DNA from: Desulfovibrio desulfuricans DSM 642
Lineage (GTDB): Bacteria > Desulfobacterota > Desulfovibrionia > Desulfovibrionales > Desulfovibrionaceae
Assembly (NCBI RefSeq): GCF_000420465.1
Contig: NZ_ATUZ01000013.1
Location: 124,001 to 188,000 of the forward strand
Direction of reading: 5' to 3'
DNA length: 64,000 nt
The position numbers were made by a program, and so were the translations under genes. Position 1 is the first letter of the stretch. Each line of letters opens with the position of its first letter. Positions 1 through 64,000 of the stretch are shown here, piece by piece. The notes beneath the pieces were generated by a model. It made no database searches. It saw only the letters and a list, made by a program, of their open reading frames with translations, and had not been told where the DNA came from.

Positions 1-150
1 GCCGTTGGGGCCATAGAGGCCGATGCGCTGGCCTGGATGCAGCGAAAAATCCACATCGCACAGCACGGTGCGCGGCGAGTGGCCCTGCCCGTAAGCAAAG
101 CAGATGCCCTCAAGGCTGAAAATGGCTGCATCGTGATGGTGGTCAGACAT
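1..150 (-). CDS. nikO: Nickel/cobalt ECF transporter ATPase, partial (N-terminus only)
   Basis: This is the first 50 codons of an ABC-type ATPase that runs off the window start. The visible protein has an FxxGICFAYG-type beta-strand opening and reaches the beginning of a Walker A loop (GLYGPNG) at the window edge. It overlaps the end of the CbiQ-like gene by 8 bases and is the last visible member of a NikKMLQO set, so it should be the ATPase that powers the nickel (or cobalt) energy-coupling-factor importer on the cytoplasmic side. A His-rich stretch (residues 4-6) directly follows the start. The assignment rests on context plus the partial Walker A; the rest of the gene is not in view. Confidence 0.85.
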   Translation of the reverse strand, partial: MSDHHHDAAIFSLEGICFAYGQGHSPRTVLCDVDFSLHPGQRIGLYGPNG

Positions 151-904
151 TGAGGCCTCCCAGGCATTCAACCGCGATTATCCCCGCCATGCACAGCAGC
201 AGGCCCAGTGCGAAAATACAGTCGCCCTTTTGGGCGTGGAATACCGTCACCGATCTGAAATGGCCGGAAAATCCCCGCAGAACCATAGCCTCGCGTACCC
301 GCAGCGAGCGCTCGTAACTGCGCACCAGCAGCAGGCCCAGCAAGGATGCCAGGGTGCGGTAGGTATGCATGCTGGTGCGCGGGCGAAAACCGCGCAACCG
401 TGCTGCCACCAGCAGGGTGTGCCATTCCTGGGCGATGACGTGAACGTATCTGGCTGTGAAAAGAAAGAGAAAAACGAGCTTGGGCGGGCAGCGCAGCCGC
501 TCCAGCGCATGACCGGCGGTGGGGGCGTCCATGGTGGCGACAAGCGCCAGAAAGATGCAGGCAATGGCATTGGACTTGATGCTCACCAGCAGTGCAAGGC
601 GCACGCCTTCGGCGCTGACTGTGAGCATTCCCCATTGCGCCAGCGGGGTTCCCGGCGTGGTCAGGGGCGTTACACACCACAGAAAAACAATGAAGATATT
701 GATGGCGCCGAGGCGTTGCAGCAGCGCGCGGGCAGGCGGATTGGCCACCGCCAGCAGTGCCAGCCCCAGAGCAAGGGCCATGCCGCAGGCGGTCAGGCTG
801 TGCAGCAGCGAGATGCATACCGCAAGCCCCCCTGCGAAGGCCATGCGAACGCGGGGGTCAATACGCTGTATGAGCGATGGGCGAACAAAGGGCTGGTCAA
901 ACAC
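143..904 (-). CDS. nikQ: ECF transporter transmembrane component, CbiQ/NikQ family
   Basis: The 253-residue protein is a polytopic membrane protein with the IDPRVR motif near its N-terminus and the AARLRGF-type coupling-helix signature (around residues 168-173) that identifies CbiQ/EcfT proteins. It forms the scaffold joining the ATPase to the substrate-binding membrane protein NikM. It starts with GTG; the nearby upstream ATG is out of frame and closes at once. It overlaps nikO and lies 9 bases after nikL, consistent with one polycistronic message. Nickel rather than cobalt is inferred from the accompanying NikK and NikL genes. Confidence 0.88.
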   Translation of the reverse strand: MFDQPFVRPSLIQRIDPRVRMAFAGGLAVCISLLHSLTACGMALALGLALLAVANPPARALLQRLGAINIFIVFLWCVTPLTTPGTPLAQWGMLTVSAEGVRLALLVSIKSNAIACIFLALVATMDAPTAGHALERLRCPPKLVFLFLFTARYVHVIAQEWHTLLVAARLRGFRPRTSMHTYRTLASLLGLLLVRSYERSLRVREAMVLRGFSGHFRSVTVFHAQKGDCIFALGLLLCMAGIIAVECLGGLNV

Positions 905-913
905 TCCCAGCCA

Positions 914-1618
914 TTACCCCCGACGCCCCTTGAAGTAAAGGGCAATGCCCGCCAGACCCACCAGCCAGCCGATGCCGCCGAAAATTTCAGAAAATCCGGG
1001 GCGGGACACGCGCATTTCCGCAAGTTCCCGGCGTATGGGGCCAAGCTTTGCGTCCAGCGCCGCGTTGACAATGGTTTGCAGTTCCCCGGAGCTGACGCCG
1101 ACAGCGCTTGGGGCGGGTGCGGCCGCGCCTTTTGCTCCGGGGGTTGCGGCGGATACTGCGTGTGTAACCGGAGATGTTTTTTCGGCAGCAGGAGCCGCCG
1201 TGTCCTTCGCTTCCGGTGCACTGGCGGGAATTGTGGGCGTCTGAATAGCCGCCAGTTCGGCGGCGTCCATCATCCATTCGTTCTGATGGCCTTCGCCAGC
1301 CTTGACGACAATGCGCAGGCCGTGGGTCTTGCCCTCAGCGGGAACAGGAAAACGGTACACGCCCTGATCATTGGTGCGGCCTTCCTGCAGTTTTGCGCCT
1401 GTGGCAGCATCGTACACTACCACCTGTCCCTGCTTGACCTTATTGCCGCCGTTAAAGCCGCATTCCGCAACAACCTGATCCCCTTCTGTCCAGGCAAAAA
1501 TATTGACCCGATGGGCATGGGCCGCCTGGGGCAATACCAGCGTGATAAGCAAAAGCAGCATGGGCAGCAGTGCGGGCAATACGGGCGAGAATGCCCTGCG
1601 CGAGCAAATGGAAAGCAT
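914..1618 (-). CDS. nikL: Nickel ECF transporter accessory protein NikL
   Basis: The 234-residue protein has a signal peptide ending at about A35-H36, a beta-rich extracytoplasmic domain with a carboxypeptidase-regulatory-like stretch (roughly residues 60-105), an Ala/Pro/Thr-rich linker, and one C-terminal membrane helix (about residues 214-230) followed by a basic end. This matches NikL, the component that replaces NikN in NikMLQO-type nickel importers. The mature N-terminus probably begins with or near His (HAHRVN), as in NikK. An AAGGAG-like site (TAAGGAGTC) precedes the ATG. It sits between nikM and nikQ. The family call comes from architecture and gene order. Confidence 0.8.
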   Translation of the reverse strand: MLSICSRRAFSPVLPALLPMLLLLITLVLPQAAHAHRVNIFAWTEGDQVVAECGFNGGNKVKQGQVVVYDAATGAKLQEGRTNDQGVYRFPVPAEGKTHGLRIVVKAGEGHQNEWMMDAAELAAIQTPTIPASAPEAKDTAAPAAEKTSPVTHAVSAATPGAKGAAAPAPSAVGVSSGELQTIVNAALDAKLGPIRRELAEMRVSRPGFSEIFGGIGWLVGLAGIALYFKGRRG

Positions 1619-1635
1619 GGAGACTCCTTATGGCC

Positions 1636-2247
1636 TCAGGCCGCGCTCAGGCGCAGCATTTCAGGGCGGACCCTGGCGATAAAACCCACGGTCAGCATGG
1701 TAATAAGACCTTCGGCCAGCATGATGGGCAGATGCGCCAAAAACAGCAGCCGCGCGGCTGTGGCAAAGCCTTCATCGCTGGAGGCAAGAGCCACCGCCGT
1801 CAGCAGGCCCGCGCCCATAACGCCCAGAGCGCCGCCGCAGAAAGCGGCAATCTTTTGTCCTGCGGGTGTGGGCCACGCACGGCACAGGCCGCGAAACACA
1901 TAGCCCGCCACAACGGCTGAAAATCCCATGGTGAAGGTGTTGACCCCCAACACCACAAGGCCGCCAAACTGGAACAGAAGCGCCTGTAGCGCCAGTGCCG
2001 CCAGAATGGCCGGAAAGGCCGCCCACCCGAGTATCACGCCCAGAAGGCCGTTGAGAATAAGGTGCGCGCTGGTAATGCCGATGGGCACATGGATAAGCGA
2101 GCCGACAAAAAAAGTCGCGGCCAGAATGGCCACGGTCATGAGCCGGTCATAATCGAGTTTTTTCAGGCCCAGGGCCGTTCCGGCGGCGGTAAGGGCGTAA
2201 CCCGTGGCAAGCACGGCAGGGGAAAGAACGCCTTCGGCAATATGCAT
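1636..2247 (-). CDS. nikM: Substrate-specific ECF transporter component NikM (CbiM family)
   Basis: This 203-residue protein begins MHIAEGVLSP, the conserved CbiM/NikM N-terminus in which the backbone amine and His2 coordinate the metal, and continues with about six or seven hydrophobic segments. A longer open frame exists upstream, but the conserved MHI start, preceded by an AAAGGA site, fixes the start here. NikM is the S-component that captures Ni2+ (or Co2+) in the membrane. It follows nikK and precedes nikL. In this family transport specificity is set by NikM loops that I cannot score by eye, so cobalt remains possible. Confidence 0.9.
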   Translation of the reverse strand: MHIAEGVLSPAVLATGYALTAAGTALGLKKLDYDRLMTVAILAATFFVGSLIHVPIGITSAHLILNGLLGVILGWAAFPAILAALALQALLFQFGGLVVLGVNTFTMGFSAVVAGYVFRGLCRAWPTPAGQKIAAFCGGALGVMGAGLLTAVALASSDEGFATAARLLFLAHLPIMLAEGLITMLTVGFIARVRPEMLRLSAA

Positions 2248-2363
2248 GATCAATCCTTTGATGGGCCTTTGCCTGGCTTCACCTTGCAAGGCCGCTGGCG
2301 CAGAGGCCGAACCGGAAGGGGCAATTTCCGGCCCGGCTTGCCGCAGCCATACTTGGCGCAGTA

Positions 2364-3134
2364 TTACTTGGTTTTGGGTGCGGCAAAATTCACCCACATC
2401 ACAGCGCCCAGTTCCACTTCCTTGGCTTCACCCTTGTATTCCATTTTTTCGGCGGAGGTGTTCAGGGCCGCAAAACCCCACCATCCCGCCCAGGGAATGC
2501 CATAGGTAAAGACGCCGTTTTCATCGGTTTTTACTACCTGGGTGACATAAAAATCGTTGGGGGCGGTGTGCGCCTTGCCTTTGTTGTAGCACTCCACTTC
2601 CACGTCCGCTCCGGCAACGGGCTTGCCGTCAAGCAGAACGCGGCCACGGAATACATTGCCTGTGTAGTTGGCAAAGGGGCGGGTAAGGGGCACGATTTCC
2701 GTTTTCAGGCCAAGGGGGGCATCCCAACCTTCCTCTTCGCCAAAGGCGGCCACCACGGTCTTGGTATAATGGATGATGAACTTGTCTTCCGCAGGTTCAA
2801 AATAGGGGGCTGGCTCAACGGCAAACTGGTACACGCCGGGCTTTTTGATGCCATAGGTGGTTTGCCATGCCTTGTGACCCAGCACGGTGGCGGGCTTGAG
2901 CGTTGCCTTGATGTCTTCTGTTTTCCCGTCATGGGTGACGGTAGCCGCCGCAGGCGCGGCCATATCCATGCCCTGCATCTCCATTGGGTGCGCAAAGGAA
3001 ATCTCCAACTGCACATTGGCGTCCTTTTTGTCGGCAACCGTGGGGGTGGAGGGAATGACCATGCCGAAATGGGCCTGGGCCTGGGTTCCCCACATGAGCA
3101 GCAGAGCAAGGCTGGCGCAGCAAATTTTCCACAT
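2364..3134 (-). CDS. nikK: Periplasmic nickel-transport protein NikK (DUF4198 family)
   Basis: The 256-residue protein has a short signal peptide (MWKICC..., cleavage near AQA-HF) and a beta-sandwich DUF4198-type body rich in aromatic residues, with motifs such as [18 protein letters not shown]. NikK proteins occur only with NikMLQO importers and are thought to collect nickel outside the membrane; the exposed His at the mature N-terminus (AHFGM) fits metal handling. The start is chosen at the signal peptide Met with AGGAA upstream; the open frame extends further but without signal-peptide character. It is the first gene of the operon. Nickel is needed in these bacteria for [NiFe] hydrogenases. 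Confidence 0.82.
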
Positions 3135-3607
3135 AGAAAGTTCCTGTTGGTTGAGGTGGAGGGGGTTGCCGCTATGGCATGACGTAGCTGGATGTGTAGT
3201 AACAAAAAAAATAAATTTGTAGCAAGATGTTTTTGCCGGGCAGGCTCGGCATTCTTGCGCTTCATCCACAAGCTGCGTACTATGTGAGATGGAAAACTGC
3301 TGGTGCAGACGGCTGGCGCAGTTCAATCAGGGCAGATTTGTTTTGCAATTGCCCTGAAGATTGTGCGGGAAGACGCAGCAAAGATGCTCAGGATCGCTAT
3401 GATTGCGCGACAGCCGCTGGAGTCTGCGATGTTAGGATGGTGAGCCTCTGCACCAACAGGTGCATTGCTCGAGGTTGGTTTCCTGGGCGCGTACAACTTC
3501 CCCCCGTGGCGTTCAGAATGCCCGCAGAGTGACGGGCGCAAACGCTGTTTGTCGTGTTTGCCCATATGGCAGTCAGTGTAAAAGGCATTTCAGCATCGGG
3601 AGAAAGT
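3135..3607. promoter_or_regulatory. Divergent intergenic region nikK / amidotransferase
   Basis: The 473 bases between the two divergent genes hold no convincing gene. An A/T-rich stretch at 3196-3226 carries two similar octamers (GTAGTAAC and GTAGCAAG) 15 bases apart on the nikK side, a possible regulator site for the nickel operon. A 7-bp hairpin arm pair (CAGGGCA/TGCCCTG) lies near 3327-3357 and a small TGCACC/GGTGCA hairpin near 3448. I do not recognise a riboswitch. Open frames here lack ribosome binding sites or family resemblance. Confidence 0.3.
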
Positions 3608-4306
3608 ATGAAGCGTTGCGTTGCTATTCAGCATGTGGCTTTTGAAAATCTGGGTGTGTTTGTGCAGCCGCTTGAAGAAGCGGGTTTTGCGATCAGCTAT
3701 GTGCAGGCCGGGGTTGTGCCCCTGGAGCCGGAGCTGTGGAAAGATGCCGACCTTGCCGTGGTGCTGGGCGGCCCCATTGGCGTGTATCAGGAAGATTTGT
3801 ACCCCTTCCTTGCCGATGAAAAGGTGCTTATAGCAAGCCGCCTTGCCTCTGGCCGCCCGCTGCTGGGCATCTGCCTTGGCGCGCAGCTTATGGCCAGCGC
3901 TCTTGATGCCGATGTGTACCCCGGAACTGCCAAAGAGATTGGCTGGGGTCAGGTTGAACTCACCCCGGCGGGATTGAGCGGCCCCCTGGCCGAGCTTGCG
4001 GGCGCACCTGTGCTGCACTGGCATGGCGATACGTTTGATCTGCCCCGCGGTAGCGATTTGCTTGCCTCAACGTCCATCACGCCGCATCAGGCCTTCCGGC
4101 CCGGGCCGGGGCAGCTTGGCTTGCAGTTTCATGCAGAAATGGACGCGGTCCTGATGGAAACCTGGCTTGTGGGCCATTGTTGCGAACTTGGCGTCAACGG
4201 CTTTGACCCCCGCGCCATACGCGAAGACGCTCATAGGCTTGGCGCTCAGGCGCGGGCCGCAGGGCTGGCTTTTATGCGCCGCTGGTTGATGGAAGAGGTT
4301 CGCTAG
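3608..4306 (+). CDS. Class I glutamine amidotransferase (GMP synthase-like domain)
   Basis: The 232-residue protein is a stand-alone class I glutaminase domain. The nucleophile is in LLGICLGAQ (Cys89), and the His-Glu pair of the triad is in LQFHAEM (His175, Glu177). The strand VVLGGPIGVY forms the oxyanion-side glycine loop. Such single-domain proteins resemble the GMP synthase glutaminase half and the gamma-glutamyl-peptide cleaving enzymes of the GATase1 group; the acceptor substrate cannot be read from sequence. The start at 3608 follows GGGAGAAAG and aligns with the family's first beta-strand, so the longer frame from 3554 is not used. The next gene begins 50 bases downstream. Confidence 0.88.
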   Translation: MKRCVAIQHVAFENLGVFVQPLEEAGFAISYVQAGVVPLEPELWKDADLAVVLGGPIGVYQEDLYPFLADEKVLIASRLASGRPLLGICLGAQLMASALDADVYPGTAKEIGWGQVELTPAGLSGPLAELAGAPVLHWHGDTFDLPRGSDLLASTSITPHQAFRPGPGQLGLQFHAEMDAVLMETWLVGHCCELGVNGFDPRAIREDAHRLGAQARAAGLAFMRRWLMEEVR

Positions 4307-4356
4307 AGTAAGTCTGCACATCATTCTGAATCACTGGTCGGTACAGGAGTGTTCAG

Positions 4357-5334
4357 ATGGCCAATCCTGTTGTAAACATCACCATACCTGTTTTTAACAG
4401 GTATCATCTTACGCAGAAGACGCTGGTGGCTCTGCGCAAAACAGCACCAAGCATTTCATTTGCGGTTACAGTGGTGGACAACGGCAGCGATCAATCCCTG
4501 CGTGATCGGCTGGTGGAACTGCACAAAGACGGGATTATCGACAATCTCTTTCTGCTGCCGCGCAATATGGGCATATCCTGCGCCTGCAACATCGGCTGGC
4601 GCGCTGTGGACGCCCCCTATTACATGAAGCTCGACAACGATATGGCGGTAATAACGCCCCACTGGCTTGAGAATCTTTTCAGGCTGTGGGCGCACGGGGC
4701 CCCTGTTTCTACACTGGGGCCAACATTCAAAGCGCATGATATGGTGAAAAACCCAGGCACGATCACCAGCGAAGACGGCATACTTGGCATTTGCAATTCC
4801 AATTTAATGGGGAGCGCCATTATCATCCCCAAAAGTGTTTCAGACATACTGGGCTGCTGGAGCGAAGATTACGGCCTCTACGGCGCAGATGACGGGGATT
4901 ACGGTGCCCGCATGAACTGCGCCGGATTGCCGCAATACTATTATGACGCCAATGATTTTTTTGTAAACGGCGGCAAGTACGACAATTCGGAGTACGAAGA
5001 TACGGATCTGAATAAGGGCAAGGAACATGCCCGGCTGTTCAAGGATGAGTCCGGCGGTATGGGATTGTTTGTATTGAATTATCATCTGTACAACATGTGT
5101 GTTCGCAACTGGAAGGTGCCCTTGCGCTACCGCATCAAGGATATGGATGGTTATAACGTCGTGCTGGAGGAAGATCCCGCCTATGCGCCCATTCAACAGG
5201 CCCTGAGTCGCAGCAAGGAGCTGCTGGACAATCTTGTTGCGGCAGGCCGCACTAACGACGTTTATTCAGATGCCGTGGTGAATCGTCTTAAAAGAATCTG
5301 GAAAGGCTGCGGGCAGGAATGCGCCCCCTTGTGA
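4357..5334 (+). CDS. Family 2 glycosyltransferase
   Basis: This 325-residue cytoplasmic protein has a GT-A fold N-terminus: NITIPVFNRYHLT, then VVDNGSD (about residues 39-45), and the metal-binding KLDNDMAV segment with DND at 93-95. These mark an inverting family 2 glycosyltransferase using a nucleotide-sugar donor. The C-terminal 150 residues are acidic and aromatic, with no membrane helix. A GGAGTG site precedes the ATG. It may be co-transcribed with the amidotransferase, and a perfect hairpin follows its stop codon. Acceptor and sugar are unknown; a role in surface polysaccharide or protein glycosylation is only a guess. Confidence 0.85.
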   Translation: MANPVVNITIPVFNRYHLTQKTLVALRKTAPSISFAVTVVDNGSDQSLRDRLVELHKDGIIDNLFLLPRNMGISCACNIGWRAVDAPYYMKLDNDMAVITPHWLENLFRLWAHGAPVSTLGPTFKAHDMVKNPGTITSEDGILGICNSNLMGSAIIIPKSVSDILGCWSEDYGLYGADDGDYGARMNCAGLPQYYYDANDFFVNGGKYDNSEYEDTDLNKGKEHARLFKDESGGMGLFVLNYHLYNMCVRNWKVPLRYRIKDMDGYNVVLEEDPAYAPIQQALSRSKELLDNLVAAGRTNDVYSDAVVNRLKRIWKGCGQECAPL

Positions 5335-5358
5335 ATGCACTTTTTGGGGGCAGGAAAT

Positions 5359-5399
5359 AACATCAGGGGCTGTCAGCAATGCCGACAGCCCCTGATGTT
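5359..5399. terminator. Bidirectional terminator, 16-bp perfect stem
   Basis: The arms 5359-5374 and 5384-5399 are perfect inverted copies around a 9-base loop, and a T-rich tail follows on the plus strand. It lies between the convergent glycosyltransferase and secreted-protein genes and can serve both. Confidence 0.85.
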
Positions 5400-5433
5400 T
5401 TATCAATCCTTGAAATTGGCCGAGAGAATTCGC

Positions 5434-5889
5434 CTACTTAGGCAGCAAACTGGCGTATTCCGCACTCTTTACATATTTTTTGATAAATGCCAGGCCAAGC
5501 TTGCGGTCACCGGTGATAGTCGTGACCATAAAAATATCGCCAGACGCCGCCACCCATGACTGGCAAGGGGTCTGCTGCTGGGTGAAGGCAAAGGTGTATT
5601 GTCCGTTTTTTTCCACCGGGGGCTTGAGCGCCTTGAACTGGTTGGCGAACATTTCGGCAACAGTTTTGGTATCCGCGCCGCCGTTGGGCCCGGTCACAAA
5701 ACCCACCGTGGAATTGCCCGAAGCATTTGAAAAGATAACGGTGGTGGTTCCCTGATTTTCTGTGGGAGCCATAACGGCCTTCCAGTTGTCGGGAAGGTCT
5801 ACGGAAATATACTTTGTACTCACCTCATCTGCCAGCACGGGCGTGGCCAGGAGCATGACAAAAAGAAGAACCGCAAATTTTCTGAACAT
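5434..5889 (-). CDS. Secreted protein of unknown function
   Basis: This 151-residue protein has a classic signal peptide (MFRKFAVLLFVMLLATPVLA, cleavage after A20) and a small alpha/beta body that opens with a YISVDLPDNWKAV motif reminiscent of PsbP/DcrB-like folds. One Cys (about residue 109) remains in the mature part, so there is no internal disulfide. It is expected in the periplasm. The AGGAG site lies 8-9 bases before the ATG. It is a single-gene unit between two terminator-bounded neighbours, and a 15-bp palindrome lies 53 bases upstream. I do not recognise a specific family. Confidence 0.75.
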   Translation of the reverse strand: MFRKFAVLLFVMLLATPVLADEVSTKYISVDLPDNWKAVMAPTENQGTTTVIFSNASGNSTVGFVTGPNGGADTKTVAEMFANQFKALKPPVEKNGQYTFAFTQQQTPCQSWVAASGDIFMVTTITGDRKLGLAFIKKYVKSAEYASLLPK

Positions 5890-5941
5890 GAAAATTCTCC
5901 TGCTTGAGAGCGCACAGTTAACGGCGGGGGGTTGCCCATAG

Positions 5942-5956
5942 GGGACAGGCTGTCCC
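5942..5956. promoter_or_regulatory. 15-bp palindrome upstream of secreted-protein gene
   Basis: GGGACAG and CTGTCCC flank a single G. The site lies 53 bases before the start codon at 5889 on the minus strand, where an operator could sit. No regulator is identified, and chance occurrence is possible. Confidence 0.3.
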
Positions 5957-6040
5957 GGTCGCAGTGTATTACAATGGATCAGCCAGTTGTATGCAATGGC
6001 CCCTGAAAAGACAATGCCTTTTACTCAAGCCAGCCAGGCT

Positions 6041-6076
6041 AAAAAAGGCCCCGCCGCGTGTAGCGGCAGGGCCTTT
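6041..6076 (-). terminator. Intrinsic terminator of metY
   Basis: On the minus strand a 14-bp stem (one mismatch; arms 6063-6076 and 6044-6057) with a 5-base loop is followed by a run of T residues. It lies about 50 bases after the metY stop codon. Confidence 0.85.
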
Positions 6077-6128
6077 GAAACCGTGCTGCGGTTCCGGGTG
6101 CGCGGCGTGCGCCGTGCAGCGGGCCGGG

Positions 6129-7412
6129 TTAGCCCAGGGCCTGGGCAATGTCTTCAATAATATCATCCACGTGCTCAATGCCAATGGAGAGCCTGACCGT
6201 GTTGGGTCGGATGCCCGTTTCGGCAAGTTCCGCGGCGGTGAGCTGTGAATGCGTGGTGGAAGCGGGGTGGATAACCAGCGATTTTGCATCTGCTACGTTG
6301 GCCAGCAGGGAAAAGACCTGCAACCTGTCGATGAATGCCCTGGCCTCCGCCGCGCCGCCCTTGACCTCAAAGGTAAAGATCGAGCCGCCCCCCTTGGGAA
6401 AATAGCGCTGATACAAGGCATGGCTGGGGCTGTTGGCGAGGCACGGGTGGTTGACCCGCTCAACCTTGGGATGCTTGGTCAGATATTCCACCACTGCCAG
6501 CGCATTGCTGACGTGGCGCTCAACCCGTAGCGAAAGGGTTTCCAGCCCCTGCAGCAGGATAAATGCGTTGAAGGGCGAAAGCGTTGCACCAAGATCGCGC
6601 AGCAGGATGGCCCGGGCGCGCACTGCATAGGCCGCCGCGCCCACTGCCTTGGTAAAGCTCAGGCCGTGGTAGCTCGGTTCCGGCTCGCACAGCCGGGGGA
6701 ACTTGCCTGAGGCCTCCCAGTCGAACTTGCCGCCGTCCACAATCACGCCGCCAAGGGTTGTGCCATGGCCGCCAATAAACTTGGTTGCCGAATGCACAAC
6801 AACGTCTGCCCCGTGCTCGATGGGGCGCAGCAGCCAGGGCGTGGCAAAGGTATTGTCCACCACCAGGGGGATGCCGTTTTTGTGGGCCAGATCCGCCAGC
6901 GCTTCAATATCCACAATATTGCTGTGCGGGTTGCCCAGGGTTTCAATAAAAATGGCCTTGGTGCGTGGTGTGATGGCGCGCTCAAAAGCGCCGGGTTCAT
7001 CAGGGTCCACAAAGGTGGTGTCTATGCCCCAGGCCTTGAGCGTGTGCGCCAGCAGATTGTAGGTGCCGCCGTAGAGGGTTTTTTCGGCCACAATGTGGTC
7101 GCCTGCTTCGGCCAGATTTTGCAGGGCATAGGTGACCGCTGCGGCGCCGCTGGCCGTGGCCAGGGCCGCAACGCCGCCCTCAAGCGCTGCCACGCGCTGT
7201 TCAAAAGCGTCCTGCGTGGGATTGGTCAGGCGGCTGTATATGTTGCCGGCATTGCTGAGGTTAAAGCGAGCCTCAGCGTGCGCACAGTCGTCAAAAACAA
7301 AGGATGTTGTCTGATAGATCGGTACGGCGCGCGCCCCGGTAGCCGGATCCGGCTGTTCCTGCCCTGCATGAACCTGCAGGGTTTCAAAACGTGGTTTCTT
7401 TTTTTCGCTCAT
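6129..7412 (-). CDS. metY: O-acetylhomoserine sulfhydrylase (PLP enzyme)
   Basis: The 427-residue protein belongs to the Cys/Met metabolism PLP family. It has the N-terminal [10 protein letters not shown] and [10 protein letters not shown] motifs typical of O-acetyl-homoserine (thiol)-lyases, the TNPTQDAFE cofactor region, and the PLP-binding lysine in [11 protein letters not shown]. It would join sulfide to O-acetylhomoserine to give homocysteine in the cytosol, which makes sense in a sulfide-producing organism. Length and motifs are full. An AGGGGAC site precedes the ATG. The gene is monocistronic, with its own terminator and a palindrome in its promoter region (7462-7486). A cystathionine-type activity is less likely given the 427-residue length. 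Confidence 0.92.
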
Positions 7413-7461
7413 CTCTGTCCCCTGATTCTTTTGCAGTTTGTATGATCCTAGTCGACAAATA

Positions 7462-7486
7462 ATTTCTTAGTAAATTGATAAGAAAT
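7462..7486 (-). promoter_or_regulatory. Candidate operator overlapping the metY promoter
   Basis: Perfect 8-bp arms (ATTTCTTA / TAAGAAAT) flank 9 bases. On the minus strand a TTTACT hexamer lies inside the palindrome, and a TAGGAT hexamer follows 18 bases later, about 35 bases before the metY start codon. The overlap would let a bound regulator block RNA polymerase. The motif size resembles Rrf2-type sites, but that is inference only. Confidence 0.4.
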
Positions 7487-7646
7487 GATTGGCCCAGATA
7501 TTTGGGCTTGTCAAGCAAGCCCTGCCGGGAAATCTTGCGTGCGCGGCGCGTCAGTCTTGCGCCGTGCAGGCTGGGAGACTAGGATGCTCAACGGCACGTT
7601 CCACGTCTTTGCAGGCGGGACGCGCATCAAGAAAAACGGAGGCCGC

Positions 7647-8918
7647 ATGAAGGCGGAAATAATATCGGTCGGCACAGAACTCCTGCTGGGGCATACGGTC
7701 AATACGGATGCAACCCATGTGGCGCGGGAGCTTTCCGCACTGGGTATGGATCTTTTGCAGGTGCATACCGTGGGCGACAATCCGCAAAGGCTTGAGAAAG
7801 CCCTGCGCGAGGCCCTGGAACGCGCGCAGGTGGTCATCACCACCGGGGGCCTTGGCCCCACGGAAGACGATCTGACCAAGGAAACAGTAGCTCTGGTGGC
7901 CGAAGCGCCGCTTGAGGAACATGCGGACAGCATGGCGCGGCTGCGGGAATATTTTGGCACACGCCCCATGTCGGCCAATCAGGCCAAACAGGCCATGTTG
8001 CCGCGCGGATCCGTGGCTTTTCCCAATCTGGCGGGTACGGCCCCCGGCTGCGCCACGCCTGCGGGCGAGGGGCGCTGGGTACTCATGCTGCCTGGGCCGC
8101 CTTCCGAACTGCTGCCCATGCTGCACGACAGCGCCGTGCCCTTTTTGCGGAGCATGAGCGGGTCGGTCATTTCATCGTTTATGGTAAAGACCTTTGGCAT
8201 AGGCGAGGGCGTGGCGGCCTTGCGCATTGCGGGGCTGACTGGTGGGGCCAATCCCACGGCGGCAACCTATGCGGGCGATGCGGAAATGTTTGTGCGGGTA
8301 ACGGCCAAGGCGCAGGATGCCGCCGCTGCCGAGGCCCTGGCTGCCCCCATGGTGGCGGAGGTGCGCAAACTGCTGGGGCACTTTGTGTACGGCGTGAATG
8401 TTGCGGGGCTGGAGACGGTGGTGGTGCAGGAACTGGCGCGTCAGGGCAAAACCCTTGCCACTGCGGAATCCTGCACCGGCGGTCTGCTTGCAAAGCGCAT
8501 CACTGACCAGCCCGGCGCATCGGATGTTTTTGGTTACGGCATGGTAACCTACGCCAACGAGGCCAAGGAACGGCTGCTCGGCGTGCCGCACGATGTGCTG
8601 TGCGCGCAGGGGGCCGTCAGCCCTGAGGTGGCGCGGGCCATGGCTCAGGGCGTGCGCGAGTGCAGCGGCGCGGATTACGGCATTGGCATCACGGGCGTGG
8701 CCGGGCCCGGCGGCGGCACGCCGCAAAAGCCTGTGGGCCTTGTGTATATTGCCCTGAGTGATGCGGAGCATGTCTGGCTGCGCGTCATGCGCCCGCAAGG
8801 ACGTTATCTGGGCCGCGACTGGACTCGCCGCCTTGCCTCAAGCCATGCGCTGGACATGCTGCGCCGCCGTCTTGCCGACCTGCCAGTGGAAGACCAGTGG
8901 AGTCTGGATCAGGCCTAG
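7647..8918 (+). CDS. cinA: CinA-like protein: NMN deamidase / MoCF domain fusion
   Basis: The 423-residue protein joins an N-terminal molybdopterin-binding-like domain (AEIISVGTELLLG at the start; TTGGLGPTEDDLTKE around residues 67-81) to a C-terminal CinA/PncC amidohydrolase domain (ATAESCTGGLLAKRI; GITGVAGPGGGTPQKPVG). The C-terminal domain deamidates nicotinamide mononucleotide to nicotinate mononucleotide in NAD salvage, and the N-terminal domain is linked to ADP-ribose pyrophosphatase activity in the family. The start at 7647 matches the family N-terminus and has CGGAGG upstream; the longer frame from 7485 runs into the metY promoter region. It is monocistronic, closed by a strong terminator. 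Confidence 0.92.
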   Translation: MKAEIISVGTELLLGHTVNTDATHVARELSALGMDLLQVHTVGDNPQRLEKALREALERAQVVITTGGLGPTEDDLTKETVALVAEAPLEEHADSMARLREYFGTRPMSANQAKQAMLPRGSVAFPNLAGTAPGCATPAGEGRWVLMLPGPPSELLPMLHDSAVPFLRSMSGSVISSFMVKTFGIGEGVAALRIAGLTGGANPTAATYAGDAEMFVRVTAKAQDAAAAEALAAPMVAEVRKLLGHFVYGVNVAGLETVVVQELARQGKTLATAESCTGGLLAKRITDQPGASDVFGYGMVTYANEAKERLLGVPHDVLCAQGAVSPEVARAMAQGVRECSGADYGIGITGVAGPGGGTPQKPVGLVYIALSDAEHVWLRVMRPQGRYLGRDWTRRLASSHALDMLRRRLADLPVEDQWSLDQA

Positions 8919-8940
8919 TTTCTATGGGCTGAAACTGTGC

Positions 8941-8990
8941 CCCCCCCGGCAAAAGCGGTCTGAGAGGCCGCTTCCGCCGGGGGGGTCTTA
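8941..8990 (+). terminator. Terminator of cinA, two-part stem
   Basis: A 10-bp outer stem (8941-8950 with 8976-8985) encloses a 6-bp inner stem (8953-8958 with 8968-8973), followed by TCTTAATT. It begins 22 bases after the cinA stop codon. Confidence 0.8.
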
Positions 8991-9012
8991 ATTGGGAGGG
9001 GGCCGTCTGCGG

Positions 9013-9345
9013 TCAGGCGGGCTGATTTTTTCCCGAGCAGGTGATGCCGAATTCCACCGGGATTTTCATGTAGAAGATTTGCAGATTTTCCTGCTCAATG
9101 CGGGCAAAAAGCTGCTCGCTGTGTTCCGGGCTCACGGCCATGGTCACTTCCATGGGCTGCTCGCCCACATCAAAAAAGCGTGCGCTGTGGTATTTGCCGT
9201 CGCGCCCGTAACCGCCTTGCGCCGCGGCAAAGGTTGCGCCCTCAACGCCAATGGCCTTTGCTTCCTTGAGTAGCCATTCCGCAATGCTCATGTGCCCGTG
9301 CGAGCGCCCCTGCTGCGTATAAAATGTCAGTTTGTAGCCGTTCAT
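9013..9345 (-). CDS. DUF190 family protein in fluoride-resistance operon
   Basis: This 110-residue soluble protein opens with GYKLTFYTQQGRSHGHMS and contains KAIGVEGATFAAAQGGYGRDGKYHSARFFD-type residues (about positions 31-62), the signature of DUF190, a PII-like small protein family regularly found beside crcB. It lies 9 bases after crcB with TTAGGAG upstream, so it is co-transcribed under the fluoride riboswitch. Its biochemical role is not established; a ligand-sensing or channel-modulating function is suggested by the PII-like fold but is inference. Confidence 0.85.
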   Translation of the reverse strand: MNGYKLTFYTQQGRSHGHMSIAEWLLKEAKAIGVEGATFAAAQGGYGRDGKYHSARFFDVGEQPMEVTMAVSPEHSEQLFARIEQENLQIFYMKIPVEFGITCSGKNQPA

Positions 9346-9354
9346 GGCCTGCTC

Positions 9355-9744
9355 CTAACGAAAGAGGGATTTGAGAAGCGAAACCGCGCCAAGGCCCATG
9401 AAAAAACAGATCAGCGAGCCGCAGACGTGCAGGGTTATGGCCCCGGCGGCCATGCCTATGCGTTGTTCCTGCAGCAGGGTGCCGATCTCTGCCGTGAAGG
9501 TGGAAAAGGTGGTGAGGCCGCCAAGAAAACCGGTGATGATAAGCAGCCGCCATTCGGGGGCCAGACCGGGCAGCGAGTTGAACACACCCAGCGAAAGCCC
9601 GATGCCGAACCCGCCGAGAAAATTGGCGGCCACCGTACCAAGCGGAATAGCCGGAAAGATGGAATTGAGCAGCATTGAAAGCACCCAGCGAAGGCAGGCC
9701 CCGGCCCCGGCCCCCAATGTGATGACAAGAACGTTTTTGACCAT
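9355..9744 (-). CDS. crcB: Fluoride channel/exporter CrcB (Fluc)
   Basis: The 129-residue protein has four membrane segments and the Fluc signatures [10 protein letters not shown] (residues 11-20), [11 protein letters not shown] (about 36-46) with the pore asparagine, and [13 protein letters not shown] (about 71-83) with the central sodium/phenylalanine region. It acts as a dimer that lets fluoride leave the cell. A GGATTGACG site precedes the ATG. Upstream on the same strand lie a fluoride riboswitch and terminator, so expression should rise with intracellular fluoride. Only one CrcB copy is seen, so a homodimer is expected. Confidence 0.95.
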
Positions 9745-9841
9745 GCGTCAATCCGTTATGCGGTGCAAGTACGGCTGTTAAAGGCCCACGCTGCCCGCGT
9801 TTTCATGCTTGCCGATGGCAGCGGTAATGCCCCGGCGTTGA

Positions 9842-9871
9842 ATAAAAAAAGCAACCGCGCTTGGGCGCGGT
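9842..9871 (-). terminator. Expression-platform terminator of the fluoride riboswitch
   Basis: On the minus strand the 7-bp stem ACCGCGC/GCGCGGT with a 4-base loop (9854-9871) is followed by TTTTTTTATT. It lies about 30 bases after the aptamer and about 100 bases before crcB, so it can stop transcription when fluoride is low. Confidence 0.85.
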
Positions 9872-9899
9872 CGCAAAATAGTCTACCAACGCCCTGGCC

Positions 9900-9948
9900 C
9901 TGGTAGGAGTTATCAGCAAATGCGGTTCAAGGGGAACTCCATCCCCTG
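9900..9948 (-). promoter_or_regulatory. Fluoride riboswitch (crcB motif) aptamer
   Basis: The minus strand from 9948 to about 9900 carries the crcB-motif landmarks in order: GGGGATGGAGTTCCCC, then AACCGC, then GCTGATAACTCCTACC. The GGAGTT loop can pair with AACTCC to form the known pseudoknot. Together with the downstream terminator and crcB this is a complete fluoride switch. The spurious 68-codon open frame covering it is not a gene. Confidence 0.92.
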
Positions 9949-9953
9949 AGTGA

Positions 9954-9982
9954 TTTCTACATCTGCCGGGGCCGCAAGTAAA
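9954..9982 (-). promoter_or_regulatory. Candidate promoter of the crcB transcript
   Basis: TTTACT (9977-9982) and TAGAAA (9954-9959) are 17 bases apart on the minus strand. Transcription would start just before the aptamer, so the fluoride unit need not depend on the BASS gene upstream. Confidence 0.4.
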
Positions 9983-10020
9983 CCCGTTTTCGCTGTAAGG
10001 GCACCGCATTCACTGCAATG

Positions 10021-10962
10021 TCAGCCCTGCTTTTTATCCCGGCTGCACAGGCGGTAATAAAACAGCAGCACGTACAGGGGGGCCAGGTAGGCGGCGGCCA
10101 TGATCGCCTCTGTGGCGCTGAAAAATTCCATGCACACGATCATGACCAGCACATTGTTGATAACGCCAAATGAAATCTGAAAGGCCATGCCCACCTGCCT
10201 GCTCATGCGGCGGGCCAGGGGGATGGCGGCAAGTGTCATGACGAGGCAGAGCAGGGAGGCCGCGCCCAACGATTTGAGCAGCAAATCGGGTGATTGGCGC
10301 AGCAGGTCGCCGTAGTGGCTGAAAATGGCGATGTTGGAAACCACGATGGACACGGTTATGAGCGGGAACTGCCAGCGCAAAAGCAGGTTGCGCAGCCCGT
10401 CAAGGTGGATGCGCGTAAGGTGCGCGGCGGCAAAGGGCACAAGAATGGTCACGCAGAGCGACAGGCTCATGTGCCCCAGTTCCAGATGCGCGGGCATGTT
10501 GAGCGGCTCAAGCCCCAGCAGGCGCAGCGCGGCATCGGTAGCGGAAAGCACGGCGGGCAGGCTTGCGGGCAGCAGCAGGGACGTGGCGATGTTGGCCACA
10601 AGAATGAGCGCCGTATTGGCCCCCACCATAAGCGAAAAAACAGCGGCCATGACCCCCACGGGCGCAGCCCCCAGCAGAAAGGCTCCCAGCGCAAACTGGG
10701 GCATGCACAGGCGGAAGACCGCAAGACACAGCAGCGGCAGCACCGCAAGCCGCAAGGCCACCAGAAAGCAGAGTGTGCCCTTCATGTGGCGTATTTCGCG
10801 CATCAGGGCTTCCATGCCCACAGCCAGAAAACTCATGTAAAGCATGAAAATGAGAATAAGGCGCGGCATTGCGGCAAGCGGCTCTGCCGCCTGGGGCAGA
10901 AAAACGCCCGCCGCCATGGAAAGCAGCGAAGAAAGGACCATGATAAGGTCGCGGGAATTCAT
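10021..10962 (-). CDS. BASS family (bile acid:sodium symporter-like) transporter
   Basis: The 313-residue protein has about nine or ten hydrophobic helices and the LGAAPVGVMAAVFSLMVGANTALILVA-type crossover region (about residues 97-124) of the bile acid:Na+ symporter fold. Family members carry organic anions, keto acids or metalloid anions with sodium; the substrate here is not evident. A GAGG site lies before the ATG, and the stop is 38 bases before the crcB promoter. It follows the 5'-nucleotidase gene on the same strand, separated by a hairpin without a T-run. A second BASS gene lies at the right end of the window. Confidence 0.75.
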   Translation of the reverse strand: MNSRDLIMVLSSLLSMAAGVFLPQAAEPLAAMPRLILIFMLYMSFLAVGMEALMREIRHMKGTLCFLVALRLAVLPLLCLAVFRLCMPQFALGAFLLGAAPVGVMAAVFSLMVGANTALILVANIATSLLLPASLPAVLSATDAALRLLGLEPLNMPAHLELGHMSLSLCVTILVPFAAAHLTRIHLDGLRNLLLRWQFPLITVSIVVSNIAIFSHYGDLLRQSPDLLLKSLGAASLLCLVMTLAAIPLARRMSRQVGMAFQISFGVINNVLVMIVCMEFFSATEAIMAAAYLAPLYVLLFYYRLCSRDKKQG

Positions 10963-10991
10963 AAGGCCTCAACTTTTTCGCCACACTGCCC

Positions 10992-11031
10992 AACATGCCT
11001 GCCCTTGGCAAGTCCCAAGGGCAGGCATGTT
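10992..11031. repeat. 17-bp perfect hairpin without T-run
   Basis: The arms 10992-11008 and 11015-11031 pair perfectly around a 6-base loop, between the 5'-nucleotidase and BASS genes. Neither flank has a T-run, so it may be an inefficient terminator or an RNA-processing or stability element. Confidence 0.6.
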
Positions 11032-11112
11032 CTGGTACTCTCAGGCACGCGTGGCATGGTCAGGCATCTGTGCGCAGGAGCCGCGCGGTTCAGCCTGCGT
11101 CCCTTGCGGCAA

Positions 11113-12744
11113 TCAGTTTGTCTGTCGGATCAGGCGGTCAGGCGGCAAGGCCGTCAGCGGGCTGAATTTTTTGATGTATGCCGCCAGCACGTCCACATCC
11201 ACCGGGTCGGGGGCTTCCACGGGCGATCCTTTGGCAAGCATGGCGTAGCCATCGCCCCGGCGTTCCAGATAATCCACAAGAACCACCCGGTAGCGGGCGG
11301 CAGGGTCAAGGGGGCGCGCGGCTCCGCCCGCGTCCAGCAGCTCTGCGCGCACAATGCGTTTGCCGGACGGCAGAGCGGGATTATACACGTAGCGCAGCCC
11401 CGCCGTGTGCAGCAGGGGCGATCCCACGCCTTTGTAGTCGGCCACGCCGTGTTCCAGCGCTGCCAGCAGTTGCTCGCCGCTGAAATCGCGAATGATGACC
11501 TTGTTGCCAAAGGGCAGCACGGCCAGCATGTCGCCAAGGTTCAACGCGCCCTGCCGCAGAGGGGCGCGCAGCCCCCCGCCGTTGATAATGGCGGCCTGCG
11601 CTCCGTATGCGCGGCCATAATCCAGCATGGAATCGGTCGCGATCAGGCCGGAAAGGCATTCACCTACGCGGCACTGGTGCAGGCCGTCAGGCGCATTCAG
11701 GTTGTTTTGCCCCACGGTAACGGAGGTGAAGGCTTCCAGCTTTTGGGCATACTGGGTGATTTTGGCTTCCACAGCCGGGTCGGGCGGAATGGAGGCATCC
11801 AGCGGCAGGGCCTCGCCCTGCCAGCGCACGGGGACGCCCTGCGCGTCAAAGGTCACATCGAGCTGCCCCAGATACTTGGCAAGCGCACCGGCAGTGACCA
11901 CCAGAACAGGCTTGCCCGAGGGCGAATGCTCCACAATGGGGTACGGCCCCTTGGATGATTTTGGGCCAAGGTAGTCGTGGGTGTGACCGCCCACGATGAT
12001 ATCCACGCCGTCCACGCTGCGGGCCAGTTCCAGATCCTTTGGCAGGCCAAGATGCGTCACGGCTATGACGTGTCGCACTCCCTGCTTTTCCAGCTCCGCC
12101 ACGGCCTTTTTTAGCGTGGTTTCGCTCTTGTAGAACCACGTTTCGGGGCAGGCTGCGGAAAGCGTGCGCACGCTGGGGTTGGCAAGCCCCACAATGCCCA
12201 CCTTGACCCCGCGCACCTCCTTGATGATCCAGGGGCGGAACGGCGTTCCGCGCAGGGGACAGCCGGGGCGGGCATCCAGATTGGCGGCCAGCACGGGATA
12301 GGGCTGCGCCCGCACAAATCCGGCAGTGGCTTCGCAGCCGTCGTCAAATTCGTGGTTGCCCAGCGTCATGGCGTCATAGGGCATCAGGCTGTTGATGTCG
12401 GCCAGCATGGGGCACTTGTTGGCGGTAAAAAACAGGGTGCCCTGAAACTGGTCGCCAGCGTCCACGGCCAGCACGTTGTCGTGTTCCGCGCGGGCGCGCT
12501 TCATGGCTGTGGCAAGGCGGGCAAAACCGCCCGTGCAGCCTTCGGATTTCAGACAGGCGTTGCCGTGGGCATCCCTGCCCGCAAGGTAGGAGTGCAGGTC
12601 GTTGGTGTGCAGCAAGAGCAGCTCGAGGCCTGCCTTTTCCTGCGCATGGCAGGGTAGGGAATCCAGCGAAAAGCCCGTAAACAGGCTGGCCCATAAAAAC
12701 AGGGCCAGTGCGGAAAAACGGAATCGCAACAGGAATGACGCCAT
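11113..12744 (-). CDS. Periplasmic 5'-nucleotidase / UshA-family metallophosphatase
   Basis: The 543-residue protein has a signal peptide (cleavage near CHAQ-EK, residue 35) and the two-domain 5'-nucleotidase layout. The N-terminal calcineurin-like metallophosphatase domain shows HTNDLHSY, AGDQFQG, TLGNHEFD, THLG and GGHTHD motifs that bind two metals. The C-terminal domain shows NGGGLRAPL and the nucleotide-binding FGNKV region. It should hydrolyse nucleotides or other phosphate esters in the periplasm for nucleoside and phosphate salvage. A GGGGGC site precedes the ATG. Bifunctional 2',3'-cyclic phosphodiesterase activity cannot be excluded. Confidence 0.9.
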   Translation of the reverse strand: MASFLLRFRFSALALFLWASLFTGFSLDSLPCHAQEKAGLELLLLHTNDLHSYLAGRDAHGNACLKSEGCTGGFARLATAMKRARAEHDNVLAVDAGDQFQGTLFFTANKCPMLADINSLMPYDAMTLGNHEFDDGCEATAGFVRAQPYPVLAANLDARPGCPLRGTPFRPWIIKEVRGVKVGIVGLANPSVRTLSAACPETWFYKSETTLKKAVAELEKQGVRHVIAVTHLGLPKDLELARSVDGVDIIVGGHTHDYLGPKSSKGPYPIVEHSPSGKPVLVVTAGALAKYLGQLDVTFDAQGVPVRWQGEALPLDASIPPDPAVEAKITQYAQKLEAFTSVTVGQNNLNAPDGLHQCRVGECLSGLIATDSMLDYGRAYGAQAAIINGGGLRAPLRQGALNLGDMLAVLPFGNKVIIRDFSGEQLLAALEHGVADYKGVGSPLLHTAGLRYVYNPALPSGKRIVRAELLDAGGAARPLDPAARYRVVLVDYLERRGDGYAMLAKGSPVEAPDPVDVDVLAAYIKKFSPLTALPPDRLIRQTN

Positions 12745-12842
12745 GATATTGCCCCCTGATGGAGTGTGCAGCGCGCATAGGCGTTGATGTGCAGTGTAAA
12801 CGGAGTGTTGCGCGGTTCAGAGCAGTTTGTGGATGCAATGAC

Positions 12843-13400
12843 CTAACTGCTCTGGCTGATGGACGCGCACAGTTCCTGCGTGCTGCGCACCTGAGCGAAT
12901 ACCTGCCCAAGGGCCGCCATGTACGCTGTCTGCACATGGGCGGCGCATACGGTTTTGCCATCGTGCCCAAGATCGCGGGTGGCGCAGGCATCGTGGGCAA
13001 GATGGCAGGTGAAGCCAAGGTCGAAGGCGGCGCGGGTGGTGGTATCCACGCACATGTGGGTCATCATGCCCGCTATGGCGATGTCCGTGATATTCTGCGC
13101 ATGGAGCAGACCAAGCAGTGTGGTGTCGCGGAAGGAATTGGGAAGGTGCTTTTCCACCACGGCCTCGCCCGTCAGAGGAGCAAGGCTGTCATGAATAAGC
13201 GCCCCCGTTGTGCCGGGCAGAAAAAAAGTGGCCGTAGGCGCAAGCGAAATATGCTGCACATGAAAAACAGGTTTTCCTGCCTTGCGAAAAGCCTGGAGCA
13301 GCAGGGCGGCATTACTGGCCGCAGCCTCGCTGCCGCAAAGCTCCATCTTGCCGCCGGGGAAGTAATCGTTCTGAATATCTATGATTATAAGAGCCTGCAT
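12843..13400 (-). CDS. Isochorismatase-family cysteine hydrolase
   Basis: The 185-residue protein has the catalytic triad of the isochorismatase-like hydrolases: Asp8 in IIDIQNDYFPGG, Lys84 in VVEKHLPNSF, and Cys117 in GMMTHMCVDTTTRAAFD. The family includes nicotinamidases, N-carbamoylsarcosine amidases and ureidoacrylate hydrolases; the short length and GMMTHMCV context resemble the general YcaC/YecD-like group more than true nicotinamidase, so the substrate is left open. The start follows GAGG and matches the family N-terminus; the frame extends upstream without support. It is divergent from the FmdE-like gene. Confidence 0.88.
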   Translation of the reverse strand: MQALIIIDIQNDYFPGGKMELCGSEAAASNAALLLQAFRKAGKPVFHVQHISLAPTATFFLPGTTGALIHDSLAPLTGEAVVEKHLPNSFRDTTLLGLLHAQNITDIAIAGMMTHMCVDTTTRAAFDLGFTCHLAHDACATRDLGHDGKTVCAAHVQTAYMAALGQVFAQVRSTQELCASISQSS

Positions 13401-13644
13401 GTGAGGTGCCTCATGCGGATATGCCGCCCGAAAGGTTAGTGCGGAATGCTGGTGCATGAATCTGACCGTGTGCAACCGATAGCAGCCCGCGCTCTGCCGG
13501 GTCAAGCACTGCTGCAGCGCGTACTTGACGCTGGGCGGCAAATGATGCCAAGTGACGGAAGGCATTTTGCCTCTCGGCGCAGCCATCCTGCCTGCGCACC
13601 CCACCTTATCTTCCGCACACGGCGGGCAGCACGACGGAATATCC

Positions 13645-14226
13645 ATGAATATCGGCGCGTATACGTTTTCGCAGTTCCACGGGATCGCAGAGGAGTTTCA
13701 CGGTTGCGCGGCCCCCGGTCTGCTTATCGGCGGCTATATGGTCGAGCTTGCCAAGGGTATGCTGCCCGAAGGAACCCTTTTTGAAGCAGTGGCGGAAACC
13801 AGCAAATGCCTGCCGGACGCGGTGCAGCTGCTCAGCCTGTGCAGCACGGGCAACAAGCGTTTGCATGTGCGCGATCTGGGACTCTACGCGCTCGCGCTGT
13901 ACAATAAAAAGACGGGCGTGGGCGTGCGCGTGAGCATAGACCCGGCAAAACTATTCGCCTATCCGGAAATCCGTAGCTGGTTCATGAAAGAAAAGCCCAA
14001 GCATGCGCAGGATATTGTGGAGCTTGAACGGCAAATTGAAGAAGCCGGGCACAGCATCTGCAAGGTGCAACGCGTGCAGGTGGACAAGGTTTTTCTGGGA
14101 CATGGCCATATGGGCACCATCGGTATTTGCCCCCGCTGCGGCGAGGCCTATCCGCTGGATCATGGCCCGCAGTGCCTTGGCTGCCAGGGGCAGGCTCCCT
14201 ACACAACGCTTGATCCTGAAAGCTGA
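13645..14226 (+). CDS. FmdE-like protein with C-terminal zinc ribbon
   Basis: The 193-residue protein has the FmdE domain opening FHGCAAPGLLIGGYMV (a variant of the usual HGHxCPG), central conserved cysteines (Cys and CSTGN region) and a C-terminal CxxC-x(9)-CxxC zinc ribbon (CPRCGEAYPLDHGPQCLGC). FmdE was named from a subunit associated with molybdenum formylmethanofuran dehydrogenase, but bacterial stand-alone versions have no settled role; metal or pterin-cofactor handling is suspected. The start at 13645 has only a weak upstream CGGAAT. It is followed after 11 bases by nagZ, suggesting co-transcription. Confidence 0.75.
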   Translation: MNIGAYTFSQFHGIAEEFHGCAAPGLLIGGYMVELAKGMLPEGTLFEAVAETSKCLPDAVQLLSLCSTGNKRLHVRDLGLYALALYNKKTGVGVRVSIDPAKLFAYPEIRSWFMKEKPKHAQDIVELERQIEEAGHSICKVQRVQVDKVFLGHGHMGTIGICPRCGEAYPLDHGPQCLGCQGQAPYTTLDPES

Positions 14227-14237
14227 GGTAAAAAGCC

Positions 14238-15524
14238 GTGTCTGATGCTGTAAACAGGGGCAAATTCCCCAATGTTTCGCGCTGTTCCGACAGCCAGATT
14301 CTTTTTGCTGCCGCGCGCAAGGGTGGGGTCACGCTTTGTCTGCTTGGGCTGGCGCTGATTTTTTGTTTTTCGCCCCTGCTGCGATCCGGGGCCTCGGCTG
14401 CGCAGGCCGCGCCCGCCAAGACAAGCGCGGGCAGTGCCGCGCCATCGCTGGACGTCATGATCGGCTCCATGCTCATGCTGGGCTTTCGCGGGGCGGATCT
14501 GCCCCAGGGCGATGCCTTTCTTGCGCTGGTGCGCGCCGGGCATGTGGGGCATATTATCCTGTTTGACCGGGATGTTACCACCGGCGGTGAACGCAATATC
14601 ATTTCGCCCCAGCAGGTGCGGCGGCTCACGGCCACGCTGCGGTCGGCGTCCCCCTGCCCCATGTTCATAGCTGTTGATCAGGAGGGCGGACGGGTGCGGC
14701 GGCTCAAGCCGCAACGCGGTTTTGCCGATCTGCCTTCCGCCCAGAACATGGGCGCGGCCAGCCCGGAGAAAACCCGCGCCATCGCCCGGCAGCTGGGTGT
14801 GGAACTGGCCTCGCTGGGAATTTCTGTTGATCTGGCCCCGGTGGCGGATGTGAACAGCAATCCCGCCAATCCGGCCATTGGCGCGCTGGAGCGCAGCTTC
14901 AGCCCCAATCCGGCGCTTGTGGCCGCGCACGCGCTGGCCTTTGGGCAGGGGCTGGCGCAAAGCGGCATCATCCCCGCGCTCAAGCATTTTCCCGGTCAGG
15001 GCGGCGCGCAGAAGGATTCGCATCTGGGGCTGACGGACATCACCCGCAGCTGGAATGCCAAGACCGACCTTGCGCCCTACGCGCAGGCCTTTGCACAGGG
15101 CTGGCCCGGCATGGTGATGCTTGGGCACCTGTACCACAAGGGGCTTGATCCGCAGTATCCTGCCACGCTTTCCCGCGCTGTTGTTGCCGACCTGTTGCGC
15201 GGGCGCATGGGCTGGCGGGGCGTGATCATCAGCGATGACATGCAGATGAAGGCCATCACCGACCATTACGGCATGGAGCAGGCAATGCTGTTGGCCGTCA
15301 ACGCCGGGGTGGACATTCTGCTGTTCGGCAATAACTTGTATTGGGACGAAACCCTGCCCCGCAAAGCCTTTGATGCCTTGCGCGGGCTTGTGGAAAGCGG
15401 GCGCATTTCGCGCCAGCGGATCATGGAATCATGGCTGCGCATCACTAACCTGTACGCAAGCCGCGCCACTGCCGCCAGGGCCGCCGCCGATGGATCTTCG
15501 GCGTTCTATCCCTGGACCAGATAA
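14238..15524 (+). CDS. nagZ: Beta-N-acetylhexosaminidase, GH3 family (NagZ-like), membrane-anchored
   Basis: The 428-residue protein begins with GTG after a GAGGT site. Residues about 30-55 are a hydrophobic segment that could be a signal anchor or signal peptide, so the enzyme probably acts outside the cytoplasm, unlike E. coli NagZ. The GH3 barrel shows FIAVDQEGGRVRRL, VDLAPVADVN, ALKHFPGQGG followed by KDSH (about 259-262, the Asp-His dyad), and VIISDDMQM near 329-337 with the nucleophile. It would remove GlcNAc from peptidoglycan fragments. The usual KHFPGHG motif reads KHFPGQG (Gln254). It is followed after 15 bases by the candidate selenoprotein gene. Confidence 0.85.
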   Translation: MSDAVNRGKFPNVSRCSDSQILFAAARKGGVTLCLLGLALIFCFSPLLRSGASAAQAAPAKTSAGSAAPSLDVMIGSMLMLGFRGADLPQGDAFLALVRAGHVGHIILFDRDVTTGGERNIISPQQVRRLTATLRSASPCPMFIAVDQEGGRVRRLKPQRGFADLPSAQNMGAASPEKTRAIARQLGVELASLGISVDLAPVADVNSNPANPAIGALERSFSPNPALVAAHALAFGQGLAQSGIIPALKHFPGQGGAQKDSHLGLTDITRSWNAKTDLAPYAQAFAQGWPGMVMLGHLYHKGLDPQYPATLSRAVVADLLRGRMGWRGVIISDDMQMKAITDHYGMEQAMLLAVNAGVDILLFGNNLYWDETLPRKAFDALRGLVESGRISRQRIMESWLRITNLYASRATAARAAADGSSAFYPWTR

Positions 15525-15539
15525 AGCGGCGGAGGTTTT

Positions 15540-15737
15540 ATGGATACATTGATTCTCCTGCTGGTGTTTGGCGGTATTGCCGCCATATACCTGCTTGCCC
15601 TCAAAAAAGGCTGGCTGCCCACAGACCGGCTGAATTGCGGTTGAATACCCTTTGACAAGCAGCGTGCCCTGCTTGATGACGAAGAACGGCGTTTGCGCAG
15701 CAAGGCCAGAAAAGCCGCCCGCAAACAGTGTAAGTAA
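15540..15737 (+). CDS. Candidate small membrane selenoprotein (in-frame TGA as selenocysteine)
   Basis: An ATG with a strong GGCGGAGG site opens a frame of 65 codons ending in TAA at 15735-15737, interrupted only by TGA at 15642-15644. If the TGA is read as selenocysteine, the product has a membrane helix (about residues 3-21), a KKGW turn, the motif N-C-G-U (Cys33, Sec35), then a highly charged tail (about residues 38-65, rich in Asp/Glu then Arg/Lys) ending CK. The two halves are in the same frame with no other stop. A hairpin beginning 11 bases after the TGA matches bacterial SECIS geometry. Layout (one helix plus Sec in a charged tail) recalls eukaryotic SelK/SelS, but no homology is claimed. 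It lies 15 bases after nagZ and before a terminator. The alternative is a 34-residue peptide or a nonsense-disrupted gene. Confidence 0.65.
15656..15675 (+). promoter_or_regulatory. SECIS-like hairpin downstream of the in-frame TGA
   Basis: CAAGCAG (15656-15662) pairs perfectly with CTGCTTG (15669-15675) around the 6-base loop CGTGCC. The loop begins 18 bases after the TGA and has G in its second position. Published bacterial SECIS models call for a hairpin whose apical loop starts roughly 16-37 bases after the TGA with a G at the start of the loop, so the geometry fits. Confidence 0.6.
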
Positions 15738-15749
15738 CTGATTGAAATC

Positions 15750-15782
15750 AAAGCCCCCGCTCCTTCATGGAACGGGGGCTTT
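15750..15782. terminator. Bidirectional terminator between selenoprotein gene and cytochrome operon
   Basis: The 10-bp arms 15750-15759 and 15773-15782 (AAAGCCCCCG and its inverse) flank a 13-base loop. It sits 12 bases after the candidate selenoprotein stop and 77 bases after the end of the convergent cytochrome operon. Confidence 0.8.
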
Positions 15783-15858
15783 GTTATGGGACTCTTTGAA
15801 ACTGGTCAGGCAAGCCTGTATGGCGCAACGAGGCCTGAGGGCCAGCCCGCCGCCCAGG

Positions 15859-17418
15859 CTATTTCCCGTTCTTGTTATGCGCAGCGCGGAAGCTGTTGCA
15901 GATGATGGCGAGGTCTTCGCGCACGGTCTGGGGCTGGTTCCGGTAGCCGGGCATGCCTGTGCCGGGGTAGCCCTCGGTAATGATTTTGAGGGCCTGCCCG
16001 TGGGTCAGGCTGCTGCGCGTGAAATCGGGCGGCGGGGGCTGCATGGCCCGCCCCGAGGGGCTGACGCTGCCGTTGGCCGCGTGGCATTTGGCGCAGGTGC
16101 CTATCCATACTTCAAGCGAAAGAGGGCTGATATCGCGCGGGGGCGGCGGCGTGGCTGCATACATGCCAAAGCGCTTGCCCATGACGTCCAGCAGGCTCTC
16201 CAGCTTTTCGCGGTCGAACATGCGAAAATAGGGCATGCCTGTGCCGGGGATGCCGTCGCGCACCATTTCATACACATAATCCCGGTCGGTGCGCATGGTG
16301 GTCAGGTCTGTGGCGGGGATGCGCAGGCGTGAGGCTTCCGCCCCGTCACCATGCCCGGTGAGGCCGTGGCACGGCTCGCATGCGCCGTCATAGATGGTGT
16401 CGCCATTGTCGTACACGGTGCGCAGCTTGACGGCAAAGGCGTCCAGAGCCTTCTGGCTGAAGGGGGCCAGTTCCTGAACGCGCTGTTCGCGCTGGGCCGT
16501 AGCCTCCGCCTGCCCAGGGGCCAGCGCCTCGTTCTGCATGAGCTGGCGGGCCAGCAGCATGGAGACGAAGATAAGGGGCAGCAGGGCCAGCAAACGGTAA
16601 TCGGCGGTTGACGATTCCGGCCTCAGAATCCAGACCGCCGCGCCAAGGGCCACTGCTCCAAGGCTTATGAACGACAGCACCGGGACAGACAGTTGCGGCA
16701 GTATGGTTGCCAGCAGGGCCAGCCCTATGACTGCCTGAGCCGCAAGAGCGCCTAGCAGCCACTTGCGCAGCAGAGGGGCCTTCTGTTTTTCATTTCTGGC
16801 GGAGAAAAACAGGTGAAAAGCCGCGCCAAAGGCCACAGCCGCGCCCAGCACGTGCAGGTAGCGCAGCACCCAGTGGGGCATCCACTGCGCGTCAAAGCGG
16901 ATGCCGCGGGCGGCAAAGTCGGCCCACTCCGCAGGGCGTTCCATGAGGGTCAGCGCCCCGGTAAAGATGGCGGGTACGGTCATGAGGGCCGCAACGCCCA
17001 CCAGTCCGCAGATGAGGGCCAGCCACGCGCTGGTGCCCAGCTTGTGCGCAAAACCGTCAAACAGCAGAAAGGCCGCGATCAGCAGCGGAATAATCGCCAG
17101 CCACGCATATGAAAAAAGCCCTGTAACCGTAAAAAAGGCATGCGGATGGCTTATCTGCATGAGCAGCAGCGGGCCAACGCCCAGCACCACGGCCAGACTT
17201 TTGAGGCCCATGTGGGAATGGGCCACGTGTTCGTTCCAGTGCTGATCGGGCGTGGGCTGCCGCAGCAGATCACGCAGAAAGAACAGCAGACTCAGTATGG
17301 CCGTGCCAAGCATGAGCAGCACAAAGAGCAGATGCAGGCCGAAAGTGACGAAGAGCAGCCCCTGCATCCAGCCTTCGGGCAAGGGTTTGTTGAGAAACAG
17401 GTCTGTCCATTGCTGCAT
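15859..17418 (-). CDS. CydA-like membrane protein fused to a dihaem cytochrome c domain
   Basis: The 519-residue protein has about eight membrane helices in residues 20-290, then a C-terminal periplasmic region with two c-haem sites, CEPCH (347-351) and CAKCH (442-446), each followed by a GTGMP-type methionine ligand. Membrane features echo cytochrome bd subunit I: a His29 in an early helix (GLHLLFVLLMLG) and RYLHVLGAAVAFGA (His189), which resembles the CydA KFVHTVASGY haem-ligand helix. It starts 2 bases after the stop of the next CydA-like gene with GGAGAAG upstream. I infer a subunit of a membrane oxidoreductase taking electrons from or giving them to cytochrome c. It is not a standard CydB. 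Confidence 0.7.
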   Translation of the reverse strand: MQQWTDLFLNKPLPEGWMQGLLFVTFGLHLLFVLLMLGTAILSLLFFLRDLLRQPTPDQHWNEHVAHSHMGLKSLAVVLGVGPLLLMQISHPHAFFTVTGLFSYAWLAIIPLLIAAFLLFDGFAHKLGTSAWLALICGLVGVAALMTVPAIFTGALTLMERPAEWADFAARGIRFDAQWMPHWVLRYLHVLGAAVAFGAAFHLFFSARNEKQKAPLLRKWLLGALAAQAVIGLALLATILPQLSVPVLSFISLGAVALGAAVWILRPESSTADYRLLALLPLIFVSMLLARQLMQNEALAPGQAEATAQREQRVQELAPFSQKALDAFAVKLRTVYDNGDTIYDGACEPCHGLTGHGDGAEASRLRIPATDLTTMRTDRDYVYEMVRDGIPGTGMPYFRMFDREKLESLLDVMGKRFGMYAATPPPPRDISPLSLEVWIGTCAKCHAANGSVSPSGRAMQPPPPDFTRSSLTHGQALKIITEGYPGTGMPGYRNQPQTVREDLAIICNSFRAAHNKNGK

Positions 17419-17420
17419 GG

Positions 17421-18773
17421 CTACTTCTCCCTGGCGGCTTGTTGGGCGCGGCGGGAATAGTTGGAGGAAAGCTGGAACAGATACTCCGTGAGCAGTGCGC
17501 GTTCCTGCTCCGAACCCACAAAGGGCGTCATGTAGGGGGCCAGCCTCTGCGTAATGCCCAGCATGGCGTTGATGCCGTCTGCCGAGCGCCCAGCAAGGCG
17601 CTGATCAATGCCGTTGATGCCGCTTTCCGCATGGCATACGCCGCAATTGGCCGCAAAAAGCGTTCTGGCGGCCTGGGTTGCCGGGGGCAGATTGCCGCTG
17701 GTGTTGACCCAGCGCAGCCGGGGCAACAGTGGGGCGTTCTGGGCGGCCAGCGCTTCGCTTTCCACAAGGGTTATCTGGCTGGCATGCATATAGCCCGGCA
17801 TCAGGTACGGGCCGCGAATAAATTCGCGCACACGCTCAAATTCCATGACAAAGCACAGGCTCATGATCAGGGCCGGAATGCACAGCAATCGGCATGCCAG
17901 CCGTGAGCGTCCAAGCGCCGCCAGCGCCGTCAGCACGAGTACAAGCGCGGCAACCGCGTTGGCCGCAGGCAGAAAGTCCGGCATTTGCGAGAGGTAGGAT
18001 GTGGCGACTGAGAACTTCCAGTGCGTGAGGTAGGTTTGCGGCACCCGCGAAAAATACACGTAGGTGGCCGCTGCCGTCACAGCCAGAGAGAGCAGCAGCG
18101 CTGTTCCGCAGACGCGTAAGGCTCTGCCGCGTTCTTCCGCCGTGCCCTTGAAGCGCCAGGCAATCCAACTCATGAGCAGCAGTATGCCCAGCGCCATACC
18201 GCCGGCGACACGCAAAAAGCACTGCGGCACAAAGGTGGGGTTGAAATAGGCCTCGGCAAAGCTTCTGGCCCACGGCCAGCCCTGCGGGGTAAGCATGAAG
18301 CCCAGAATGCCGGTGATAAGAACCGCAGAGATAAAGGACGCCACCACATAGCCCCAGCCAATGGCGGCCAGTGTGCCGGGTTTGCGCGTTATCAGCCGAT
18401 CCCACTGGTAGTAGTAGCAGAGCAGCAAAATGACTTCGGCGGTAAAGGCGAACCATTCAATAAACCATGGCCAGAAAAACAGGTGGATAAGCGCGCCAAT
18501 GCCTTCCGGAGCGAGGCTTCCGGTCAGAATCCATATTCCCACGCCCGTGACCGCGCCCACAGAGGTGGTAATCACCACCAGCGGCCCCAGCAACCGGCGG
18601 GCAATGTCGGCCCAGAACGCGCCCTTGCCCTTCCACGTGAGGGTTTGAAAGATCACCAGCATGGTCATGAGGCCGATGGCCAGCCCGTGGCTGATATAAA
18701 CGTGCAGCACAGCATTGAGGGCAATGGTCATGCCGTCGCCCACCACAGGAATATGCAGGATGGGAAAGTTCAT
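17421..18773 (-). CDS. CydA-like (cytochrome bd superfamily) protein with fused c-haem domain
   Basis: The 450-residue protein aligns by eye with cytochrome bd subunit I: an early helix with a His (24 or 29), VTGVGIWILTGS for the ATGLTMEFQFGTN region, WFIEWFAFTAEV (Glu106, Glu113) for the glutamate-bearing helix, and a conserved WDRL. The helix corresponding to KFVHTVASGY reads CFLRVAGGMA, so a usual haem ligand His is replaced near Arg188. A single c-haem site, CGVCH (377-381), is fused at the C-terminus. No clear Q-loop for quinol binding is seen. It lies between a dihaem cytochrome gene and a second CydA-like gene with spacings of 3 and 2 bases. The terminal acceptor (oxygen, NO or other) is not decided by sequence. 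Confidence 0.72.
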   Translation of the reverse strand: MNFPILHIPVVGDGMTIALNAVLHVYISHGLAIGLMTMLVIFQTLTWKGKGAFWADIARRLLGPLVVITTSVGAVTGVGIWILTGSLAPEGIGALIHLFFWPWFIEWFAFTAEVILLLCYYYQWDRLITRKPGTLAAIGWGYVVASFISAVLITGILGFMLTPQGWPWARSFAEAYFNPTFVPQCFLRVAGGMALGILLLMSWIAWRFKGTAEERGRALRVCGTALLLSLAVTAAATYVYFSRVPQTYLTHWKFSVATSYLSQMPDFLPAANAVAALVLVLTALAALGRSRLACRLLCIPALIMSLCFVMEFERVREFIRGPYLMPGYMHASQITLVESEALAAQNAPLLPRLRWVNTSGNLPPATQAARTLFAANCGVCHAESGINGIDQRLAGRSADGINAMLGITQRLAPYMTPFVGSEQERALLTEYLFQLSSNYSRRAQQAAREK

Positions 18774-18776
18774 GGC

Positions 18777-19640
18777 CTATTTCCCCTGCGGCGCTTTGGG
18801 CGCGCCAGTTGCCGTTGCGGGCTTGGCGGGCGCGTAATGGGTGCGGGGCTGGCCGTCCACATAGGCCGCCACGTCAAGGGCCTGTTCCGGCGTGAGGTTA
18901 GCTGCCTCAGGCGGCATAAAGCGATGGGTGTACACGGCAAAGGTGTTTATGTCGTGCATGGTGGAGCCGTCAGTGTATGCGCCACTGCCCCAGAGCGGGG
19001 GGGAACCGTCGCCCGCATCGCCGTGGCAGGAGGCGCAGTTGTCTGCATACACGCTGGCCCCGCTGGCGGCATCGGGCTTGTGGTTGCTGTCAAGCTTTGC
19101 GGGCAGGGCCCACGGCAGCTTGGCATAGACGGGAATATCTTTTGAAATCCAGTGCAGATAGGCGAGCACAGCCTGCATGGTGCGGCTGTCGAGGGCCGGG
19201 GGCGCGGCATTGAGGTTGCGCGCAAAGCAGTCCTGCACTTTCTGGGCAAGATCGGCGCTGTAGCCGTGGCTTGGCAGAAAGCGAGGATAGGTTGCCGCAA
19301 CGCCCACAAGGGTGATGCTCGCCTTGCTGGTGCCGCCTTCAAGATGGCAGGTGGCGCAGGCGAGTTCGTTGCCCACGTGCTCGGGGGCGTACTGCGCCGT
19401 ATCGTTGATAATATTGTAGCCGAGCATGACGGCTTCGCGCATGTCTTCCGGCGCGTCCTGCGGCTTTGGCGGATTGAACTGCGGTTCTGCTGCCGGGCCT
19501 GCCTGCAAGGTTGCCAGCGCCTGCGGCGCAGGGGTTTGCCGCACGGCAGCCCCGTAATGGAAAAAGGCCAGCGTCCATGCGCCAAATATCAGCAGAATAC
19601 AGGTGAGCGTCAGGGCGTAAAGCAGAGTGCGGTTGTTCAT
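18777..19640 (-). CDS. Membrane-anchored dihaem cytochrome c, TsdA-like
   Basis: The 287-residue protein has an N-terminal membrane anchor (residues about 6-28) and two c-haem sites, CATCH (95-99) and CASCH (202-206). The stretch MLGYNIINDTAQYAPEHVGNE just before the first haem resembles thiosulfate dehydrogenase TsdA and related dihaem cytochromes. Methionine ligands such as RFMPPE follow the second haem. It is the promoter-proximal gene of the operon with the two CydA-like proteins (GGAG site at its start), so it probably carries electrons to or from them on the periplasmic face. Thiosulfate as substrate is possible but not shown. Confidence 0.78.
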   Translation of the reverse strand: MNNRTLLYALTLTCILLIFGAWTLAFFHYGAAVRQTPAPQALATLQAGPAAEPQFNPPKPQDAPEDMREAVMLGYNIINDTAQYAPEHVGNELACATCHLEGGTSKASITLVGVAATYPRFLPSHGYSADLAQKVQDCFARNLNAAPPALDSRTMQAVLAYLHWISKDIPVYAKLPWALPAKLDSNHKPDAASGASVYADNCASCHGDAGDGSPPLWGSGAYTDGSTMHDINTFAVYTHRFMPPEAANLTPEQALDVAAYVDGQPRTHYAPAKPATATGAPKAPQGK

Positions 19641-20048
19641 GGCGGCTCCGGTTAGAGCTTTTTTACGTTGAAATGCTTGCGTGACGGTGGATTACCTTCG
19701 CCATGCAAGCACCTCGCAGCGCGGATTTTTACAAAAATCCATGCAGAACAGACAAGCATGTTCAATGTTGATCTGCTCCAGCGGTGACCGTGACAGAAAC
19801 AGGCCAGCTTGAAGCCAAAAACAGGGCAGACCGGCCACAGGCTGAGGCCGCGAATTTTCAAGATATATTGTATATGGGTATCAGAACTTCCCGCTATGTC
19901 AACAAGGCGGGACAAGCGTTTTTTTCATATGGGCCTGAAATCTTGGGTCAAGTTGGCAAGGACCAGCGGATTGGAGGAGGGTGGTGGCTGGCGGGAGGCA
20001 CACCGCCATGGAATGCTTGTATAATTTAGGCTGTCAGGGATTGACCGC
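19641..20048 (-). promoter_or_regulatory. Leader region of the bd-like cytochrome operon
   Basis: About 400 bases separate the cytochrome operon from the rplL terminator. I see no supported gene. GGATTTTT and AAAAATCC (19723-19730 and 19733-19740) form an inverted repeat 83 bases upstream of the first cytochrome gene. The promoter should lie here; I cannot fix it. Confidence 0.35.
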
Positions 20049-20077
20049 AAAAAAGGCGGAACCCGAAGGTTCCGCCT
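20049..20077 (-). terminator. Strong intrinsic terminator after rplL
   Basis: On the minus strand a perfect 10-bp stem (20054-20063 with 20068-20077) with a TTCG tetraloop is followed by six T residues. It lies about 23 bases after the rplL stop and ends the ribosomal protein transcript. Confidence 0.93.
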
Positions 20078-20100
20078 CAAAAGCACGGTATAAACCGAAC

Positions 20101-20481
20101 TTACTTCACTTCGACGGTGGCGCCGGCTTCGGTCAGCTGCTTCTTGGCTTCTTCAGCTTCATCCTTGGACACGCCTTCCTTCAGGGTAGCGGGGGCGCCG
20201 TCAACCTTTTCCTTGGCTTCCTTGAGGCCCAGGCTGGTCAGAGCGCGCACAACCTTGATGACGCCGATCTTGTTGGCGCCAGCTTCCTTCAGGATAACGT
20301 CGAACTCGGTCTTTTCTTCAGCGGCTTCAGCAGCGGCAGCGGGGGCAGCCATCATCATGGCGGCGGCAGGCGCAGCAGCGGAAACGCCGAACTTTTCTTC
20401 GAGTTCCTTGATGAACTCAGAAAGTTCGAGAACGGTCATATTGGAGATAAATTCAACAACTTCTTCTTTGGTAACGGCCAT
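20101..20481 (-). CDS. rplL: 50S ribosomal protein L7/L12
   Basis: The 126-residue protein has the N-terminal dimerisation helix pair ([27 protein letters not shown]), the Ala/Pro-rich hinge (about residues 35-58) and the C-terminal domain with [22 protein letters not shown] and GLGLKEAK-like residues that bind translation factors. It is present in multiple copies on the L10 stalk. A CAGGAG site lies before the ATG. It follows rplJ by 51 bases. Unusually, a strong terminator and an unrelated cytochrome operon come next instead of rpoB. Confidence 0.97.
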
Positions 20482-20532
20482 GATAAGTCTCCTGATCTTT
20501 GGCTTGAGTGCAAATAATTCGATGGTTGCTTG

Positions 20533-21057
20533 CTATGCGGCGTTGGATTTCTGATCTTCGATGCCCTTGAGGGCATAAAGCAGACCACGCACCACGTTTG
20601 CAAACAGCGAAACAAAGTTGGTGGGCACGGCGTTCATGGTGCCGAGCAACTGACCGAGGAGCTGTTCCCTTCCGGGCAGCTTGGCCAGTGCGTCAATCTG
20701 GGCGGCAGTCATAGCCTTGCCGTCCAGGCTGGCGCAGCGAAGCTCAAAGAGCTTGCTTTGCTTGGCAAAATCGCTGAGCGCCTTGGCCACCGCCACGGGG
20801 TCATCGAACCCAAAGGCTACGCCGCAGTTATCATGGAAATTATCCTTGATAGCGTTGTGCGTACCGTCGGTCAGAGCAATACGGGCAAGCGTGTTTTTAA
20901 CGACGAGATATTCGCCGCCTGCATTACGCAGAGAAACGCGCAGGTTCGTCAGCTCTTCCACCGTCATGCCCTTGAAGTCCGTGATAACCGCAAAAGAAGC
21001 CTTGTCGGCGCGGGCCTTAACGGCTTCAATAATTACGGCTTTTCCAGACCTGTTCAC
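20533..21057 (-). CDS. rplJ: 50S ribosomal protein L10
   Basis: The 174-residue L10 protein anchors L7/L12 dimers to 23S rRNA and represses its own operon by binding the leader. Recognisable segments are [17 protein letters not shown] (about 23-39) and [16 protein letters not shown] (about 47-62); the C-terminal helix that carries L7/L12 dimers ends the protein. The start is GTG at 21055-21057 with GAGAGG upstream. A 168-base leader separates it from rplA. Confidence 0.96.
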
Positions 21058-21183
21058 GTGATACCTCTCACGTTCGGGGTTGCCAGGTGGAATGCCGAGC
21101 CAAAGAAGAAGTGTCTGGACAGGGTATTAAGAGCTTGCGCCCACCTGTCGTCTTCGACTCGAATTCCATATCCTTAGACAGAT
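21058..21183 (-). promoter_or_regulatory. Probable L10 leader (autoregulatory) of rplJL
   Basis: The rplA-rplJ gap is where the L10 leader RNA normally lies. The transcript region is G/A-rich with several short complementary arms, including GTGGGCG/CGCCCAC-type pairing with the hairpin just upstream. I cannot draw the kink-turn with confidence, so this is placed by position and size. Confidence 0.4.
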
Positions 21184-21214
21184 TGTGGGCGCACTGACAT
21201 ACAGTGCGCCCACA
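21184..21214 (-). terminator. 13-bp hairpin after rplA (attenuator or processing site)
   Basis: TGTGGGCGCACTG and its inverse flank 5 bases between rplA and rplJ. No T-run follows on the minus strand. It may attenuate transcription into rplJL or mark an RNase III cleavage site. Confidence 0.6.
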
Positions 21215-21225
21215 GCCTTGAGAGC

Positions 21226-21933
21226 TTAGCCCTCAAGAAATTTTTTAACCTGAGTCATGTCAACCTTGAAGCCAGGGCCCATGGTGGTGGACACTGCCAT
21301 GGAGAGCATGTAGCTGCCCTTGGCGGCGGAAGGCTTAAGGCGGTTCACGGCGTCAAGCAGGGCCTTAAGGTTGCCCAGAATCTTTTCGGGGCCAAAGGAG
21401 ACCTTGCCAAGGGGAGCGTGCAGCACGCCAGCCTTGTCAACCTTGAAGTCCACGCGACCGGCCTTAAGTTCGGTAACGGCCTTGGTCACATCAAAGGTGA
21501 CGGAGCCGGTCTTGGCGTTGGGCATAAGGCCACGGGGGCCAAGCACGCGACCGATCTGGCCCACAAGAGCCATAACGTCCGGGGTGGCAACGGCGGCGTC
21601 AAATTCGAGCCAGCCTTCCTTGACCTTGGCGACCAGGTCTTCGGCACCCACAACATCTGCACCGGCTTCGCGGGCTTCTGCCTGTTTTTCGCCCTTACAG
21701 AACACGGCCACGCGTACGGTCTTGCCAAGCCCGTGGGGCAGGGTCACTGCGCCGCGAACCATCTGGTCGGAATATTTGGGGTCAACGCCGAGGCGCACGG
21801 CCACATCAACAGTTTCGTCAAATTTGGCAAAGGAAGCGCCAAGCGATTTGCTGATGGCGTCTTCAATGCTGAAGCGTTCCTGAAGGTTGCTACCTTCAAG
21901 CGCCTTGCGGAAATTCTTGCCATGTGTGGGCAT
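21226..21933 (-). CDS. rplA: 50S ribosomal protein L1
   Basis: The 235-residue protein begins [14 protein letters not shown] and contains [36 protein letters not shown] (residues about 21-56) and the [18 protein letters not shown] block (about 123-140), both diagnostic of L1. L1 binds 23S rRNA at the mobile stalk and usually represses the rplKA transcript. The start has AAAGGA upstream; the longer frame to 21996 lacks family support. It follows rplK by 170 bases, a wider gap than usual, that contains no gene. Confidence 0.97.
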
Positions 21934-22103
21934 GAGATAATCCTTTCGTTTTGCATCTCCTGCCGAACTTTGTCTTGCGCAAAGGCGGCAGTACAATTGA
22001 TTTCAACGATGGCTGCCAAGCATTTTAAAGCTTTTGCAGCCGTAAGACCAATGTGCCGTATATGCAACGAGCGCCCAAGGGCGCTCACGGCTTTAAATGG
22101 GCC

Positions 22104-22526
22104 TTACTTAACGTCAATGCCCATGCTGCGAGCGGTACCAGCAATGGACTTCACCGCAGACTCAATGCTTGCAGCATTCAGATCGGGCAGCTTCAGCTTG
22201 GCGATCTCTTCAATCTGCGCCATGCTCAGGCTACCAACCTTGTTGCGGTTGGGTTCGCCGGAACCCTTTTCAATTTTGGCGGCTTTCATGATCAGCACCG
22301 AGGCCGGAGGGGTCTTGGTGATGAAGGTGAAAGAGCGGTCGGCGTACACGGTGATGACCACAGGAATGATCGTGCCCTTCTGTTCCATGGTGCGGGCATT
22401 GAATTCCTTGCAGAAACCCATGATGTTCAGGCCGTGCTGACCGAGGGCAGGACCAACCGGCGGCGAGGGGTTAGCCGCGCCAGCGGGGATCTGCAGTTTG
22501 ATTTTGGCAACTTCTTTCTTGGCCAT
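22104..22526 (-). CDS. rplK: 50S ribosomal protein L11
   Basis: The 140-residue protein has the L11 signature [38 protein letters not shown] (residues about 8-45, including the proline-rich stringent-response hinge) and the C-terminal rRNA-binding domain ending SMGIDVK. L11 forms the GTPase-associated centre and is needed for RelA activation. AAGGATAACTC precedes the ATG. It lies 65 bases after nusG. Confidence 0.97.
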
Positions 22527-22591
22527 TTGAGTTATCCTTCATCGCTGCTCGCGCAGTTCAAGGCAAAGCCCTGTCGCGCGGGGGCAAGTCA

Positions 22592-23164
22592 TTAACCTTT
22601 GGATACCTGCACGAAATCCAGTTCCACAGGGGTCTGACGACCAAAAATGGAAACGGAAACGCGCAGTTTCCCCTTGTCGTAGTTGACGTCTTCCACAACG
22701 CCATTGAAGCCGCCAAACGGCCCTTCAATAACGCGTACTTCGTCGCCGCGGTCAAAGTTGAACTTGGGCCTTGGCGTTTCCTGGCGAGACTCCATCAGGG
22801 AGAGAATGCGCTGTGCTTCACTCTCACGCATTGGGGTAGGACGGTTTTTGCCGCCCACAAAGCCGGTGACCTTGGGGATGGACTGTACCAGATGCCAGGA
22901 AAGATCCGTCATGGTCATGCGCACCATGACATACCCGGGATAGAACTTGCGCGTAGAGGTGCGTTGCTGTCCGCCCTTGGTAGGTTCAATAACCTTTTCA
23001 GTGGGAACAACAACTTCCTCAATAAGCCCTTCATCCTGTCCGGTGCGGCGCAACTCGTTAATGGTCTTCTGCACACGCTGCTCGAAACCCGAGTAGGTGT
23101 GCACGATGTACCAGCGAGCTTTTTTACAGAGCTCGGAAGTTTCGTCGATAACAGGGTCTTTCAT
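22592..23164 (-). CDS. nusG: Transcription termination/antitermination factor NusG
   Basis: The 190-residue NusG has an N-terminal NGN domain (ARWYIVHTYSGFEQRVQKTI at 16-35; FYPGYVMVRMTM at about 73-84; FVGGKNRPTPM) and a C-terminal KOW domain (FDRGDEVRVIEGPFGGFNGVVEDVNYDKGKLRVSVSIFGRQTPVELDF). It couples RNA polymerase to Rho or the ribosome. It lies 8 bases after secE. The N-terminal 15 residues form a short acidic extension before the NGN domain. Confidence 0.96.
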   Translation of the reverse strand: MKDPVIDETSELCKKARWYIVHTYSGFEQRVQKTINELRRTGQDEGLIEEVVVPTEKVIEPTKGGQQRTSTRKFYPGYVMVRMTMTDLSWHLVQSIPKVTGFVGGKNRPTPMRESEAQRILSLMESRQETPRPKFNFDRGDEVRVIEGPFGGFNGVVEDVNYDKGKLRVSVSIFGRQTPVELDFVQVSKG

Positions 23165-23172
23165 ATCGGCCT

Positions 23173-23412
23173 TCAGGACAATAGGGTCTTGATCAGGGAA
23201 GACAGACCAAAGTCCACCAGCCCCAGGATGACAGCCATCACGGCTACAAAGCCCAAAACGGCCAAGGTGGCTTTGCGCGTTTCCTGCAACGTGGGCCAGG
23301 TGACCTTGCGCAATTCGGCCTTGGCGTCCTCAACGTAGCGAGTAAACCGTACGACAGGGTTCGGGCCTTTGTCCGCCTTAAGGTCGGCAGCTTGAGCTTG
23401 TTTTTTTGCCAT
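23173..23412 (-). CDS. secE: Preprotein translocase subunit SecE
   Basis: The 79-residue protein has the conserved amphipathic region VRFTRYVEDAKAELRKVTWPT (WPT motif before the membrane helix) and one C-terminal transmembrane segment. SecE clamps SecY in the plasma membrane. The true start is MAKKQAQA; the open frame further upstream runs through tRNA-Trp and is rejected. The gene starts 22 bases after the tRNA-Trp 3' end and precedes nusG by 8 bases. Confidence 0.95.
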   Translation of the reverse strand: MAKKQAQAADLKADKGPNPVVRFTRYVEDAKAELRKVTWPTLQETRKATLAVLGFVAVMAVILGLVDFGLSSLIKTLLS

Positions 23413-23434
23413 GGTGTAATCCGGAGATAAAAAA

Positions 23435-23511
23435 TGGCAGGGCAGGAGGGATTCGAACCCCCAACATGCGGTTTTGGAGACCGCCGCTCTAGCCGTTAGA
23501 GCTACTGCCCT
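23435..23511 (-). tRNA. trnW: tRNA-Trp (anticodon CCA)
   Basis: The minus strand gives a full cloverleaf: acceptor AGGGCAG with CTGCCCT, anticodon loop CTCCAAA with CCA, T-loop GGTTCGAAT, and encoded 3' CCA. It sits between rpmG and secE, as in many bacteria. Confidence 0.97.
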
Positions 23512-23520
23512 GCACACCGT

Positions 23521-23543
23521 CCGGGGGGCTTATCGCCCCCCGG
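23521..23543. terminator. 9-bp GC hairpin between rpmG and tRNA-Trp
   Basis: CCGGGGGGC pairs with GCCCCCCGG around 5 bases. No T-run follows, so it may be an RNA-processing or 3'-end stabilising hairpin more than a full terminator. Confidence 0.5.
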
Positions 23544-23555
23544 CGGAAGTTTATT

Positions 23556-23705
23556 TTACCTGGTTTCGCGATGCACAGTGTGCTTCTTATCCCAGGGACA
23601 ATACTTTTTCATTTCCAGCCGACCGGTAGTGTTTTTCTTGTTCTTCCGGGTGCTGTAGTTGCGGCGCTTGCACTCGGTGCAGGCCAGTATGATATTAATT
23701 CGCAT
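23556..23705 (-). CDS. rpmG: 50S ribosomal protein L33
   Basis: This 49-residue gene was found by translating the gap between tRNA-Trp and tuf. The product begins [21 protein letters not shown] and continues [22 protein letters not shown], with two CxxC-like cysteine pairs (Cys10/Cys13 and a later Cys37), typical of zinc-type L33. It is a small 50S protein near the E site. It lies only 3 bases after the tuf stop codon and is clearly co-transcribed. Confidence 0.97.
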
Positions 23706-23708
23706 ATG

Positions 23709-24902
<1,194 letters not shown>

Positions 24903-25117
24903 TGTACGTCTCCCTGGAGAAAAAAATGTTTGCGTTTTACCTGCGTTACTAAATTCGTTTTGAATTCGTAGAGCTGTAACGCCTGCTCCTCGCGTAACGG
25001 CTGCGGCAGTGGGAAGTTCCGTTGGGCGGCCCGCTATCCGCATTCAGTCCCTGGACACCAGGGAACGTGCATTGGCGGACAAGGTGACTGAGGGGGAGGC
25101 GGATTCAGGCAGGATTT

Positions 25118-25193
25118 TGGAGCGGGAAACGGGATTCGAACCCGCAACCCTCAGCTTGGAAGGCTGATGCTCTAGCCGTTGAGCTATTCCCGC
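25118..25193 (-). tRNA. trnG: tRNA-Gly (anticodon TCC)
   Basis: Acceptor GCGGGAA pairs with TTCCCGC, the anticodon loop is CTTCCAA (TCC), the T-loop is GGTTCGAAT, and CCA is encoded. It lies 215 bases before the tuf start; a small TCCCTGG/CCAGGGA hairpin (25048-25064) is in the intervening leader. Confidence 0.97.
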
Positions 25194-25293
25194 ACGCTAC
25201 CGTAGTTCCCCGACAGGCGTCCTGTCTCCTACAGCCAAGGCAGTTTATTCAAACCAGCCACCAACCGTCCAGTATTTGGCAACGGAAAAGTGG

Positions 25294-25379
25294 TGGTGGA
25301 GGGGGGTGGATTTGAACCACCGAAGTCTTACGACGACAGATTTACAGTCTGTTCCCTTTGGCCACTCGGGAACCCCTCC
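25294..25379 (-). tRNA. trnY: tRNA-Tyr (anticodon GTA)
   Basis: This is an 86-base class II tRNA with a long variable arm. Acceptor GGAGGGG pairs with CCCCTCC, the anticodon loop is CTGTAAA (GTA), the T-loop is GGTTCAAAT, and CCA is encoded. It is the second tRNA of the Thr-Tyr-Gly set. Confidence 0.97.
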
Positions 25380-25425
25380 ACTCTTGCCGAAAAGTCGGAA
25401 TGTCCGATCTTCGTTCAGCTTCTTG

Positions 25426-25501
25426 TGGAGCTGGCGATGGGACTCGAACCCGCAACCTGCTGATTACAAATCAGCTGCTCTGCCAGTTGAGCTACGCCAG
25501 C
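25426..25501 (-). tRNA. trnT: tRNA-Thr (anticodon TGT)
   Basis: Acceptor GCTGGCG pairs with CGCCAGC, the anticodon loop is TTTGTAA (TGT), the T-loop is GGTTCGAGT, and CCA is encoded. It is the first gene of the tRNA-tuf transcript; a likely promoter lies just upstream. Confidence 0.97.
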
Positions 25502-25512
25502 GGCAACACAGC

Positions 25513-25541
25513 TTATTAGCGATTTTCATTCTGCTTTGCAA
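25513..25541 (-). promoter_or_regulatory. Candidate promoter of tRNA-Thr-Tyr-Gly-tuf
   Basis: On the minus strand TTGCAA (25536-25541) and TAATAA (25513-25518) are 17 bases apart, and the tRNA-Thr 5' end is 12 bases downstream. Both hexamers deviate from the consensus, so this is placed mainly by position in an A/T-rich stretch. Confidence 0.4.
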
Positions 25542-25636
25542 GCAAAAAATTCGCTTTGGCTCAAATTTTTTCAAATTACAGTGAGCCGTGTTGCTTTTTA
25601 CCGTTTTTCGCGCATTTGCGCGGAAACGATTTGGCC

Positions 25637-26503
25637 TTATAGCCCTTTCCTCGCCAATGTGCAACGGTTAAGTTGGGCAATGTCCCGTTTATTTTCAATT
25701 TTTTTGAAAATTCCCGTTGCAGACAGCATTTCGTGTACGGCATCCGCCTGATTTGCGCCGTGCTCCAGCAAAACCCAACCGTCATCCTGCAGTGCAAGCG
25801 CGGCTGCATCCACGGCTGCTTTCAGGTGGAGCAGGCCGTTGTTTTTAGAGAACAGGGCGCTATGCGGCTCGTTGTGCAGCACTTCATCCATAACCATGTG
25901 CCGCTCGGCATCAGCTATATATGGAGGGTTGCTCACAAGCAGGCGCAGTGATTCCGGCTTGAGCGGCGGAGTACGCATGTCTGCCCGCAGCGCCGTTATC
26001 CTGCTATCCACACTATGCCGCTCTGCATTCTGCGCGGCAACGGCAATGGCATTGGGGCAGATATCCAGCAGAATACCGCTCCAGCAGGGGCGCTCCGCCG
26101 CCAGAGTGATGCCAATGCAGCCCGTGCCAGTGCCCAGGTCAGCAAAGCTGAGGCGTTCTTCCGGCAGCAGCTCCAGAGCATTGTCCACAATGAGTTCCGT
26201 TTCTGGTCTGGGAATAAGGGTGTGCCGCGTAACCGCAAAGTCACGTCCATAAAATTCCTTGCGCCCGATGATCTGGGCCAGGGGTTGCCCCGTGGCCCGG
26301 CAGGCCACCAGCGCCAGAAACTCTTTTTCTTCCCTGTTTGTCAGCTCCCGCCCTGCCTCCAGAATGCAAAACAGGCGGGCGGATCCGGAAGGATCTCCTT
26401 TTAGCGTTTCGCGCGCCAGCACTTCTGCGCAAAGGCGGGGGCTGTCCACCCCCGCCTTTGTCAGTTGTTCTGTCGCTTCATCTATATATTGCTTGAGGCG
26501 CAC
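25637..26503 (-). CDS. prmC: Peptide chain release factor N5-glutamine methyltransferase
   Basis: The 288-residue protein has the N-terminal helical domain and a class I methyltransferase domain with FADLGTGTGCIGITLA (SAM-binding glycine loop) and LLVSNPPYIADAE (the NPPY motif that recognises the glutamine side chain). It methylates the GGQ glutamine of release factors 1 and 2. It begins with GTG just beyond the lon stop codon (5-base gap), with CGGAG inside the end of lon, so the two are translationally linked. Confidence 0.93.
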   Translation of the reverse strand: MRLKQYIDEATEQLTKAGVDSPRLCAEVLARETLKGDPSGSARLFCILEAGRELTNREEKEFLALVACRATGQPLAQIIGRKEFYGRDFAVTRHTLIPRPETELIVDNALELLPEERLSFADLGTGTGCIGITLAAERPCWSGILLDICPNAIAVAAQNAERHSVDSRITALRADMRTPPLKPESLRLLVSNPPYIADAERHMVMDEVLHNEPHSALFSKNNGLLHLKAAVDAAALALQDDGWVLLEHGANQADAVHEMLSATGIFKKIENKRDIAQLNRCTLARKGL

Positions 26504-26508
26504 GAATG

Positions 26509-29109
26509 TCAGGCTCCGGCTTCTGCGGGCCGCTTGGGCTTTCTGGCGCCAGCGGTTTTGGCTGTTGCCGTCCCATTGGCAGCTACGCCTGTGGATTCTT
26601 CCACCTTGCTTTTGCCGCCCTTGCCCGTTGCGGAACTGCCGCGCCCGCCCTTGGTTTCAAACACGATGGGCAGCAGCTCGTCATAATGGTGCACAGGGTG
26701 CACGGTGATGCGCTTGAGCAGTTCCTTGGGCACATCCTCGAGGTCTTTGACGTTCTGGTGCGGAATGACCACATGCTTGAGGCCGCGCGCCACGCCCGCC
26801 AGAATCTTCTCCTTGATGCCGCCCACAGGCAGCACCCGGCCTTGCAGGGTGATTTCGCCGGTCATGCACAGGTCTGCGCGCACACGCCTTCCGCTCAGGG
26901 CGGAGATGAGGGCCGTGGTCAGCGTAACGCCTGCCGAGGGGCCGTCCTTGGGCGTTGCGCCCGCAGGCACGTGCACGTGCACGTCGTATTGCGACACAAA
27001 GCCGGGGTCAACGCCAAGGTCTTCCGCACGGCTACGGATGTAGCTCAAGGCCGCCTGGGCGCTTTCCTTCATCACATCGCCAAGCTGCCCGGTGAGGGTA
27101 AGGCCTCCCTTGCCCTTCATGACAGTGGCTTCAACTGTCAGCACTTCGCCGCCAGCGGGCGTCCAGGCCAGGCCCAGAGCCATGCCGGGTATGAGCTTCT
27201 TTTCCTTTTCGTCCTCAATAAAGCGGGGCGCGCCCAGCAGCTTTTCCACATCGGCCACGTCAACCATGAAGGGCGGCTTTTTGCCCTCGGCCTTGCGGCG
27301 GGCCAGTTTGCGGCAGATGGAGGAAAGCTCGCGTTCAAGGTTGCGCAGCCCAGCCTCGCGCGTGTATTCTCGGATGATCTTTTCCAGGGCTTCTTCCGTC
27401 AGTTCCACATCCTTGGGTGCAAGGCCGTTGTCTTCCACCTTTTTGGGCAGCAGATGCTTGCGGGCGATCTGGGCCTTTTCCTGCAAGGTGTAGCCGGGCA
27501 GGGAAATGACTTCCATACGGTCGCGCAGGGCCGCCGGAATAGTTTCCAGATGGTTGGCCGTGCAGAGGAACATAACCTTTGAAAGATCAAAGGGCACGTT
27601 CAGGTAGTGGTCGCTGAAGGTGTAGTTCTGTTCCGGATCAAGCACTTCCAGCAGGGCGGATGAGGGATCGCCCCTGAAATCCGCGCCCAGCTTGTCCACT
27701 TCGTCCAGCACAATAACGGGGTTGCGCGTACCGGCCTGCTTGAGGGCCTGAATGATGCGCCCCGGCATGGCGCCTATGTAGGTGCGCCGATGCCCGCGGA
27801 TTTCCGCCTCATCGTGCATGCCGCCCAGCGAAAGCCGCTGGAATCTGCGGCCCAGCGCCCGCGCAATGGAGCGCCCAAGCGAGGTTTTGCCCACGCCGGG
27901 AGGGCCCGCAAAGCAGAGGATGGGGCCCTTGGACTGCGGATTGAGCTTGCGCACGCTCAGGAATTCAAGGATGCGGTCCTTGATTTTGTCGAGCCCGCAG
28001 TGGTCTTCGTCAAGAATTTCCTTGGCATGGACAATATCCAGCCTGTCGCGCGAAAGCTTTTTCCACGGCAGTTCCACCAGCCAGTCAAGGTAGGTGCGCA
28101 CCACGTTGGCCTCGGAAGAGTCGGCGTGCATGCCCGAAAGGCGGCGCAACTGCTTGTCGGCTTCCTTGCGCACGTCCTTGGGCAGGCCTGCTTTTTCAAG
28201 GGCCTGCTTGAGGTTTTCAAGGTCTTCCTCGCCGTCTTCATCCTTGTCGCCAAGTTCGGTGCGGATAGCCTTGAGCTGCTCGCGCAAAAAATAATCCTTC
28301 TGCGCCTTGTCCATGCCTTCGCGGGCCGAGCTCTGTATGCGCGCCTGCACGGTGGCGACTTCCACCTCGCGTTGCAACTGTGTGTTGACCAGCATGAGGC
28401 GGTCAATGGGATTCTCCGCTTCGAGAATGCGCTGTGCATCTGCGGTTTTCATGCGCATATTGGCGGCGATAAGGTCGGCCAGGCGGCCCGGATCGTCCAC
28501 ACCCTGCAAAACTGCAAGCACGTCTGGCGAGGAAAGACCGCGCAGGGTCAGCACCTTTTCGCTCTGCTCGCGCACGGAGCGCAACAGAGCCTCCACCGTG
28601 GCATCTACCACAGGGATTTGTTCGGGCAGGGTTTCGATGCGCGCTTCAAGGAATGGTTCCACCTGACGGTAGCCCGTAACCCGTGCGCGGCTGACGCCCT
28701 GCACAAGAATTTTCACCCGCGAATCGGGCATCTTGAGCATGCGCATAACCTGCACCACGGTGCCGACCTCGTAGAGGTCTTCCGGCTTGGGGTCTTCGGT
28801 GGCTTCTTCTTTTTGCGCGCACACAAGCAGGTGCCGTCCGTTTTTCAGGGCTGCGTCCACGGCCTGCACGGATTTGTCGCGCCCGATAAAGAGCGGCAGG
28901 ATCATATAGTTGAAGATAACCACGTCTCGAACGGGCAACACGGGCAGCGTGTCGGGAATGCTCTGCGCCGCTGTATTGAGGCTGCCCTCGTGATCCAGCG
29001 CTTCGGGCGCGTTCATTTCCGCCTTGTCCGTTTCGCTGTCGATGGCAGGTTCTGCCTCAATGGGCTCTTCCTGATGCAGCAAAATGTCTTTTTCATTGAT
29101 GTCAGCCAT
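26509..29109 (-). CDS. lon: ATP-dependent protease Lon
   Basis: The 866-residue Lon protease has an N-terminal substrate-binding domain beginning LPVLPVRDVVIFNYMILPLFIGR, the AAA+ module with Walker A GPPGVGKTSLG, and the serine-lysine protease domain with TPKDGPSAGVTL (nucleophile Ser) and GGIKEKILAG (Lys). The N-terminus has an acidic extension of about 50 residues and the C-terminus a Gly/Ser/Lys/Ala-rich tail of about 45 residues, both outside the usual core. It degrades misfolded and regulatory proteins in the cytosol. The start has GGGGAG upstream; radC ends 26 bases before. Confidence 0.96.
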   Translation of the reverse strand: MADINEKDILLHQEEPIEAEPAIDSETDKAEMNAPEALDHEGSLNTAAQSIPDTLPVLPVRDVVIFNYMILPLFIGRDKSVQAVDAALKNGRHLLVCAQKEEATEDPKPEDLYEVGTVVQVMRMLKMPDSRVKILVQGVSRARVTGYRQVEPFLEARIETLPEQIPVVDATVEALLRSVREQSEKVLTLRGLSSPDVLAVLQGVDDPGRLADLIAANMRMKTADAQRILEAENPIDRLMLVNTQLQREVEVATVQARIQSSAREGMDKAQKDYFLREQLKAIRTELGDKDEDGEEDLENLKQALEKAGLPKDVRKEADKQLRRLSGMHADSSEANVVRTYLDWLVELPWKKLSRDRLDIVHAKEILDEDHCGLDKIKDRILEFLSVRKLNPQSKGPILCFAGPPGVGKTSLGRSIARALGRRFQRLSLGGMHDEAEIRGHRRTYIGAMPGRIIQALKQAGTRNPVIVLDEVDKLGADFRGDPSSALLEVLDPEQNYTFSDHYLNVPFDLSKVMFLCTANHLETIPAALRDRMEVISLPGYTLQEKAQIARKHLLPKKVEDNGLAPKDVELTEEALEKIIREYTREAGLRNLERELSSICRKLARRKAEGKKPPFMVDVADVEKLLGAPRFIEDEKEKKLIPGMALGLAWTPAGGEVLTVEATVMKGKGGLTLTGQLGDVMKESAQAALSYIRSRAEDLGVDPGFVSQYDVHVHVPAGATPKDGPSAGVTLTTALISALSGRRVRADLCMTGEITLQGRVLPVGGIKEKILAGVARGLKHVVIPHQNVKDLEDVPKELLKRITVHPVHHYDELLPIVFETKGGRGSSATGKGGKSKVEESTGVAANGTATAKTAGARKPKRPAEAGA

Positions 29110-29135
29110 ATATATTCTCCCCGACTGCTTTCGAT

Positions 29136-29828
29136 TCAAATGCGTTGCGATTGCGTTATGCTGTAGCAGTCTCCATCAGTAACGATGACATGATCCAGAA
29201 AGCGCAGCCCCATGCGGGGCGCCAGTCTTTGCAGTTCTTCTGTCAGCAGGCGGTCTTCCTGCGAAGGCCCCGGGTTGCCGCCGGGGTGGTTGTGCACCAG
29301 AATTATGCCGCTTGCCTTACGGAGCAGGGCCGCTTCAAGAACGTCCCTTGGGTAGATTGAAACTTCTGCAATGCCGCCCCTGCGCAGGCGCTCCCAGGCC
29401 ATAAGGCGGTTGCGCCTGTCTACCAGCGCCAGCCAGCATTCTTCGTGGGGGCTTGTGCCAAGCCGGGCCTGCGCCATGCGGGCCACGGCCTCGGGTGTTG
29501 CCAGAACTTCCTTTTGCCGCAGCTCTGCCGCGGCGTAGCGCGCCCGCGTTTCGTCCAAAACACGCCATAAGGCCAGCAATCCCGGCCCGAAACCGGGCAC
29601 CTGCAAGAGTTCTTCGGGCCTTGCGTCCAGCGCTCCGCGGATGCTGCCAAACTCCTGTATCAGTTCCTTGGCGAGGGGCTTTGTGTCCTTGCGGGTCAAC
29701 CCGTAGCCAAGCAGCAGCTCCAGCACTTCATAATCCGCCACTGCTGTGGGTTCCAGTTCCAGTCTTTGCCGTAGCCGCTCACGATGCCCGAGGCTTGTGG
29801 GCGGGGTGGATGTTGGCTTTGCTGTCAT
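29136..29828 (-). CDS. radC: RadC/MPN (JAB) domain protein
   Basis: The 230-residue protein has an N-terminal helix-hairpin-helix-like region (LLLGYGLTRKDTKPLAKELI; LLQVPGFGPGLLALW) and a C-terminal JAB-type metalloprotease-like domain with the HNHPGGNPGPSQED metal motif. Despite its name the family's role in DNA repair is doubtful. The ATG at 29828 has a weak site; a TTG 63 bases upstream with AAAGGA nearby is an alternative. It is followed by lon on the same strand. Confidence 0.88.
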   Translation of the reverse strand: MTAKPTSTPPTSLGHRERLRQRLELEPTAVADYEVLELLLGYGLTRKDTKPLAKELIQEFGSIRGALDARPEELLQVPGFGPGLLALWRVLDETRARYAAAELRQKEVLATPEAVARMAQARLGTSPHEECWLALVDRRNRLMAWERLRRGGIAEVSIYPRDVLEAALLRKASGIILVHNHPGGNPGPSQEDRLLTEELQRLAPRMGLRFLDHVIVTDGDCYSITQSQRI

Positions 29829-30014
29829 AAAATAAGCAGTCTTGGAGGTTGCGCAAGGGGGCGGGCGGATAAAGGCGCATGCATCCCGCAAATCCTTTGC
29901 CGTTTTTTATGTGAGCGAAAATGATAAATGCGGGCCGCAGCGGAATATGGGCCGCAATAACCGCATTTGCACCGCGCGAGGCTGGCGCGGCGATGTTCTG
30001 CCCGGCGGGTTGCG

Positions 30015-31058
30015 TCAGGTGCGGGTGCGGCCTGCGGCAAACAGGTCTGTCATGCGGGCCGCGAGATAGTCCAGGCTCTGGCTTGGCGATCTGCGGCCGC
30101 TCTTTACCTGCAACTCCGCATCCATAACAGTGGACATGCACTCCGCGAGCACTGCGGGGCCGAGCCGGGTTGCCAACTGCTTTTTAAAGGAGGCCTCGTT
30201 GGGATGTACGCGAACCTTTTCGCCCGCCCACAGTTGCCAGAGCAGGCGCAACTCGCGCGCCAGCAGGGCCAGCAAAGAAAACAGCAGGCTGTCTCCGTCC
30301 TGGCTGCGCGAAAGTTCCTTCCACACGGCGGTGAGGTTGCCCGCCTCCATGTGCCGGATGCAGTCAAAGACGTTGCACTCTGGATTCCACGAAGCCGTGG
30401 CGGTCATGGCCAGGGTAATGGTGCCCTGGTCGGGAACCTGATCCGCCCCGTGAGAATCTGCCTGTGATTTCTCCCGGGCAGCATCCTGCGCGGTATTGCG
30501 CAGCAGTTGCAGCTTGATCAGCTCATTTTCAATGGCCATGGCATCGGGCGGCACAGAGGCGCAGAACTGCTCCAGGGCGTCCTGTTCAAAGCGCAGCCCC
30601 ATCTCGTGCGAGCGTTGCAGCACGTGCTTTTTGACCGCCCGTTCGTTGAGGCCGTCCTGCCGCCATATCCAGCCCTGCTGATCGGCAAAGGCCATGCAGC
30701 GCAACTTGGCAATATGTGCGGGAATTTTGGGCTGACCTTTGTCCCAGGCCACTTCCATACAAAAAAAGGGCCAGCACTGTTCTGAGGGCCGGGCCAGCGC
30801 ATGCGATACCTTTTTCCACACCGCTGCGGGCCACAAGTTGGCCTGCCGCACCACCAGCACACGCGGCGCGCCGAACAGCCCTTGCAGGGTGAGCTGCTCC
30901 CAGAAGCGCGGCGAGGGTTCCTCGTCACCCCAGTAGACGTGCCTTTCCCACTGCCCGCTGGCGGGCGGAAAGGAAGAAAGCAGCTGCTCCATGCGCGCGC
31001 GCAGCAACTGCCCGTCAGGGCATACAAGAAAACTGAATCCGGGATGTGCCGCGCTCAT
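30015..31058 (-). CDS. holA: DNA polymerase III delta subunit
   Basis: The 347-residue protein has the HolA layout: an N-terminal Rossmann-like domain (GFSFLVCPDGQLLRARMEQL), the LFGAPRVLVVRQANLW strand-helix region, and C-terminal helical collar segments (NVFDCIRHMEAGNLTAVWKELSRS; LLALLARELRLLWQLWAGE). Delta opens the sliding clamp during loading. Similarity is moderate, as usual for this subunit. The start with CGGAA upstream follows a 234-base gap from leuS; the frame runs further upstream without support. Confidence 0.78.
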   Translation of the reverse strand: MSAAHPGFSFLVCPDGQLLRARMEQLLSSFPPASGQWERHVYWGDEEPSPRFWEQLTLQGLFGAPRVLVVRQANLWPAAVWKKVSHALARPSEQCWPFFCMEVAWDKGQPKIPAHIAKLRCMAFADQQGWIWRQDGLNERAVKKHVLQRSHEMGLRFEQDALEQFCASVPPDAMAIENELIKLQLLRNTAQDAAREKSQADSHGADQVPDQGTITLAMTATASWNPECNVFDCIRHMEAGNLTAVWKELSRSQDGDSLLFSLLALLARELRLLWQLWAGEKVRVHPNEASFKKQLATRLGPAVLAECMSTVMDAELQVKSGRRSPSQSLDYLAARMTDLFAAGRTRT

Positions 31059-31110
31059 GATGTTCCGTGGTTCTGAAAATTGATAAAAAAAAGACTGCCG
31101 TAGCAGCCTC

Positions 31111-31157
31111 GGAATAAAACCCGCCCGGAATAGATTCCGCCTTGGAATAAATCCCGC
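31111..31157. repeat. Three short degenerate repeats (GGAATA...CCGC)
   Basis: Three 14-base units (31111-31124, 31127-31140, 31144-31157) share GGAATA and CCGC with a period of 16-17 bases, in the leuS-holA gap. They may be binding sites or simple local duplication. Confidence 0.45.
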
Positions 31158-31236
31158 AAATCCAGGTTTGTCATCTGGTAAAACTGCCAACGCAGTCAGT
31201 ATAGGTACAAAAGGGGGAACGGGGAAGGGGTACACA

Positions 31237-31281
31237 GGCGGAAGGGGCGTTTTTCATCTGCGAAAAACAGTCCCTTCCGCC
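31237..31281 (-). terminator. Hairpin after leuS
   Basis: GGCGGAAGGG (31237-31246) and CCCTTCCGCC (31272-31281) pair perfectly, with an inner GTTTTTC/GAAAAAC pairing that extends the stem. It starts 12 bases after the leuS stop. No external T-run is present. Confidence 0.6.
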
Positions 31282-31292
31282 ATGATAATCAA

Positions 31293-33815
31293 TTAGTTGG
31301 CAACGATGTTGACCAGTTTGCCGGGAACCACCACCACCTTGCGCACGGTCAGCCCGTCAATGTGGCGCTGTACGGAGGAATCAGCCAGTGCGGCCTGTTC
31401 CATGGCGGCTTTGTCCGCGGCGGCGGGTATCTGCACCGTGCCGCGCAGCTTGCCGTTGACCTGAAGGGCCACGGTGAGCATGTCCTGAACGGTAGCGGCG
31501 TCGTCCCACTTGGGCAGAAGTTCGCTGGCAAGCTGGGTGCCGTGCCCCAGGTGCTGCCACAGTTCTTCGCAAACATGGGGCGTGATGGGCGAAAGCAACG
31601 TAAGCACGGAGGCCATGGCCGACGAGAATACGCGGCGGTCGCCTTCCGTGACGCCAAGCTTTTCGCGTGAAAGGTACATGGTGTTGACCAGTTCCATTAC
31701 TGCGGCAATGGCCGTGTTGAACTGGAAGCGGTCGCCCATGTCTTCGCTGCATTTTTTGACCGTAAGGTGCTCGCGGCGCCGCAGGTCGCGGGCTTCCTCG
31801 CTCTGGGCGTCCTCGGCCGTGGACTGGCAGGCCTTGAGGGGCAGCAGGCGGTCTTTTTCGTCATCAAAAAGACGCCACACGCGGCCAATAAAGCGCGACG
31901 CGCCTTCGATGCCAGAATCCGACCAGTCAAAGTCGCGCTCGGCTGGCGCGGCAAAGAGGCAGAACAAGCGCACCGTATCCGCGCCGTACTTGGCGATCAT
32001 GTCGGAAGGCGCAACAACGTTGCCCTTGGACTTGGACATCTTGCTGCCGTCTTTCAGCACCATGCCCTGGGTGAGCAGGTTGGCGAAAGGCTCGTTGAGT
32101 TCGGCAGGGAAAAAGCCCAGATCGCGCAGCACCTTGGTGAAAAAGCGCGAGTAGAGCAGATGCAGGATGGCGTGTTCCACGCCGCCAATGTACTGGTCAA
32201 CGGGCAGCCAGTACTTGAGGGCCTCCGCGTCAAAGGGGCCATCTTCCTTGCGGGCGCTGGTGTAGCGGGCGAAATACCACGAGGATTCCACAAAGGTATC
32301 CATGGTGTCGGTTTCGCGCCGGGCGGTTCCGCCGCACTTGGGGCAGGTGCACGAGGCGAATTCCGGCGTTTCCGGCAGGGGAGAGCGCCCGTCTTCGCGG
32401 ATTTTCACGTCCATGGGCAGCAGCACGGGCAGGTTTTCTTCCTTTTCAGGCACCACGCCGCACTTGTCGCAGTAAATGACGGGGATGGGCGCGCCCCAGT
32501 AGCGCTGGCGCGAAATGTTCCAGTCGCGCAGGCGGAACTGCGTGGTGGCCTTGCCCTTGCCGTCCTTTTCCAGCGCCTGAGCCACGGCCTTTTTGCCGTC
32601 CTCGTTGGCGGTGCCGTCAAAGGGACCGGAATTAACCATGAAACCTTCAGCGGTGTAGGCTTCGGTCAAGGTTTCAGGCTCAATCTGCTCATCCTTGGGG
32701 CTGATGACCACACGTACGGGCAGACCGTATTTGCGGGCAAACTCAAAATCGCGCTGGTCGTGGGCGGGCACGCCCATAACCGCGCCGGTGCCGTAATCGG
32801 CCAGAACAAAGTTGCCCAGCCACAGCGGCACGCGCTGCCCGGTAAAGGGATGCACGGCGTAGGCACCGGTGAAGATGCCTTCTTTTTCCAGAGAATCGGA
32901 CTGGCGGTCGATGCGGTCCATATTGCGGATGCGATCAACAAAGGCGCGCACTTCATCGGCTTTTTCGTAGCCTTCGATGAGCTTTTCCACCAGCGGATGC
33001 TCGGGGGCCAGCGTCATGAAGGTCACGCCAAAGAGCGTGTCGGGTCGCGTGGTGAACACGTCTATGCCCGTGACGCCTTCTGCCTTGAGGCCCGCGTTTT
33101 CCAGACCAAAAGTGATGGCCGCGCCCGTGGATTTGCCAATCCAGTTGCGCTGCATGGCGATAACGCGGTCGGGCCAGTCGCCTTCAAGGCTTTGCAGGTC
33201 TTGCAGCAGTTCATCGCCGTAAGCCGTGATCTTGAGGAACCACTGGGTCAGATCCTTCTGCTCCACGCGGCTGTCGCAACGCCAGCAAAGGCCATCGACA
33301 ACCTGCTCGTTGGCGAGCACCGTGTGGCACGAGGGGCACCAGTTCTGCGCCGCCTTTTTGCGGTACACGAGCCCTTTTTCCAGCAGGCGCAAAAAGAACA
33401 TCTGCTCCCAGCGATAGTACTCGGGGCGGCAGGTGGCGATTTCGCGATCCCAGTCGTAGGAATAGCCAAGGCGCTTCAGCTGCGCCCGCATGTTGTCTAT
33501 GTTGGCGTATGTCCACTTGGCGGGATGGGTATTGTTTTTGATGGCCGCGTTTTCCGCAGGCAGACCAAAGGCGTCCCATCCCATGGGGTGCAATACGTTG
33601 AAGCCCAGCATGCGCTTGCTGCGCGCCACCACATCGCCAATGGCGTAGTTGCGCACATGGCCCATGTGGATATTGCCCGAAGGATAGGGGAACATTTCAA
33701 GCACATAATACTTGGGCTTGTTGCTCATGTGGGTGCAGGCAAAAGCGTTTTCGGCCTGCCAGCGAGACTGCCACTTTTCTTCGATAGCTTGCGGATTATA
33801 GCGTTCGTGCGTCAT
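31293..33815 (-). CDS. leuS: Leucyl-tRNA synthetase
   Basis: The 840-residue class I synthetase has the HIGH-type motif [15 protein letters not shown] (about residues 41-55), the editing domain with its [13 protein letters not shown] threonine-rich segment, a zinc-binding insert with CDKCG and CTCPKCG pairs, and [12 protein letters not shown] near residue 590. It charges tRNA-Leu and edits misactivated amino acids in the CP1 domain. It lies 14 bases after nusB and is closed by a hairpin. Confidence 0.97.
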
Positions 33816-33829
33816 GGGGCTTTACCGGA

Positions 33830-34327
33830 TTACTCGGATATGGTTGAAGGATCGGCAGCGGGCCGGGAGATTCCGCCGGTTTCCAGAGCTTTGGCCACGG
33901 CATCAAGAATGCCGTTGATAAAGCTTTTGGCGTTGCCTTCGCCAAACTGGCGGCTGAGTTCCAGTGCCTCGTTGATGGCAACCTTGGGCGGCACATCACT
34001 GCGGTACATGATTTCAAAAACGGCAAGGCGCAGCAGGGTCAGCTCCACGCGGCCCATGCGGTCTACGCGCCAGTTGCGAGAAAAATTGGTGATGGCTGCG
34101 TCCAGCTCGTCGCTCTTGCTCCACACGCCTGCCACCAGTTCCCAGGCAAAACCAGAGGGATGGCTGGGCGGTTCCTGACCTTCCCAACGGGCAAGATAGT
34201 CAGGAGAAATGCGAAAAAAGCGCCGCAGATCGTCAATATCACGGGCCGGGGTGAAGGAAAGGCCGTACAGAACCTGAAAGGCCAGTTCGCGTTCGCCGCG
34301 GCGTGTGGCTGATTTGGCTTTTGCCAT
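33830..34327 (-). CDS. nusB: Transcription antitermination protein NusB
   Basis: The 165-residue all-helical protein begins with ATRRGERELAFQVLYGL and contains VDRMGRVELTLLRLAVFEIMY and PPKVAINEALELSRQFGEGNAKSFINGILDAV, the core NusB segments. It acts with NusE on boxA RNA in rRNA antitermination. It starts 3 bases after ribH, the ribH-nusB pairing common in bacteria. Confidence 0.96.
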   Translation of the reverse strand: MAKAKSATRRGERELAFQVLYGLSFTPARDIDDLRRFFRISPDYLARWEGQEPPSHPSGFAWELVAGVWSKSDELDAAITNFSRNWRVDRMGRVELTLLRLAVFEIMYRSDVPPKVAINEALELSRQFGEGNAKSFINGILDAVAKALETGGISRPAADPSTISE

Positions 34328-34330
34328 GGG

Positions 34331-34801
34331 TTACAACTGCTCCATAACGCGGATGGTTTCCAGCATGGCTGCCGCAGCTTCCACGCCCTTGTTGCCGCCC
34401 TTGGAACCGGCGCGTTCAATGGCCTGTTCAATGGTGTCGCAGGTCAGCAGGCCAAAGCCGATGGGAACGCCGGAGTGCATCATGGCCTGGGCAATGCCCT
34501 TGCTGGCCTCGGCGCACACGTAGTCAAAGTGGGGGGTGCCGCCGCGAATAACCGCGCCAAGCGCCAACACGCCGTCATACTTGCCGGAATTGACCAGCTT
34601 CTGGCAGACCAGCGGCATTTCAAATGCGCCGGGAATACGCACAATGGTGATGTTGGCGGTATCAAGGCCGTGACGTTCCAGATAATCCTGCGCGCCGCCC
34701 ACAAGGCGGTCTACGATAAAATCGTTGAAACGGGTGGCCACAATGGCGATCTTGAGGCCCTTGGCGTCCAACTGTCCGGCGATGGTGGTAACAGTGCTCA
34801 T
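34331..34801 (-). CDS. ribH: 6,7-dimethyl-8-ribityllumazine synthase
   Basis: The 156-residue protein shows the lumazine synthase landmarks [48 protein letters not shown] (with the catalytic His) and [16 protein letters not shown]. It condenses the ribityl-pyrimidine with dihydroxybutanone phosphate. AAGGAG precedes the ATG. The gap to ribE is 76 bases, where ribBA would lie in relatives. Confidence 0.97.
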
Positions 34802-34877
34802 GGCAACTCCTTGGCGCGTTGGCGCAAGTGCCCGCGCGCTAACGCGTTTTTTGTAATATTTCTGTAAGTGGAAAGGT

Positions 34878-35558
34878 TCAGAAAAAGCCGTTGCGCAAGA
34901 GCATCTCGCGGCTTAACCCGCTGGTCTGCGCAGCGGCATTTTGCTCTGCCGCGCTCTTGCTGCCGGGAGCCCAGGCCCCCAAAAGGCTGCGCACATATTT
35001 GCCGATGAGGTCGGTTTCCATATTCACCAGTGTTCCCGGCCGCCAGTTGCGCATGGTGGTGCGCTTCTGCGTATCGGGAATGATGTTGACCTCAAGAAAA
35101 TCAGGTCCGCAATCATTGATGGTAAGGCTGATGCCGTCAAGGGCCACGGAGCCCTTGGCAATGACCTCCACCCCGTATTCCTTGGGAAAGGCAAGGCGGC
35201 AGCACAGCGACTGGCCCGCGCCCGTAACGCTGCGCACCGTGGCAAGGCAATCCACATGCCCGCTCACCAGATGCCCGCCAAGGCGGTCACCCAGGGCCAG
35301 TGCCCTCTCCATGTTCACGCTGTCGCCGGTCTTGAGCTTGCCCAGCGTGGTGCGCGAGAGGGTTTCTGCGGAGGCATAGGCTGTGAACACGCCTTCGCCG
35401 TGGGTTTCCACCGAAAGGCATGCGCCGTTGACGGCAATGGATTCGCCATCGACTATGGAGGGCAGACTGAACAGGGGGCGCAGGGTGAACCTGCGTTCCG
35501 TGCCGGTGTCGCGCAGGGCGAGAACCTCGCCCTGGCCCTGGATAATGCCGGTGAACAT
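34878..35558 (-). CDS. ribE: Riboflavin synthase, alpha subunit
   Basis: The 226-residue protein begins [15 protein letters not shown] and has two lumazine-binding repeats, each with the xxDGxSLxV-like core ([12 protein letters not shown] in the first; [15 protein letters not shown] in the second) and GHLVSGHVD. It dismutates two lumazine molecules to riboflavin. A C-terminal extension of about 25 residues is Ala/Ser-rich. It lies 8 bases after ribD. Confidence 0.95.
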
Positions 35559-35566
35559 GCGCCCGC

Positions 35567-36709
35567 CTATGCCTTGGCGGCTTCAAGAGGCCGCAGGTGA
35601 ATGTGTATGTCCTCGCCGCACAGGTGCGTATTGCTCACGCGCATGCGCAGGGCGTCTTCCAGGCTCAGGGGCGCGCGACCGGAAAAGAGCGGCAGGGCGT
35701 CTTCGTCGCCCAGAATCATGGGCGCAAGGTGCAGGCGGAAGTCGTCCACAAGGCCCGCTTCCAGCAGGCTCAGGGCCAGATGCCCGCCGCCCTCGCAAAG
35801 CATGTAGGGGCAGTTCAGTTCTTCCCACACTGCGCGCAGCAGATTGGGAAAGTCCGGCCCACCGTGCATGCCGGGGCCTAGCGCCAGAACTCTCACGCCG
35901 ATGTCGCGCAGGGCCTTGGCAGTGGTGGAGGCCGCCGCAGCGGGCGAAACCATAAAAACTGTCTGTTCCGGGCGGTCTTTAAGCAGGTGAAAATCCGCAT
36001 CGGGCTGGGGCAGGCGTGAGGTAAGTACGCAGGCCAGAGGCTGCGGCCCGGCGTTTTCGCCCCGCACGGTAAGCTGTGGGTTGTCAGTGCGAAAGGTGCC
36101 GCCGCCCACGAGAATAGCGCCGCCGCAAAGGCCGATGCCCGCGCGCAGTTCCTGCACTTCTTCTCTGGATTTATCGCAGCTTATCCATTTTGACTGGCCC
36201 TTGCGGGTGGCGATGCGTCCATCAAGGGTGGCGGCCATTTTCAGCATTACATAGGGGCGCTTGTGCTGCTGCCAGATCAGAAAATCGGCCACAAGGTCGC
36301 GGCATTCCTGCTCGCAGACGCCTTCAATCACTTCAACGCCGCTTTCGCGCAGCTGGCAAGCGCCGCCGCAGGCAACAGGATTGGGATCAGCAAGGCCCAC
36401 GACCACCTTTTTGATGCCCGCAGCCTTGATGGCCTCGGTGCAGGGGGGTGTTTTGCCCTGATGGCAGCACGGTTCAAGCGTGACAACCAGGGTGCATTCC
36501 GCAGGATTTATGCCTCGCGAGGCCGCATCCTTGATGCAGTCCACTTCTGCATGATCCTCTCCGGCGGCGTGGTGCCAGCCCCGAGCCACAATTTGCCCAT
36601 CGCGCACCAGCACCGCCCCCACCGTGGGGTTGGGGCAGGCATGCCACCGACCTTTTTCTGCAAGATCAATGGCTTCACGCATAAAGGGAACAAAATCCAG
36701 TTCAGACAT
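35567..36709 (-). CDS. ribD: Bifunctional riboflavin deaminase/reductase RibD
   Basis: The 380-residue protein fuses a cytidine-deaminase-like domain ([38 protein letters not shown] with zinc ligands) to a reductase domain ([54 protein letters not shown]). It carries out the second and third steps of riboflavin synthesis from GTP. It overlaps the dCMP deaminase gene by 8 bases and is followed by ribE. Confidence 0.96.
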
Positions 36710-37193
36710 GGTAGTCTACTCCGGCTTGGGCGCTGATAACAGGCGGTGCAAAATCCAGCTTTTCCGCAATGACCCCGGCTTCCTTGAGCATTTGCTCCGC
36801 AAGCTCGTCAGGGTAATATTCCGCATAATAAATGTGGCGTATGCCGCAATTTATCAACATCTTGCTGCACAACACGCAAGGATGCGTCGTGCAATAAATC
36901 TCTGCGCCACTGATATTGATGCCGTGCACGGCAGCCTGAATAATGACATTCTGCTCCGCATGCAGCCCCCGGCATATCTCGTGCCTCTGCCCCGAAGGAA
37001 TGCCCAGTTGCTCTCGCAGGCACCCCACCTCAAGACAGTGCGGAACCCCCGCCGGAGCCCCGTTGTATCCCGTGGCTAAAATGCGCTTGTCCTTAACCGC
37101 CACCGCACCCACCTTGCGCCGCGTACACGTGGAACGCCCGCTCACCAGGTACGTGATGTTCATAAAATATTCCGGCCACGGCATTCGCTGCAT
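36702..37193 (-). CDS. comEB: dCMP deaminase (ComEB-type)
   Basis: The 163-residue protein has the zinc deaminase motifs HAEQNVI and [11 protein letters not shown] and the preceding [13 protein letters not shown] and TGYNGAPAG segments of dCMP deaminases. It makes dUMP for thymidylate synthesis. The start has only a weak upstream site. It overlaps ribD by 8 bases and lies 456 bases downstream of glyA. Confidence 0.93.
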
Positions 37194-37649
37194 AACACAC
37201 CCGTATGTTGATTGGTGGTAGTGTACAGGCGGCTGGTGAAAATGCCAAGTTGCCTGTCGGGCTATTTTGCCGTGATGCTGCGTCAGGCAGCACTTGCGGT
37301 TCCGGTCGCGTACCAGAAGAGTACGCTCCCATCACCGCGCCCTTGCCTTCTTTGCCTGACGTCAAAATATCCGCGACTGGCAGTGTGGGGCTATTTTGCC
37401 GTGATGCTGCGTCAGGCAGCGCTTGCGGTTCCGGTCGTCCCGCTGCATCGGCAGTGCTGTGCTGTGGTGAAACAGCTGTTTTTTATCTGCCTGTCTATGC
37501 AAGGCAAAGCCCCTGTTTTTCTCAAAACCGGGGCTTTGTCAAAGGGGGCGCAGCCCCTCTATGATTATATCTGGCGGTTTTTCCGGCACCTGCCCCCAAA
37601 GTTGCCTGCGGGGCCGAGGCGTCAGAAAAACCGCCCGAAAATCAGCCCG
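37194..37649 (-). other. Repeat-rich gap between glyA and dCMP deaminase
   Basis: This 456-base gap has no supported gene. It carries a 50-base direct repeat and two hairpins: CAAAGCCCC/GGGGCTTTG (37505-37538, extended by GTTTT/AAAAC) and GGCGGTTTTTC/GAAAAACCGCC (37573-37635), the second close to the glyA stop. Neither has a following T-run, but either could end glyA transcription. Confidence 0.5.
37259..37437. repeat. 50-bp imperfect direct repeat
   Basis: Copies at 37259-37308 and 37388-37437 are identical except for one base (CACTTG/CGCTTG), at an offset of 129. Each contains a GCTGC-GTCAG-GCAGC hairpin-forming core. The unit may belong to a dispersed intergenic repeat family. Confidence 0.8.
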
Positions 37650-38888
37650 TTACCAGGCGAATAGCGGGAACTGACGCGCAAATTCTTCAACGTTCTTGCT
37701 GATCTTTTCAAGAGCGGCAGCGTCCTCGCGCTTTTCAATGGCATCCACAATGAACGCGCCCACGGTGCGCATGTCGTCTTCCTTCATGCCGCGCGTGGTC
37801 AGGGCAGCAGTGCCAAGGCGCACACCAGAGGTCACAAAGGGCGAGCGGGTTTCAAAGGGCACCGTGTTCTTGTTGACGGTGATGCCCGCCTGATCAAGAG
37901 CGTGTTCCGCATCTTTGCCCGTGACGTCCTTGTTGGTCAGGTCAACCAGCATCAGGTGGTTGTCCGTGCCGCCGGAAACAAGGTCGTACCCGGCATCCAT
38001 AAGATACTTGGCAAGCACGGCGGCGTTGGTCACCACGCGTTGCTGGTACGTTTTGAAGGCGGGGCGCAGGGCTTCGCCAAAGGCCACTGCCTTGGCCGCA
38101 ATAACGTGCATGAGGGGGCCGCCCTGAATGCCGGGGAAAATCTGGCTGTTCAGGGTTTTGCCCATGTCTTCGGTAGAAAGAATCATGCCGCCACGGGGGC
38201 CGCGCAGGGTTTTGTGCGTGGTCGTGGTGGTGATGTGGGCGTACGAAAGCGGGCTCTGGTGCAGACCGGCGGCCACAAGGCCAGCGATGTGCGCCATATC
38301 CACCACCAGCTTGGCGCCGACTTCGTCAGCGATCTGGCGGAAGCGGGCAAAGTCGATGGCGCGTGGGTAAGCGCTTGCGCCGGCAACAATGGCGTTGGGC
38401 TTGTGCTCGCGGGCCAGGGCGGCGACTTCGTCATAATCTATGCGGCCCGTCTCGCGCTGCACGCCGTAAGAAACAATGTTGAACAGCCGACCAGAAAAGT
38501 TCACCGGGCTGCCGTGGGTGAGGTGGCCGCCGTGCGAAAGGTTCATGCCCAGAATAGTATCGCCGGGCTTCAGAAAAGCGAGGTAGGCGGCCATGTTGGC
38601 CTGCGAGCCGGAGTGCGGCTGCACGTTCACGTATTCGCAGTTGAAAAGCTGCTTGGCGCGATCCTGAGCCAGGGTCTCGGCTATATCCACATATTCGCAG
38701 CCGCCGTAGTAGCGCTTGCCGGGATAGCCTTCGGCGTACTTGTGGGTAAGTACGCTGCCTTGCGCTTCGCGAACGGCGCGGGAAACAAAGTTTTCAGAAG
38801 CGATGAGCTCAAGTTTGCTCATCTGACGGTCGGATTCAAGCGTGATGGCTCGCGCCAGTTCCGGGTCTTGCAGCAGGATTTCGTCCAT
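37650..38888 (-). CDS. glyA: Serine hydroxymethyltransferase
   Basis: The 412-residue PLP enzyme has [14 protein letters not shown]-type N-terminal residues, [18 protein letters not shown], the [15 protein letters not shown] region, and the cofactor lysine in [14 protein letters not shown]. It interconverts serine and glycine and charges tetrahydrofolate with one-carbon units, which suits its place before the thymidylate-related dCMP deaminase. It lies 92 bases after fabF. Confidence 0.97.
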
Positions 38889-38980
38889 GACGTCGCATCC
38901 TTTTGAAATGTTCTGCCCGCCACAACGGCGGGCAGATGATTATCAAACGGGGAGGGCAGAGGCCGAGTAAAAACTGTCGG

Positions 38981-40228
38981 CTACTGTTGCCACTTCTTGA
39001 AGATCACGCTGGCGTTGGTGCCGCCGAAGCCGAAGGAATTGCACATGGCGTATTCGCAGGCGATGTGCTTGGAGCCGTCGGCCATGTAATCGAGATCACA
39101 TGCGGGATCGGGGTTTTCAAGGTTAATGGTGCCGGGCAGCATTTCGTCATGCAGGGCAAGGGCCGTGAAGACGGATTCAATACCGCCAGCCGCGCCGAGC
39201 AGGTGCCCGGTCATGGATTTGGTGGCCGAAATCTTGACCTTCTTGGCATACGTGCCAAAAACGGTCTTGATGGCCTTGGTTTCCGTGCTGTCGTTCAGCA
39301 TGGTGGACGTGGCGTGGGCATTGATGTGCCCAATGGCCGAAGCGTCAATGCCAGCTTCGCGCAGGGCGTTCTGCATGGCGCGGGCCATGCCTTCGCCGTC
39401 GTCACGGGGGGCGGTCATGTGGTAGGCATCGCCAGACGCGCCGTAACCAACCATTTCCGCATAAATTTTAGCGCCGCGCGCCTGCGCGGATTCCAGCGTT
39501 TCCAGCAGCAGCAGGCCAGCGCCTTCGCCGATGACAAAGCCATCGCGGTTTGCGTCAAAGGGGCGGGATGCGCGGGCAGGTTCATCGTTGAACTGCGTGG
39601 AAAGGGCCTTGAGGGCCGTAAATCCGGCCACGCCAAGAGGCGTAACAGTAGCTTCAACACCGCCGGAAATAACTGCGGTCGCGCGGCCCAGAACCATTTC
39701 GCTGTAGGCGGTGCCAAGAGCGTGGATGGCAGAGGCGCAGGCCGTGGTGGTGACGATGTTCGAGCCCTTGGCGCCGGTGAAGATGGAAATCTGTCCCGGC
39801 CCCATGTTGGAAATCAGCATGGGGATCATGAAGGGCGAAATTTTGTGGGGGCCGGATTCCAGCAGCTTGGCGTGGTAGGTTTCGATGGTGTGCAGACCGC
39901 CCAGGCCGACGCCGAGGATCACGCCCGTATCGTAGGCGTTGGCATCGGTGATTTCGTACTTGGAGTCTTCAAGCAGCATCTTGGCAGAGGCCACTGCAAA
40001 CTGGGTGAAGCGATCCATGCGCCGAGCCTGCTTCATGGGCATGTAGTCTTCGGCGACAAAGTTTTTCACTTCACCGGCAATGCGGGAATCGTAGGCGGAG
40101 GCGTCAAAAAGCGTGATGGGCGCGATGCCCGACTCGCCTGCGAGCAGTTTTTTCCAGGTGCTCTCAATATCATTGGCGAGGGGCGTAACGCCGCCTATGC
40201 CGGTGATTACTACGCGGGGACGGGTCAT
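38981..40228 (-). CDS. fabF: 3-oxoacyl-ACP synthase II
   Basis: The 415-residue condensing enzyme has the Cys-His-His triad: TTTACASAIHALG (Cys about 164), NAHATSTMLND and KSMTGHLLGAAGG. It elongates acyl-ACP with malonyl-ACP in fatty-acid synthesis. The start MTRPRVVITG follows AAAGGAG; the longer frame covers the acpP-fabF gap. It is next to acpP, as in most fab operons. Confidence 0.97.
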   Translation of the reverse strand: MTRPRVVITGIGGVTPLANDIESTWKKLLAGESGIAPITLFDASAYDSRIAGEVKNFVAEDYMPMKQARRMDRFTQFAVASAKMLLEDSKYEITDANAYDTGVILGVGLGGLHTIETYHAKLLESGPHKISPFMIPMLISNMGPGQISIFTGAKGSNIVTTTACASAIHALGTAYSEMVLGRATAVISGGVEATVTPLGVAGFTALKALSTQFNDEPARASRPFDANRDGFVIGEGAGLLLLETLESAQARGAKIYAEMVGYGASGDAYHMTAPRDDGEGMARAMQNALREAGIDASAIGHINAHATSTMLNDSTETKAIKTVFGTYAKKVKISATKSMTGHLLGAAGGIESVFTALALHDEMLPGTINLENPDPACDLDYMADGSKHIACEYAMCNSFGFGGTNASVIFKKWQQ

Positions 40229-40289
40229 GCATGCTCCTTTGAGGCGGGGGGCAGACCCCCCCGCGCTGCATATACTATAACAAGCGTTA

Positions 40290-40523
40290 TTATTGCTTGT
40301 TTTCGATGTAGCTGATGGCATCCTGTACTTTCAGGATCTTCTGGGCGTCGTCATCGGCGATTTCGATGTCGAATTCTTCTTCCATGGCCATGATCAGTTC
40401 GGTAAGGTCAAGGGAGTCGGCGCCGAGGTCTTCCACAAAGGAAGCAGCGGGCTTCACTTCTTCAGCGGTCACGCCGAGCTGGTCGATGATGATTTTTGTA
40501 ACTTTTTCAGTAACGTCAGACAT
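40290..40523 (-). CDS. acpP: Acyl carrier protein
   Basis: The 77-residue acidic helical protein has the phosphopantetheine attachment motif [19 protein letters not shown] (Ser about 37). It carries growing acyl chains. CTGGAGG precedes the ATG. It lies between fabG and fabF. Confidence 0.98.
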
Positions 40524-40592
40524 GGTATCCTCCAGATAAATTAGTGGTCTGCTTAACCCCGGCCCTGGCCGGGTGTCTTCCGTAGTAAATGC

Positions 40593-41357
40593 CTAGCAGT
40601 ACATGCCGCCGTTCACTCCCAGCACCTGCCCGGTGATGTAGGCCGCCTTGTCCGAGGCAAGAAAAGCCACGGCCTCTGCCACATCTTCGGCGCTGCCCAT
40701 GCGTCTGAGCGGGATGCTATCTGTGTAGCTCGCCCGTACATCGGCACTGAGTGTCGCGGTCATGTCCGTTTCGATAAAACCCGGCGTTACGGCGTTGACC
40801 GTAATCTGGCGGGCGGCCAGTTCTTTGGCGCAGGACTTGGTAAGCCCCAGGAGGGCGGCTTTGGCCGAAGCGTAGTTGGCCTGCCCCGCGTTGCCCATCT
40901 GCCCCACCACGGAAGAAATATTAACGATGCGTCCCTTGCGGGACTTGCTCATGATTTTTGCGGCTTCGCGCGTACAGACGAACGCGCCGCGAAGGTTGAC
41001 GGCAATAACGCGGTCAAAGTCTTCGTCCTTCATGCGTATAAGAACGCAGTCTTTGGTAATGCCGGCATTGTTCACCAGCACCGCAAGATCAACCTTGTCC
41101 TTGATCTGGGTTGCGAAAAAAGTGGCCACAGCCTCGCTGTTGCTGACATCAAGTGCAAAGGCCTGGGCCTTGCCGCCAGCGGCGCAGATGTCGGCAGCGA
41201 CTTTTTCCGCCTCTTCGGGTTTGCTGACGTAGGTGAGAAATACCTGAAAGCCGTCACGGGCAAGGGTTTGGGCAATGGCCCGACCAATGCCGCGCGAACC
41301 GCCGGTAACCAGGGCTGTCGGCAGTCCGGCTGCAGGGGAGGATTGCGCTGTGCTCAT
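40593..41357 (-). CDS. fabG: 3-oxoacyl-ACP reductase
   Basis: The 254-residue short-chain dehydrogenase has the NADP-binding TGGSRGIGRAIA loop, the NNAG motif, and the catalytic Ser-Tyr-Lys in NISSVVGQMGNAGQANYASAKAAL. It reduces 3-ketoacyl-ACP. An N-terminal tail of about 14 residues precedes the fold. It lies 164 bases after fabH; that gap has a 13-bp palindrome (41465-41477). Confidence 0.96.
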   Translation of the reverse strand: MSTAQSSPAAGLPTALVTGGSRGIGRAIAQTLARDGFQVFLTYVSKPEEAEKVAADICAAGGKAQAFALDVSNSEAVATFFATQIKDKVDLAVLVNNAGITKDCVLIRMKDEDFDRVIAVNLRGAFVCTREAAKIMSKSRKGRIVNISSVVGQMGNAGQANYASAKAALLGLTKSCAKELAARQITVNAVTPGFIETDMTATLSADVRASYTDSIPLRRMGSAEDVAEAVAFLASDKAAYITGQVLGVNGGMYC

Positions 41358-41464
41358 GCTTGTATCGCCTTTGTCTGAGTCCTGTAAAAAAGGAGACCGT
41401 ATCCCGTGGATCGCCCTTTTGCGTTAATTTTGCAACGGCGCTGCCCAGCTTACGGCCTGGCCTG

Positions 41465-41477
41465 ACTGAAATTCAGT
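41465..41477. promoter_or_regulatory. 13-bp palindrome in the fabH-fabG gap
   Basis: ACTGAA and TTCAGT flank one A. It lies 108 bases before the fabG start in a gap that could hold a second promoter. It may be an operator or chance. Confidence 0.2.
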
Positions 41478-41521
41478 ATACATGGCGCTGTGCTGCGGGG
41501 CAATCCCGCAGGCGCATTGCC

Positions 41522-42508
41522 TTAAAAGCGTAACAATGCGGCACCCCAGGTAAGGCCTGCTCCAAAAGCCGTCATAAGAACGCGGCTGCCGGGGCGGATG
41601 CGGCCTTGGGCACGGGCTTCGGTCAGTGCCAGGGGAATGGAGGCGGAAGATGTGTTGCCGTATTTTTCCACATTGGTGAACACGCGATCGCCTGTCAATT
41701 CAAGGCGGCTGCCCACGGCTTCAATAATGCGCATGTTTGCCTGATGCGGCACCAGCAGGTCCACATCGGCGCCCGAAAGGCCGTTGCGCGCAAGCACTTC
41801 CTCGCACACGTGCACCATGTTGCGCACGGCATGCTTGTATGTTTCGCGGCCCTGCATGGTGATGAAAAAGTCTTCACCAACAGGTTGGCCAAGGCCGTAC
41901 TGGCAGCGGGTGCCGCCGCCGACCACAATAAGGTCGCGCTGCACGCCGTCGCTGTGGCAAACCACGTCTTCAACGCAAGACATGGCGTTGTTGGAAGCGC
42001 TGCTCACAATGCAGGCCGTGGCCGCATCGCCAAAAAGCACGCACGTGGAACGGTCTGCCCAGTTTACACGGCGGGTAAGCGCCTCTGTGCAGACAAAAAG
42101 AATTTTGGCGTCAGGATCCTGCGCCAACAGGGCGCGGCAGATGGAAAGCCCGTACAGAAAGCCCGAGCAGGCCGCGCTGATATCAAAGGCCATGACCTTG
42201 CCCGCGCCCAGCTGTCCGGCAATGATGCAGGACACAGAGGGAGAGAGCACGTCAGGGGTGCAGGTTGCGCCAACTATATGGGTGAGCTCTCCTGCGTCCA
42301 TCCCGGCTTCCACAAGCGCCTTGCGGGCGGCCTTGAGGCCGAGATCCGAGGCGTTTTCCGCATCGCCCAGCCTGTGGCGCTGTTTGATGCCGGTGCGGGT
42401 AACAATCCATTCGTCATTGGTGTCCACCACCTTGGCGAGATCGCTATTGGTCAGCACCGTATCCGGCACATAGGCGCTCAAGGCGAGCAGATGACAGAGT
42501 GGATTCAT
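41522..42508 (-). CDS. fabH: 3-oxoacyl-ACP synthase III
   Basis: The 328-residue initiating condensing enzyme has Cys in DISAACSGFLYG, His in LVPHQANMRIIEA and Asn in KYGNTSSASIPLAL. It joins acetyl-CoA (or a branched starter) to malonyl-ACP. The protein has the standard length. It follows plsX by 15 bases, the usual plsX-fabH order. Confidence 0.97.
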   Translation of the reverse strand: MNPLCHLLALSAYVPDTVLTNSDLAKVVDTNDEWIVTRTGIKQRHRLGDAENASDLGLKAARKALVEAGMDAGELTHIVGATCTPDVLSPSVSCIIAGQLGAGKVMAFDISAACSGFLYGLSICRALLAQDPDAKILFVCTEALTRRVNWADRSTCVLFGDAATACIVSSASNNAMSCVEDVVCHSDGVQRDLIVVGGGTRCQYGLGQPVGEDFFITMQGRETYKHAVRNMVHVCEEVLARNGLSGADVDLLVPHQANMRIIEAVGSRLELTGDRVFTNVEKYGNTSSASIPLALTEARAQGRIRPGSRVLMTAFGAGLTWGAALLRF

Positions 42509-42523
42509 AGAAATACCGTAGGG

Positions 42524-43558
42524 TTATATAGCGCGGGAGAAACGTGTAAGTTCCTCGTTGGCAAGAATGGTTTCACCGAGGCGGCTGTTGGTTCCCTTGC
42601 GCACAAAGGTTCCACTCATCTTGATGGCGTTTGTCATGGCCTTGGCGCTGGAGCGTCCGTGGCAGACAATTGCCAGGCCCTGAAGGCCCAGCAGGGGAGC
42701 GCCGCCGTATTCTGCATAGTCAATGGTGCGGGCAAAGCGTTTGAAAGCGCCCTTGGCCAGCATGCCGCCAATGGCGGGCAAAACGCCGGACGTAAATACC
42801 TTCTTGAGCATGCGCACCAGAGAAGTGGCCAGCCCCTCGCTCATCTTAACGACCACGTTACCGACAAAACCATCGCAGACAACCACGTCGATATTGCCAA
42901 TAAAGATGTCGCGCCCTTCTGCATTGCCCGCAAAGTTGAGGTTTTGGGCCATTTTAAGTAGGTCGTAGGCTTCCTTGACCTGACTGTTGCCCTTGCCCTC
43001 TTCTTCGCCAATACTGAGGATGCTCACACGCGGGGAGGCATAGCCCAGAAGGTCACGGGCAAACGCATCGCCCATGAGGCCAAACTGGAACAGATGATAA
43101 GGGCGGCAATCCACGTTTGCTCCCACATCCAGCACGACCACGGGATTTTTTTCCGTGGGCAGCAGGGTGGCAAGAGCAGGGCGCTCCACTCCGGGCAAAC
43201 GCCCCATGATGAACATGCCGCAAGCCACCGTAGCGCCGGAATGTCCGGCGCTGACAACGGCATCCGCCGCGCCATCCTTGACCTGACGGCAGGCCACCTG
43301 GATGGACGCGTTTTTCTTGCGGCGCAGAATGTCCGAAGGCTTTTCGTTCATATGCACCACATCATCGGCCTGAACTATGTCGAAATGCACATTGGCAAGA
43401 TCGAGCTTTTCGAGCTCGGCCTCCAGCTTGGGGGTGTCGCCCACAAGCTGGACATGCAGATCATAAAGCCTTGCAGCTTCTATAGCTCCCGGCACAACCA
43501 CAGAGGGGCCAAAATCCCCGCCCATGGCGTCCACGGCAATGATGGGGCGCTCGTTCAT
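42524..43558 (-). CDS. plsX: Phosphate acyltransferase PlsX
   Basis: The 344-residue protein has the PlsX N-terminus PIIAVDAMGGDFGPSVVVPGA, SAGHSGATVACGMF and LDVGANVDCRPYHLFQFGLMG. It makes acyl-phosphate from acyl-ACP for phospholipid synthesis. Its ATG shares a base with the rpmF stop codon (TAATG), so translation is coupled to L32. Confidence 0.96.
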   Translation of the reverse strand: MNERPIIAVDAMGGDFGPSVVVPGAIEAARLYDLHVQLVGDTPKLEAELEKLDLANVHFDIVQADDVVHMNEKPSDILRRKKNASIQVACRQVKDGAADAVVSAGHSGATVACGMFIMGRLPGVERPALATLLPTEKNPVVVLDVGANVDCRPYHLFQFGLMGDAFARDLLGYASPRVSILSIGEEEGKGNSQVKEAYDLLKMAQNLNFAGNAEGRDIFIGNIDVVVCDGFVGNVVVKMSEGLATSLVRMLKKVFTSGVLPAIGGMLAKGAFKRFARTIDYAEYGGAPLLGLQGLAIVCHGRSSAKAMTNAIKMSGTFVRKGTNSRLGETILANEELTRFSRAI

Positions 43559-43740
43559 TATTCGTTTTCGCTTTTGGCGATCACCTGGCGGCCTTTGTAG
43601 GTACCGCAGTTAGGGCACACGCTGTGCGGAACGGTTGGTTCGCCGCAGGAGCAGTAGATAACGGCAGGCACGGCCACGCGATCATGGGAGCGGCGCATGC
43701 CCTTGCGGGAACGGGATTTCTTGTTTTGCTGAACGGCCAT
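43558..43740 (-). CDS. rpmF: 50S ribosomal protein L32
   Basis: The 60-residue protein begins MAVQQNKKSRSRKGMRRSHD and has a CSCGEP...CPNCGTYKGR zinc-ribbon end with four cysteines. The start is at the conserved MAVQQ; the frame extends 26 codons further upstream without support. It sits between the DUF177 gene and plsX, a very common arrangement. Confidence 0.97.
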   Translation of the reverse strand: MAVQQNKKSRSRKGMRRSHDRVAVPAVIYCSCGEPTVPHSVCPNCGTYKGRQVIAKSENE

Positions 43741-43847
43741 GGTAGTCTCCTTTTCCTGTCTTGCGGAATGTTTGTGCGGGTTTGGGCGGCTTGGCGCACA
43801 TGCCCGCCCGCAAGACACAGCAGATTAGTAAAAAAAATTGTGATTGT

Positions 43848-44417
43848 CTAGTTTTTGTGCAGAGTGAGGCCGCGCAATGCCGACATGCGGGGGTCGCCTT
43901 CATCTTCTGTGCAGGCGCACATGCCTTCATTAAGATTAACCCCGCATCCGGCGCACAGGCCTTTGCAGTTATCCCGGCAAAGGGGTGTCGGGGGTAAGGC
44001 CAGCATGAATTCTTCCCAGCAAATGGCGGCCATGTCCAGCATGGGGGCGTTGCGTTCAAACACAATGCGGCCTTCGGTCACGCCATCCATATCGGGCAGG
44101 GGGGCGTAATTTCCTTCTTCGTCTTCATCATCGCTGCCGCCAGGAAGACTCTCAAAATCTTCAAAGCGCGCGGCAATGGCCACTATGGAATCTTCCGCGC
44201 AACGGCTGCAAGGCAGAACAACTTCTCCCTCAAGCGTGCCGCGCACAAGCCAGCCGCCGTCCGTGGGCAAAACCAGAATGCGTGCGCACAGTGGTTTGCT
44301 CACGCGGCACTCCAGGTGGAATTCCTCCATGGGCTCCTGCCAGATGGCGGGGTCGTCCAGAGTAAATTCCTTGCCCTCGGGGGAAAGGTCATTGAGAGAA
44401 ATGCGATAGTTCTGCAT
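43848..44417 (-). CDS. DUF177 (YceD-like) protein
   Basis: The 189-residue acidic protein has the DUF177 core: LEGEVVLPCSRCAEDS (CxxC about residues 72-75), an acidic middle, and a C-terminal CRDNCKGLCAGCGVNLNEGMCAC cysteine cluster typical of the family. DUF177 proteins are encoded beside rpmF and are linked to 23S rRNA or ribosome biogenesis. GAGG lies before the chosen ATG. It heads the rpmF-plsX-fab operon. Confidence 0.9.
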   Translation of the reverse strand: MQNYRISLNDLSPEGKEFTLDDPAIWQEPMEEFHLECRVSKPLCARILVLPTDGGWLVRGTLEGEVVLPCSRCAEDSIVAIAARFEDFESLPGGSDDEDEEGNYAPLPDMDGVTEGRIVFERNAPMLDMAAICWEEFMLALPPTPLCRDNCKGLCAGCGVNLNEGMCACTEDEGDPRMSALRGLTLHKN

Positions 44418-44463
44418 GTGATACCTCGAAAGTCGGACTTCATACCTTTGCTGATCAATCATG

Positions 44464-45444
44464 TCAATACATATTGTCAAGCGGCGTCGCAAGCCCTTCT
44501 GCGGCGCAGACCAGACGAGTTGCCTGGGCAAGGATTTTGTCGTTTCCCGATCCGGTCAGGCGCGATCCCGTGAGGTAGAGGGCCACAGTCCGCGGTTTGT
44601 TTTTGCCATTGCGGGCCTTGGCTGCTTGCCCGGGATTGCCCGGCGGCAACAGTACGCCCACATCGTTGGCGGTGCCGTTTTCTCCGCTGCCGCTTTTGTG
44701 CGCCGGGCGCCAGCCCTGCGGCGCTCCAGCGGGGATGCGCCCGGCCCCGGTTGCGCAGCCCAGCATCCAGTCCGTCAGCTGTTTTTGGGCTGGCGCTTTC
44801 AGCTGATTGCCGCAAAGCAGGCCGTTCAGGGTGCGGCACATGGCAATGGGCGTTGTGGTATCGCGCGCATCGCCGGGAATGGCTGTGTTCAGCTCCACTT
44901 CCCAGCGGTCAAGGCGAAACGTAGTGTCGCCAAAGCTGCGGGCAATGGTGGTCAAGCCCGCAGGGCCGCCCAACTGGGCAAGCACAAGGTTGGCAGCCGT
45001 ATTGTCGCTGTGCTGGAGCATGGCTGCGCACAGCTCTGATACAGTCATGCCGTCTTCCAGATGCTTTTCCGAAACGGGCGACCAGGGCTGGATGTCGTTT
45101 TTGGCAAAATGGATTCTCTGTTCAAGAATATCCGGTTTGTCCCGCAGAACAGCTGCCGCCGCCAGCACTTTGAAGGTGCTGCACATGGGGAAGCGTTCAT
45201 CCCCTCGGTACGACAATACGTTGCCGCCATTGCTGACACTGGCTGCCACGCCAAGCCTGCCGCCGCTTGACGCCTCAAGCTCGGCCAGCATTTTGGGCAG
45301 GTCTTTTGCGCTGATGTCGGGGCTGGCAGCGGCCAGTGCGCAATTGAAGACAGGCGCGCCCATCGCGGCTCCAAACATGGCAACCGGCAGGGCGCAAAGG
45401 CCAGCCAGAACAGAGCGGCGGGAGTAGCGGGAGCGTGAATGCAT
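44464..45444 (-). CDS. Class A beta-lactamase with twin-arginine-type leader
   Basis: The 326-residue protein has all class A motifs: STFK (89-92, preceded by Cys88), SDN (147-149), EVELN (182-186, with the general-base Glu182) and KSG (250-252). It should hydrolyse penicillins and some cephalosporins in the periplasm. The N-terminus SRRSVLAGL with a following hydrophobic stretch suggests Tat export. No cysteine sits after KSG, so the disulfide of class A carbapenemases is not expected. It resembles DES-type enzymes described from Desulfovibrio desulfuricans, by recollection. The ATG at 45444 with AGGTG is preferred to GTG two codons earlier. Confidence 0.9.
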   Translation of the reverse strand: MHSRSRYSRRSVLAGLCALPVAMFGAAMGAPVFNCALAAASPDISAKDLPKMLAELEASSGGRLGVAASVSNGGNVLSYRGDERFPMCSTFKVLAAAAVLRDKPDILEQRIHFAKNDIQPWSPVSEKHLEDGMTVSELCAAMLQHSDNTAANLVLAQLGGPAGLTTIARSFGDTTFRLDRWEVELNTAIPGDARDTTTPIAMCRTLNGLLCGNQLKAPAQKQLTDWMLGCATGAGRIPAGAPQGWRPAHKSGSGENGTANDVGVLLPPGNPGQAAKARNGKNKPRTVALYLTGSRLTGSGNDKILAQATRLVCAAEGLATPLDNMY

Positions 45445-45487
45445 CAGCACACCTGTAAATTCATAAACGAGCGGCCCGCGTTGCGCA

Positions 45488-46135
45488 TCAGCGCCCGCTG
45501 AGCATCAGGGCGGAAGCCAGCCCCACAAACACGCAGCCCGCCACGCGCTGCATCATGACCTGCCCGCGCTTTGAACGGTTGAACCATACGGCCAGACGGC
45601 CCCCAAGGGCGGCCACAGTCCAGAAAACCACGATGGTAGCCAGCATGAAGAGGCCGCCGAGGCTCAACACCTGCAAGGCCACGCTGCCGCGAGCGGGGTC
45701 GCAGAATTGCGGCAGAAAGGCCAGAAAAAATAGTGAAACCTTGGGGTTGGTGACGTTCATCACTATTCCCCGGCGATAGAGCGTCATGTAGCCGGGGAAG
45801 TTGCTGCCAGTGCTGCTGGCGGCTCCATCCGTCACATCTGTTGTGGATGCCCCGGCGCGAAACGAGAGCCAGGCAAGCCACAGCAGATAGCCCGCGCCCG
45901 CTACTTTGAGCAGGGTAAAGGCCAGGGCCGAGGTCTGAAAAATGGCGGCAACGCCCAGCGCTACTGCCGTAGTGTGAACGCACAGGCCCGTAACAAGCCC
46001 TAACGTGGTGATTATGCCAGCGCCAACACCAAAAAGAGCAGACTGGGTGAGCACAAAGATATTGTCCGGCCCAGGTGCAATGCTAAGCAGCAGAGCGGCG
46101 GCAAAAAAGGCCATCATTGCATCAGGTGTCAGCAT
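45488..46135 (-). CDS. LysE/RhtB-family amino-acid exporter
   Basis: The 215-residue membrane protein has about six helices, the LSIAPGPDNIFVLTQSALFG N-terminal signature (residues about 17-36) and NPKVSLFFLAFLPQF in the middle, both typical of LysE/RhtB exporters. It likely exports an amino acid or homoserine-like compound; the substrate is unknown. GGAGAG precedes the ATG, and its start overlaps the end of the GIY-YIG gene by 7 bases. Confidence 0.9.
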   Translation of the reverse strand: MLTPDAMMAFFAAALLLSIAPGPDNIFVLTQSALFGVGAGIITTLGLVTGLCVHTTAVALGVAAIFQTSALAFTLLKVAGAGYLLWLAWLSFRAGASTTDVTDGAASSTGSNFPGYMTLYRRGIVMNVTNPKVSLFFLAFLPQFCDPARGSVALQVLSLGGLFMLATIVVFWTVAALGGRLAVWFNRSKRGQVMMQRVAGCVFVGLASALMLSGR

Positions 46136-46404
46136 GAAACACTCTCTCCATCAAGCAGAAATTGTAGTTTTTGGGGGCGCGGGCGTGATTTGACGGCCAG
46201 TTCAAGCCGTAACGCGTCACCTTTGCAGCCGCAGGCCCGGCTGGCAATGAGCCGTACGGGCCGCCGCCCCTGCGTGTAGCGCGCCCCGCCTGGAACCTGC
46301 CCATTGTGCTGGCCCAGACGGCGCTCCATATTTGTGGTGATGCCGCAATACAGCGTGCCGTCAGCGCACTCCAGCAGGTAGACGAGCCAAGGGCTGTCAG
46401 TCAT
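46129..46404 (-). CDS. GIY-YIG domain nuclease-like protein (YhbQ family)
   Basis: The 91-residue protein is a single GIY-YIG domain: VYLLECADGTLYCGITTNMERRLGQHN with the paired motifs and Arg, followed by GARYTQGRRPVRL. Such stand-alone proteins resemble the UvrC N-terminal domain and YhbQ, and may act on DNA; the role is unsettled. It overlaps the LysE gene by 7 bases. Confidence 0.9.
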   Translation of the reverse strand: MTDSPWLVYLLECADGTLYCGITTNMERRLGQHNGQVPGGARYTQGRRPVRLIASRACGCKGDALRLELAVKSRPRPQKLQFLLDGESVSC

Positions 46405-46425
46405 TGCGCATAACCTCGGCGCGGC

Positions 46426-47034
46426 TCAGTCAAAGGCTCCGGCAAACCAAGCCGTCAGCAGGAACGAAACAGCCCAGTTGCCGATGCGCCATGTCCACGG
46501 ATTGGGCAGGCGGCCCGTGCTGAACTGCCGCAGATCGCGCATAACGCCCATGACCGTGCCTATTATATGGAAGAAGACAAAGCCGATGCCCGCAAGAAAA
46601 CCAAACTGGGCAAGGCAGACCATAAAAAGGGCAAAGGTCACACTGGCTGCAAGGCAACCTGTCTGGTCGTTGCCGCCCATCCACACGCGGCCAAGGTTCA
46701 TGCCGCCTAGGCCTCCGGGCTGACCGAAGGTTCCACGGTAGAAAAATCTGCTGCGGTACTCTTGACGCCCCGACTCTGCCTGGCCCGAACCTGTGCCCGC
46801 TCCATCCTTATAGGGGCCGAAGCCGGGGGCACTATTCCACCCGTTGCCCTGCGCTCTGGCCTTGCCTTGTCCTGTTGTGTGCTGGCCGGCATTGCGTGAG
46901 CCTTCATGGTCGTGCAGAATTTCCACATCAACCACGCGCGGCGCGCCCGTCTTGCCCGCATCGCCCTCGGGCAGCGCAGCCTGTTCAGAAGTATCGGGTT
47001 GGTAGTGTCGCGGGCCGTTTGGGGGAACAGTCAT
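46426..47034 (-). CDS. Membrane protein of unknown function with Gly-rich region
   Basis: The 202-residue protein has a hydrophilic N-terminal half (residues 1 to about 130) rich in Gly, Gln, Asn and charged residues, with low-complexity stretches, then two hydrophobic segments (about residues 130-165 and 180-200). GAGGAGA precedes the ATG. It is divergent from the Sel1-repeat gene and lies 21 bases before the GIY-YIG gene. I recognise no family; the second half could be a two-helix membrane anchor. Confidence 0.6.
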   Translation of the reverse strand: MTVPPNGPRHYQPDTSEQAALPEGDAGKTGAPRVVDVEILHDHEGSRNAGQHTTGQGKARAQGNGWNSAPGFGPYKDGAGTGSGQAESGRQEYRSRFFYRGTFGQPGGLGGMNLGRVWMGGNDQTGCLAASVTFALFMVCLAQFGFLAGIGFVFFHIIGTVMGVMRDLRQFSTGRLPNPWTWRIGNWAVSFLLTAWFAGAFD

Positions 47035-47201
47035 GCAAAATCTCCTCAGAGCGCAAAAAAGGTTGGGCAAGCCCTGCGCCCTGCTGTGTTTGTGCCTTCT
47101 GCCAGCTACGGCGTCAAGGGGCGGCTTGCCAACAGCCCGCGCTGGTACTACTGTCTGGCCGTGCAACTCCGGCGGCAAAGCCGGAATCAAAGGAGACGTT
47201 T

Positions 47202-47876
47202 ATGAAAAAAATAGGTTCTGCAATCCTTTTGGCCGCAGCGCTGGCCCTGGGTTCAGGAATGGGTGCTACAGTTCAGGCGGCTCCCGCCAAAAGCGCCGAG
47301 CAAACGCTGGATGAGGCTTGGACTGCGTACAATATCGGTCAATACAACAGGGTTGTGCAGATGGTGCAACCTCTGGCCGGCGATGGCAATCCGCGCGCTC
47401 AGGTGCTGCTGGGCCGCTGCTACGAAAACGGCCTTGGCGTGGCGCAGGATATGGAAACCGCTGCCAAGTGGTTTCGCATAGCTGCTGAGCAGAATTACGC
47501 CGAGGCGCAGGTGCAGTTGGGCTATCTGTATGAACTGGGCGCCGGGGTTCCCAAAAACGATACAGCCGTGGCCGATCTTATGAGCCGCGCCGCCGCTGCT
47601 GGCAATGCGGAAGCCCAGTTCAACCTTGCGCTTTATTACAGCCAGGGGCGGTATGGGTTTGCCAAAGATCAGGATCAGGCCTTTGCCTGGGCCAAGCGTT
47701 CTGCCGACCTGGGCTTTGCGCAGGCGCAACGTTACGTGGGCGCATGCTATGAATTTGGCGTAGGTGTGCCTGTAAATCCGTCAGAAGCCGCTGCATGGTA
47801 CAGCAAAGCCGCAGCTCAAGGGCTTGAAAAAGAAGGCAATATCTTTAACACCGAACGCGTGTACACCATGCCGTAA
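47202..47876 (+). CDS. Secreted Sel1-repeat (TPR-like) protein
   Basis: The 224-residue protein has a signal peptide (MKKIGSAILLAAALALGSG..., cleavage near VQA-AP) and about five Sel1-like repeats of roughly 36 residues, for example AQVLLGRCYENGLGVAQDMETAAKWFRIAA and AQVQLGYLYELGAGVPKN. Sel1 repeats form helical superhelices for protein contacts, often in the envelope or stress response. AAAGGAG lies before the ATG. It is monocistronic with a terminator. Confidence 0.9.
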   Translation: MKKIGSAILLAAALALGSGMGATVQAAPAKSAEQTLDEAWTAYNIGQYNRVVQMVQPLAGDGNPRAQVLLGRCYENGLGVAQDMETAAKWFRIAAEQNYAEAQVQLGYLYELGAGVPKNDTAVADLMSRAAAAGNAEAQFNLALYYSQGRYGFAKDQDQAFAWAKRSADLGFAQAQRYVGACYEFGVGVPVNPSEAAAWYSKAAAQGLEKEGNIFNTERVYTMP

Positions 47877-47902
47877 CCGATAACGCTTTTTTATTGCAAG
47901 GC

Positions 47903-47942
47903 GATGCCCCCGAGTTATTCTGACCGGGGGCATCTTGTTTTT
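47903..47942 (+). terminator. Terminator of the Sel1-repeat gene
   Basis: A 10-bp stem (47903-47912 with 47925-47934) with a 12-base loop is followed by TTGTTTTTT. It begins 27 bases after the stop codon. Confidence 0.88.
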
Positions 47943-48128
47943 TGAAAGCAATCACTGAACGATTTCTGCCCATTGCCATAAGGGTCAGAATCGTTCATGT
48001 TGAGGTATCCGTTAGTCTTGGCTCGTGCAGGCATGAGTGCGTTTTGCCCTATTGCATATCCGAAATATGACGATAAAACTGAAAACTGTTCCTTTTTTCA
48101 GAACGGGCGTCAGGTACCGGGAGGCACT

Positions 48129-50225
48129 ATGAAGCTGGGTCTTTTGACGAAGATGTCACTGTACATCCTTATTCCATCCATGCTTGGCCTGGCCCTTGTG
48201 GCTGGCATAAGTCATCGTATGTCTGAAGACGCATTGCGAAAGCAGACCCGGCAGGATATTGCGGCCATTCTGAAAGGGCAGGAAGTGGGCCTGAACGCGG
48301 TCTTTGTATCCATGAAGGAAGCGCTTGCCCAAATTGCCGAAAATCGCCGCCTTCGCCTCTTTCTTGAAGCTTATGCCAATGGCGCTCCCATTGACCACAA
48401 CGATGAGCTTTTTCTCCACGCCCATGACGCCCTCAAGAACTTTACCGATGTGAACAGCAATATTGCCACATGCGGCCTTATTGCTCCTGACGGCAAAGTC
48501 ATTATGCACAGCAAAAAGGGCGATACGCAGCAGTTCAGCAGCACTATTGGCGAAGATTTTTCAAAGCGCAGCTATTTTATCAACGGCATGAAGGGCGTGG
48601 TCAGCTCTGTGGGGCTGGTCAGCGTGGCCACCAAAAAAATGACCACCATCATCGGCATGCCCGTTAAGGACAAAGGCAAGATAGTAGGCGTCATTTACGG
48701 GGGTACAGACAACGACAAGCTGGCCAACGCCACCACAAACAAGATTGATCTTGGTGATGTGGGCCTGGCCTTTGTTATCAATACGGAAGGCGTCATTGTA
48801 CAGCACCCCGACCTGAAGCGCATCGGGCAGAAAGAAACAGGCTCGGCCTGGGTGACGGAAGTTCTTAAAAACAAAAAGGGCCGCCTTGAATTTGTGAATG
48901 CCGAAGGGCTTGAAAAAATTCTGTATTATACAGATATGCCCGATGAAGGCTGGATATTGTGTCTGGAGCTGGACAAAACCCTTCTTTATGAGTCCATCAG
49001 CGACATGCTGGTCAATAACGTGCTGACGGCGGTGGCTTGCGCCCTTGTGGTAGGCATCGTCATCTTTTTGAGTGTGCGAAGTATCGTGCACCTGCTGGGC
49101 GGGCTTTCCGGCATTGCCGAGGCCATTGCTGGCGGCAGGCTCGAATGTTCCGCGGCGGAGGAGCGGCTGCTGCGAACATCTGAAAAAAGAGGCGACGAGT
49201 TCAGCGTACTTTCATTTGGCATGGAACGCATGATGGCCAACATCAAGCGCCTGCTGGGCGAGAGCGAGGAAAAAACCGCTGCGGCGCATAAGGCCACAGA
49301 ACAGGCACGTCAGGCAACTGAACGCGCAGAGCAGGCCGCCAGCCAGGCGGAAAACGCGCGCAAAGAGGGCATGCTTGCTGCTGCGGGGCAGCTTGAAGGC
49401 GTGGCGGATATCCTCGCTTCGGCTTCGGCGCGGCTTTCCGAGCAGATAGGGCAGTCAGAGAAGGCTGCCTCAGAATCAGCGCAGCGCCTTACCGAAGCGG
49501 CCACAGCCATGAACCAGATGAACGCCACGGTGCAGGAAGTGGCCCGTAACGCTTCGGCTGCTTCGTCCACCTCCGAGGAGACGCGCAGCAGCGCTGAAAA
49601 TGGTTCAAGCATTGTGCAGCAGTCCCTGCAAAGCATCGGACAGGTGCGCGAGATTTCGCACGGGCTCAAGAGCGACATGGCGGAACTGAACGACCATGCT
49701 CAGGCAATTAACCGCATTATGAACGTGATTTCTGACATTGCCGATCAGACCAATCTCCTTGCCCTCAACGCCGCCATAGAGGCCGCCCGTGCTGGCGATG
49801 CCGGGCGCGGTTTTGCCGTGGTGGCGGACGAAGTGCGCAAACTGGCAGAAAAAACCATGGCCTCAACCCATGATGTCGGCAATGCCATCAAGGCCATCCA
49901 GACCAGCACTGCCAAGAGCGTGGAGGTTATGGAAGTTGCCTTGCGACAGGTGGAGGTTGCCTCTGATTTTGCGGGGCAGTCTGGCGAAGCGCTCACCCAC
50001 ATTGTCAACAGTGTGGAGCTTGCGGCGGATCAGGTGCGCGCCATTGCCACTGCCAGCGAGCAGCAGTCTGCCACCAGCGATGAAATCAACCAGACCATAG
50101 TGAAGATTAACGATATCTCCATGCAGACCGCCAGAGCCATGGACGAAGCGGCCCAGGCCGTGACGGATCTTACGCGTCAGGCCAAGGCCTTGAGCGACCT
50201 GATTGCAGAAATGAAGCGGGGATAA
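48129..50225 (+). CDS. Methyl-accepting chemotaxis protein
   Basis: The 698-residue receptor has an N-terminal membrane helix (about 8-30), a periplasmic Cache-type sensor domain of about 260 residues, a second membrane helix ([19 protein letters not shown]), a HAMP-like linker, a coiled coil, and the MCP signalling tip with [39 protein letters not shown]. The ligand is not evident. There is no CheR-binding pentapeptide at the C-terminus. The start has GGGAGG upstream; the longer frame from 47997 is not supported. A terminator follows. Confidence 0.93.
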
Positions 50226-50244
50226 CGCGCCTCACATACTGAAG

Positions 50245-50284
50245 AAGGGGCAGCCCGGCTGATTGGTGCCGGGCTGCCCCTTTA
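50245..50284. terminator. Bidirectional terminator, chemoreceptor gene / recJ
   Basis: A perfect 15-bp stem (50245-50259 with 50268-50282) has an 8-base loop and a T-rich tail on the plus strand. It separates convergent genes and can serve both. Confidence 0.9.
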
Positions 50285-50308
50285 TGCGTCTGTTGCAAGA
50301 CTGGACGG

Positions 50309-52042
50309 TCAGGCTGGCCGCCAGTCCTTGATGGCAATATCTACCGAGGCAATGCCGTTGTAGGTGTCGATGCGCGGTGTGTAGGCCACAAGAATGTGCT
50401 TGTTGATGAGGGAGGCGGGCAGTTCGTCAGCCATGCGCCAGGCCTTTGCAGAAAGGGTAATGCCGCTGGCGCTGTCCGTCAGGCGCAAAAGCACGTGTTC
50501 CCTGCTGCGCCCAAGAAAAGAACGTTCCTTGACCAGCAGCGGGGGCGACTGGAATACCGGCTCGGGATTGCCGGGGCCAAAGGGCTGCAACAGTTCAAGT
50601 TCCTTGAGAAAGTTGTGATCACCTGCCAGCTTGAAGCCCAGCTCGCATTCCAGCGTGATGCTGGGAAGCAGCGGGTTGGGGCCAAGCACTTCTTCCGCCA
50701 CAGCGTCGAACCGTGCGCGAAATTCCTCCAGCCTTTCCGGCGCAAGGCGTACGCCCGCCGCCTGACGGTGCCCGCCAAAGTTCAGCAGGCAATCTGCCGT
50801 GCGGGTCAGCCCTCCGTGCAGATCAAATTCGCGCACGGAGCGGCCCGAGCCTTTGAGGCTGCCCTGATCGTCGCATACGATGATGGTGGGGCGGTAGTAA
50901 TCTTCCACAATGCGCGAGGCCACAATGCCCACGATGCCGGGGTGCCAGTCCTTGCCGTAGAGCACAAGGCCAGCGCGCGGCCCGCGCGACAGGATGTCTG
51001 ATGCCTGCGCCTTGGCTTCTGCGTAGATGCGTTCTTCTTCCTGACGGCGGGCCAGATTGAGTTCGTCCAGCTCCTGCGCCATGCCTGCGGCGGCAACGTG
51101 ATCTTTTTCGCGCAGCAGGCGCAGGGCCAGCTCGCCCTTGCCCATGCGCCCAGCGGCGTTGATGCGCGGCGCAAGGCGAAAAACAGCCTGTCCGGCGCTT
51201 AACGCCGCCGCGGCGTTCATTCCGCTAGCAACTTTCAAGGCCGCCATGCCGGGCCGTTCCGCCCGCGCAATGCGGGCAAGCCCGCCGCGCACGAGCACGC
51301 GGTTTTCTCCGGTGAGGGGCATGACGTCCGCAAGGGTGCCCAGCGCCACCAAATCAAGGCAATCGCCCATGTTGTGCTTTTTGCCCGTATGCGGGGCAAG
51401 GGCGGCGTTGACGCCCCCCATAAGGTAAAAGGCCACGCCCACACCAGCAAGGTGCGGGTAGGGCAGATCTTCTGCGGCGAGGATGCGGGGGTTGCAGATG
51501 GCGTGGGCAGGGGGGAGCTCTTCGGGCGGCAGGTGGTGGTCGGAAACCACCACAGTCATGCCAAGCTCCCGAGCGCGTTGCACTGCCTGCATGTCTGAAA
51601 TGCCGCAGTCCACCGTGAGCAGCACGCCGCAGCCCTGGGCGGCCAGCGCCTCAATATGCGGCACGTTAAGGCCGTAGCCCTCGCTGCGTCTGTCGGGGAT
51701 ATGCCAGTCCGCGTGGATGCCGTGGCTTTCAAGCACATCCAGCACCAAGGTGGCGGCTGTCACGCCGTCCACGTCATAATCGCCCCAGACTGCCAGTTTT
51801 TTTCCGGCCAGCAGTTCAGATGCCAGCAGACTGGATGCTTCGGGCAATTGGGGCCAGCGGTCAGGGGGCGTGAGCGTATCAAGCCGGGCGGACAAAAAGG
51901 CGTCCATGGCATCCCTTTCGGAAAGGCCACGCCGCCAGAGAATCTCAAGAAGAAGGGGCGAGATGGAGAGAGCATCTGCCCATTGCCGGGGCGGCGTGGG
52001 GCAGATGTTTTGCACAGGCTCGCGGATCAGCCAGTTTTTCAA
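50309..52042 (-). CDS. recJ: Single-stranded-DNA exonuclease RecJ
   Basis: The 577-residue protein has the DHH phosphoesterase motifs [16 protein letters not shown] (about residues 83-98), [20 protein letters not shown], and a C-terminal DHHA1 domain with [11 protein letters not shown]. It degrades 5'-ended single-stranded DNA in recombination and repair. The start is TTG (52040-52042), chosen because the residues that follow match RecJ N-termini and no ATG occurs until residue 46. It lies 4 bases after the TPR gene. Confidence 0.94.
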
Positions 52043-52046
52043 AGCG

Positions 52047-52901
52047 TTAGCCCGCCGTTTTGGGTTTCTGCGCGGCCCCGTTTTGTGCGGCCTGAAGTGC
52101 GGCGCGTACTCCTTCTAAGCGGTCGGCGGGTACGAGCTGTTTCTGAATAAGCCATGCCAGGAATTTGAGCGAGGTTTCGTGCCGTGGGGCCAGCTCAAGC
52201 GCTTTCAGCAGATAATCAACGCACTGGCCGATATCTTTGAGTTCAAGCAGTACGCGGGCCATGTTCATGTACAGGTTTTCGTCAGTGGGCGAAAGTTCAA
52301 GAGCGCGCTGGTAGTATTCAAACGATTCCTGCAACATCTTGCTTTTGCGAAGATTGATGCCAAATTCATTGAACAGGTGCTTGTGCTCTGGCTCGAATGC
52401 GGCTTCGAGTTTTACCAGGCGCTGAAAAATGTCCTGCGCCTTGGCGTTGTCGCCCCGCTCAAGATAGGTCAGCCCAATGCCAAAGTTGGCCCGCACGTTT
52501 TCTTCATCCACCTTGAGGGCGCGCGTGTATTCAAATTCGGCGGCAAAGTTTTCGCCATTTTCGCGATGTTCGTCGCCGTTATCAATGCTGCGCTGCATCT
52601 CCTGCATTTTGGGGAAAACGGAATTGAGGTAAAATTCCGGCTCGGGCGAGAATTTGGAAATAAGCTCGTCCAGGGTGATTTTGCGCTTGGGGCCGCTGGG
52701 CACATAGTTGGTATTGAGCGGTTGGCAGTCAATTTCCTTGCCGTGCTGCTCTATGAACCAGAAGGTTTTTTGCACGGTCTTGCGCGTGGTCGTGCCAGTA
52801 CCCACCCTGCGGACTTCCTGAGTGGAGAAGACCCCGCGAACATCGGTTTTGCCGCTGTTGTGGGAATCGCCTTGCGCGCTTTTGGGCGTTTGACCGGCCA
52901 T
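52047..52901 (-). CDS. TPR-repeat protein
   Basis: The 284-residue protein has three or more tetratricopeptide repeats between about residues 120 and 260, for example [39 protein letters not shown] and [31 protein letters not shown]. The first 100 residues are hydrophilic without signal peptide, so it is cytoplasmic. Of two in-frame ATGs the second is used because GAGG lies 6 bases before it. It follows pyrF and precedes recJ. Its partner is unknown. Confidence 0.85.
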
Positions 52902-52920
52902 GCTCATCCTCAATACTTCT

Positions 52921-53643
52921 TTATGTGTGCGCGGAGGCCATTTCCTCCGTAATCTGCCGGGCCATTGCCAGCGGGTCCGGCGCAGCCGTGATGGGCCTGC
53001 CCACAACCAGATAGTCAGCTCCTGCCGCAATGGCCAGAGCGGGCGTCATAACGCGGCGCTGGTCGCCAGCGGCGGAACCCGCAGGGCGGATCCCGGGGCA
53101 AAGGCAGCGCAGGCCGGGGCAACTGGCCTTGATGGCTGTAGCCTCATGCCCTGAGCAGACCACGCCGTCAAGCCCCCACGGCCCCGCCTGACGGGCCAGA
53201 GCCAGAGCAAAATCGGCGGGCGAGGCCTCGATGCCGGGCATTTCGCCGGGCGCAAAACTTGTAAGCACTGTCACGCCAAAGAGCAGGGGGCGCGGCCCGG
53301 AAACCCCGGCTGCCGCCTCAGCCGCTGCACGGCACATGCGTTCACCGCCCTGGCAGTGCAGGGTCAGCATGTTCACCCCAGCCGCCGCCGCAGCTTTGAC
53401 AGCCTGCGCCACGGTGTTGGGGATATCGTAGAACTTCAGGTCAAGAAAAACGCTGAAGCCCATTGCGGACAGTTCTTCCAGCAGGCCGGGGCCTGCATGG
53501 GTGAACAGCTCCATGCCCACCTTGCACCAGGGAACCGTGCCGCGCAGTTTGCGCGCCAGCGCGAGTGCAATCTGTTTTTCGGGCAAATCCAGAGCTACCG
53601 CCAGTTGTGGCCGATGCTGCGGCCTGTGCTGCTGCGTGGGCAT
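52921..53643 (-). CDS. pyrF: Orotidine 5'-phosphate decarboxylase
   Basis: The 240-residue barrel protein has AVALDLPEKQ at strand 1, the catalytic VFLDLKFYDIPNTV (Asp-Lys-Asp network, about residues 59-72) and PGIRP with VVGRPIT near the end. It makes UMP in pyrimidine synthesis. An N-terminal tail of about 13 residues contains repeated HRPQ. It lies 19 bases before the TPR gene. Confidence 0.95.
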   Translation of the reverse strand: MPTQQHRPQHRPQLAVALDLPEKQIALALARKLRGTVPWCKVGMELFTHAGPGLLEELSAMGFSVFLDLKFYDIPNTVAQAVKAAAAAGVNMLTLHCQGGERMCRAAAEAAAGVSGPRPLLFGVTVLTSFAPGEMPGIEASPADFALALARQAGPWGLDGVVCSGHEATAIKASCPGLRCLCPGIRPAGSAAGDQRRVMTPALAIAAGADYLVVGRPITAAPDPLAMARQITEEMASAHT

Positions 53644-53815
53644 GTTGCTTCCTGTGCTGCTGCTCGCGGCCAGAAATCCGGCTGTACGAACAAAATATGC
53701 GGTTTCAGGTCTTTTGCCCCAACACGCATGCCGTGCTGCGGCGGGGGCGGATCATTCTTGCTGGCGGTCTGCGGAGCAGCCCACAGCAGAATCTGTCAGT
53801 ACCGGTCAGCGCGCA

Positions 53816-54424
53816 TCAGCGGTTGAGAATCTCATCCAGCAGGTGCGGATTGCGCGCAGGTGCAAGCCCCGCAGCCACATACACCGCCCGCAGGGTATCG
53901 TAGGCCTGATCCAGATTGTCGTTTACAATGACAGAATCATACCATCGGGCCTGAAGAATCTCTGACCTCGCGTTGACAAGGCGGCGCGCAATAGTTGGCT
54001 CGTCATCCAGCCCGCGCCCGCGCAAACGGTTTTCAAGCTCGTGCAGGCTGGGGGGCAGGATAAAGGCAAACGTGGCTTCCGAAAGGGAAAGCTTGAGCTG
54101 CGCCGCGCCCTGCACGTCAATGTCAAAAAGCACGTCCTGGCCCTGATGCAGCTTTTCCTTCACAGGAGCCAGCGGCGTACCATAAAAATTGCCGTGAACC
54201 TCGGCCCATTCTGCAAAATATCCCTGTGCACGCCGCAGCTCGAATTCTTCGTGGCTCAGAAAAATGTAGTCCTTGCCGTCCACTTCGCCCTGACGCGGTT
54301 GCCGCGTCGTGCACGAAACCGAGTAGCCAATATGCGGAAATTCCGCCAACAGGCGTTTGACCAGTGTGGTCTTGCCTGCGCCAGACGGTGCGCTCAGCAC
54401 CAGTGCTATGCCTTCGCGGGGCAT
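53816..54424 (-). CDS. gmk: Guanylate kinase
   Basis: The 202-residue kinase has the P-loop LSAPSGAGKTTLVKRL, the GMP-binding SVSCTTRQPRQGEVDGKDYIFLS and LFDIDVQGAAQLK segments. It phosphorylates GMP to GDP. Its start overlaps the stop of the RemA-like gene (ATGA). Confidence 0.96.
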   Translation of the reverse strand: MPREGIALVLSAPSGAGKTTLVKRLLAEFPHIGYSVSCTTRQPRQGEVDGKDYIFLSHEEFELRRAQGYFAEWAEVHGNFYGTPLAPVKEKLHQGQDVLFDIDVQGAAQLKLSLSEATFAFILPPSLHELENRLRGRGLDDEPTIARRLVNARSEILQARWYDSVIVNDNLDQAYDTLRAVYVAAGLAPARNPHLLDEILNR

Positions 54425-54678
54425 CAGTCCCCTTCCTCTTGCGCAAAGCGCTGACTGATTGTTTCCGGCTGGATGGAGGAAAGTATGACGTGGTTTGAAT
54501 CCGTCACCAGAATGGAGCGCGTTTTGCGCCCCTGGGTGGCGTCAATGAGTCTTCCCTCAGCCCGCGCGTCTTCGCGAAGGCGTTTCATGGGCAAAGATGC
54601 AGGGCTGACAATGCCCACAACCCGGCCCGCCAGCACATAGTTGCCAAAACCAATATTGATAAGACGTTCGCGAGGCAT
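54424..54678 (-). CDS. RemA/DUF370 family regulator-like protein
   Basis: The 84-residue protein begins [34 protein letters not shown] and continues with [28 protein letters not shown], the DUF370/RemA pattern. RemA is a DNA-binding matrix regulator in Bacillus; in this phylum the gene sits between yicC and gmk with unknown role. The ATGA overlap with gmk shows coupling. Confidence 0.92.
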
Positions 54679-54680
54679 GT

Positions 54681-55562
54681 TTATTCCAGATTCTGAACCT
54701 GCTCGCGGCATTTTTCCAGTTCGTTTTTAAAATCAACCACCATGCGCGAAAGCTGCACATCAGGCAGCTTGTTGCCGCATGTATTGATCTCGCGGAAGCA
54801 CTCCTGCAAGGTAAAGTCGAGCCGCCGTCCGGCATCGCCGCCGGTTTGCAGCAGGTCGTGCAGGCGCGCCAGATGCGTGTTGAGGCGCGTGAGTTCTTCG
54901 CTCACATCCAGGCGGTCTGCCAGAATGACGGATTCCTGCAAAAAGCGGCCTTCTTCCAGCTCCTGCCCGTTCTGGGACAGGGCCTCGCTCAGGCGCTCAC
55001 GCAGGGCATTGGCGCGTTCTTCCTTGATATTGGGAGCGCGGTCGGCAATAAGGCCTGTCCATTCTTCCATGCGCAGTATGCGGGAGTGCATGTCGGTGGC
55101 AAGGGAGCGGCCTTCGGCGGAGCGGGCCTCGTTCCAGTCTTCCAGCGCAAGGGCCAGGCCTTCTTCAAGGCAGCGGGCGGTGTCTTCGTCCAGCTCCTCG
55201 CCGCTGTCGCCCCAAAGGGAAGGGATCTGCAACAGCGCGTTGAAGTCGGGAACATAGGCCTCGCCGCGAGCATCAGCCAGTGCCTGCAAATTATCAAGCA
55301 TGGCTGCTGCCTGCACCATGTCAAACCGCATGGCAGGGGTGTTGCCCGGCGCATACTGCAAGACCAGGCTCACATCCACGCGCCCGCGCGAGGCATAGCG
55401 CCGCACCACTTTTTCAAGGCGCGGTTCAAGGCTGCGTATAGAGAGAGGCAAACGCCACTTGAGGTCAAGATGGCGACTGTTGACGCTTTTAACCTCCCAC
55501 TGCTGGGTGGTGTAGTCGTTTTCCACCAGGCAGCGGCCAAAGCCGGTCATGCTGCGGAGCAT
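54681..55562 (-). CDS. YicC family endoribonuclease-like protein
   Basis: The 293-residue protein starts [10 protein letters not shown], the YicC signature, continues with [13 protein letters not shown], and ends with the DUF1732 region ([45 protein letters not shown]). YicC-family proteins have been reported as RNA-degrading enzymes. AGGAAGG precedes the ATG. It is followed within 3 bases by the RemA-like gene, giving the common yicC-remA-gmk order. Confidence 0.94.
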
Positions 55563-55676
55563 AGCTTCCTTCCTGCTAAAGATATGCGTCAGTGTAGAGC
55601 AAGGGGCTTGCGAATGCAACAAATGCCCTTGGCCCGGCGCTGCGGGTATGCATTTTTTATTTTTAAAATCAGCGTA

Positions 55677-55937
55677 TTATGCCTGCGATCCGCCGGAATT
55701 TCCGCTGCAGCCGCCGCAGCCGCCGCCAGCCGCGCAGGAGGGGGGCATGCCTTTGCCCATGGGGCGCACCGGGCCGGGCTTGTAGGGGAAAGCCCCGGTT
55801 TTCAGCGGGCTGGGTACGCACATCTGCTTTTCTGTGGCGGGGGAGCTGCACTTGGGGCAGGCGGGTACTTCATCGCCAAAAACAAGATCTTCAAATTTAT
55901 TGCCGCAGGCCGTGCAGACAAAATCGTACATGGGCAT
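55677..55937 (-). CDS. FmdB-type zinc ribbon protein
   Basis: The 86-residue protein opens MPMYDFVCTACGNKFEDLV and has CxxC (Cys8, Cys11) and CPKC pairs forming a zinc ribbon, then a Pro/Gly-rich linker and a glycine-cysteine-rich tail (AAGGGCGGCSGNSGG). FmdB was named as a putative regulator of formamidase genes; the bacterial family's role is open. AGGAG lies before the ATG. It precedes the yicC operon by 114 bases. Confidence 0.9.
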   Translation of the reverse strand: MPMYDFVCTACGNKFEDLVFGDEVPACPKCSSPATEKQMCVPSPLKTGAFPYKPGPVRPMGKGMPPSCAAGGGCGGCSGNSGGSQA

Positions 55938-56245
55938 GATTATTCTCCTGATTCGTTGCCGGAATGAAACCCTTGCGGCGGCATACCGCAACATGGGGGG
56001 CGCCAGAATAATTACTGTTGAAAATGTTCTGAAGCTTGCGCAGGCCGCTGCGGTCAGAAATCGACCAGCCTCCCAGGTGCGCAATTGTGCGGGCCAGGGG
56101 GCGTCAGGGGCTTGCCCACATGCTTTGTGTGCATATATAAGTATATATACGGTCAAGGCAAGGGCGGTGTTTTGCCGCCCGGCCGCCGCGCAACAACCGG
56201 TCTTGGCGACCGCGTTAACGGGCCGCTCCCCGTTTGGAGGATCAT
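55938..56245 (+). promoter_or_regulatory. Divergent intergenic region FmdB / DJ-1 gene
   Basis: The 308-base gap has no supported gene. An A/T-rich alternating stretch (56132-56150, around ATATATAAGTATATATAC) stands out from the G+C-rich surroundings and is a likely promoter for the DJ-1-like gene. A GGGCGG/CCGCCC hairpin follows near 56162-56180 in the leader. Confidence 0.4.
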
Positions 56246-56827
56246 ATGAAAAAAATTCTGGTGCTGGCTGGCGACTATGTTGAGGATTATGAAATCATGG
56301 TGCCTTTCCAGATGTTGCAGATGCTGGGCTATGAAGTGCATGCTGTCTGCCCCGGGAAAAAGGCTGGCGAAAGTGTGCGTACGGCCATCCATGACTTTGA
56401 GGGCGACCAGACCTATTCTGAAAAACGCGGACACAACTTCGGTATCAACTACGATTTCGACAAGGTAAACACCGCTGACTACGCAGGTCTTGTTATTCCC
56501 GGTGGCCGCGCTCCGGAATATCTGCGTCTGAACCCCCGCATTCTGGAAATCGTGCGCGAATTCAACGACGCCAAAAAGCCCATTGCCGCTGTGTGCCACG
56601 GCCCGCAGATTCTTGTGACGGCTGGGGTGCTGAAAAACCGCAGTTGCACTGCCTACCCGGCGGTCAAACCCGATGTGGTGGACGCCGGGGCCATCTGGTG
56701 CGATTTTAACGAAACACTCACCAGCGCCACTGTGGACGGCAACCTTGTTTCTGCCCCCGCGTGGCCTGCCCATCCCGCCCTGATCGCCGAGTTTGTTAAG
56801 CTGCTGGGCGCGAAGATCAGCATCTAG
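56246..56827 (+). CDS. DJ-1/PfpI family protein
   Basis: The 193-residue protein has the DJ-1 fold with an early Glu in [14 protein letters not shown] and the nucleophile elbow [14 protein letters not shown] (Cys117-His118). Family members are glyoxalases, chaperones or proteases of the PfpI type; the length and AVCHGP motif fit the PfpI/YhbO group, often stress-related. TTGGAGG lies before the ATG. It is monocistronic with a strong terminator. Confidence 0.9.
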
Positions 56828-56886
56828 CCTGCTTGCGGGGGGCCTGTAAGGGGTTCACCGAAAGAGCAGCACAGGTTTATACAGAT

Positions 56887-56921
56887 AAAAGAAAAGGAGA
56901 GCCATGCTCTCCTTTTCTTTT
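56887..56921. terminator. Bidirectional terminator, 16-bp perfect stem
   Basis: The arms 56887-56902 and 56906-56921 pair perfectly around 3 bases; each flank gives a T-rich tail in its own direction. It serves the DJ-1 gene and the convergent mtaB. Confidence 0.92.
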
Positions 56922-56953
56922 ATGCAGTGTACAGAGGCACTGAGGCGCTGCGC

Positions 56954-58426
56954 TTATTTTTGTTCTATCAACTCCACCACAAGACCTTTTTCGGTAAGGG
57001 CCACGGGGCGTGCGGGCAACAGCCCCGCATCCGCGCCGGGTCTTTTGCCTTGTGCGGGCAGGCGGATGGAGCAGCCGGCGTAGTATTCATTCACGCCTTT
57101 CACTGAGTTCTTCTTGTTCTTGCCCGCAGATTCCGGCGTGGGGGCCGCATCCGTTGCGGAGTCCGCAAATGCCTGCGGATTGTCTGCCGCCACCAGCATG
57201 CGGGGCAGTTTGAGCTGTTCTGCCAGAAATGCCTGCTGCTTGCGGCCCACGGCTTCGCGCAGGCGGGCAGCGCGTTCAAGCTTGATGCTGTGGGGAATCT
57301 GCCCGTCAAAGCGGTCTGCCGCTGTGCCGGGCCGTCGCGAATACGGGAACACGTGGGCGTAGCTCATGGGCAGGCGGTCGATCAGCTCCAGCAACTGGCG
57401 CATGTCGTCTTCCGTCTCGCCGGGAAAGCCCGCGATGATATCGGCGCCCAGGCCCATGATGGGCCAGTGCGAGGCCAGCGCGCTCACGGCATGCTCCAGC
57501 ATGGTCGGGGTGTAGTGGCCGCGCCCCATGCGTTTGAGCACCGCCTGACTGCCGTGCTGTAAAGAAATATGCAGATGCGGGCAGAGCATGCGGCAGGCAA
57601 GCAGGGCGTCCAGCCCCTGCTGATTGAGCTGGCCGGGTTCCAGCGAGCTGATGCGCAGCCTCGCCTGCCCGGCAAATTCCGGCGCAAGAGCCGCGTCAAG
57701 CGTGCGCAGCAGATTCCAGAAGTCGCCCGTATCCGTGCCGCGTCCGTACTGGCCCAGATTGATACCTGAGACCATGATTTCCGCATGGCCTGCCTGCAAC
57801 AGACGGCGCGCCTCGGAAACGACTTCATCCACCGGGCGGCTGCGGGGTTTGCCGCGCGTAGAGGGAACAATACAGTAGGTGCAGCGGTGGGCGCAGCCAT
57901 CCTGCACTTTCAGTACCGGACGGGCGCGCTTGAAGGCGGAAATCTGAAATGGCGGAAATGCCTGCTTGCTTGCTTGCGCCTCGGCCTGTGCGGGCGTCAA
58001 GGCGGCAACTGTGGCCGCAGGTGCTGTAGCCTCCATCACCCCGGCGGACGGGGTGACGCCCTCGCCGTCAAGGTCGGCCCATGGGCCATGCAGCAGGCGG
58101 CTTTTTTCTTCCTGCGGCACCAGCAGATCAGGGGCGGCCCAAATGGCGCCGGGGCGCGGTTTGTAATCGGCAAAGAGCCGCGCCGCGCAACCGGTAAGAA
58201 TCAGGCGCGAGGACGGAGCCTCCCTGCGCAGGCGGAACACGGCGTTGCGCGCGTCCCTTTCGCCTTTGGAGGTGATGGCGCAACTGTTGACGCACACCAC
58301 ATCCGCCTCGGCAGGGGCGCTGCATTCCACGCCGCCCTGGGCAAGCCAGGCTTCGCGCAGTGATTGGGTTTCGTACTGATTGACCTTGCAGCCGAACGTG
58401 ACCAGATAAAATTTCCAGGCAGACAT
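56954..58426 (-). CDS. mtaB: tRNA methylthiotransferase MtaB-like (radical SAM)
   Basis: The 490-residue protein has the N-terminal UPF0004 domain with its three cluster cysteines (Cys13 in FGCKVNQYETQ, Cys49 in VNSCAIT, Cys80 in LTGCAAR) and a radical SAM CxxxCxxC at 178-185 (CAHRCTYC). CKVNQYET points to the MtaB group that methylthiolates t6A37 in tRNA. Between the two domains lies an Ala/Pro-rich insertion of about 40 residues (roughly 120-160), and a further low-complexity insert near the C-terminus interrupts the TRAM-like region. It is divergent from the M15 gene by 59 bases. Confidence 0.92.
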   Translation of the reverse strand: MSAWKFYLVTFGCKVNQYETQSLREAWLAQGGVECSAPAEADVVCVNSCAITSKGERDARNAVFRLRREAPSSRLILTGCAARLFADYKPRPGAIWAAPDLLVPQEEKSRLLHGPWADLDGEGVTPSAGVMEATAPAATVAALTPAQAEAQASKQAFPPFQISAFKRARPVLKVQDGCAHRCTYCIVPSTRGKPRSRPVDEVVSEARRLLQAGHAEIMVSGINLGQYGRGTDTGDFWNLLRTLDAALAPEFAGQARLRISSLEPGQLNQQGLDALLACRMLCPHLHISLQHGSQAVLKRMGRGHYTPTMLEHAVSALASHWPIMGLGADIIAGFPGETEDDMRQLLELIDRLPMSYAHVFPYSRRPGTAADRFDGQIPHSIKLERAARLREAVGRKQQAFLAEQLKLPRMLVAADNPQAFADSATDAAPTPESAGKNKKNSVKGVNEYYAGCSIRLPAQGKRPGADAGLLPARPVALTEKGLVVELIEQK

Positions 58427-58485
58427 GGCGCAGATGTACGCAAAAGCGCTTGCCTTGACAAGCCGGGGGCGGCTAGGGTGCCTTC

Positions 58486-59589
58486 ATGCCAATATTGCTG
58501 CTTTTTATTTTTTTGTGCTGTGCCCATGTCGTGCATGCCGAGACGGCTGTGTCATCGAACGCGCCCGCAACTGCGTCTGCCAATGCAGCGCCTGCAAGCG
58601 GAGCCACTGGGGCGGCTGCTGCCAACGGTCTGATTGACGCCGCAGATCTGCCCGCAGGGCTTGATGATGCCGCGCAGGTGGATTTTTATTGTCTGCGGCG
58701 GGCCTATCCGCAGATTACAGGCATGACGACGGACGCGCAGGGCCAGTGGCTGGTGTTTAACGATGGCCGCCGCGTGCTGTATGGCGCTGCGCCGGGGGCG
58801 GTTCCCCCGGCTGGCTCGCATGAATCCGAGTGGGTAGTGAGCGTGCGGACGAGCATGGCCGAGCCCTATCCTCTGGAGCCGCAGCGGCCCGATACTCCTC
58901 TGGGTGTTTCGCCGGGGCGGCGGCGCTCCTACGATCTGCTGCAAGCCCTTTACGGATCCACGCCCAAGGCTGTTGGGGGGCATCTGGTACAGGCCCGCCT
59001 GCTGGGGCAGCATCTGCATCTTTCGCCCGCAGCGGCGCAAGCCATGAACAGGGCAAACGCTCATCTTGCCCCGCAAGCCGCTCAGGATCCTCGCCTGAAA
59101 ACCCTGCTGAAAATGGACGGCGGGTTTGCCTGGCGGCGCATTGCGGGCGAGAACCGCTTGAGCCCCCACGCGTTCGGCATTGCCTTTGACATCAGCCCCG
59201 GCATTGCCACCTATTGGCGCTGGAGCAAACTGCGCCCGCACCCATTGCAGCAAAGCTATCCCTCCGCCATTGTGGAAGCCTTTGAAAACGAGGGCTTTAT
59301 CTGGGGCGGAAAATGGCACGAATATGACCTGATGCATTTTGAATACAGGCCGGAAATCATCTGCAAGGCCCGCGTGTGGCAGGGGTTGGAGCCTTTGCCC
59401 AAACAGGATATCCAGCAGGAATCCGTACAGGAGGCAGCCCCGGATATCGCGCGGAAGCCCGCGCACAAGACAGTACGGAAGCCCGTGCAGAAGCCGGAAA
59501 AGGCCGAAACGCCGCCTTCAGAGCAGCAACCCGCCAGTCCTGCTGTGGAGGCAAAGCCTGCTGGCGACGATGCTGCCATCGCTCCGTAA
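58486..59589 (+). CDS. M15-family D-alanyl-D-alanine carboxypeptidase-like protein
   Basis: The 367-residue protein has a signal peptide (cleavage near VHA-ET) and an Ala-rich N-terminal stretch, then an M15 peptidase domain with zinc motifs SPHAFGIAFDISP (His and Asp) and HEYDLMHFEYRPE (His). It probably trims peptidoglycan stem peptides in the periplasm. The last 80 residues are a Lys/Pro/Glu/Ala-rich low-complexity tail. AGGGTG precedes the ATG. It is monocistronic with a terminator. Confidence 0.88.
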   Translation: MPILLLFIFLCCAHVVHAETAVSSNAPATASANAAPASGATGAAAANGLIDAADLPAGLDDAAQVDFYCLRRAYPQITGMTTDAQGQWLVFNDGRRVLYGAAPGAVPPAGSHESEWVVSVRTSMAEPYPLEPQRPDTPLGVSPGRRRSYDLLQALYGSTPKAVGGHLVQARLLGQHLHLSPAAAQAMNRANAHLAPQAAQDPRLKTLLKMDGGFAWRRIAGENRLSPHAFGIAFDISPGIATYWRWSKLRPHPLQQSYPSAIVEAFENEGFIWGGKWHEYDLMHFEYRPEIICKARVWQGLEPLPKQDIQQESVQEAAPDIARKPAHKTVRKPVQKPEKAETPPSEQQPASPAVEAKPAGDDAAIAP

Positions 59590-59640
59590 CGCAGGCAGAA
59601 AGAAAGTTTTTCCGCTTATACAACTTGCAGGCTGATAATA

Positions 59641-59668
59641 AAAAGCTCCTTGAAAAAGGAGCTTTTGC
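59641..59668. terminator. Terminator of the M15 peptidase gene
   Basis: A perfect 11-bp stem AAAAGCTCCTT/AAGGAGCTTTT (59641-59651, 59656-59666) with a GAAA loop lies 52 bases after the stop codon. Confidence 0.85.
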
Positions 59669-59734
59669 GTTTCAGTATTGCCGCATTTGATGGAAGGCGC
59701 AGGGGCCTGCATCTGCTTGCCGGGGGGATCAAAT

Positions 59735-59757
59735 CAAAACCACCCGATGGCGGGTGG
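59735..59757 (-). terminator. Terminator of pgl
   Basis: On the minus strand CCACCCG/CGGGTGG with a 4-base loop (59740-59757) is followed by TTTTGATTTG, 32 bases after the pgl stop. Confidence 0.75.
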
Positions 59758-59788
59758 CTTTGATTGAGATATCCGTGAATGGGGTGGC

Positions 59789-60535
59789 TTACACGCCTCG
59801 GGCGGCGGCTTCGTCCACAACCCAGATCAGTTCGCCAAATCCGGGGCGCACCTTTTGTGCGGGCAGGGTGGGTTCGGCCAGCAGGTTGAGCGCGCGCGAA
59901 AGCACATCGTGCTTTTCCTTGCCGGTCACGAGGAACATGCAGCAGCGGGCGTTGTTGATGACAGGAAGGGTGAGCGTGAGGCGGTCGGCCTTGCGTTCAG
60001 GCACGTACTGGTCAATGACAAGGCGCTTGCGTTCGGCAAGGGCGGGCGAATTGGGGAAAATGGAACCCGTGTGGCCGTCTTCTCCCATGCCCAGCAGCAT
60101 AAAGTCAAAGCGGGGCAGTTCCTGCGGGCCGAGATTGAATTCGGCGCGGATCTGCTGCTCGTATTTGACGGCGGCTTCAACGGGATCTTCCTCGCCGCGC
60201 ATGCGGAAAAAGTGCATGGCAGGAACCATGCTCAGCAGTTCGCGGCGCGCAAGCCCGTAGTTGCTGTCAGGGTGATCAGGGCCAACGCAGCGTTCATCCA
60301 CCCAGTAAAAGGTCATTTTGTCCCAGGGAAGACGGTCGGCCCAGTCTTTGCCCGCCAGCAGGCGGAAAAGTGGCGTGGGGGTCTGCCCGCCGGAGAGCGC
60401 GATTCTGAAAACACCCCTGTCGGCGATGGCTTCTTCGCAGGCTGCCGCCAGAATGTGGGCGGCGCGTTCGGCCATAGCGGCAGGATCTTTATGGATATGC
60501 ACCGTAAGGTGTATGGAACGGCTGAGGCCCGACAT
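59789..60535 (-). CDS. pgl: 6-phosphogluconolactonase
   Basis: The 248-residue protein has RIALSGGQTPTPLFRLLA, FYWVDERCVGPDHPDSNYGLARREL and the DFMLLGMGEDGHTGSIFPNSPAL active-site region of the DevB/NagB-like 6-phosphogluconolactonases. It opens the lactone in the oxidative pentose phosphate path; zwf is not in this window. AAGGAGCC precedes the ATG at 60535; the frame extends upstream without support. It is monocistronic. Confidence 0.94.
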   Translation of the reverse strand: MSGLSRSIHLTVHIHKDPAAMAERAAHILAAACEEAIADRGVFRIALSGGQTPTPLFRLLAGKDWADRLPWDKMTFYWVDERCVGPDHPDSNYGLARRELLSMVPAMHFFRMRGEEDPVEAAVKYEQQIRAEFNLGPQELPRFDFMLLGMGEDGHTGSIFPNSPALAERKRLVIDQYVPERKADRLTLTLPVINNARCCMFLVTGKEKHDVLSRALNLLAEPTLPAQKVRPGFGELIWVVDEAAARGV

Positions 60536-60653
60536 TTTGCGGCTCCTTGAGTTTATGTAGGCTGGCACGGGCGTTGTGCGGCCCGCCAACCTCATCACTA
60601 TGACACATTCGCCTGCGCGAGAAAAGGGCATAGTGGACAGGTGACTGTGAAAA

Positions 60654-61712
60654 CTACTGAAATTCTTCCAGCAGATCAGGCGCTATGGCAAAGTGCAGCA
60701 TCTCTCCATTGGCGAGGCCCAGGGTTTTCCACGAAGCCTCGCAGGTAAGTTTGCGCGCCGCCGCAATGGATTTGCCAAGCGGGCTTGTGCCGTCAACTTC
60801 AATTGTCCATCTGCGTTCAAACGTATCACCCGGAAATGTGGGCTGCACGGCATTAAGAAAACGCTGCATCAGCTCCCTGCCGTCTGGCGCAAAAATTTTG
60901 ACCGAAATATCCACGTTGTTGACGGGGATTGTGCTGATGTTCTTGCTTTGCACGTCCACCACAACAAGAAGAGTCTTTCCGTCTGAAATCAAACCTGCGC
61001 TGGCTGTGCAGGCCTTGAGAGGAAGTGTATCTTCCATGCGTTTTTTTATCTTGGCATTTTTGTCAAGAAGCAGTTGCCGTTGCGCGACCATGCGCTCCAT
61101 CTGGAACTCGCGGTACTGGCGAACCATCTCCTCGGCATTGACCATGTCGTCCAGCTTCCATCCCTCTGGGGTTTTGTCCATGCGCAGCAGCAGTGAAAAC
61201 TGTTTGTTCAGCACGGGGTGGCGAATTTGCGCGGCTATCAGCGCTGTATTCTCCGTGGGGTTCTGCAAGGTCATGGTTGTAAAAAACTGGGTAAAAAAGT
61301 TTGGCGGCAGAACATACAGGGGGGTTCTGAGGCGCACCAGTTCGTCAGTTTCTTCCTTGACGGGTTCTTCCTTGACGCGCGCCTGCTTGAGCAGACCGAC
61401 CTGAATCATGTCGCTCAGATCACGCAGCTGGTTTGGCCCTTTTTTTAAAAAGGGGTAATGCTCTGCAACGGCCTTGGCCAGGGGGAGGGAAATGGCGTCA
61501 AAGTTTACGCGTTGCGCCAGTTCTGCAGGTTTGGCCGGGTGCAGTGCGTCCTTTATCTGCGCAAAGGCAAATTCGGCAGTCTGCCTGTACTGGTAGTACC
61601 GCCAGCCGCTGTATCCGCCCACCGCCGCCAGAATCACAAGCAGCACTGCAGCCAGCGCCAGCAAGTGCTGGCGTATGAATGCCACAATGGGGGTAATAAA
61701 GGACAGGTTCAT
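60654..61712 (-). CDS. Membrane-anchored protein, DUF2939-like N-terminus
   Basis: The 352-residue protein has one N-terminal membrane helix (about residues 14-36) followed by YQYRQTAEFAFAQIKDALHPAKPAELAQRVNFDAI, which resembles DUF2939 proteins, and a long soluble domain expected in the periplasm. The C-terminal 150 residues are beta-rich (LLVVVDVQSKNISTIPVNNVDISVKIF) and look like an extracytoplasmic beta-sandwich. Function is unknown. Its ATG overlaps the stop of the methyltransferase gene (ATGA), so the two are coupled. Confidence 0.7.
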   Translation of the reverse strand: MNLSFITPIVAFIRQHLLALAAVLLVILAAVGGYSGWRYYQYRQTAEFAFAQIKDALHPAKPAELAQRVNFDAISLPLAKAVAEHYPFLKKGPNQLRDLSDMIQVGLLKQARVKEEPVKEETDELVRLRTPLYVLPPNFFTQFFTTMTLQNPTENTALIAAQIRHPVLNKQFSLLLRMDKTPEGWKLDDMVNAEEMVRQYREFQMERMVAQRQLLLDKNAKIKKRMEDTLPLKACTASAGLISDGKTLLVVVDVQSKNISTIPVNNVDISVKIFAPDGRELMQRFLNAVQPTFPGDTFERRWTIEVDGTSPLGKSIAAARKLTCEASWKTLGLANGEMLHFAIAPDLLEEFQ

Positions 61713-62470
61713 GGCGCTTTCCTCTCTGTGTCGGCAGCCTTGGCCTGAGATTTGTGGCCGCATTCCAGAACAGGCTCTGCGCGGCGCATGCGCCTGCGTC
61801 CGAGCCGTAAAGGCAGCGGCGTGACCGGGCGGGATTTTGCCATGTCGATACGGATAATGCCCCATGCTCCCACGGGCAGCCAGGGCAAGACCCTGTTGCA
61901 GCCGGAAAGGGCGCACGATGCATTCCATGTGCCCTGCGGCCCGGCAAGAACACTGGCCCCGCTGATGCGGCCAGCCGAAAGGCTCCTGAGCGCCCGCCAT
62001 ATCTGCCACCAGCAGAAGGTCGGGCCGGGCCATGCAGTTTTGCGGCCGCCAAGCAGGTGGAGCATAAAGGGAAGCGAAGCCGAGTTCCAGAATGTGAGGG
62101 CAAGGCCTGCGGAGGCCACGCGCAGAGATTCGGCTATGGCCTTGCGCGTGCTTTCGGTGCTGGGTGAAGCAAGGTGCAGCACAACCCAGTCAAAGTCGTC
62201 ATCATCAAAGGGCAGGTGATCGTCAGCGGCGGCCAGCACTTCGGCGCGGTCAGCCATGCGGCTTGCCTCCGCCCGCAACTCGGGATTGTGCTCCGTGGCG
62301 GTCATGTCAAAGCCGTATTCCCACAGCAGGGGCAACAGCTCGCCGCGCCCGCAGTTCACTTCAAGCAGGGTGCGGCTACGGCGAGGCCAGGGGGCAAGGC
62401 AGTGCTGCACAAGCTGCTTCTGCATATGCAGGGCATACTGCCCTGTGATATCCGACTGTCGGTCATCCAT
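61709..62470 (-). CDS. SAM-dependent methyltransferase (class I)
   Basis: The 253-residue protein has a class I SAM-binding motif TLLEVNCGRGELLPLLWEYGFDMTATEHN (motif I and the acidic end of strand 2), then AAADDHLPFDDDDFDWVVLHL, typical of motifs II-III in UbiE/Methyltransf_11-like enzymes. The substrate is unknown. It is followed with an ATGA overlap by the membrane-anchored gene, suggesting a joint function. Confidence 0.85.
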   Translation of the reverse strand: MDDRQSDITGQYALHMQKQLVQHCLAPWPRRSRTLLEVNCGRGELLPLLWEYGFDMTATEHNPELRAEASRMADRAEVLAAADDHLPFDDDDFDWVVLHLASPSTESTRKAIAESLRVASAGLALTFWNSASLPFMLHLLGGRKTAWPGPTFCWWQIWRALRSLSAGRISGASVLAGPQGTWNASCALSGCNRVLPWLPVGAWGIIRIDMAKSRPVTPLPLRLGRRRMRRAEPVLECGHKSQAKAADTERKAP

Positions 62471-62583
62471 ACCACGCCTCGCATTTGCCGTTAATCTTCT
62501 GCATATTCCACTATTTTACAGCATCTGTAAATCGGCAAAGCACCCTGATGCGGCGGTGTTGCCGAGGCGTCAGGTCACAAACA

Positions 62584-62626
62584 AACCGCAACGCGGCTGC
62601 TTGCAAACAAGAGCCGCGTTGCGGTT
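62584..62626 (-). terminator. Terminator of the RidA-family gene
   Basis: A perfect 15-bp stem (62584-62598 with 62612-62626) with a 13-base loop is followed on the minus strand by TTTGTTTG, 38 bases after the stop codon. Confidence 0.8.
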
Positions 62627-62663
62627 GAAGACCGGGCCATGCCGCCCGTGTTGCGGCTAAAAA

Positions 62664-63044
62664 TTACAGCGTGGCAATGGCCTCAATTTCAACCTGCGCG
62701 CCAAGCGGCAGCTTGCTGACCTCAACGCAGGAACGCGCGGGGCAGGGGGCCGTGAAATACTTTTTGTACACTTCGTTAACAGCCGCAAAGTTGCCCATAT
62801 CGGTGATGAATACTGTGGTTTTAACCACATTGGCGGCGGTCAGGCCCTGTGATTCCAGCAATGCCATAACGTTTTTGCAAGCCTGTTCCGCCTGAGCGCT
62901 CACATCGCCTTCCACCAGCTTGCCGATGGCGGGATCAATGGGAATCTGACCGGAAAAGAAGAACATGTTGCCGGTCTTGATGCCCTGACTGTAAGGGCCG
63001 ACTGCCCCGGGGGCCTTGCTCGTGCTGATGACTTCCTTGCTCAT
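62664..63044 (-). CDS. RidA family enamine/imine deaminase
   Basis: The 126-residue protein matches RidA/YjgF throughout: AVGPYSQGIKTGNMFFFSGQIPIDP, VVKTTVFITDMGNFAAVNEVYKKYF and PARSCVEVSKLPLGAQVEIEAIA, including the conserved Arg (in ARSCVEV) that binds the carboxylate. It releases ammonia from reactive 2-aminoacrylate and relatives and protects PLP enzymes. GAAGGAAG precedes the ATG. Confidence 0.96.
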   Translation of the reverse strand: MSKEVISTSKAPGAVGPYSQGIKTGNMFFFSGQIPIDPAIGKLVEGDVSAQAEQACKNVMALLESQGLTAANVVKTTVFITDMGNFAAVNEVYKKYFTAPCPARSCVEVSKLPLGAQVEIEAIATL

Positions 63045-63179
63045 GGCGCTTCCTTCTTCAAGATTGCTGGTAAAGGGTGAAGGTACTGAGCCGTCGGCCT
63101 GCTGCAAGGTGTAGCCAATGGCATAACCTGCCAGCGGCGGGCGGCTGCGGACAACTTGGCACAGCACCGCGCCAGAGTC

Positions 63180-63238
63180 AAAGCCCGGCAGCTCGTGGCG
63201 TGGCGTTCGGTCTGGGGAGGCGGCTCTGCTCCGGGCTT
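63180..63238 (-). terminator. Possible terminator of the right-end BASS gene
   Basis: AAGCCCGG and CCGGGCTT arms (63181-63188 and 63231-63238) enclose 42 bases, just after the BASS stop. The stem is short for the loop and the T-run is weak (CTTTGAC). Confidence 0.35.
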
Positions 63239-63241
63239 CGG

Positions 63242-64000
63242 TTACGGGTTCGGTTTCAGCTTTTTACCATGAAAGTAGTTTGAAACCAGCGCGCCAGAAA
63301 TATTCTGCCATACGCTGAACAGCGCGCCAGCAATGGCTGAAACCGGAGAAAAATGCGCCAGTGCGAGGGCTGTAGCCAGGCCGGAGTTCTGTGTGCCGAC
63401 CTCAAAGCAGAGAGCGCGGCAGCGGGGTTCATCAAATTTCCAGATGCGGCCCACGGCATAGCCAAAGGCCAAACCCAGCAGGTTGTGGCACACGACGACC
63501 AGAAAGATATTGGCGCTGGCCTCAAGGATGTTCGGGGCATTGATGGCCATGATGCCAGCCACCACCAGCGTGATGGTAAGCGCCGAGATCGGGGGCAAAA
63601 AGGGGATGGCCCGCTCGGTAAGCCTGCCGCAGTAACGGTGCGCCGCAATGCCCAGAATAACCGGGATCACCACAATTTTAAGAATGGAAACGAACAGGGC
63701 CCCCATGTCTACAGGAACCCACACGCCGCCCAGCAGCCATGTGAGCACCGGCATGAGCGCCAGCGCGACAACGGTTGTCAGCGAGGTAAGCGCCACGGAA
63801 TACGGCACGTCGCCTCTGGCAATAAAGGTCAGCACATTGGAGGCGGTGCCGCCGGGGGCCGTGCCCACAAGAATGACGCCCATTGCCAGATCGGGCGGCA
63901 GGGCGAACAGATGGCACAGCGCAAAGGCCAGCAGCGGCATGCAGCCGAACTGGGCCAGCAGGCCCAGAAGCAGGGCGCGCGGCTGGGAAAATACCATGCT
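63242..64000 (-). CDS. BASS family transporter, partial (N-terminus beyond window)
   Basis: At least 252 codons are visible and the frame runs off the window end, so the N-terminal part is probably missing. The visible part has about eight membrane helices and the bile acid:Na+ symporter signature VILVGTAPGGTASNVLTFIARGD and LCFEVGTQNSGLATALA, which include the sodium-site and crossover residues. The pattern is closer to the bacterial YocS/PanS-like group than the 10021-10962 paralogue. The substrate is unknown; organic anions or keto acids are usual. Confidence 0.85.
   Translation of the reverse strand, partial: SMVFSQPRALLLGLLAQFGCMPLLAFALCHLFALPPDLAMGVILVGTAPGGTASNVLTFIARGDVPYSVALTSLTTVVALALMPVLTWLLGGVWVPVDMGALFVSILKIVVIPVILGIAAHRYCGRLTERAIPFLPPISALTITLVVAGIMAINAPNILEASANIFLVVVCHNLLGLAFGYAVGRIWKFDEPRCRALCFEVGTQNSGLATALALAHFSPVSAIAGALFSVWQNISGALVSNYFHGKKLKPNP

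Follow-up and report, generated by a model that had tools for sequence, protein, structure and literature searches.

The eukaryotic selenoproteins SELENOK and SELENOS are small proteins with one N-terminal transmembrane helix, a selenocysteine (Sec) on the cytoplasmic side and a charged, flexible remainder. Their Sec lies near the C-terminus, and their SECIS element is located in the 3' UTR. In the bacterial SECIS (bSECIS) model, as described in PMC13188914, the UGA is followed by a stem-loop with a G in the first two loop positions and a loop 16-37 nt from the UGA. The same 2026 inventory counts 119 prokaryotic selenoprotein families and subfamilies; judged by name and motif, none of the entries of its Table 1, which gives no topology, is a small single-helix membrane protein with C-G-U.

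The window analyzed here is a stretch of 64,000 nt from Desulfovibrio desulfuricans DSM 642, and all positions refer to it. The first-pass annotation had described an ATG with a strong ribosome binding site that opens 65 codons with a single in-frame TGA at codon 35, and the sequence and its translation confirmed this. Positions 15540-15737 of the + strand comprise 34 codons beginning with ATG, the TGA, a further 30 codons and a TAA. When the TGA is read as Sec, the translation is MDTLILLLVFGGIAAIYLLALKKGWLPTDRLNCGUIPFDKQRALLDDEERRLRSKARKAARKQCK*. The features of the locus are as follows.

14238-15524, + strand: glycoside hydrolase family 3 (nagZ-like) gene, 15 nt before the ATG (PF00933, E 8.4e-65)
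15531-15535, + strand: ribosome binding site GGAGG, 4 nt 5' of the ATG (sequence)
15540-15737, + strand: putative selenoprotein gene, 65 codons, in-frame TGA, TAA stop (translation, homologues, pN/pS)
15543-15605, + strand: codons of the predicted transmembrane helix, residues 2-22 (AlphaFold2, Kyte-Doolittle)
15636-15644, + strand: putative Cys-Gly-Sec motif, with C, G and TGA invariant in 12/12 homologues; the TGA is at 15642-15644
15654-15728, + strand: codons of the predicted cytoplasmic charged helix, residues 39-63 (AlphaFold2, moderate confidence)
15656-15675, + strand: bSECIS-like hairpin, 7-bp stem, apical loop at 15663-15668 (folds, low synonymous variation)
15750-15782, + strand: possible transcription terminator, 10-bp inverted repeat AAAGCCCCCG/CGGGGGCTTT with a 13-nt loop (by eye)

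The repeat of the possible terminator starts 12 nt past the TAA. A hairpin scan with loops of up to 8 nt did not report it and gave only a weaker, overlapping hairpin at 15762-15778, which is no more than shuffled sequences give (1 versus a mean of 0.8).

The expectation by chance was estimated from the window ORFs that are split by a TGA with at least 30 codons before and at least 25 after it. In total, 222 such ORFs were counted, 24 of which had a comparable hairpin, and 3 of these 24 also had an ATG with a ribosome binding site. Besides the gene studied here, the three include 4357-5559, which from its translation looks like an ordinary glycosyltransferase with a true TGA stop and was rejected, and 26241-26576 on the - strand. 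Given these 222 ORFs, the gene anatomy without conservation is unconvincing; the gene stands above chance because the TGA occupies the same codon in all 12 homologues.

A search of whole genomes gave strong matches in 12 of the 79 genomes of the genus (E 1.4e-38 to 8.9e-22), each with an inner TGA. In all of them the TGA is at the identical codon, within Cys-Gly-TGA-[IV]-Pro-Phe-Asp-Lys, and the start codon has a GGAG no more than 16 nt away. C33, G34 and the PFDK block 3' of the TGA are invariant in 12/12, as are R42, A43, L45, E49 and R51 further downstream. The N-C-G-U motif named by the first-pass annotation therefore stood in its C-G-U part; the leading residue is N, S or T. The other expectations of that annotation were borne out in that position 35 has a sense codon in none of the 12 and the 16 residues after the TGA are well conserved. 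The 12 carriers, all from a single genus and several of them closely related, encode 11 distinct proteins (two are identical) with 59-100% identity to the window protein.

Wider searches used 348 genomes of the order and 395 genomes drawn evenly from the phylum, sets that overlap with each other and with the genus set. The profile search of the order returned the same 12 carriers and 6 weak matches (E 0.015-0.047), and the phylum draw returned 7 carriers, all within the 12, and 4 weak matches beyond the genus. A single-sequence scan of species genomes gave one 'Deltaproteobacteria' MAG contig, whose gene sequence is identical to that of G013. Among the genus matches listed at E up to 1, which fall in 40 of the 79 genomes, the next best after the 12 had an E of 0.035, and those past the 12 were taken as chance. 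Four weak matches with an inner TGA, L059-L062, were rejected, as the TGA is in a C-G-TGA motif in none of them; the weak genus matches also include G020, which has two TGA codons, and G010, which has a TAA. The four weak phylum matches (E 0.0066-0.0095) are about the number expected at E 0.01 in 395 genomes, and three of them (L056, L057 and L058; G560 was left out) have by eye no properly placed membrane helix.

The in-frame UGA is thus conserved, and coding conservation was found on both sides of it. Over all pairs of the 12 homologues, pN/pS in the reading frame was 0.25 over the 32 codons that precede the TGA. The 17 codons that directly follow it gave 0.42, whereas the shifted frames after the TGA gave 1.74 and 1.01. 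Since the ratio past the TGA is low in the reading frame only, the downstream part looks translated in frame with the upstream part. The rise to 0.42 is partly due to the scarcity of synonymous change: pS was 0.118 in the eight hairpin codons versus 0.511 in the part preceding the TGA (0.605 and 0.395 for the halves of that part), and was 0.480 in the six codons 3' of the hairpin. From the 18th codon after the TGA onward, the tail is divergent (pN 0.481). Residue-invariant positions with one codon only numbered 4 of 5 in the hairpin versus 3 of 18 elsewhere (Fisher P 0.017), a test on few codons (5 versus 18) in a region picked after inspection. The hairpin codons GAC, AAG, CGT and CTT were each kept in 12/12, with CGT as the Arg codon of the loop throughout; in four nearby genes, CGT makes up 4% of the Arg codons and CTT 15% of its codon family.

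The hairpin, CAAGCAG-CGTGCC-CTGCTTG at 15656-15675, starts 11 nt past the TGA, and its 6-nt loop begins 18 nt past the TGA with a G at loop position 2. It agrees in these respects with the first-pass annotation, which had given the same stem, loop and spacing, and with the bSECIS model as described in PMC13188914. The loop sequence CGTGC and a CAAGC/GCUUG stem were kept in all 12 homologues. The stem extends by A-U and G-C to 7 bp in eight of them, whereas the remaining four (CGG/CAG) have a G/A clash at the stem top that interrupts the upper stem; two of these four, when folded, continued the stem through two G-C pairs, with one A bulged out and a loop of 5 nt. RNAalifold gave 7 pairs and 0 compensatory changes for the 12 homologues. 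The 49 nt from the TGA folded at -11.4 kcal/mol with z = -2.22 (4 of 200 shuffles were as stable), a 64-nt stretch from the window was not unusually stable (z = 0.21; 102 of 200 shuffles), and the hairpin regions of four other homologues, in single folds, had only a small excess of stability over shuffles (z -0.65 to -1.17). The support for the putative element is sequence conservation, not covariation or stability; accordingly, the SECIS proposed by the first-pass annotation held up in its conserved hairpin and loop, but compensatory changes are absent and the stem top clashes in 4/12. The computed hairpin of the selD SECIS in the same genomes likewise has an apical loop that contains G. In 6/6 selD genes folded, this loop lies 19-20 nt past the UGA, versus 18 nt here, and the stem is more stable, at -20.6 to -27.9 kcal/mol for 52 nt versus -11.4 for 49 nt.

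The first-pass annotation had also named selA, selB, selC and selD as genes to be sought in the genome, and all four were found, so that SelA, SelB, SelD and tRNA-Sec are encoded there; its fdhA has an in-frame TGA. Among the 12 carriers, selA and tRNA-Sec were detected in 12 each, and selB (over the cut-off) and selD in 11 each, with an inner TGA of its own in all 11 selD genes. No selB was found in G017 (40 contigs, 99% complete), nor by PF09107, and no selD in G063 (160 contigs, 100% complete). Both are draft genomes whose nearest relatives among the carriers have the missing gene (selB in G088; selD in G000 and G084), and our guess is therefore an assembly gap in each. A tRNA-Sec gene was found in 56 of the 79 genus genomes (E 1e-12 or better), including all 12 carriers (P 0.011 for the overlap, ignoring kinship). 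The conserved recoding signature is observed together with the presence of the Sec machinery. The tRNA-Sec gene at G000:C13:118719-118808 lies on the same contig as the window, about 5 kb before its start and about 21 kb from the putative selenoprotein gene.

The location downstream of nagZ given by the first-pass annotation holds for 6 of the 12 homologues, and the other six are elsewhere. Three contexts were distinguished: the gene follows a nagZ-like gene in six genomes, has EAL/GGDEF and MCP-domain (chemotaxis-receptor) genes nearby in four, and is near fliD in two. These groups agree with the sequence groups of the homologues; Pfam names were obtained from one or two genomes in each group, and the others were assigned by BLAST clusters. 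In three of the four genomes of the EAL/GGDEF group an ORF of 256 amino acids lies upstream, and the one member scanned had no Pfam match. The nagZ-like gene of the window scored 187.7 bits against NF003740, below the cut-off of 207, and its position next to the putative selenoprotein gene would be a candidate link at most. Because the context differs among the three groups, no operon partner was inferred and none of the contexts supports a function; the gene looks self-contained.

Several other elements were noted around the homologues and in the window. A 21-nt palindrome, TTGAAATGC-N3-GCATTTCAA, is located upstream of the homologue at L003 and L010, in G017 at 27-48 nt before the start. It was considered as an operator in G017 and G088 and was not used, as it has 68 and 64 copies in these genomes, respectively, with at most 1 mismatch. 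At the same threshold there are 32 copies in G066 and 34 in G070; 4 were counted in the genome of the window, 1 in G084 and 0 in the other 6 of the 12 genomes, and the sequence read backward gave 0 in all 12. A dispersed element and an operator are candidate readings of it. At L004, an AT-rich palindrome-like stretch, TTATTATTAATAATAA, lies roughly 80-100 nt before the homologue start, and a weaker one lies roughly 50-65 nt before the start at L013; by eye, we take both to resemble Fur/PerR-type boxes. A fluoride riboswitch (54.8 bits) was found at 9897-9955 on the - strand of the window.

Sec decoding competes with termination, and the codons up to the TGA would by themselves encode a complete membrane peptide, preceded by a ribosome binding site. 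The UGA and the hairpin might thus act as an attenuator, a selenium-responsive switch whose meaningful products are the longer form when selenium is high and a membrane peptide of 34 residues when it is low. However, invariance is no weaker at many residues after the TGA (PFDK, R42, A43, L45, E49 and R51) than on its 5' side, suggesting that selection acts on the full-length protein, and no downstream gene is in conserved order across the three contexts; we consider such a switch quite unlikely. Considerably less likely is an ordinary UGA stop followed by a separate small ORF that is translated by re-initiation at TGA-GTG. A GTG directly follows the TGA in 6 of the 12 homologues, but the other six carry ATA (3), ATT, ATC or GTT, and GTT is no start codon. 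With a usual start codon in only 6/12, separate translation of the tail is not conserved, and the frozen hairpin codons and the invariant Cys-Gly before the TGA would be left unexplained.

A pseudogene, a sequencing error or a chance ORF could be suspected in a window that holds 222 TGA-split ORFs, but against the same-codon TGA in 12 separate species genomes and the purifying selection on both sides its probability is negligible. An open frame that is conserved on both sides of the TGA would also result if readthrough inserted one of the ordinary amino acids, such as Trp via a near-cognate tRNA, and the residue at codon 35 is not readable from DNA. Nevertheless, the carriers have the Sec machinery, the hairpin sits close to the SECIS register and the TGA is replaced by a sense codon in 0/12 homologues. 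Readthrough proteins with canonical residues are, moreover, described as quite rare in prokaryotes (PMC1914089), and this reading seems very improbable here, slightly less so than re-initiation.

In summary, a selenoprotein family explains the data far better than any of the alternatives, and the selenoprotein interpretation of the first-pass annotation is supported by the TGA in 12/12, the Sec machinery and the conserved hairpin. Judged from sequence, 15540-15737 is probably (about 90%) a genuine selenoprotein gene of an apparently undescribed family, and the insertion of Sec at codon 35 appears, if anything, a shade more certain.

The predicted protein was modeled with AlphaFold2 (whole model: mean pLDDT 68.9, pTM 0.31), which gave a helix at residues 2-22 with a mean pLDDT of 86 for residues 1-20, placed C-G-U in a poorly defined linker and predicted a helix at 39-63 with moderate confidence. 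The 19-residue Kyte-Doolittle maximum was 2.58-2.95 in 12/12 homologues, so that both analyses predict the membrane helix that the first-pass annotation had described. Membrane anchoring is considered highly likely. By the positive-inside rule for membrane topology, the lack of K/R in the first four residues and the 12-15 K/R from residue 23 onward in the 12 homologues point to a protein that is probably N-out, C-in. In the proposed mechanism, SelB on the hairpin 11 nt past the UGA would deliver Sec-tRNA(Sec), and the ribosome would decode the UGA as selenocysteine to give a protein of 60-67 residues. The N-terminal helix would anchor this protein in the inner membrane and place the Cys-Gly-Sec pair at the cytoplasmic face, with the charged helix next to it. 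A redox role of Cys-Gly-Sec is rather more probable than the opposite, and would most likely be thiol/selenol chemistry beside the membrane, either as a relay that forms a selenenylsulfide or as a reductant of peroxide or polysulfide that serves a membrane partner.

The homologues had been expected to carry TGA or Cys at codon 35; TGA was found in 12/12, but no convincing Cys homologue was found among the 79 genus, 348 order and 395 phylum genomes (overlapping sets). A Cys at the Sec position is a usual but not strictly required mark of selenoprotein families. One weak phylum match, L056, reads KGWLRFDQSVCGCVG; its motif is C-G-C, with a Cys where the Sec would be. It is immediately preceded by a stop, its upstream segment is not hydrophobic, and it was rejected as a probable chance match. 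The deep-Sep report states that Cys homologues now seem to exist for all known selenoproteins, and its authors note that families without them may be filtered out by their method (PMC12013277); an earlier survey describes such families as scarce (PMC1914089). The missing Cys form counts against the selenoprotein claim, as nearly all selenoproteins reportedly have one. Tentatively, and at somewhat less than even odds, we propose a Sec-obligate family, in which sulfur cannot replace selenium and no Cys form exists, and which would be the first small single-pass membrane selenoprotein family of such shape in bacteria. This proposal runs against the view expressed in PMC12013277. Homology-based selenoprotein searches depend on Cys homologues, and a TGA in 12/12 without a detected Cys form would show that Cys-less families exist and get missed. 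Selenogenomes could then include short membrane proteins that gene finders would truncate, and an easily tagged 7-kDa protein would be a test case for why selenium, not sulfur, is needed.

The window protein had no Pfam-A or NCBIfam (release 20) match at E up to 1. The 12 members matched five Pfam/NCBIfam families with one member each, the best being CBF_beta at E 0.038, and none was thereby placed in a curated family. A PDB profile of core-binding factor beta (best E 0.0021) covers profile positions 22-56 at most, without the membrane helix, and was rejected as a chance likeness. Relatives were not found in viral contigs, phages or plasmids, and no description of the family was found among open-licence papers, although it may be described elsewhere.

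Compared with the families listed in PMC13188914, the new one likewise has its UGA in a redox-like motif, and CxU motifs are given there for rhodanese form 3, UshA-like, ferredoxin-thioredoxin reductase and thioredoxin-like Sec.1. The hypothetical proteins DG, DW and DF of deep-Sep are also domain-less predicted selenoproteins, but all three are reported with Cys homologues (PMC12013277), unlike the new family. Their motifs are GUxG, GxU and none given (PMC13188914), and it is by these descriptions and by the absence of an NCBIfam match that the new family is set apart from them. Its resemblance to eukaryotic SELENOK and SELENOS is in shape only: the hairpin follows the UGA directly, within the coding region, and the putative Sec lies in the middle of the protein as C-G-U. 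The family is thus new in its sequence, its shape and its absence of a detected Cys form, whereas its decoding is standard bacterial.
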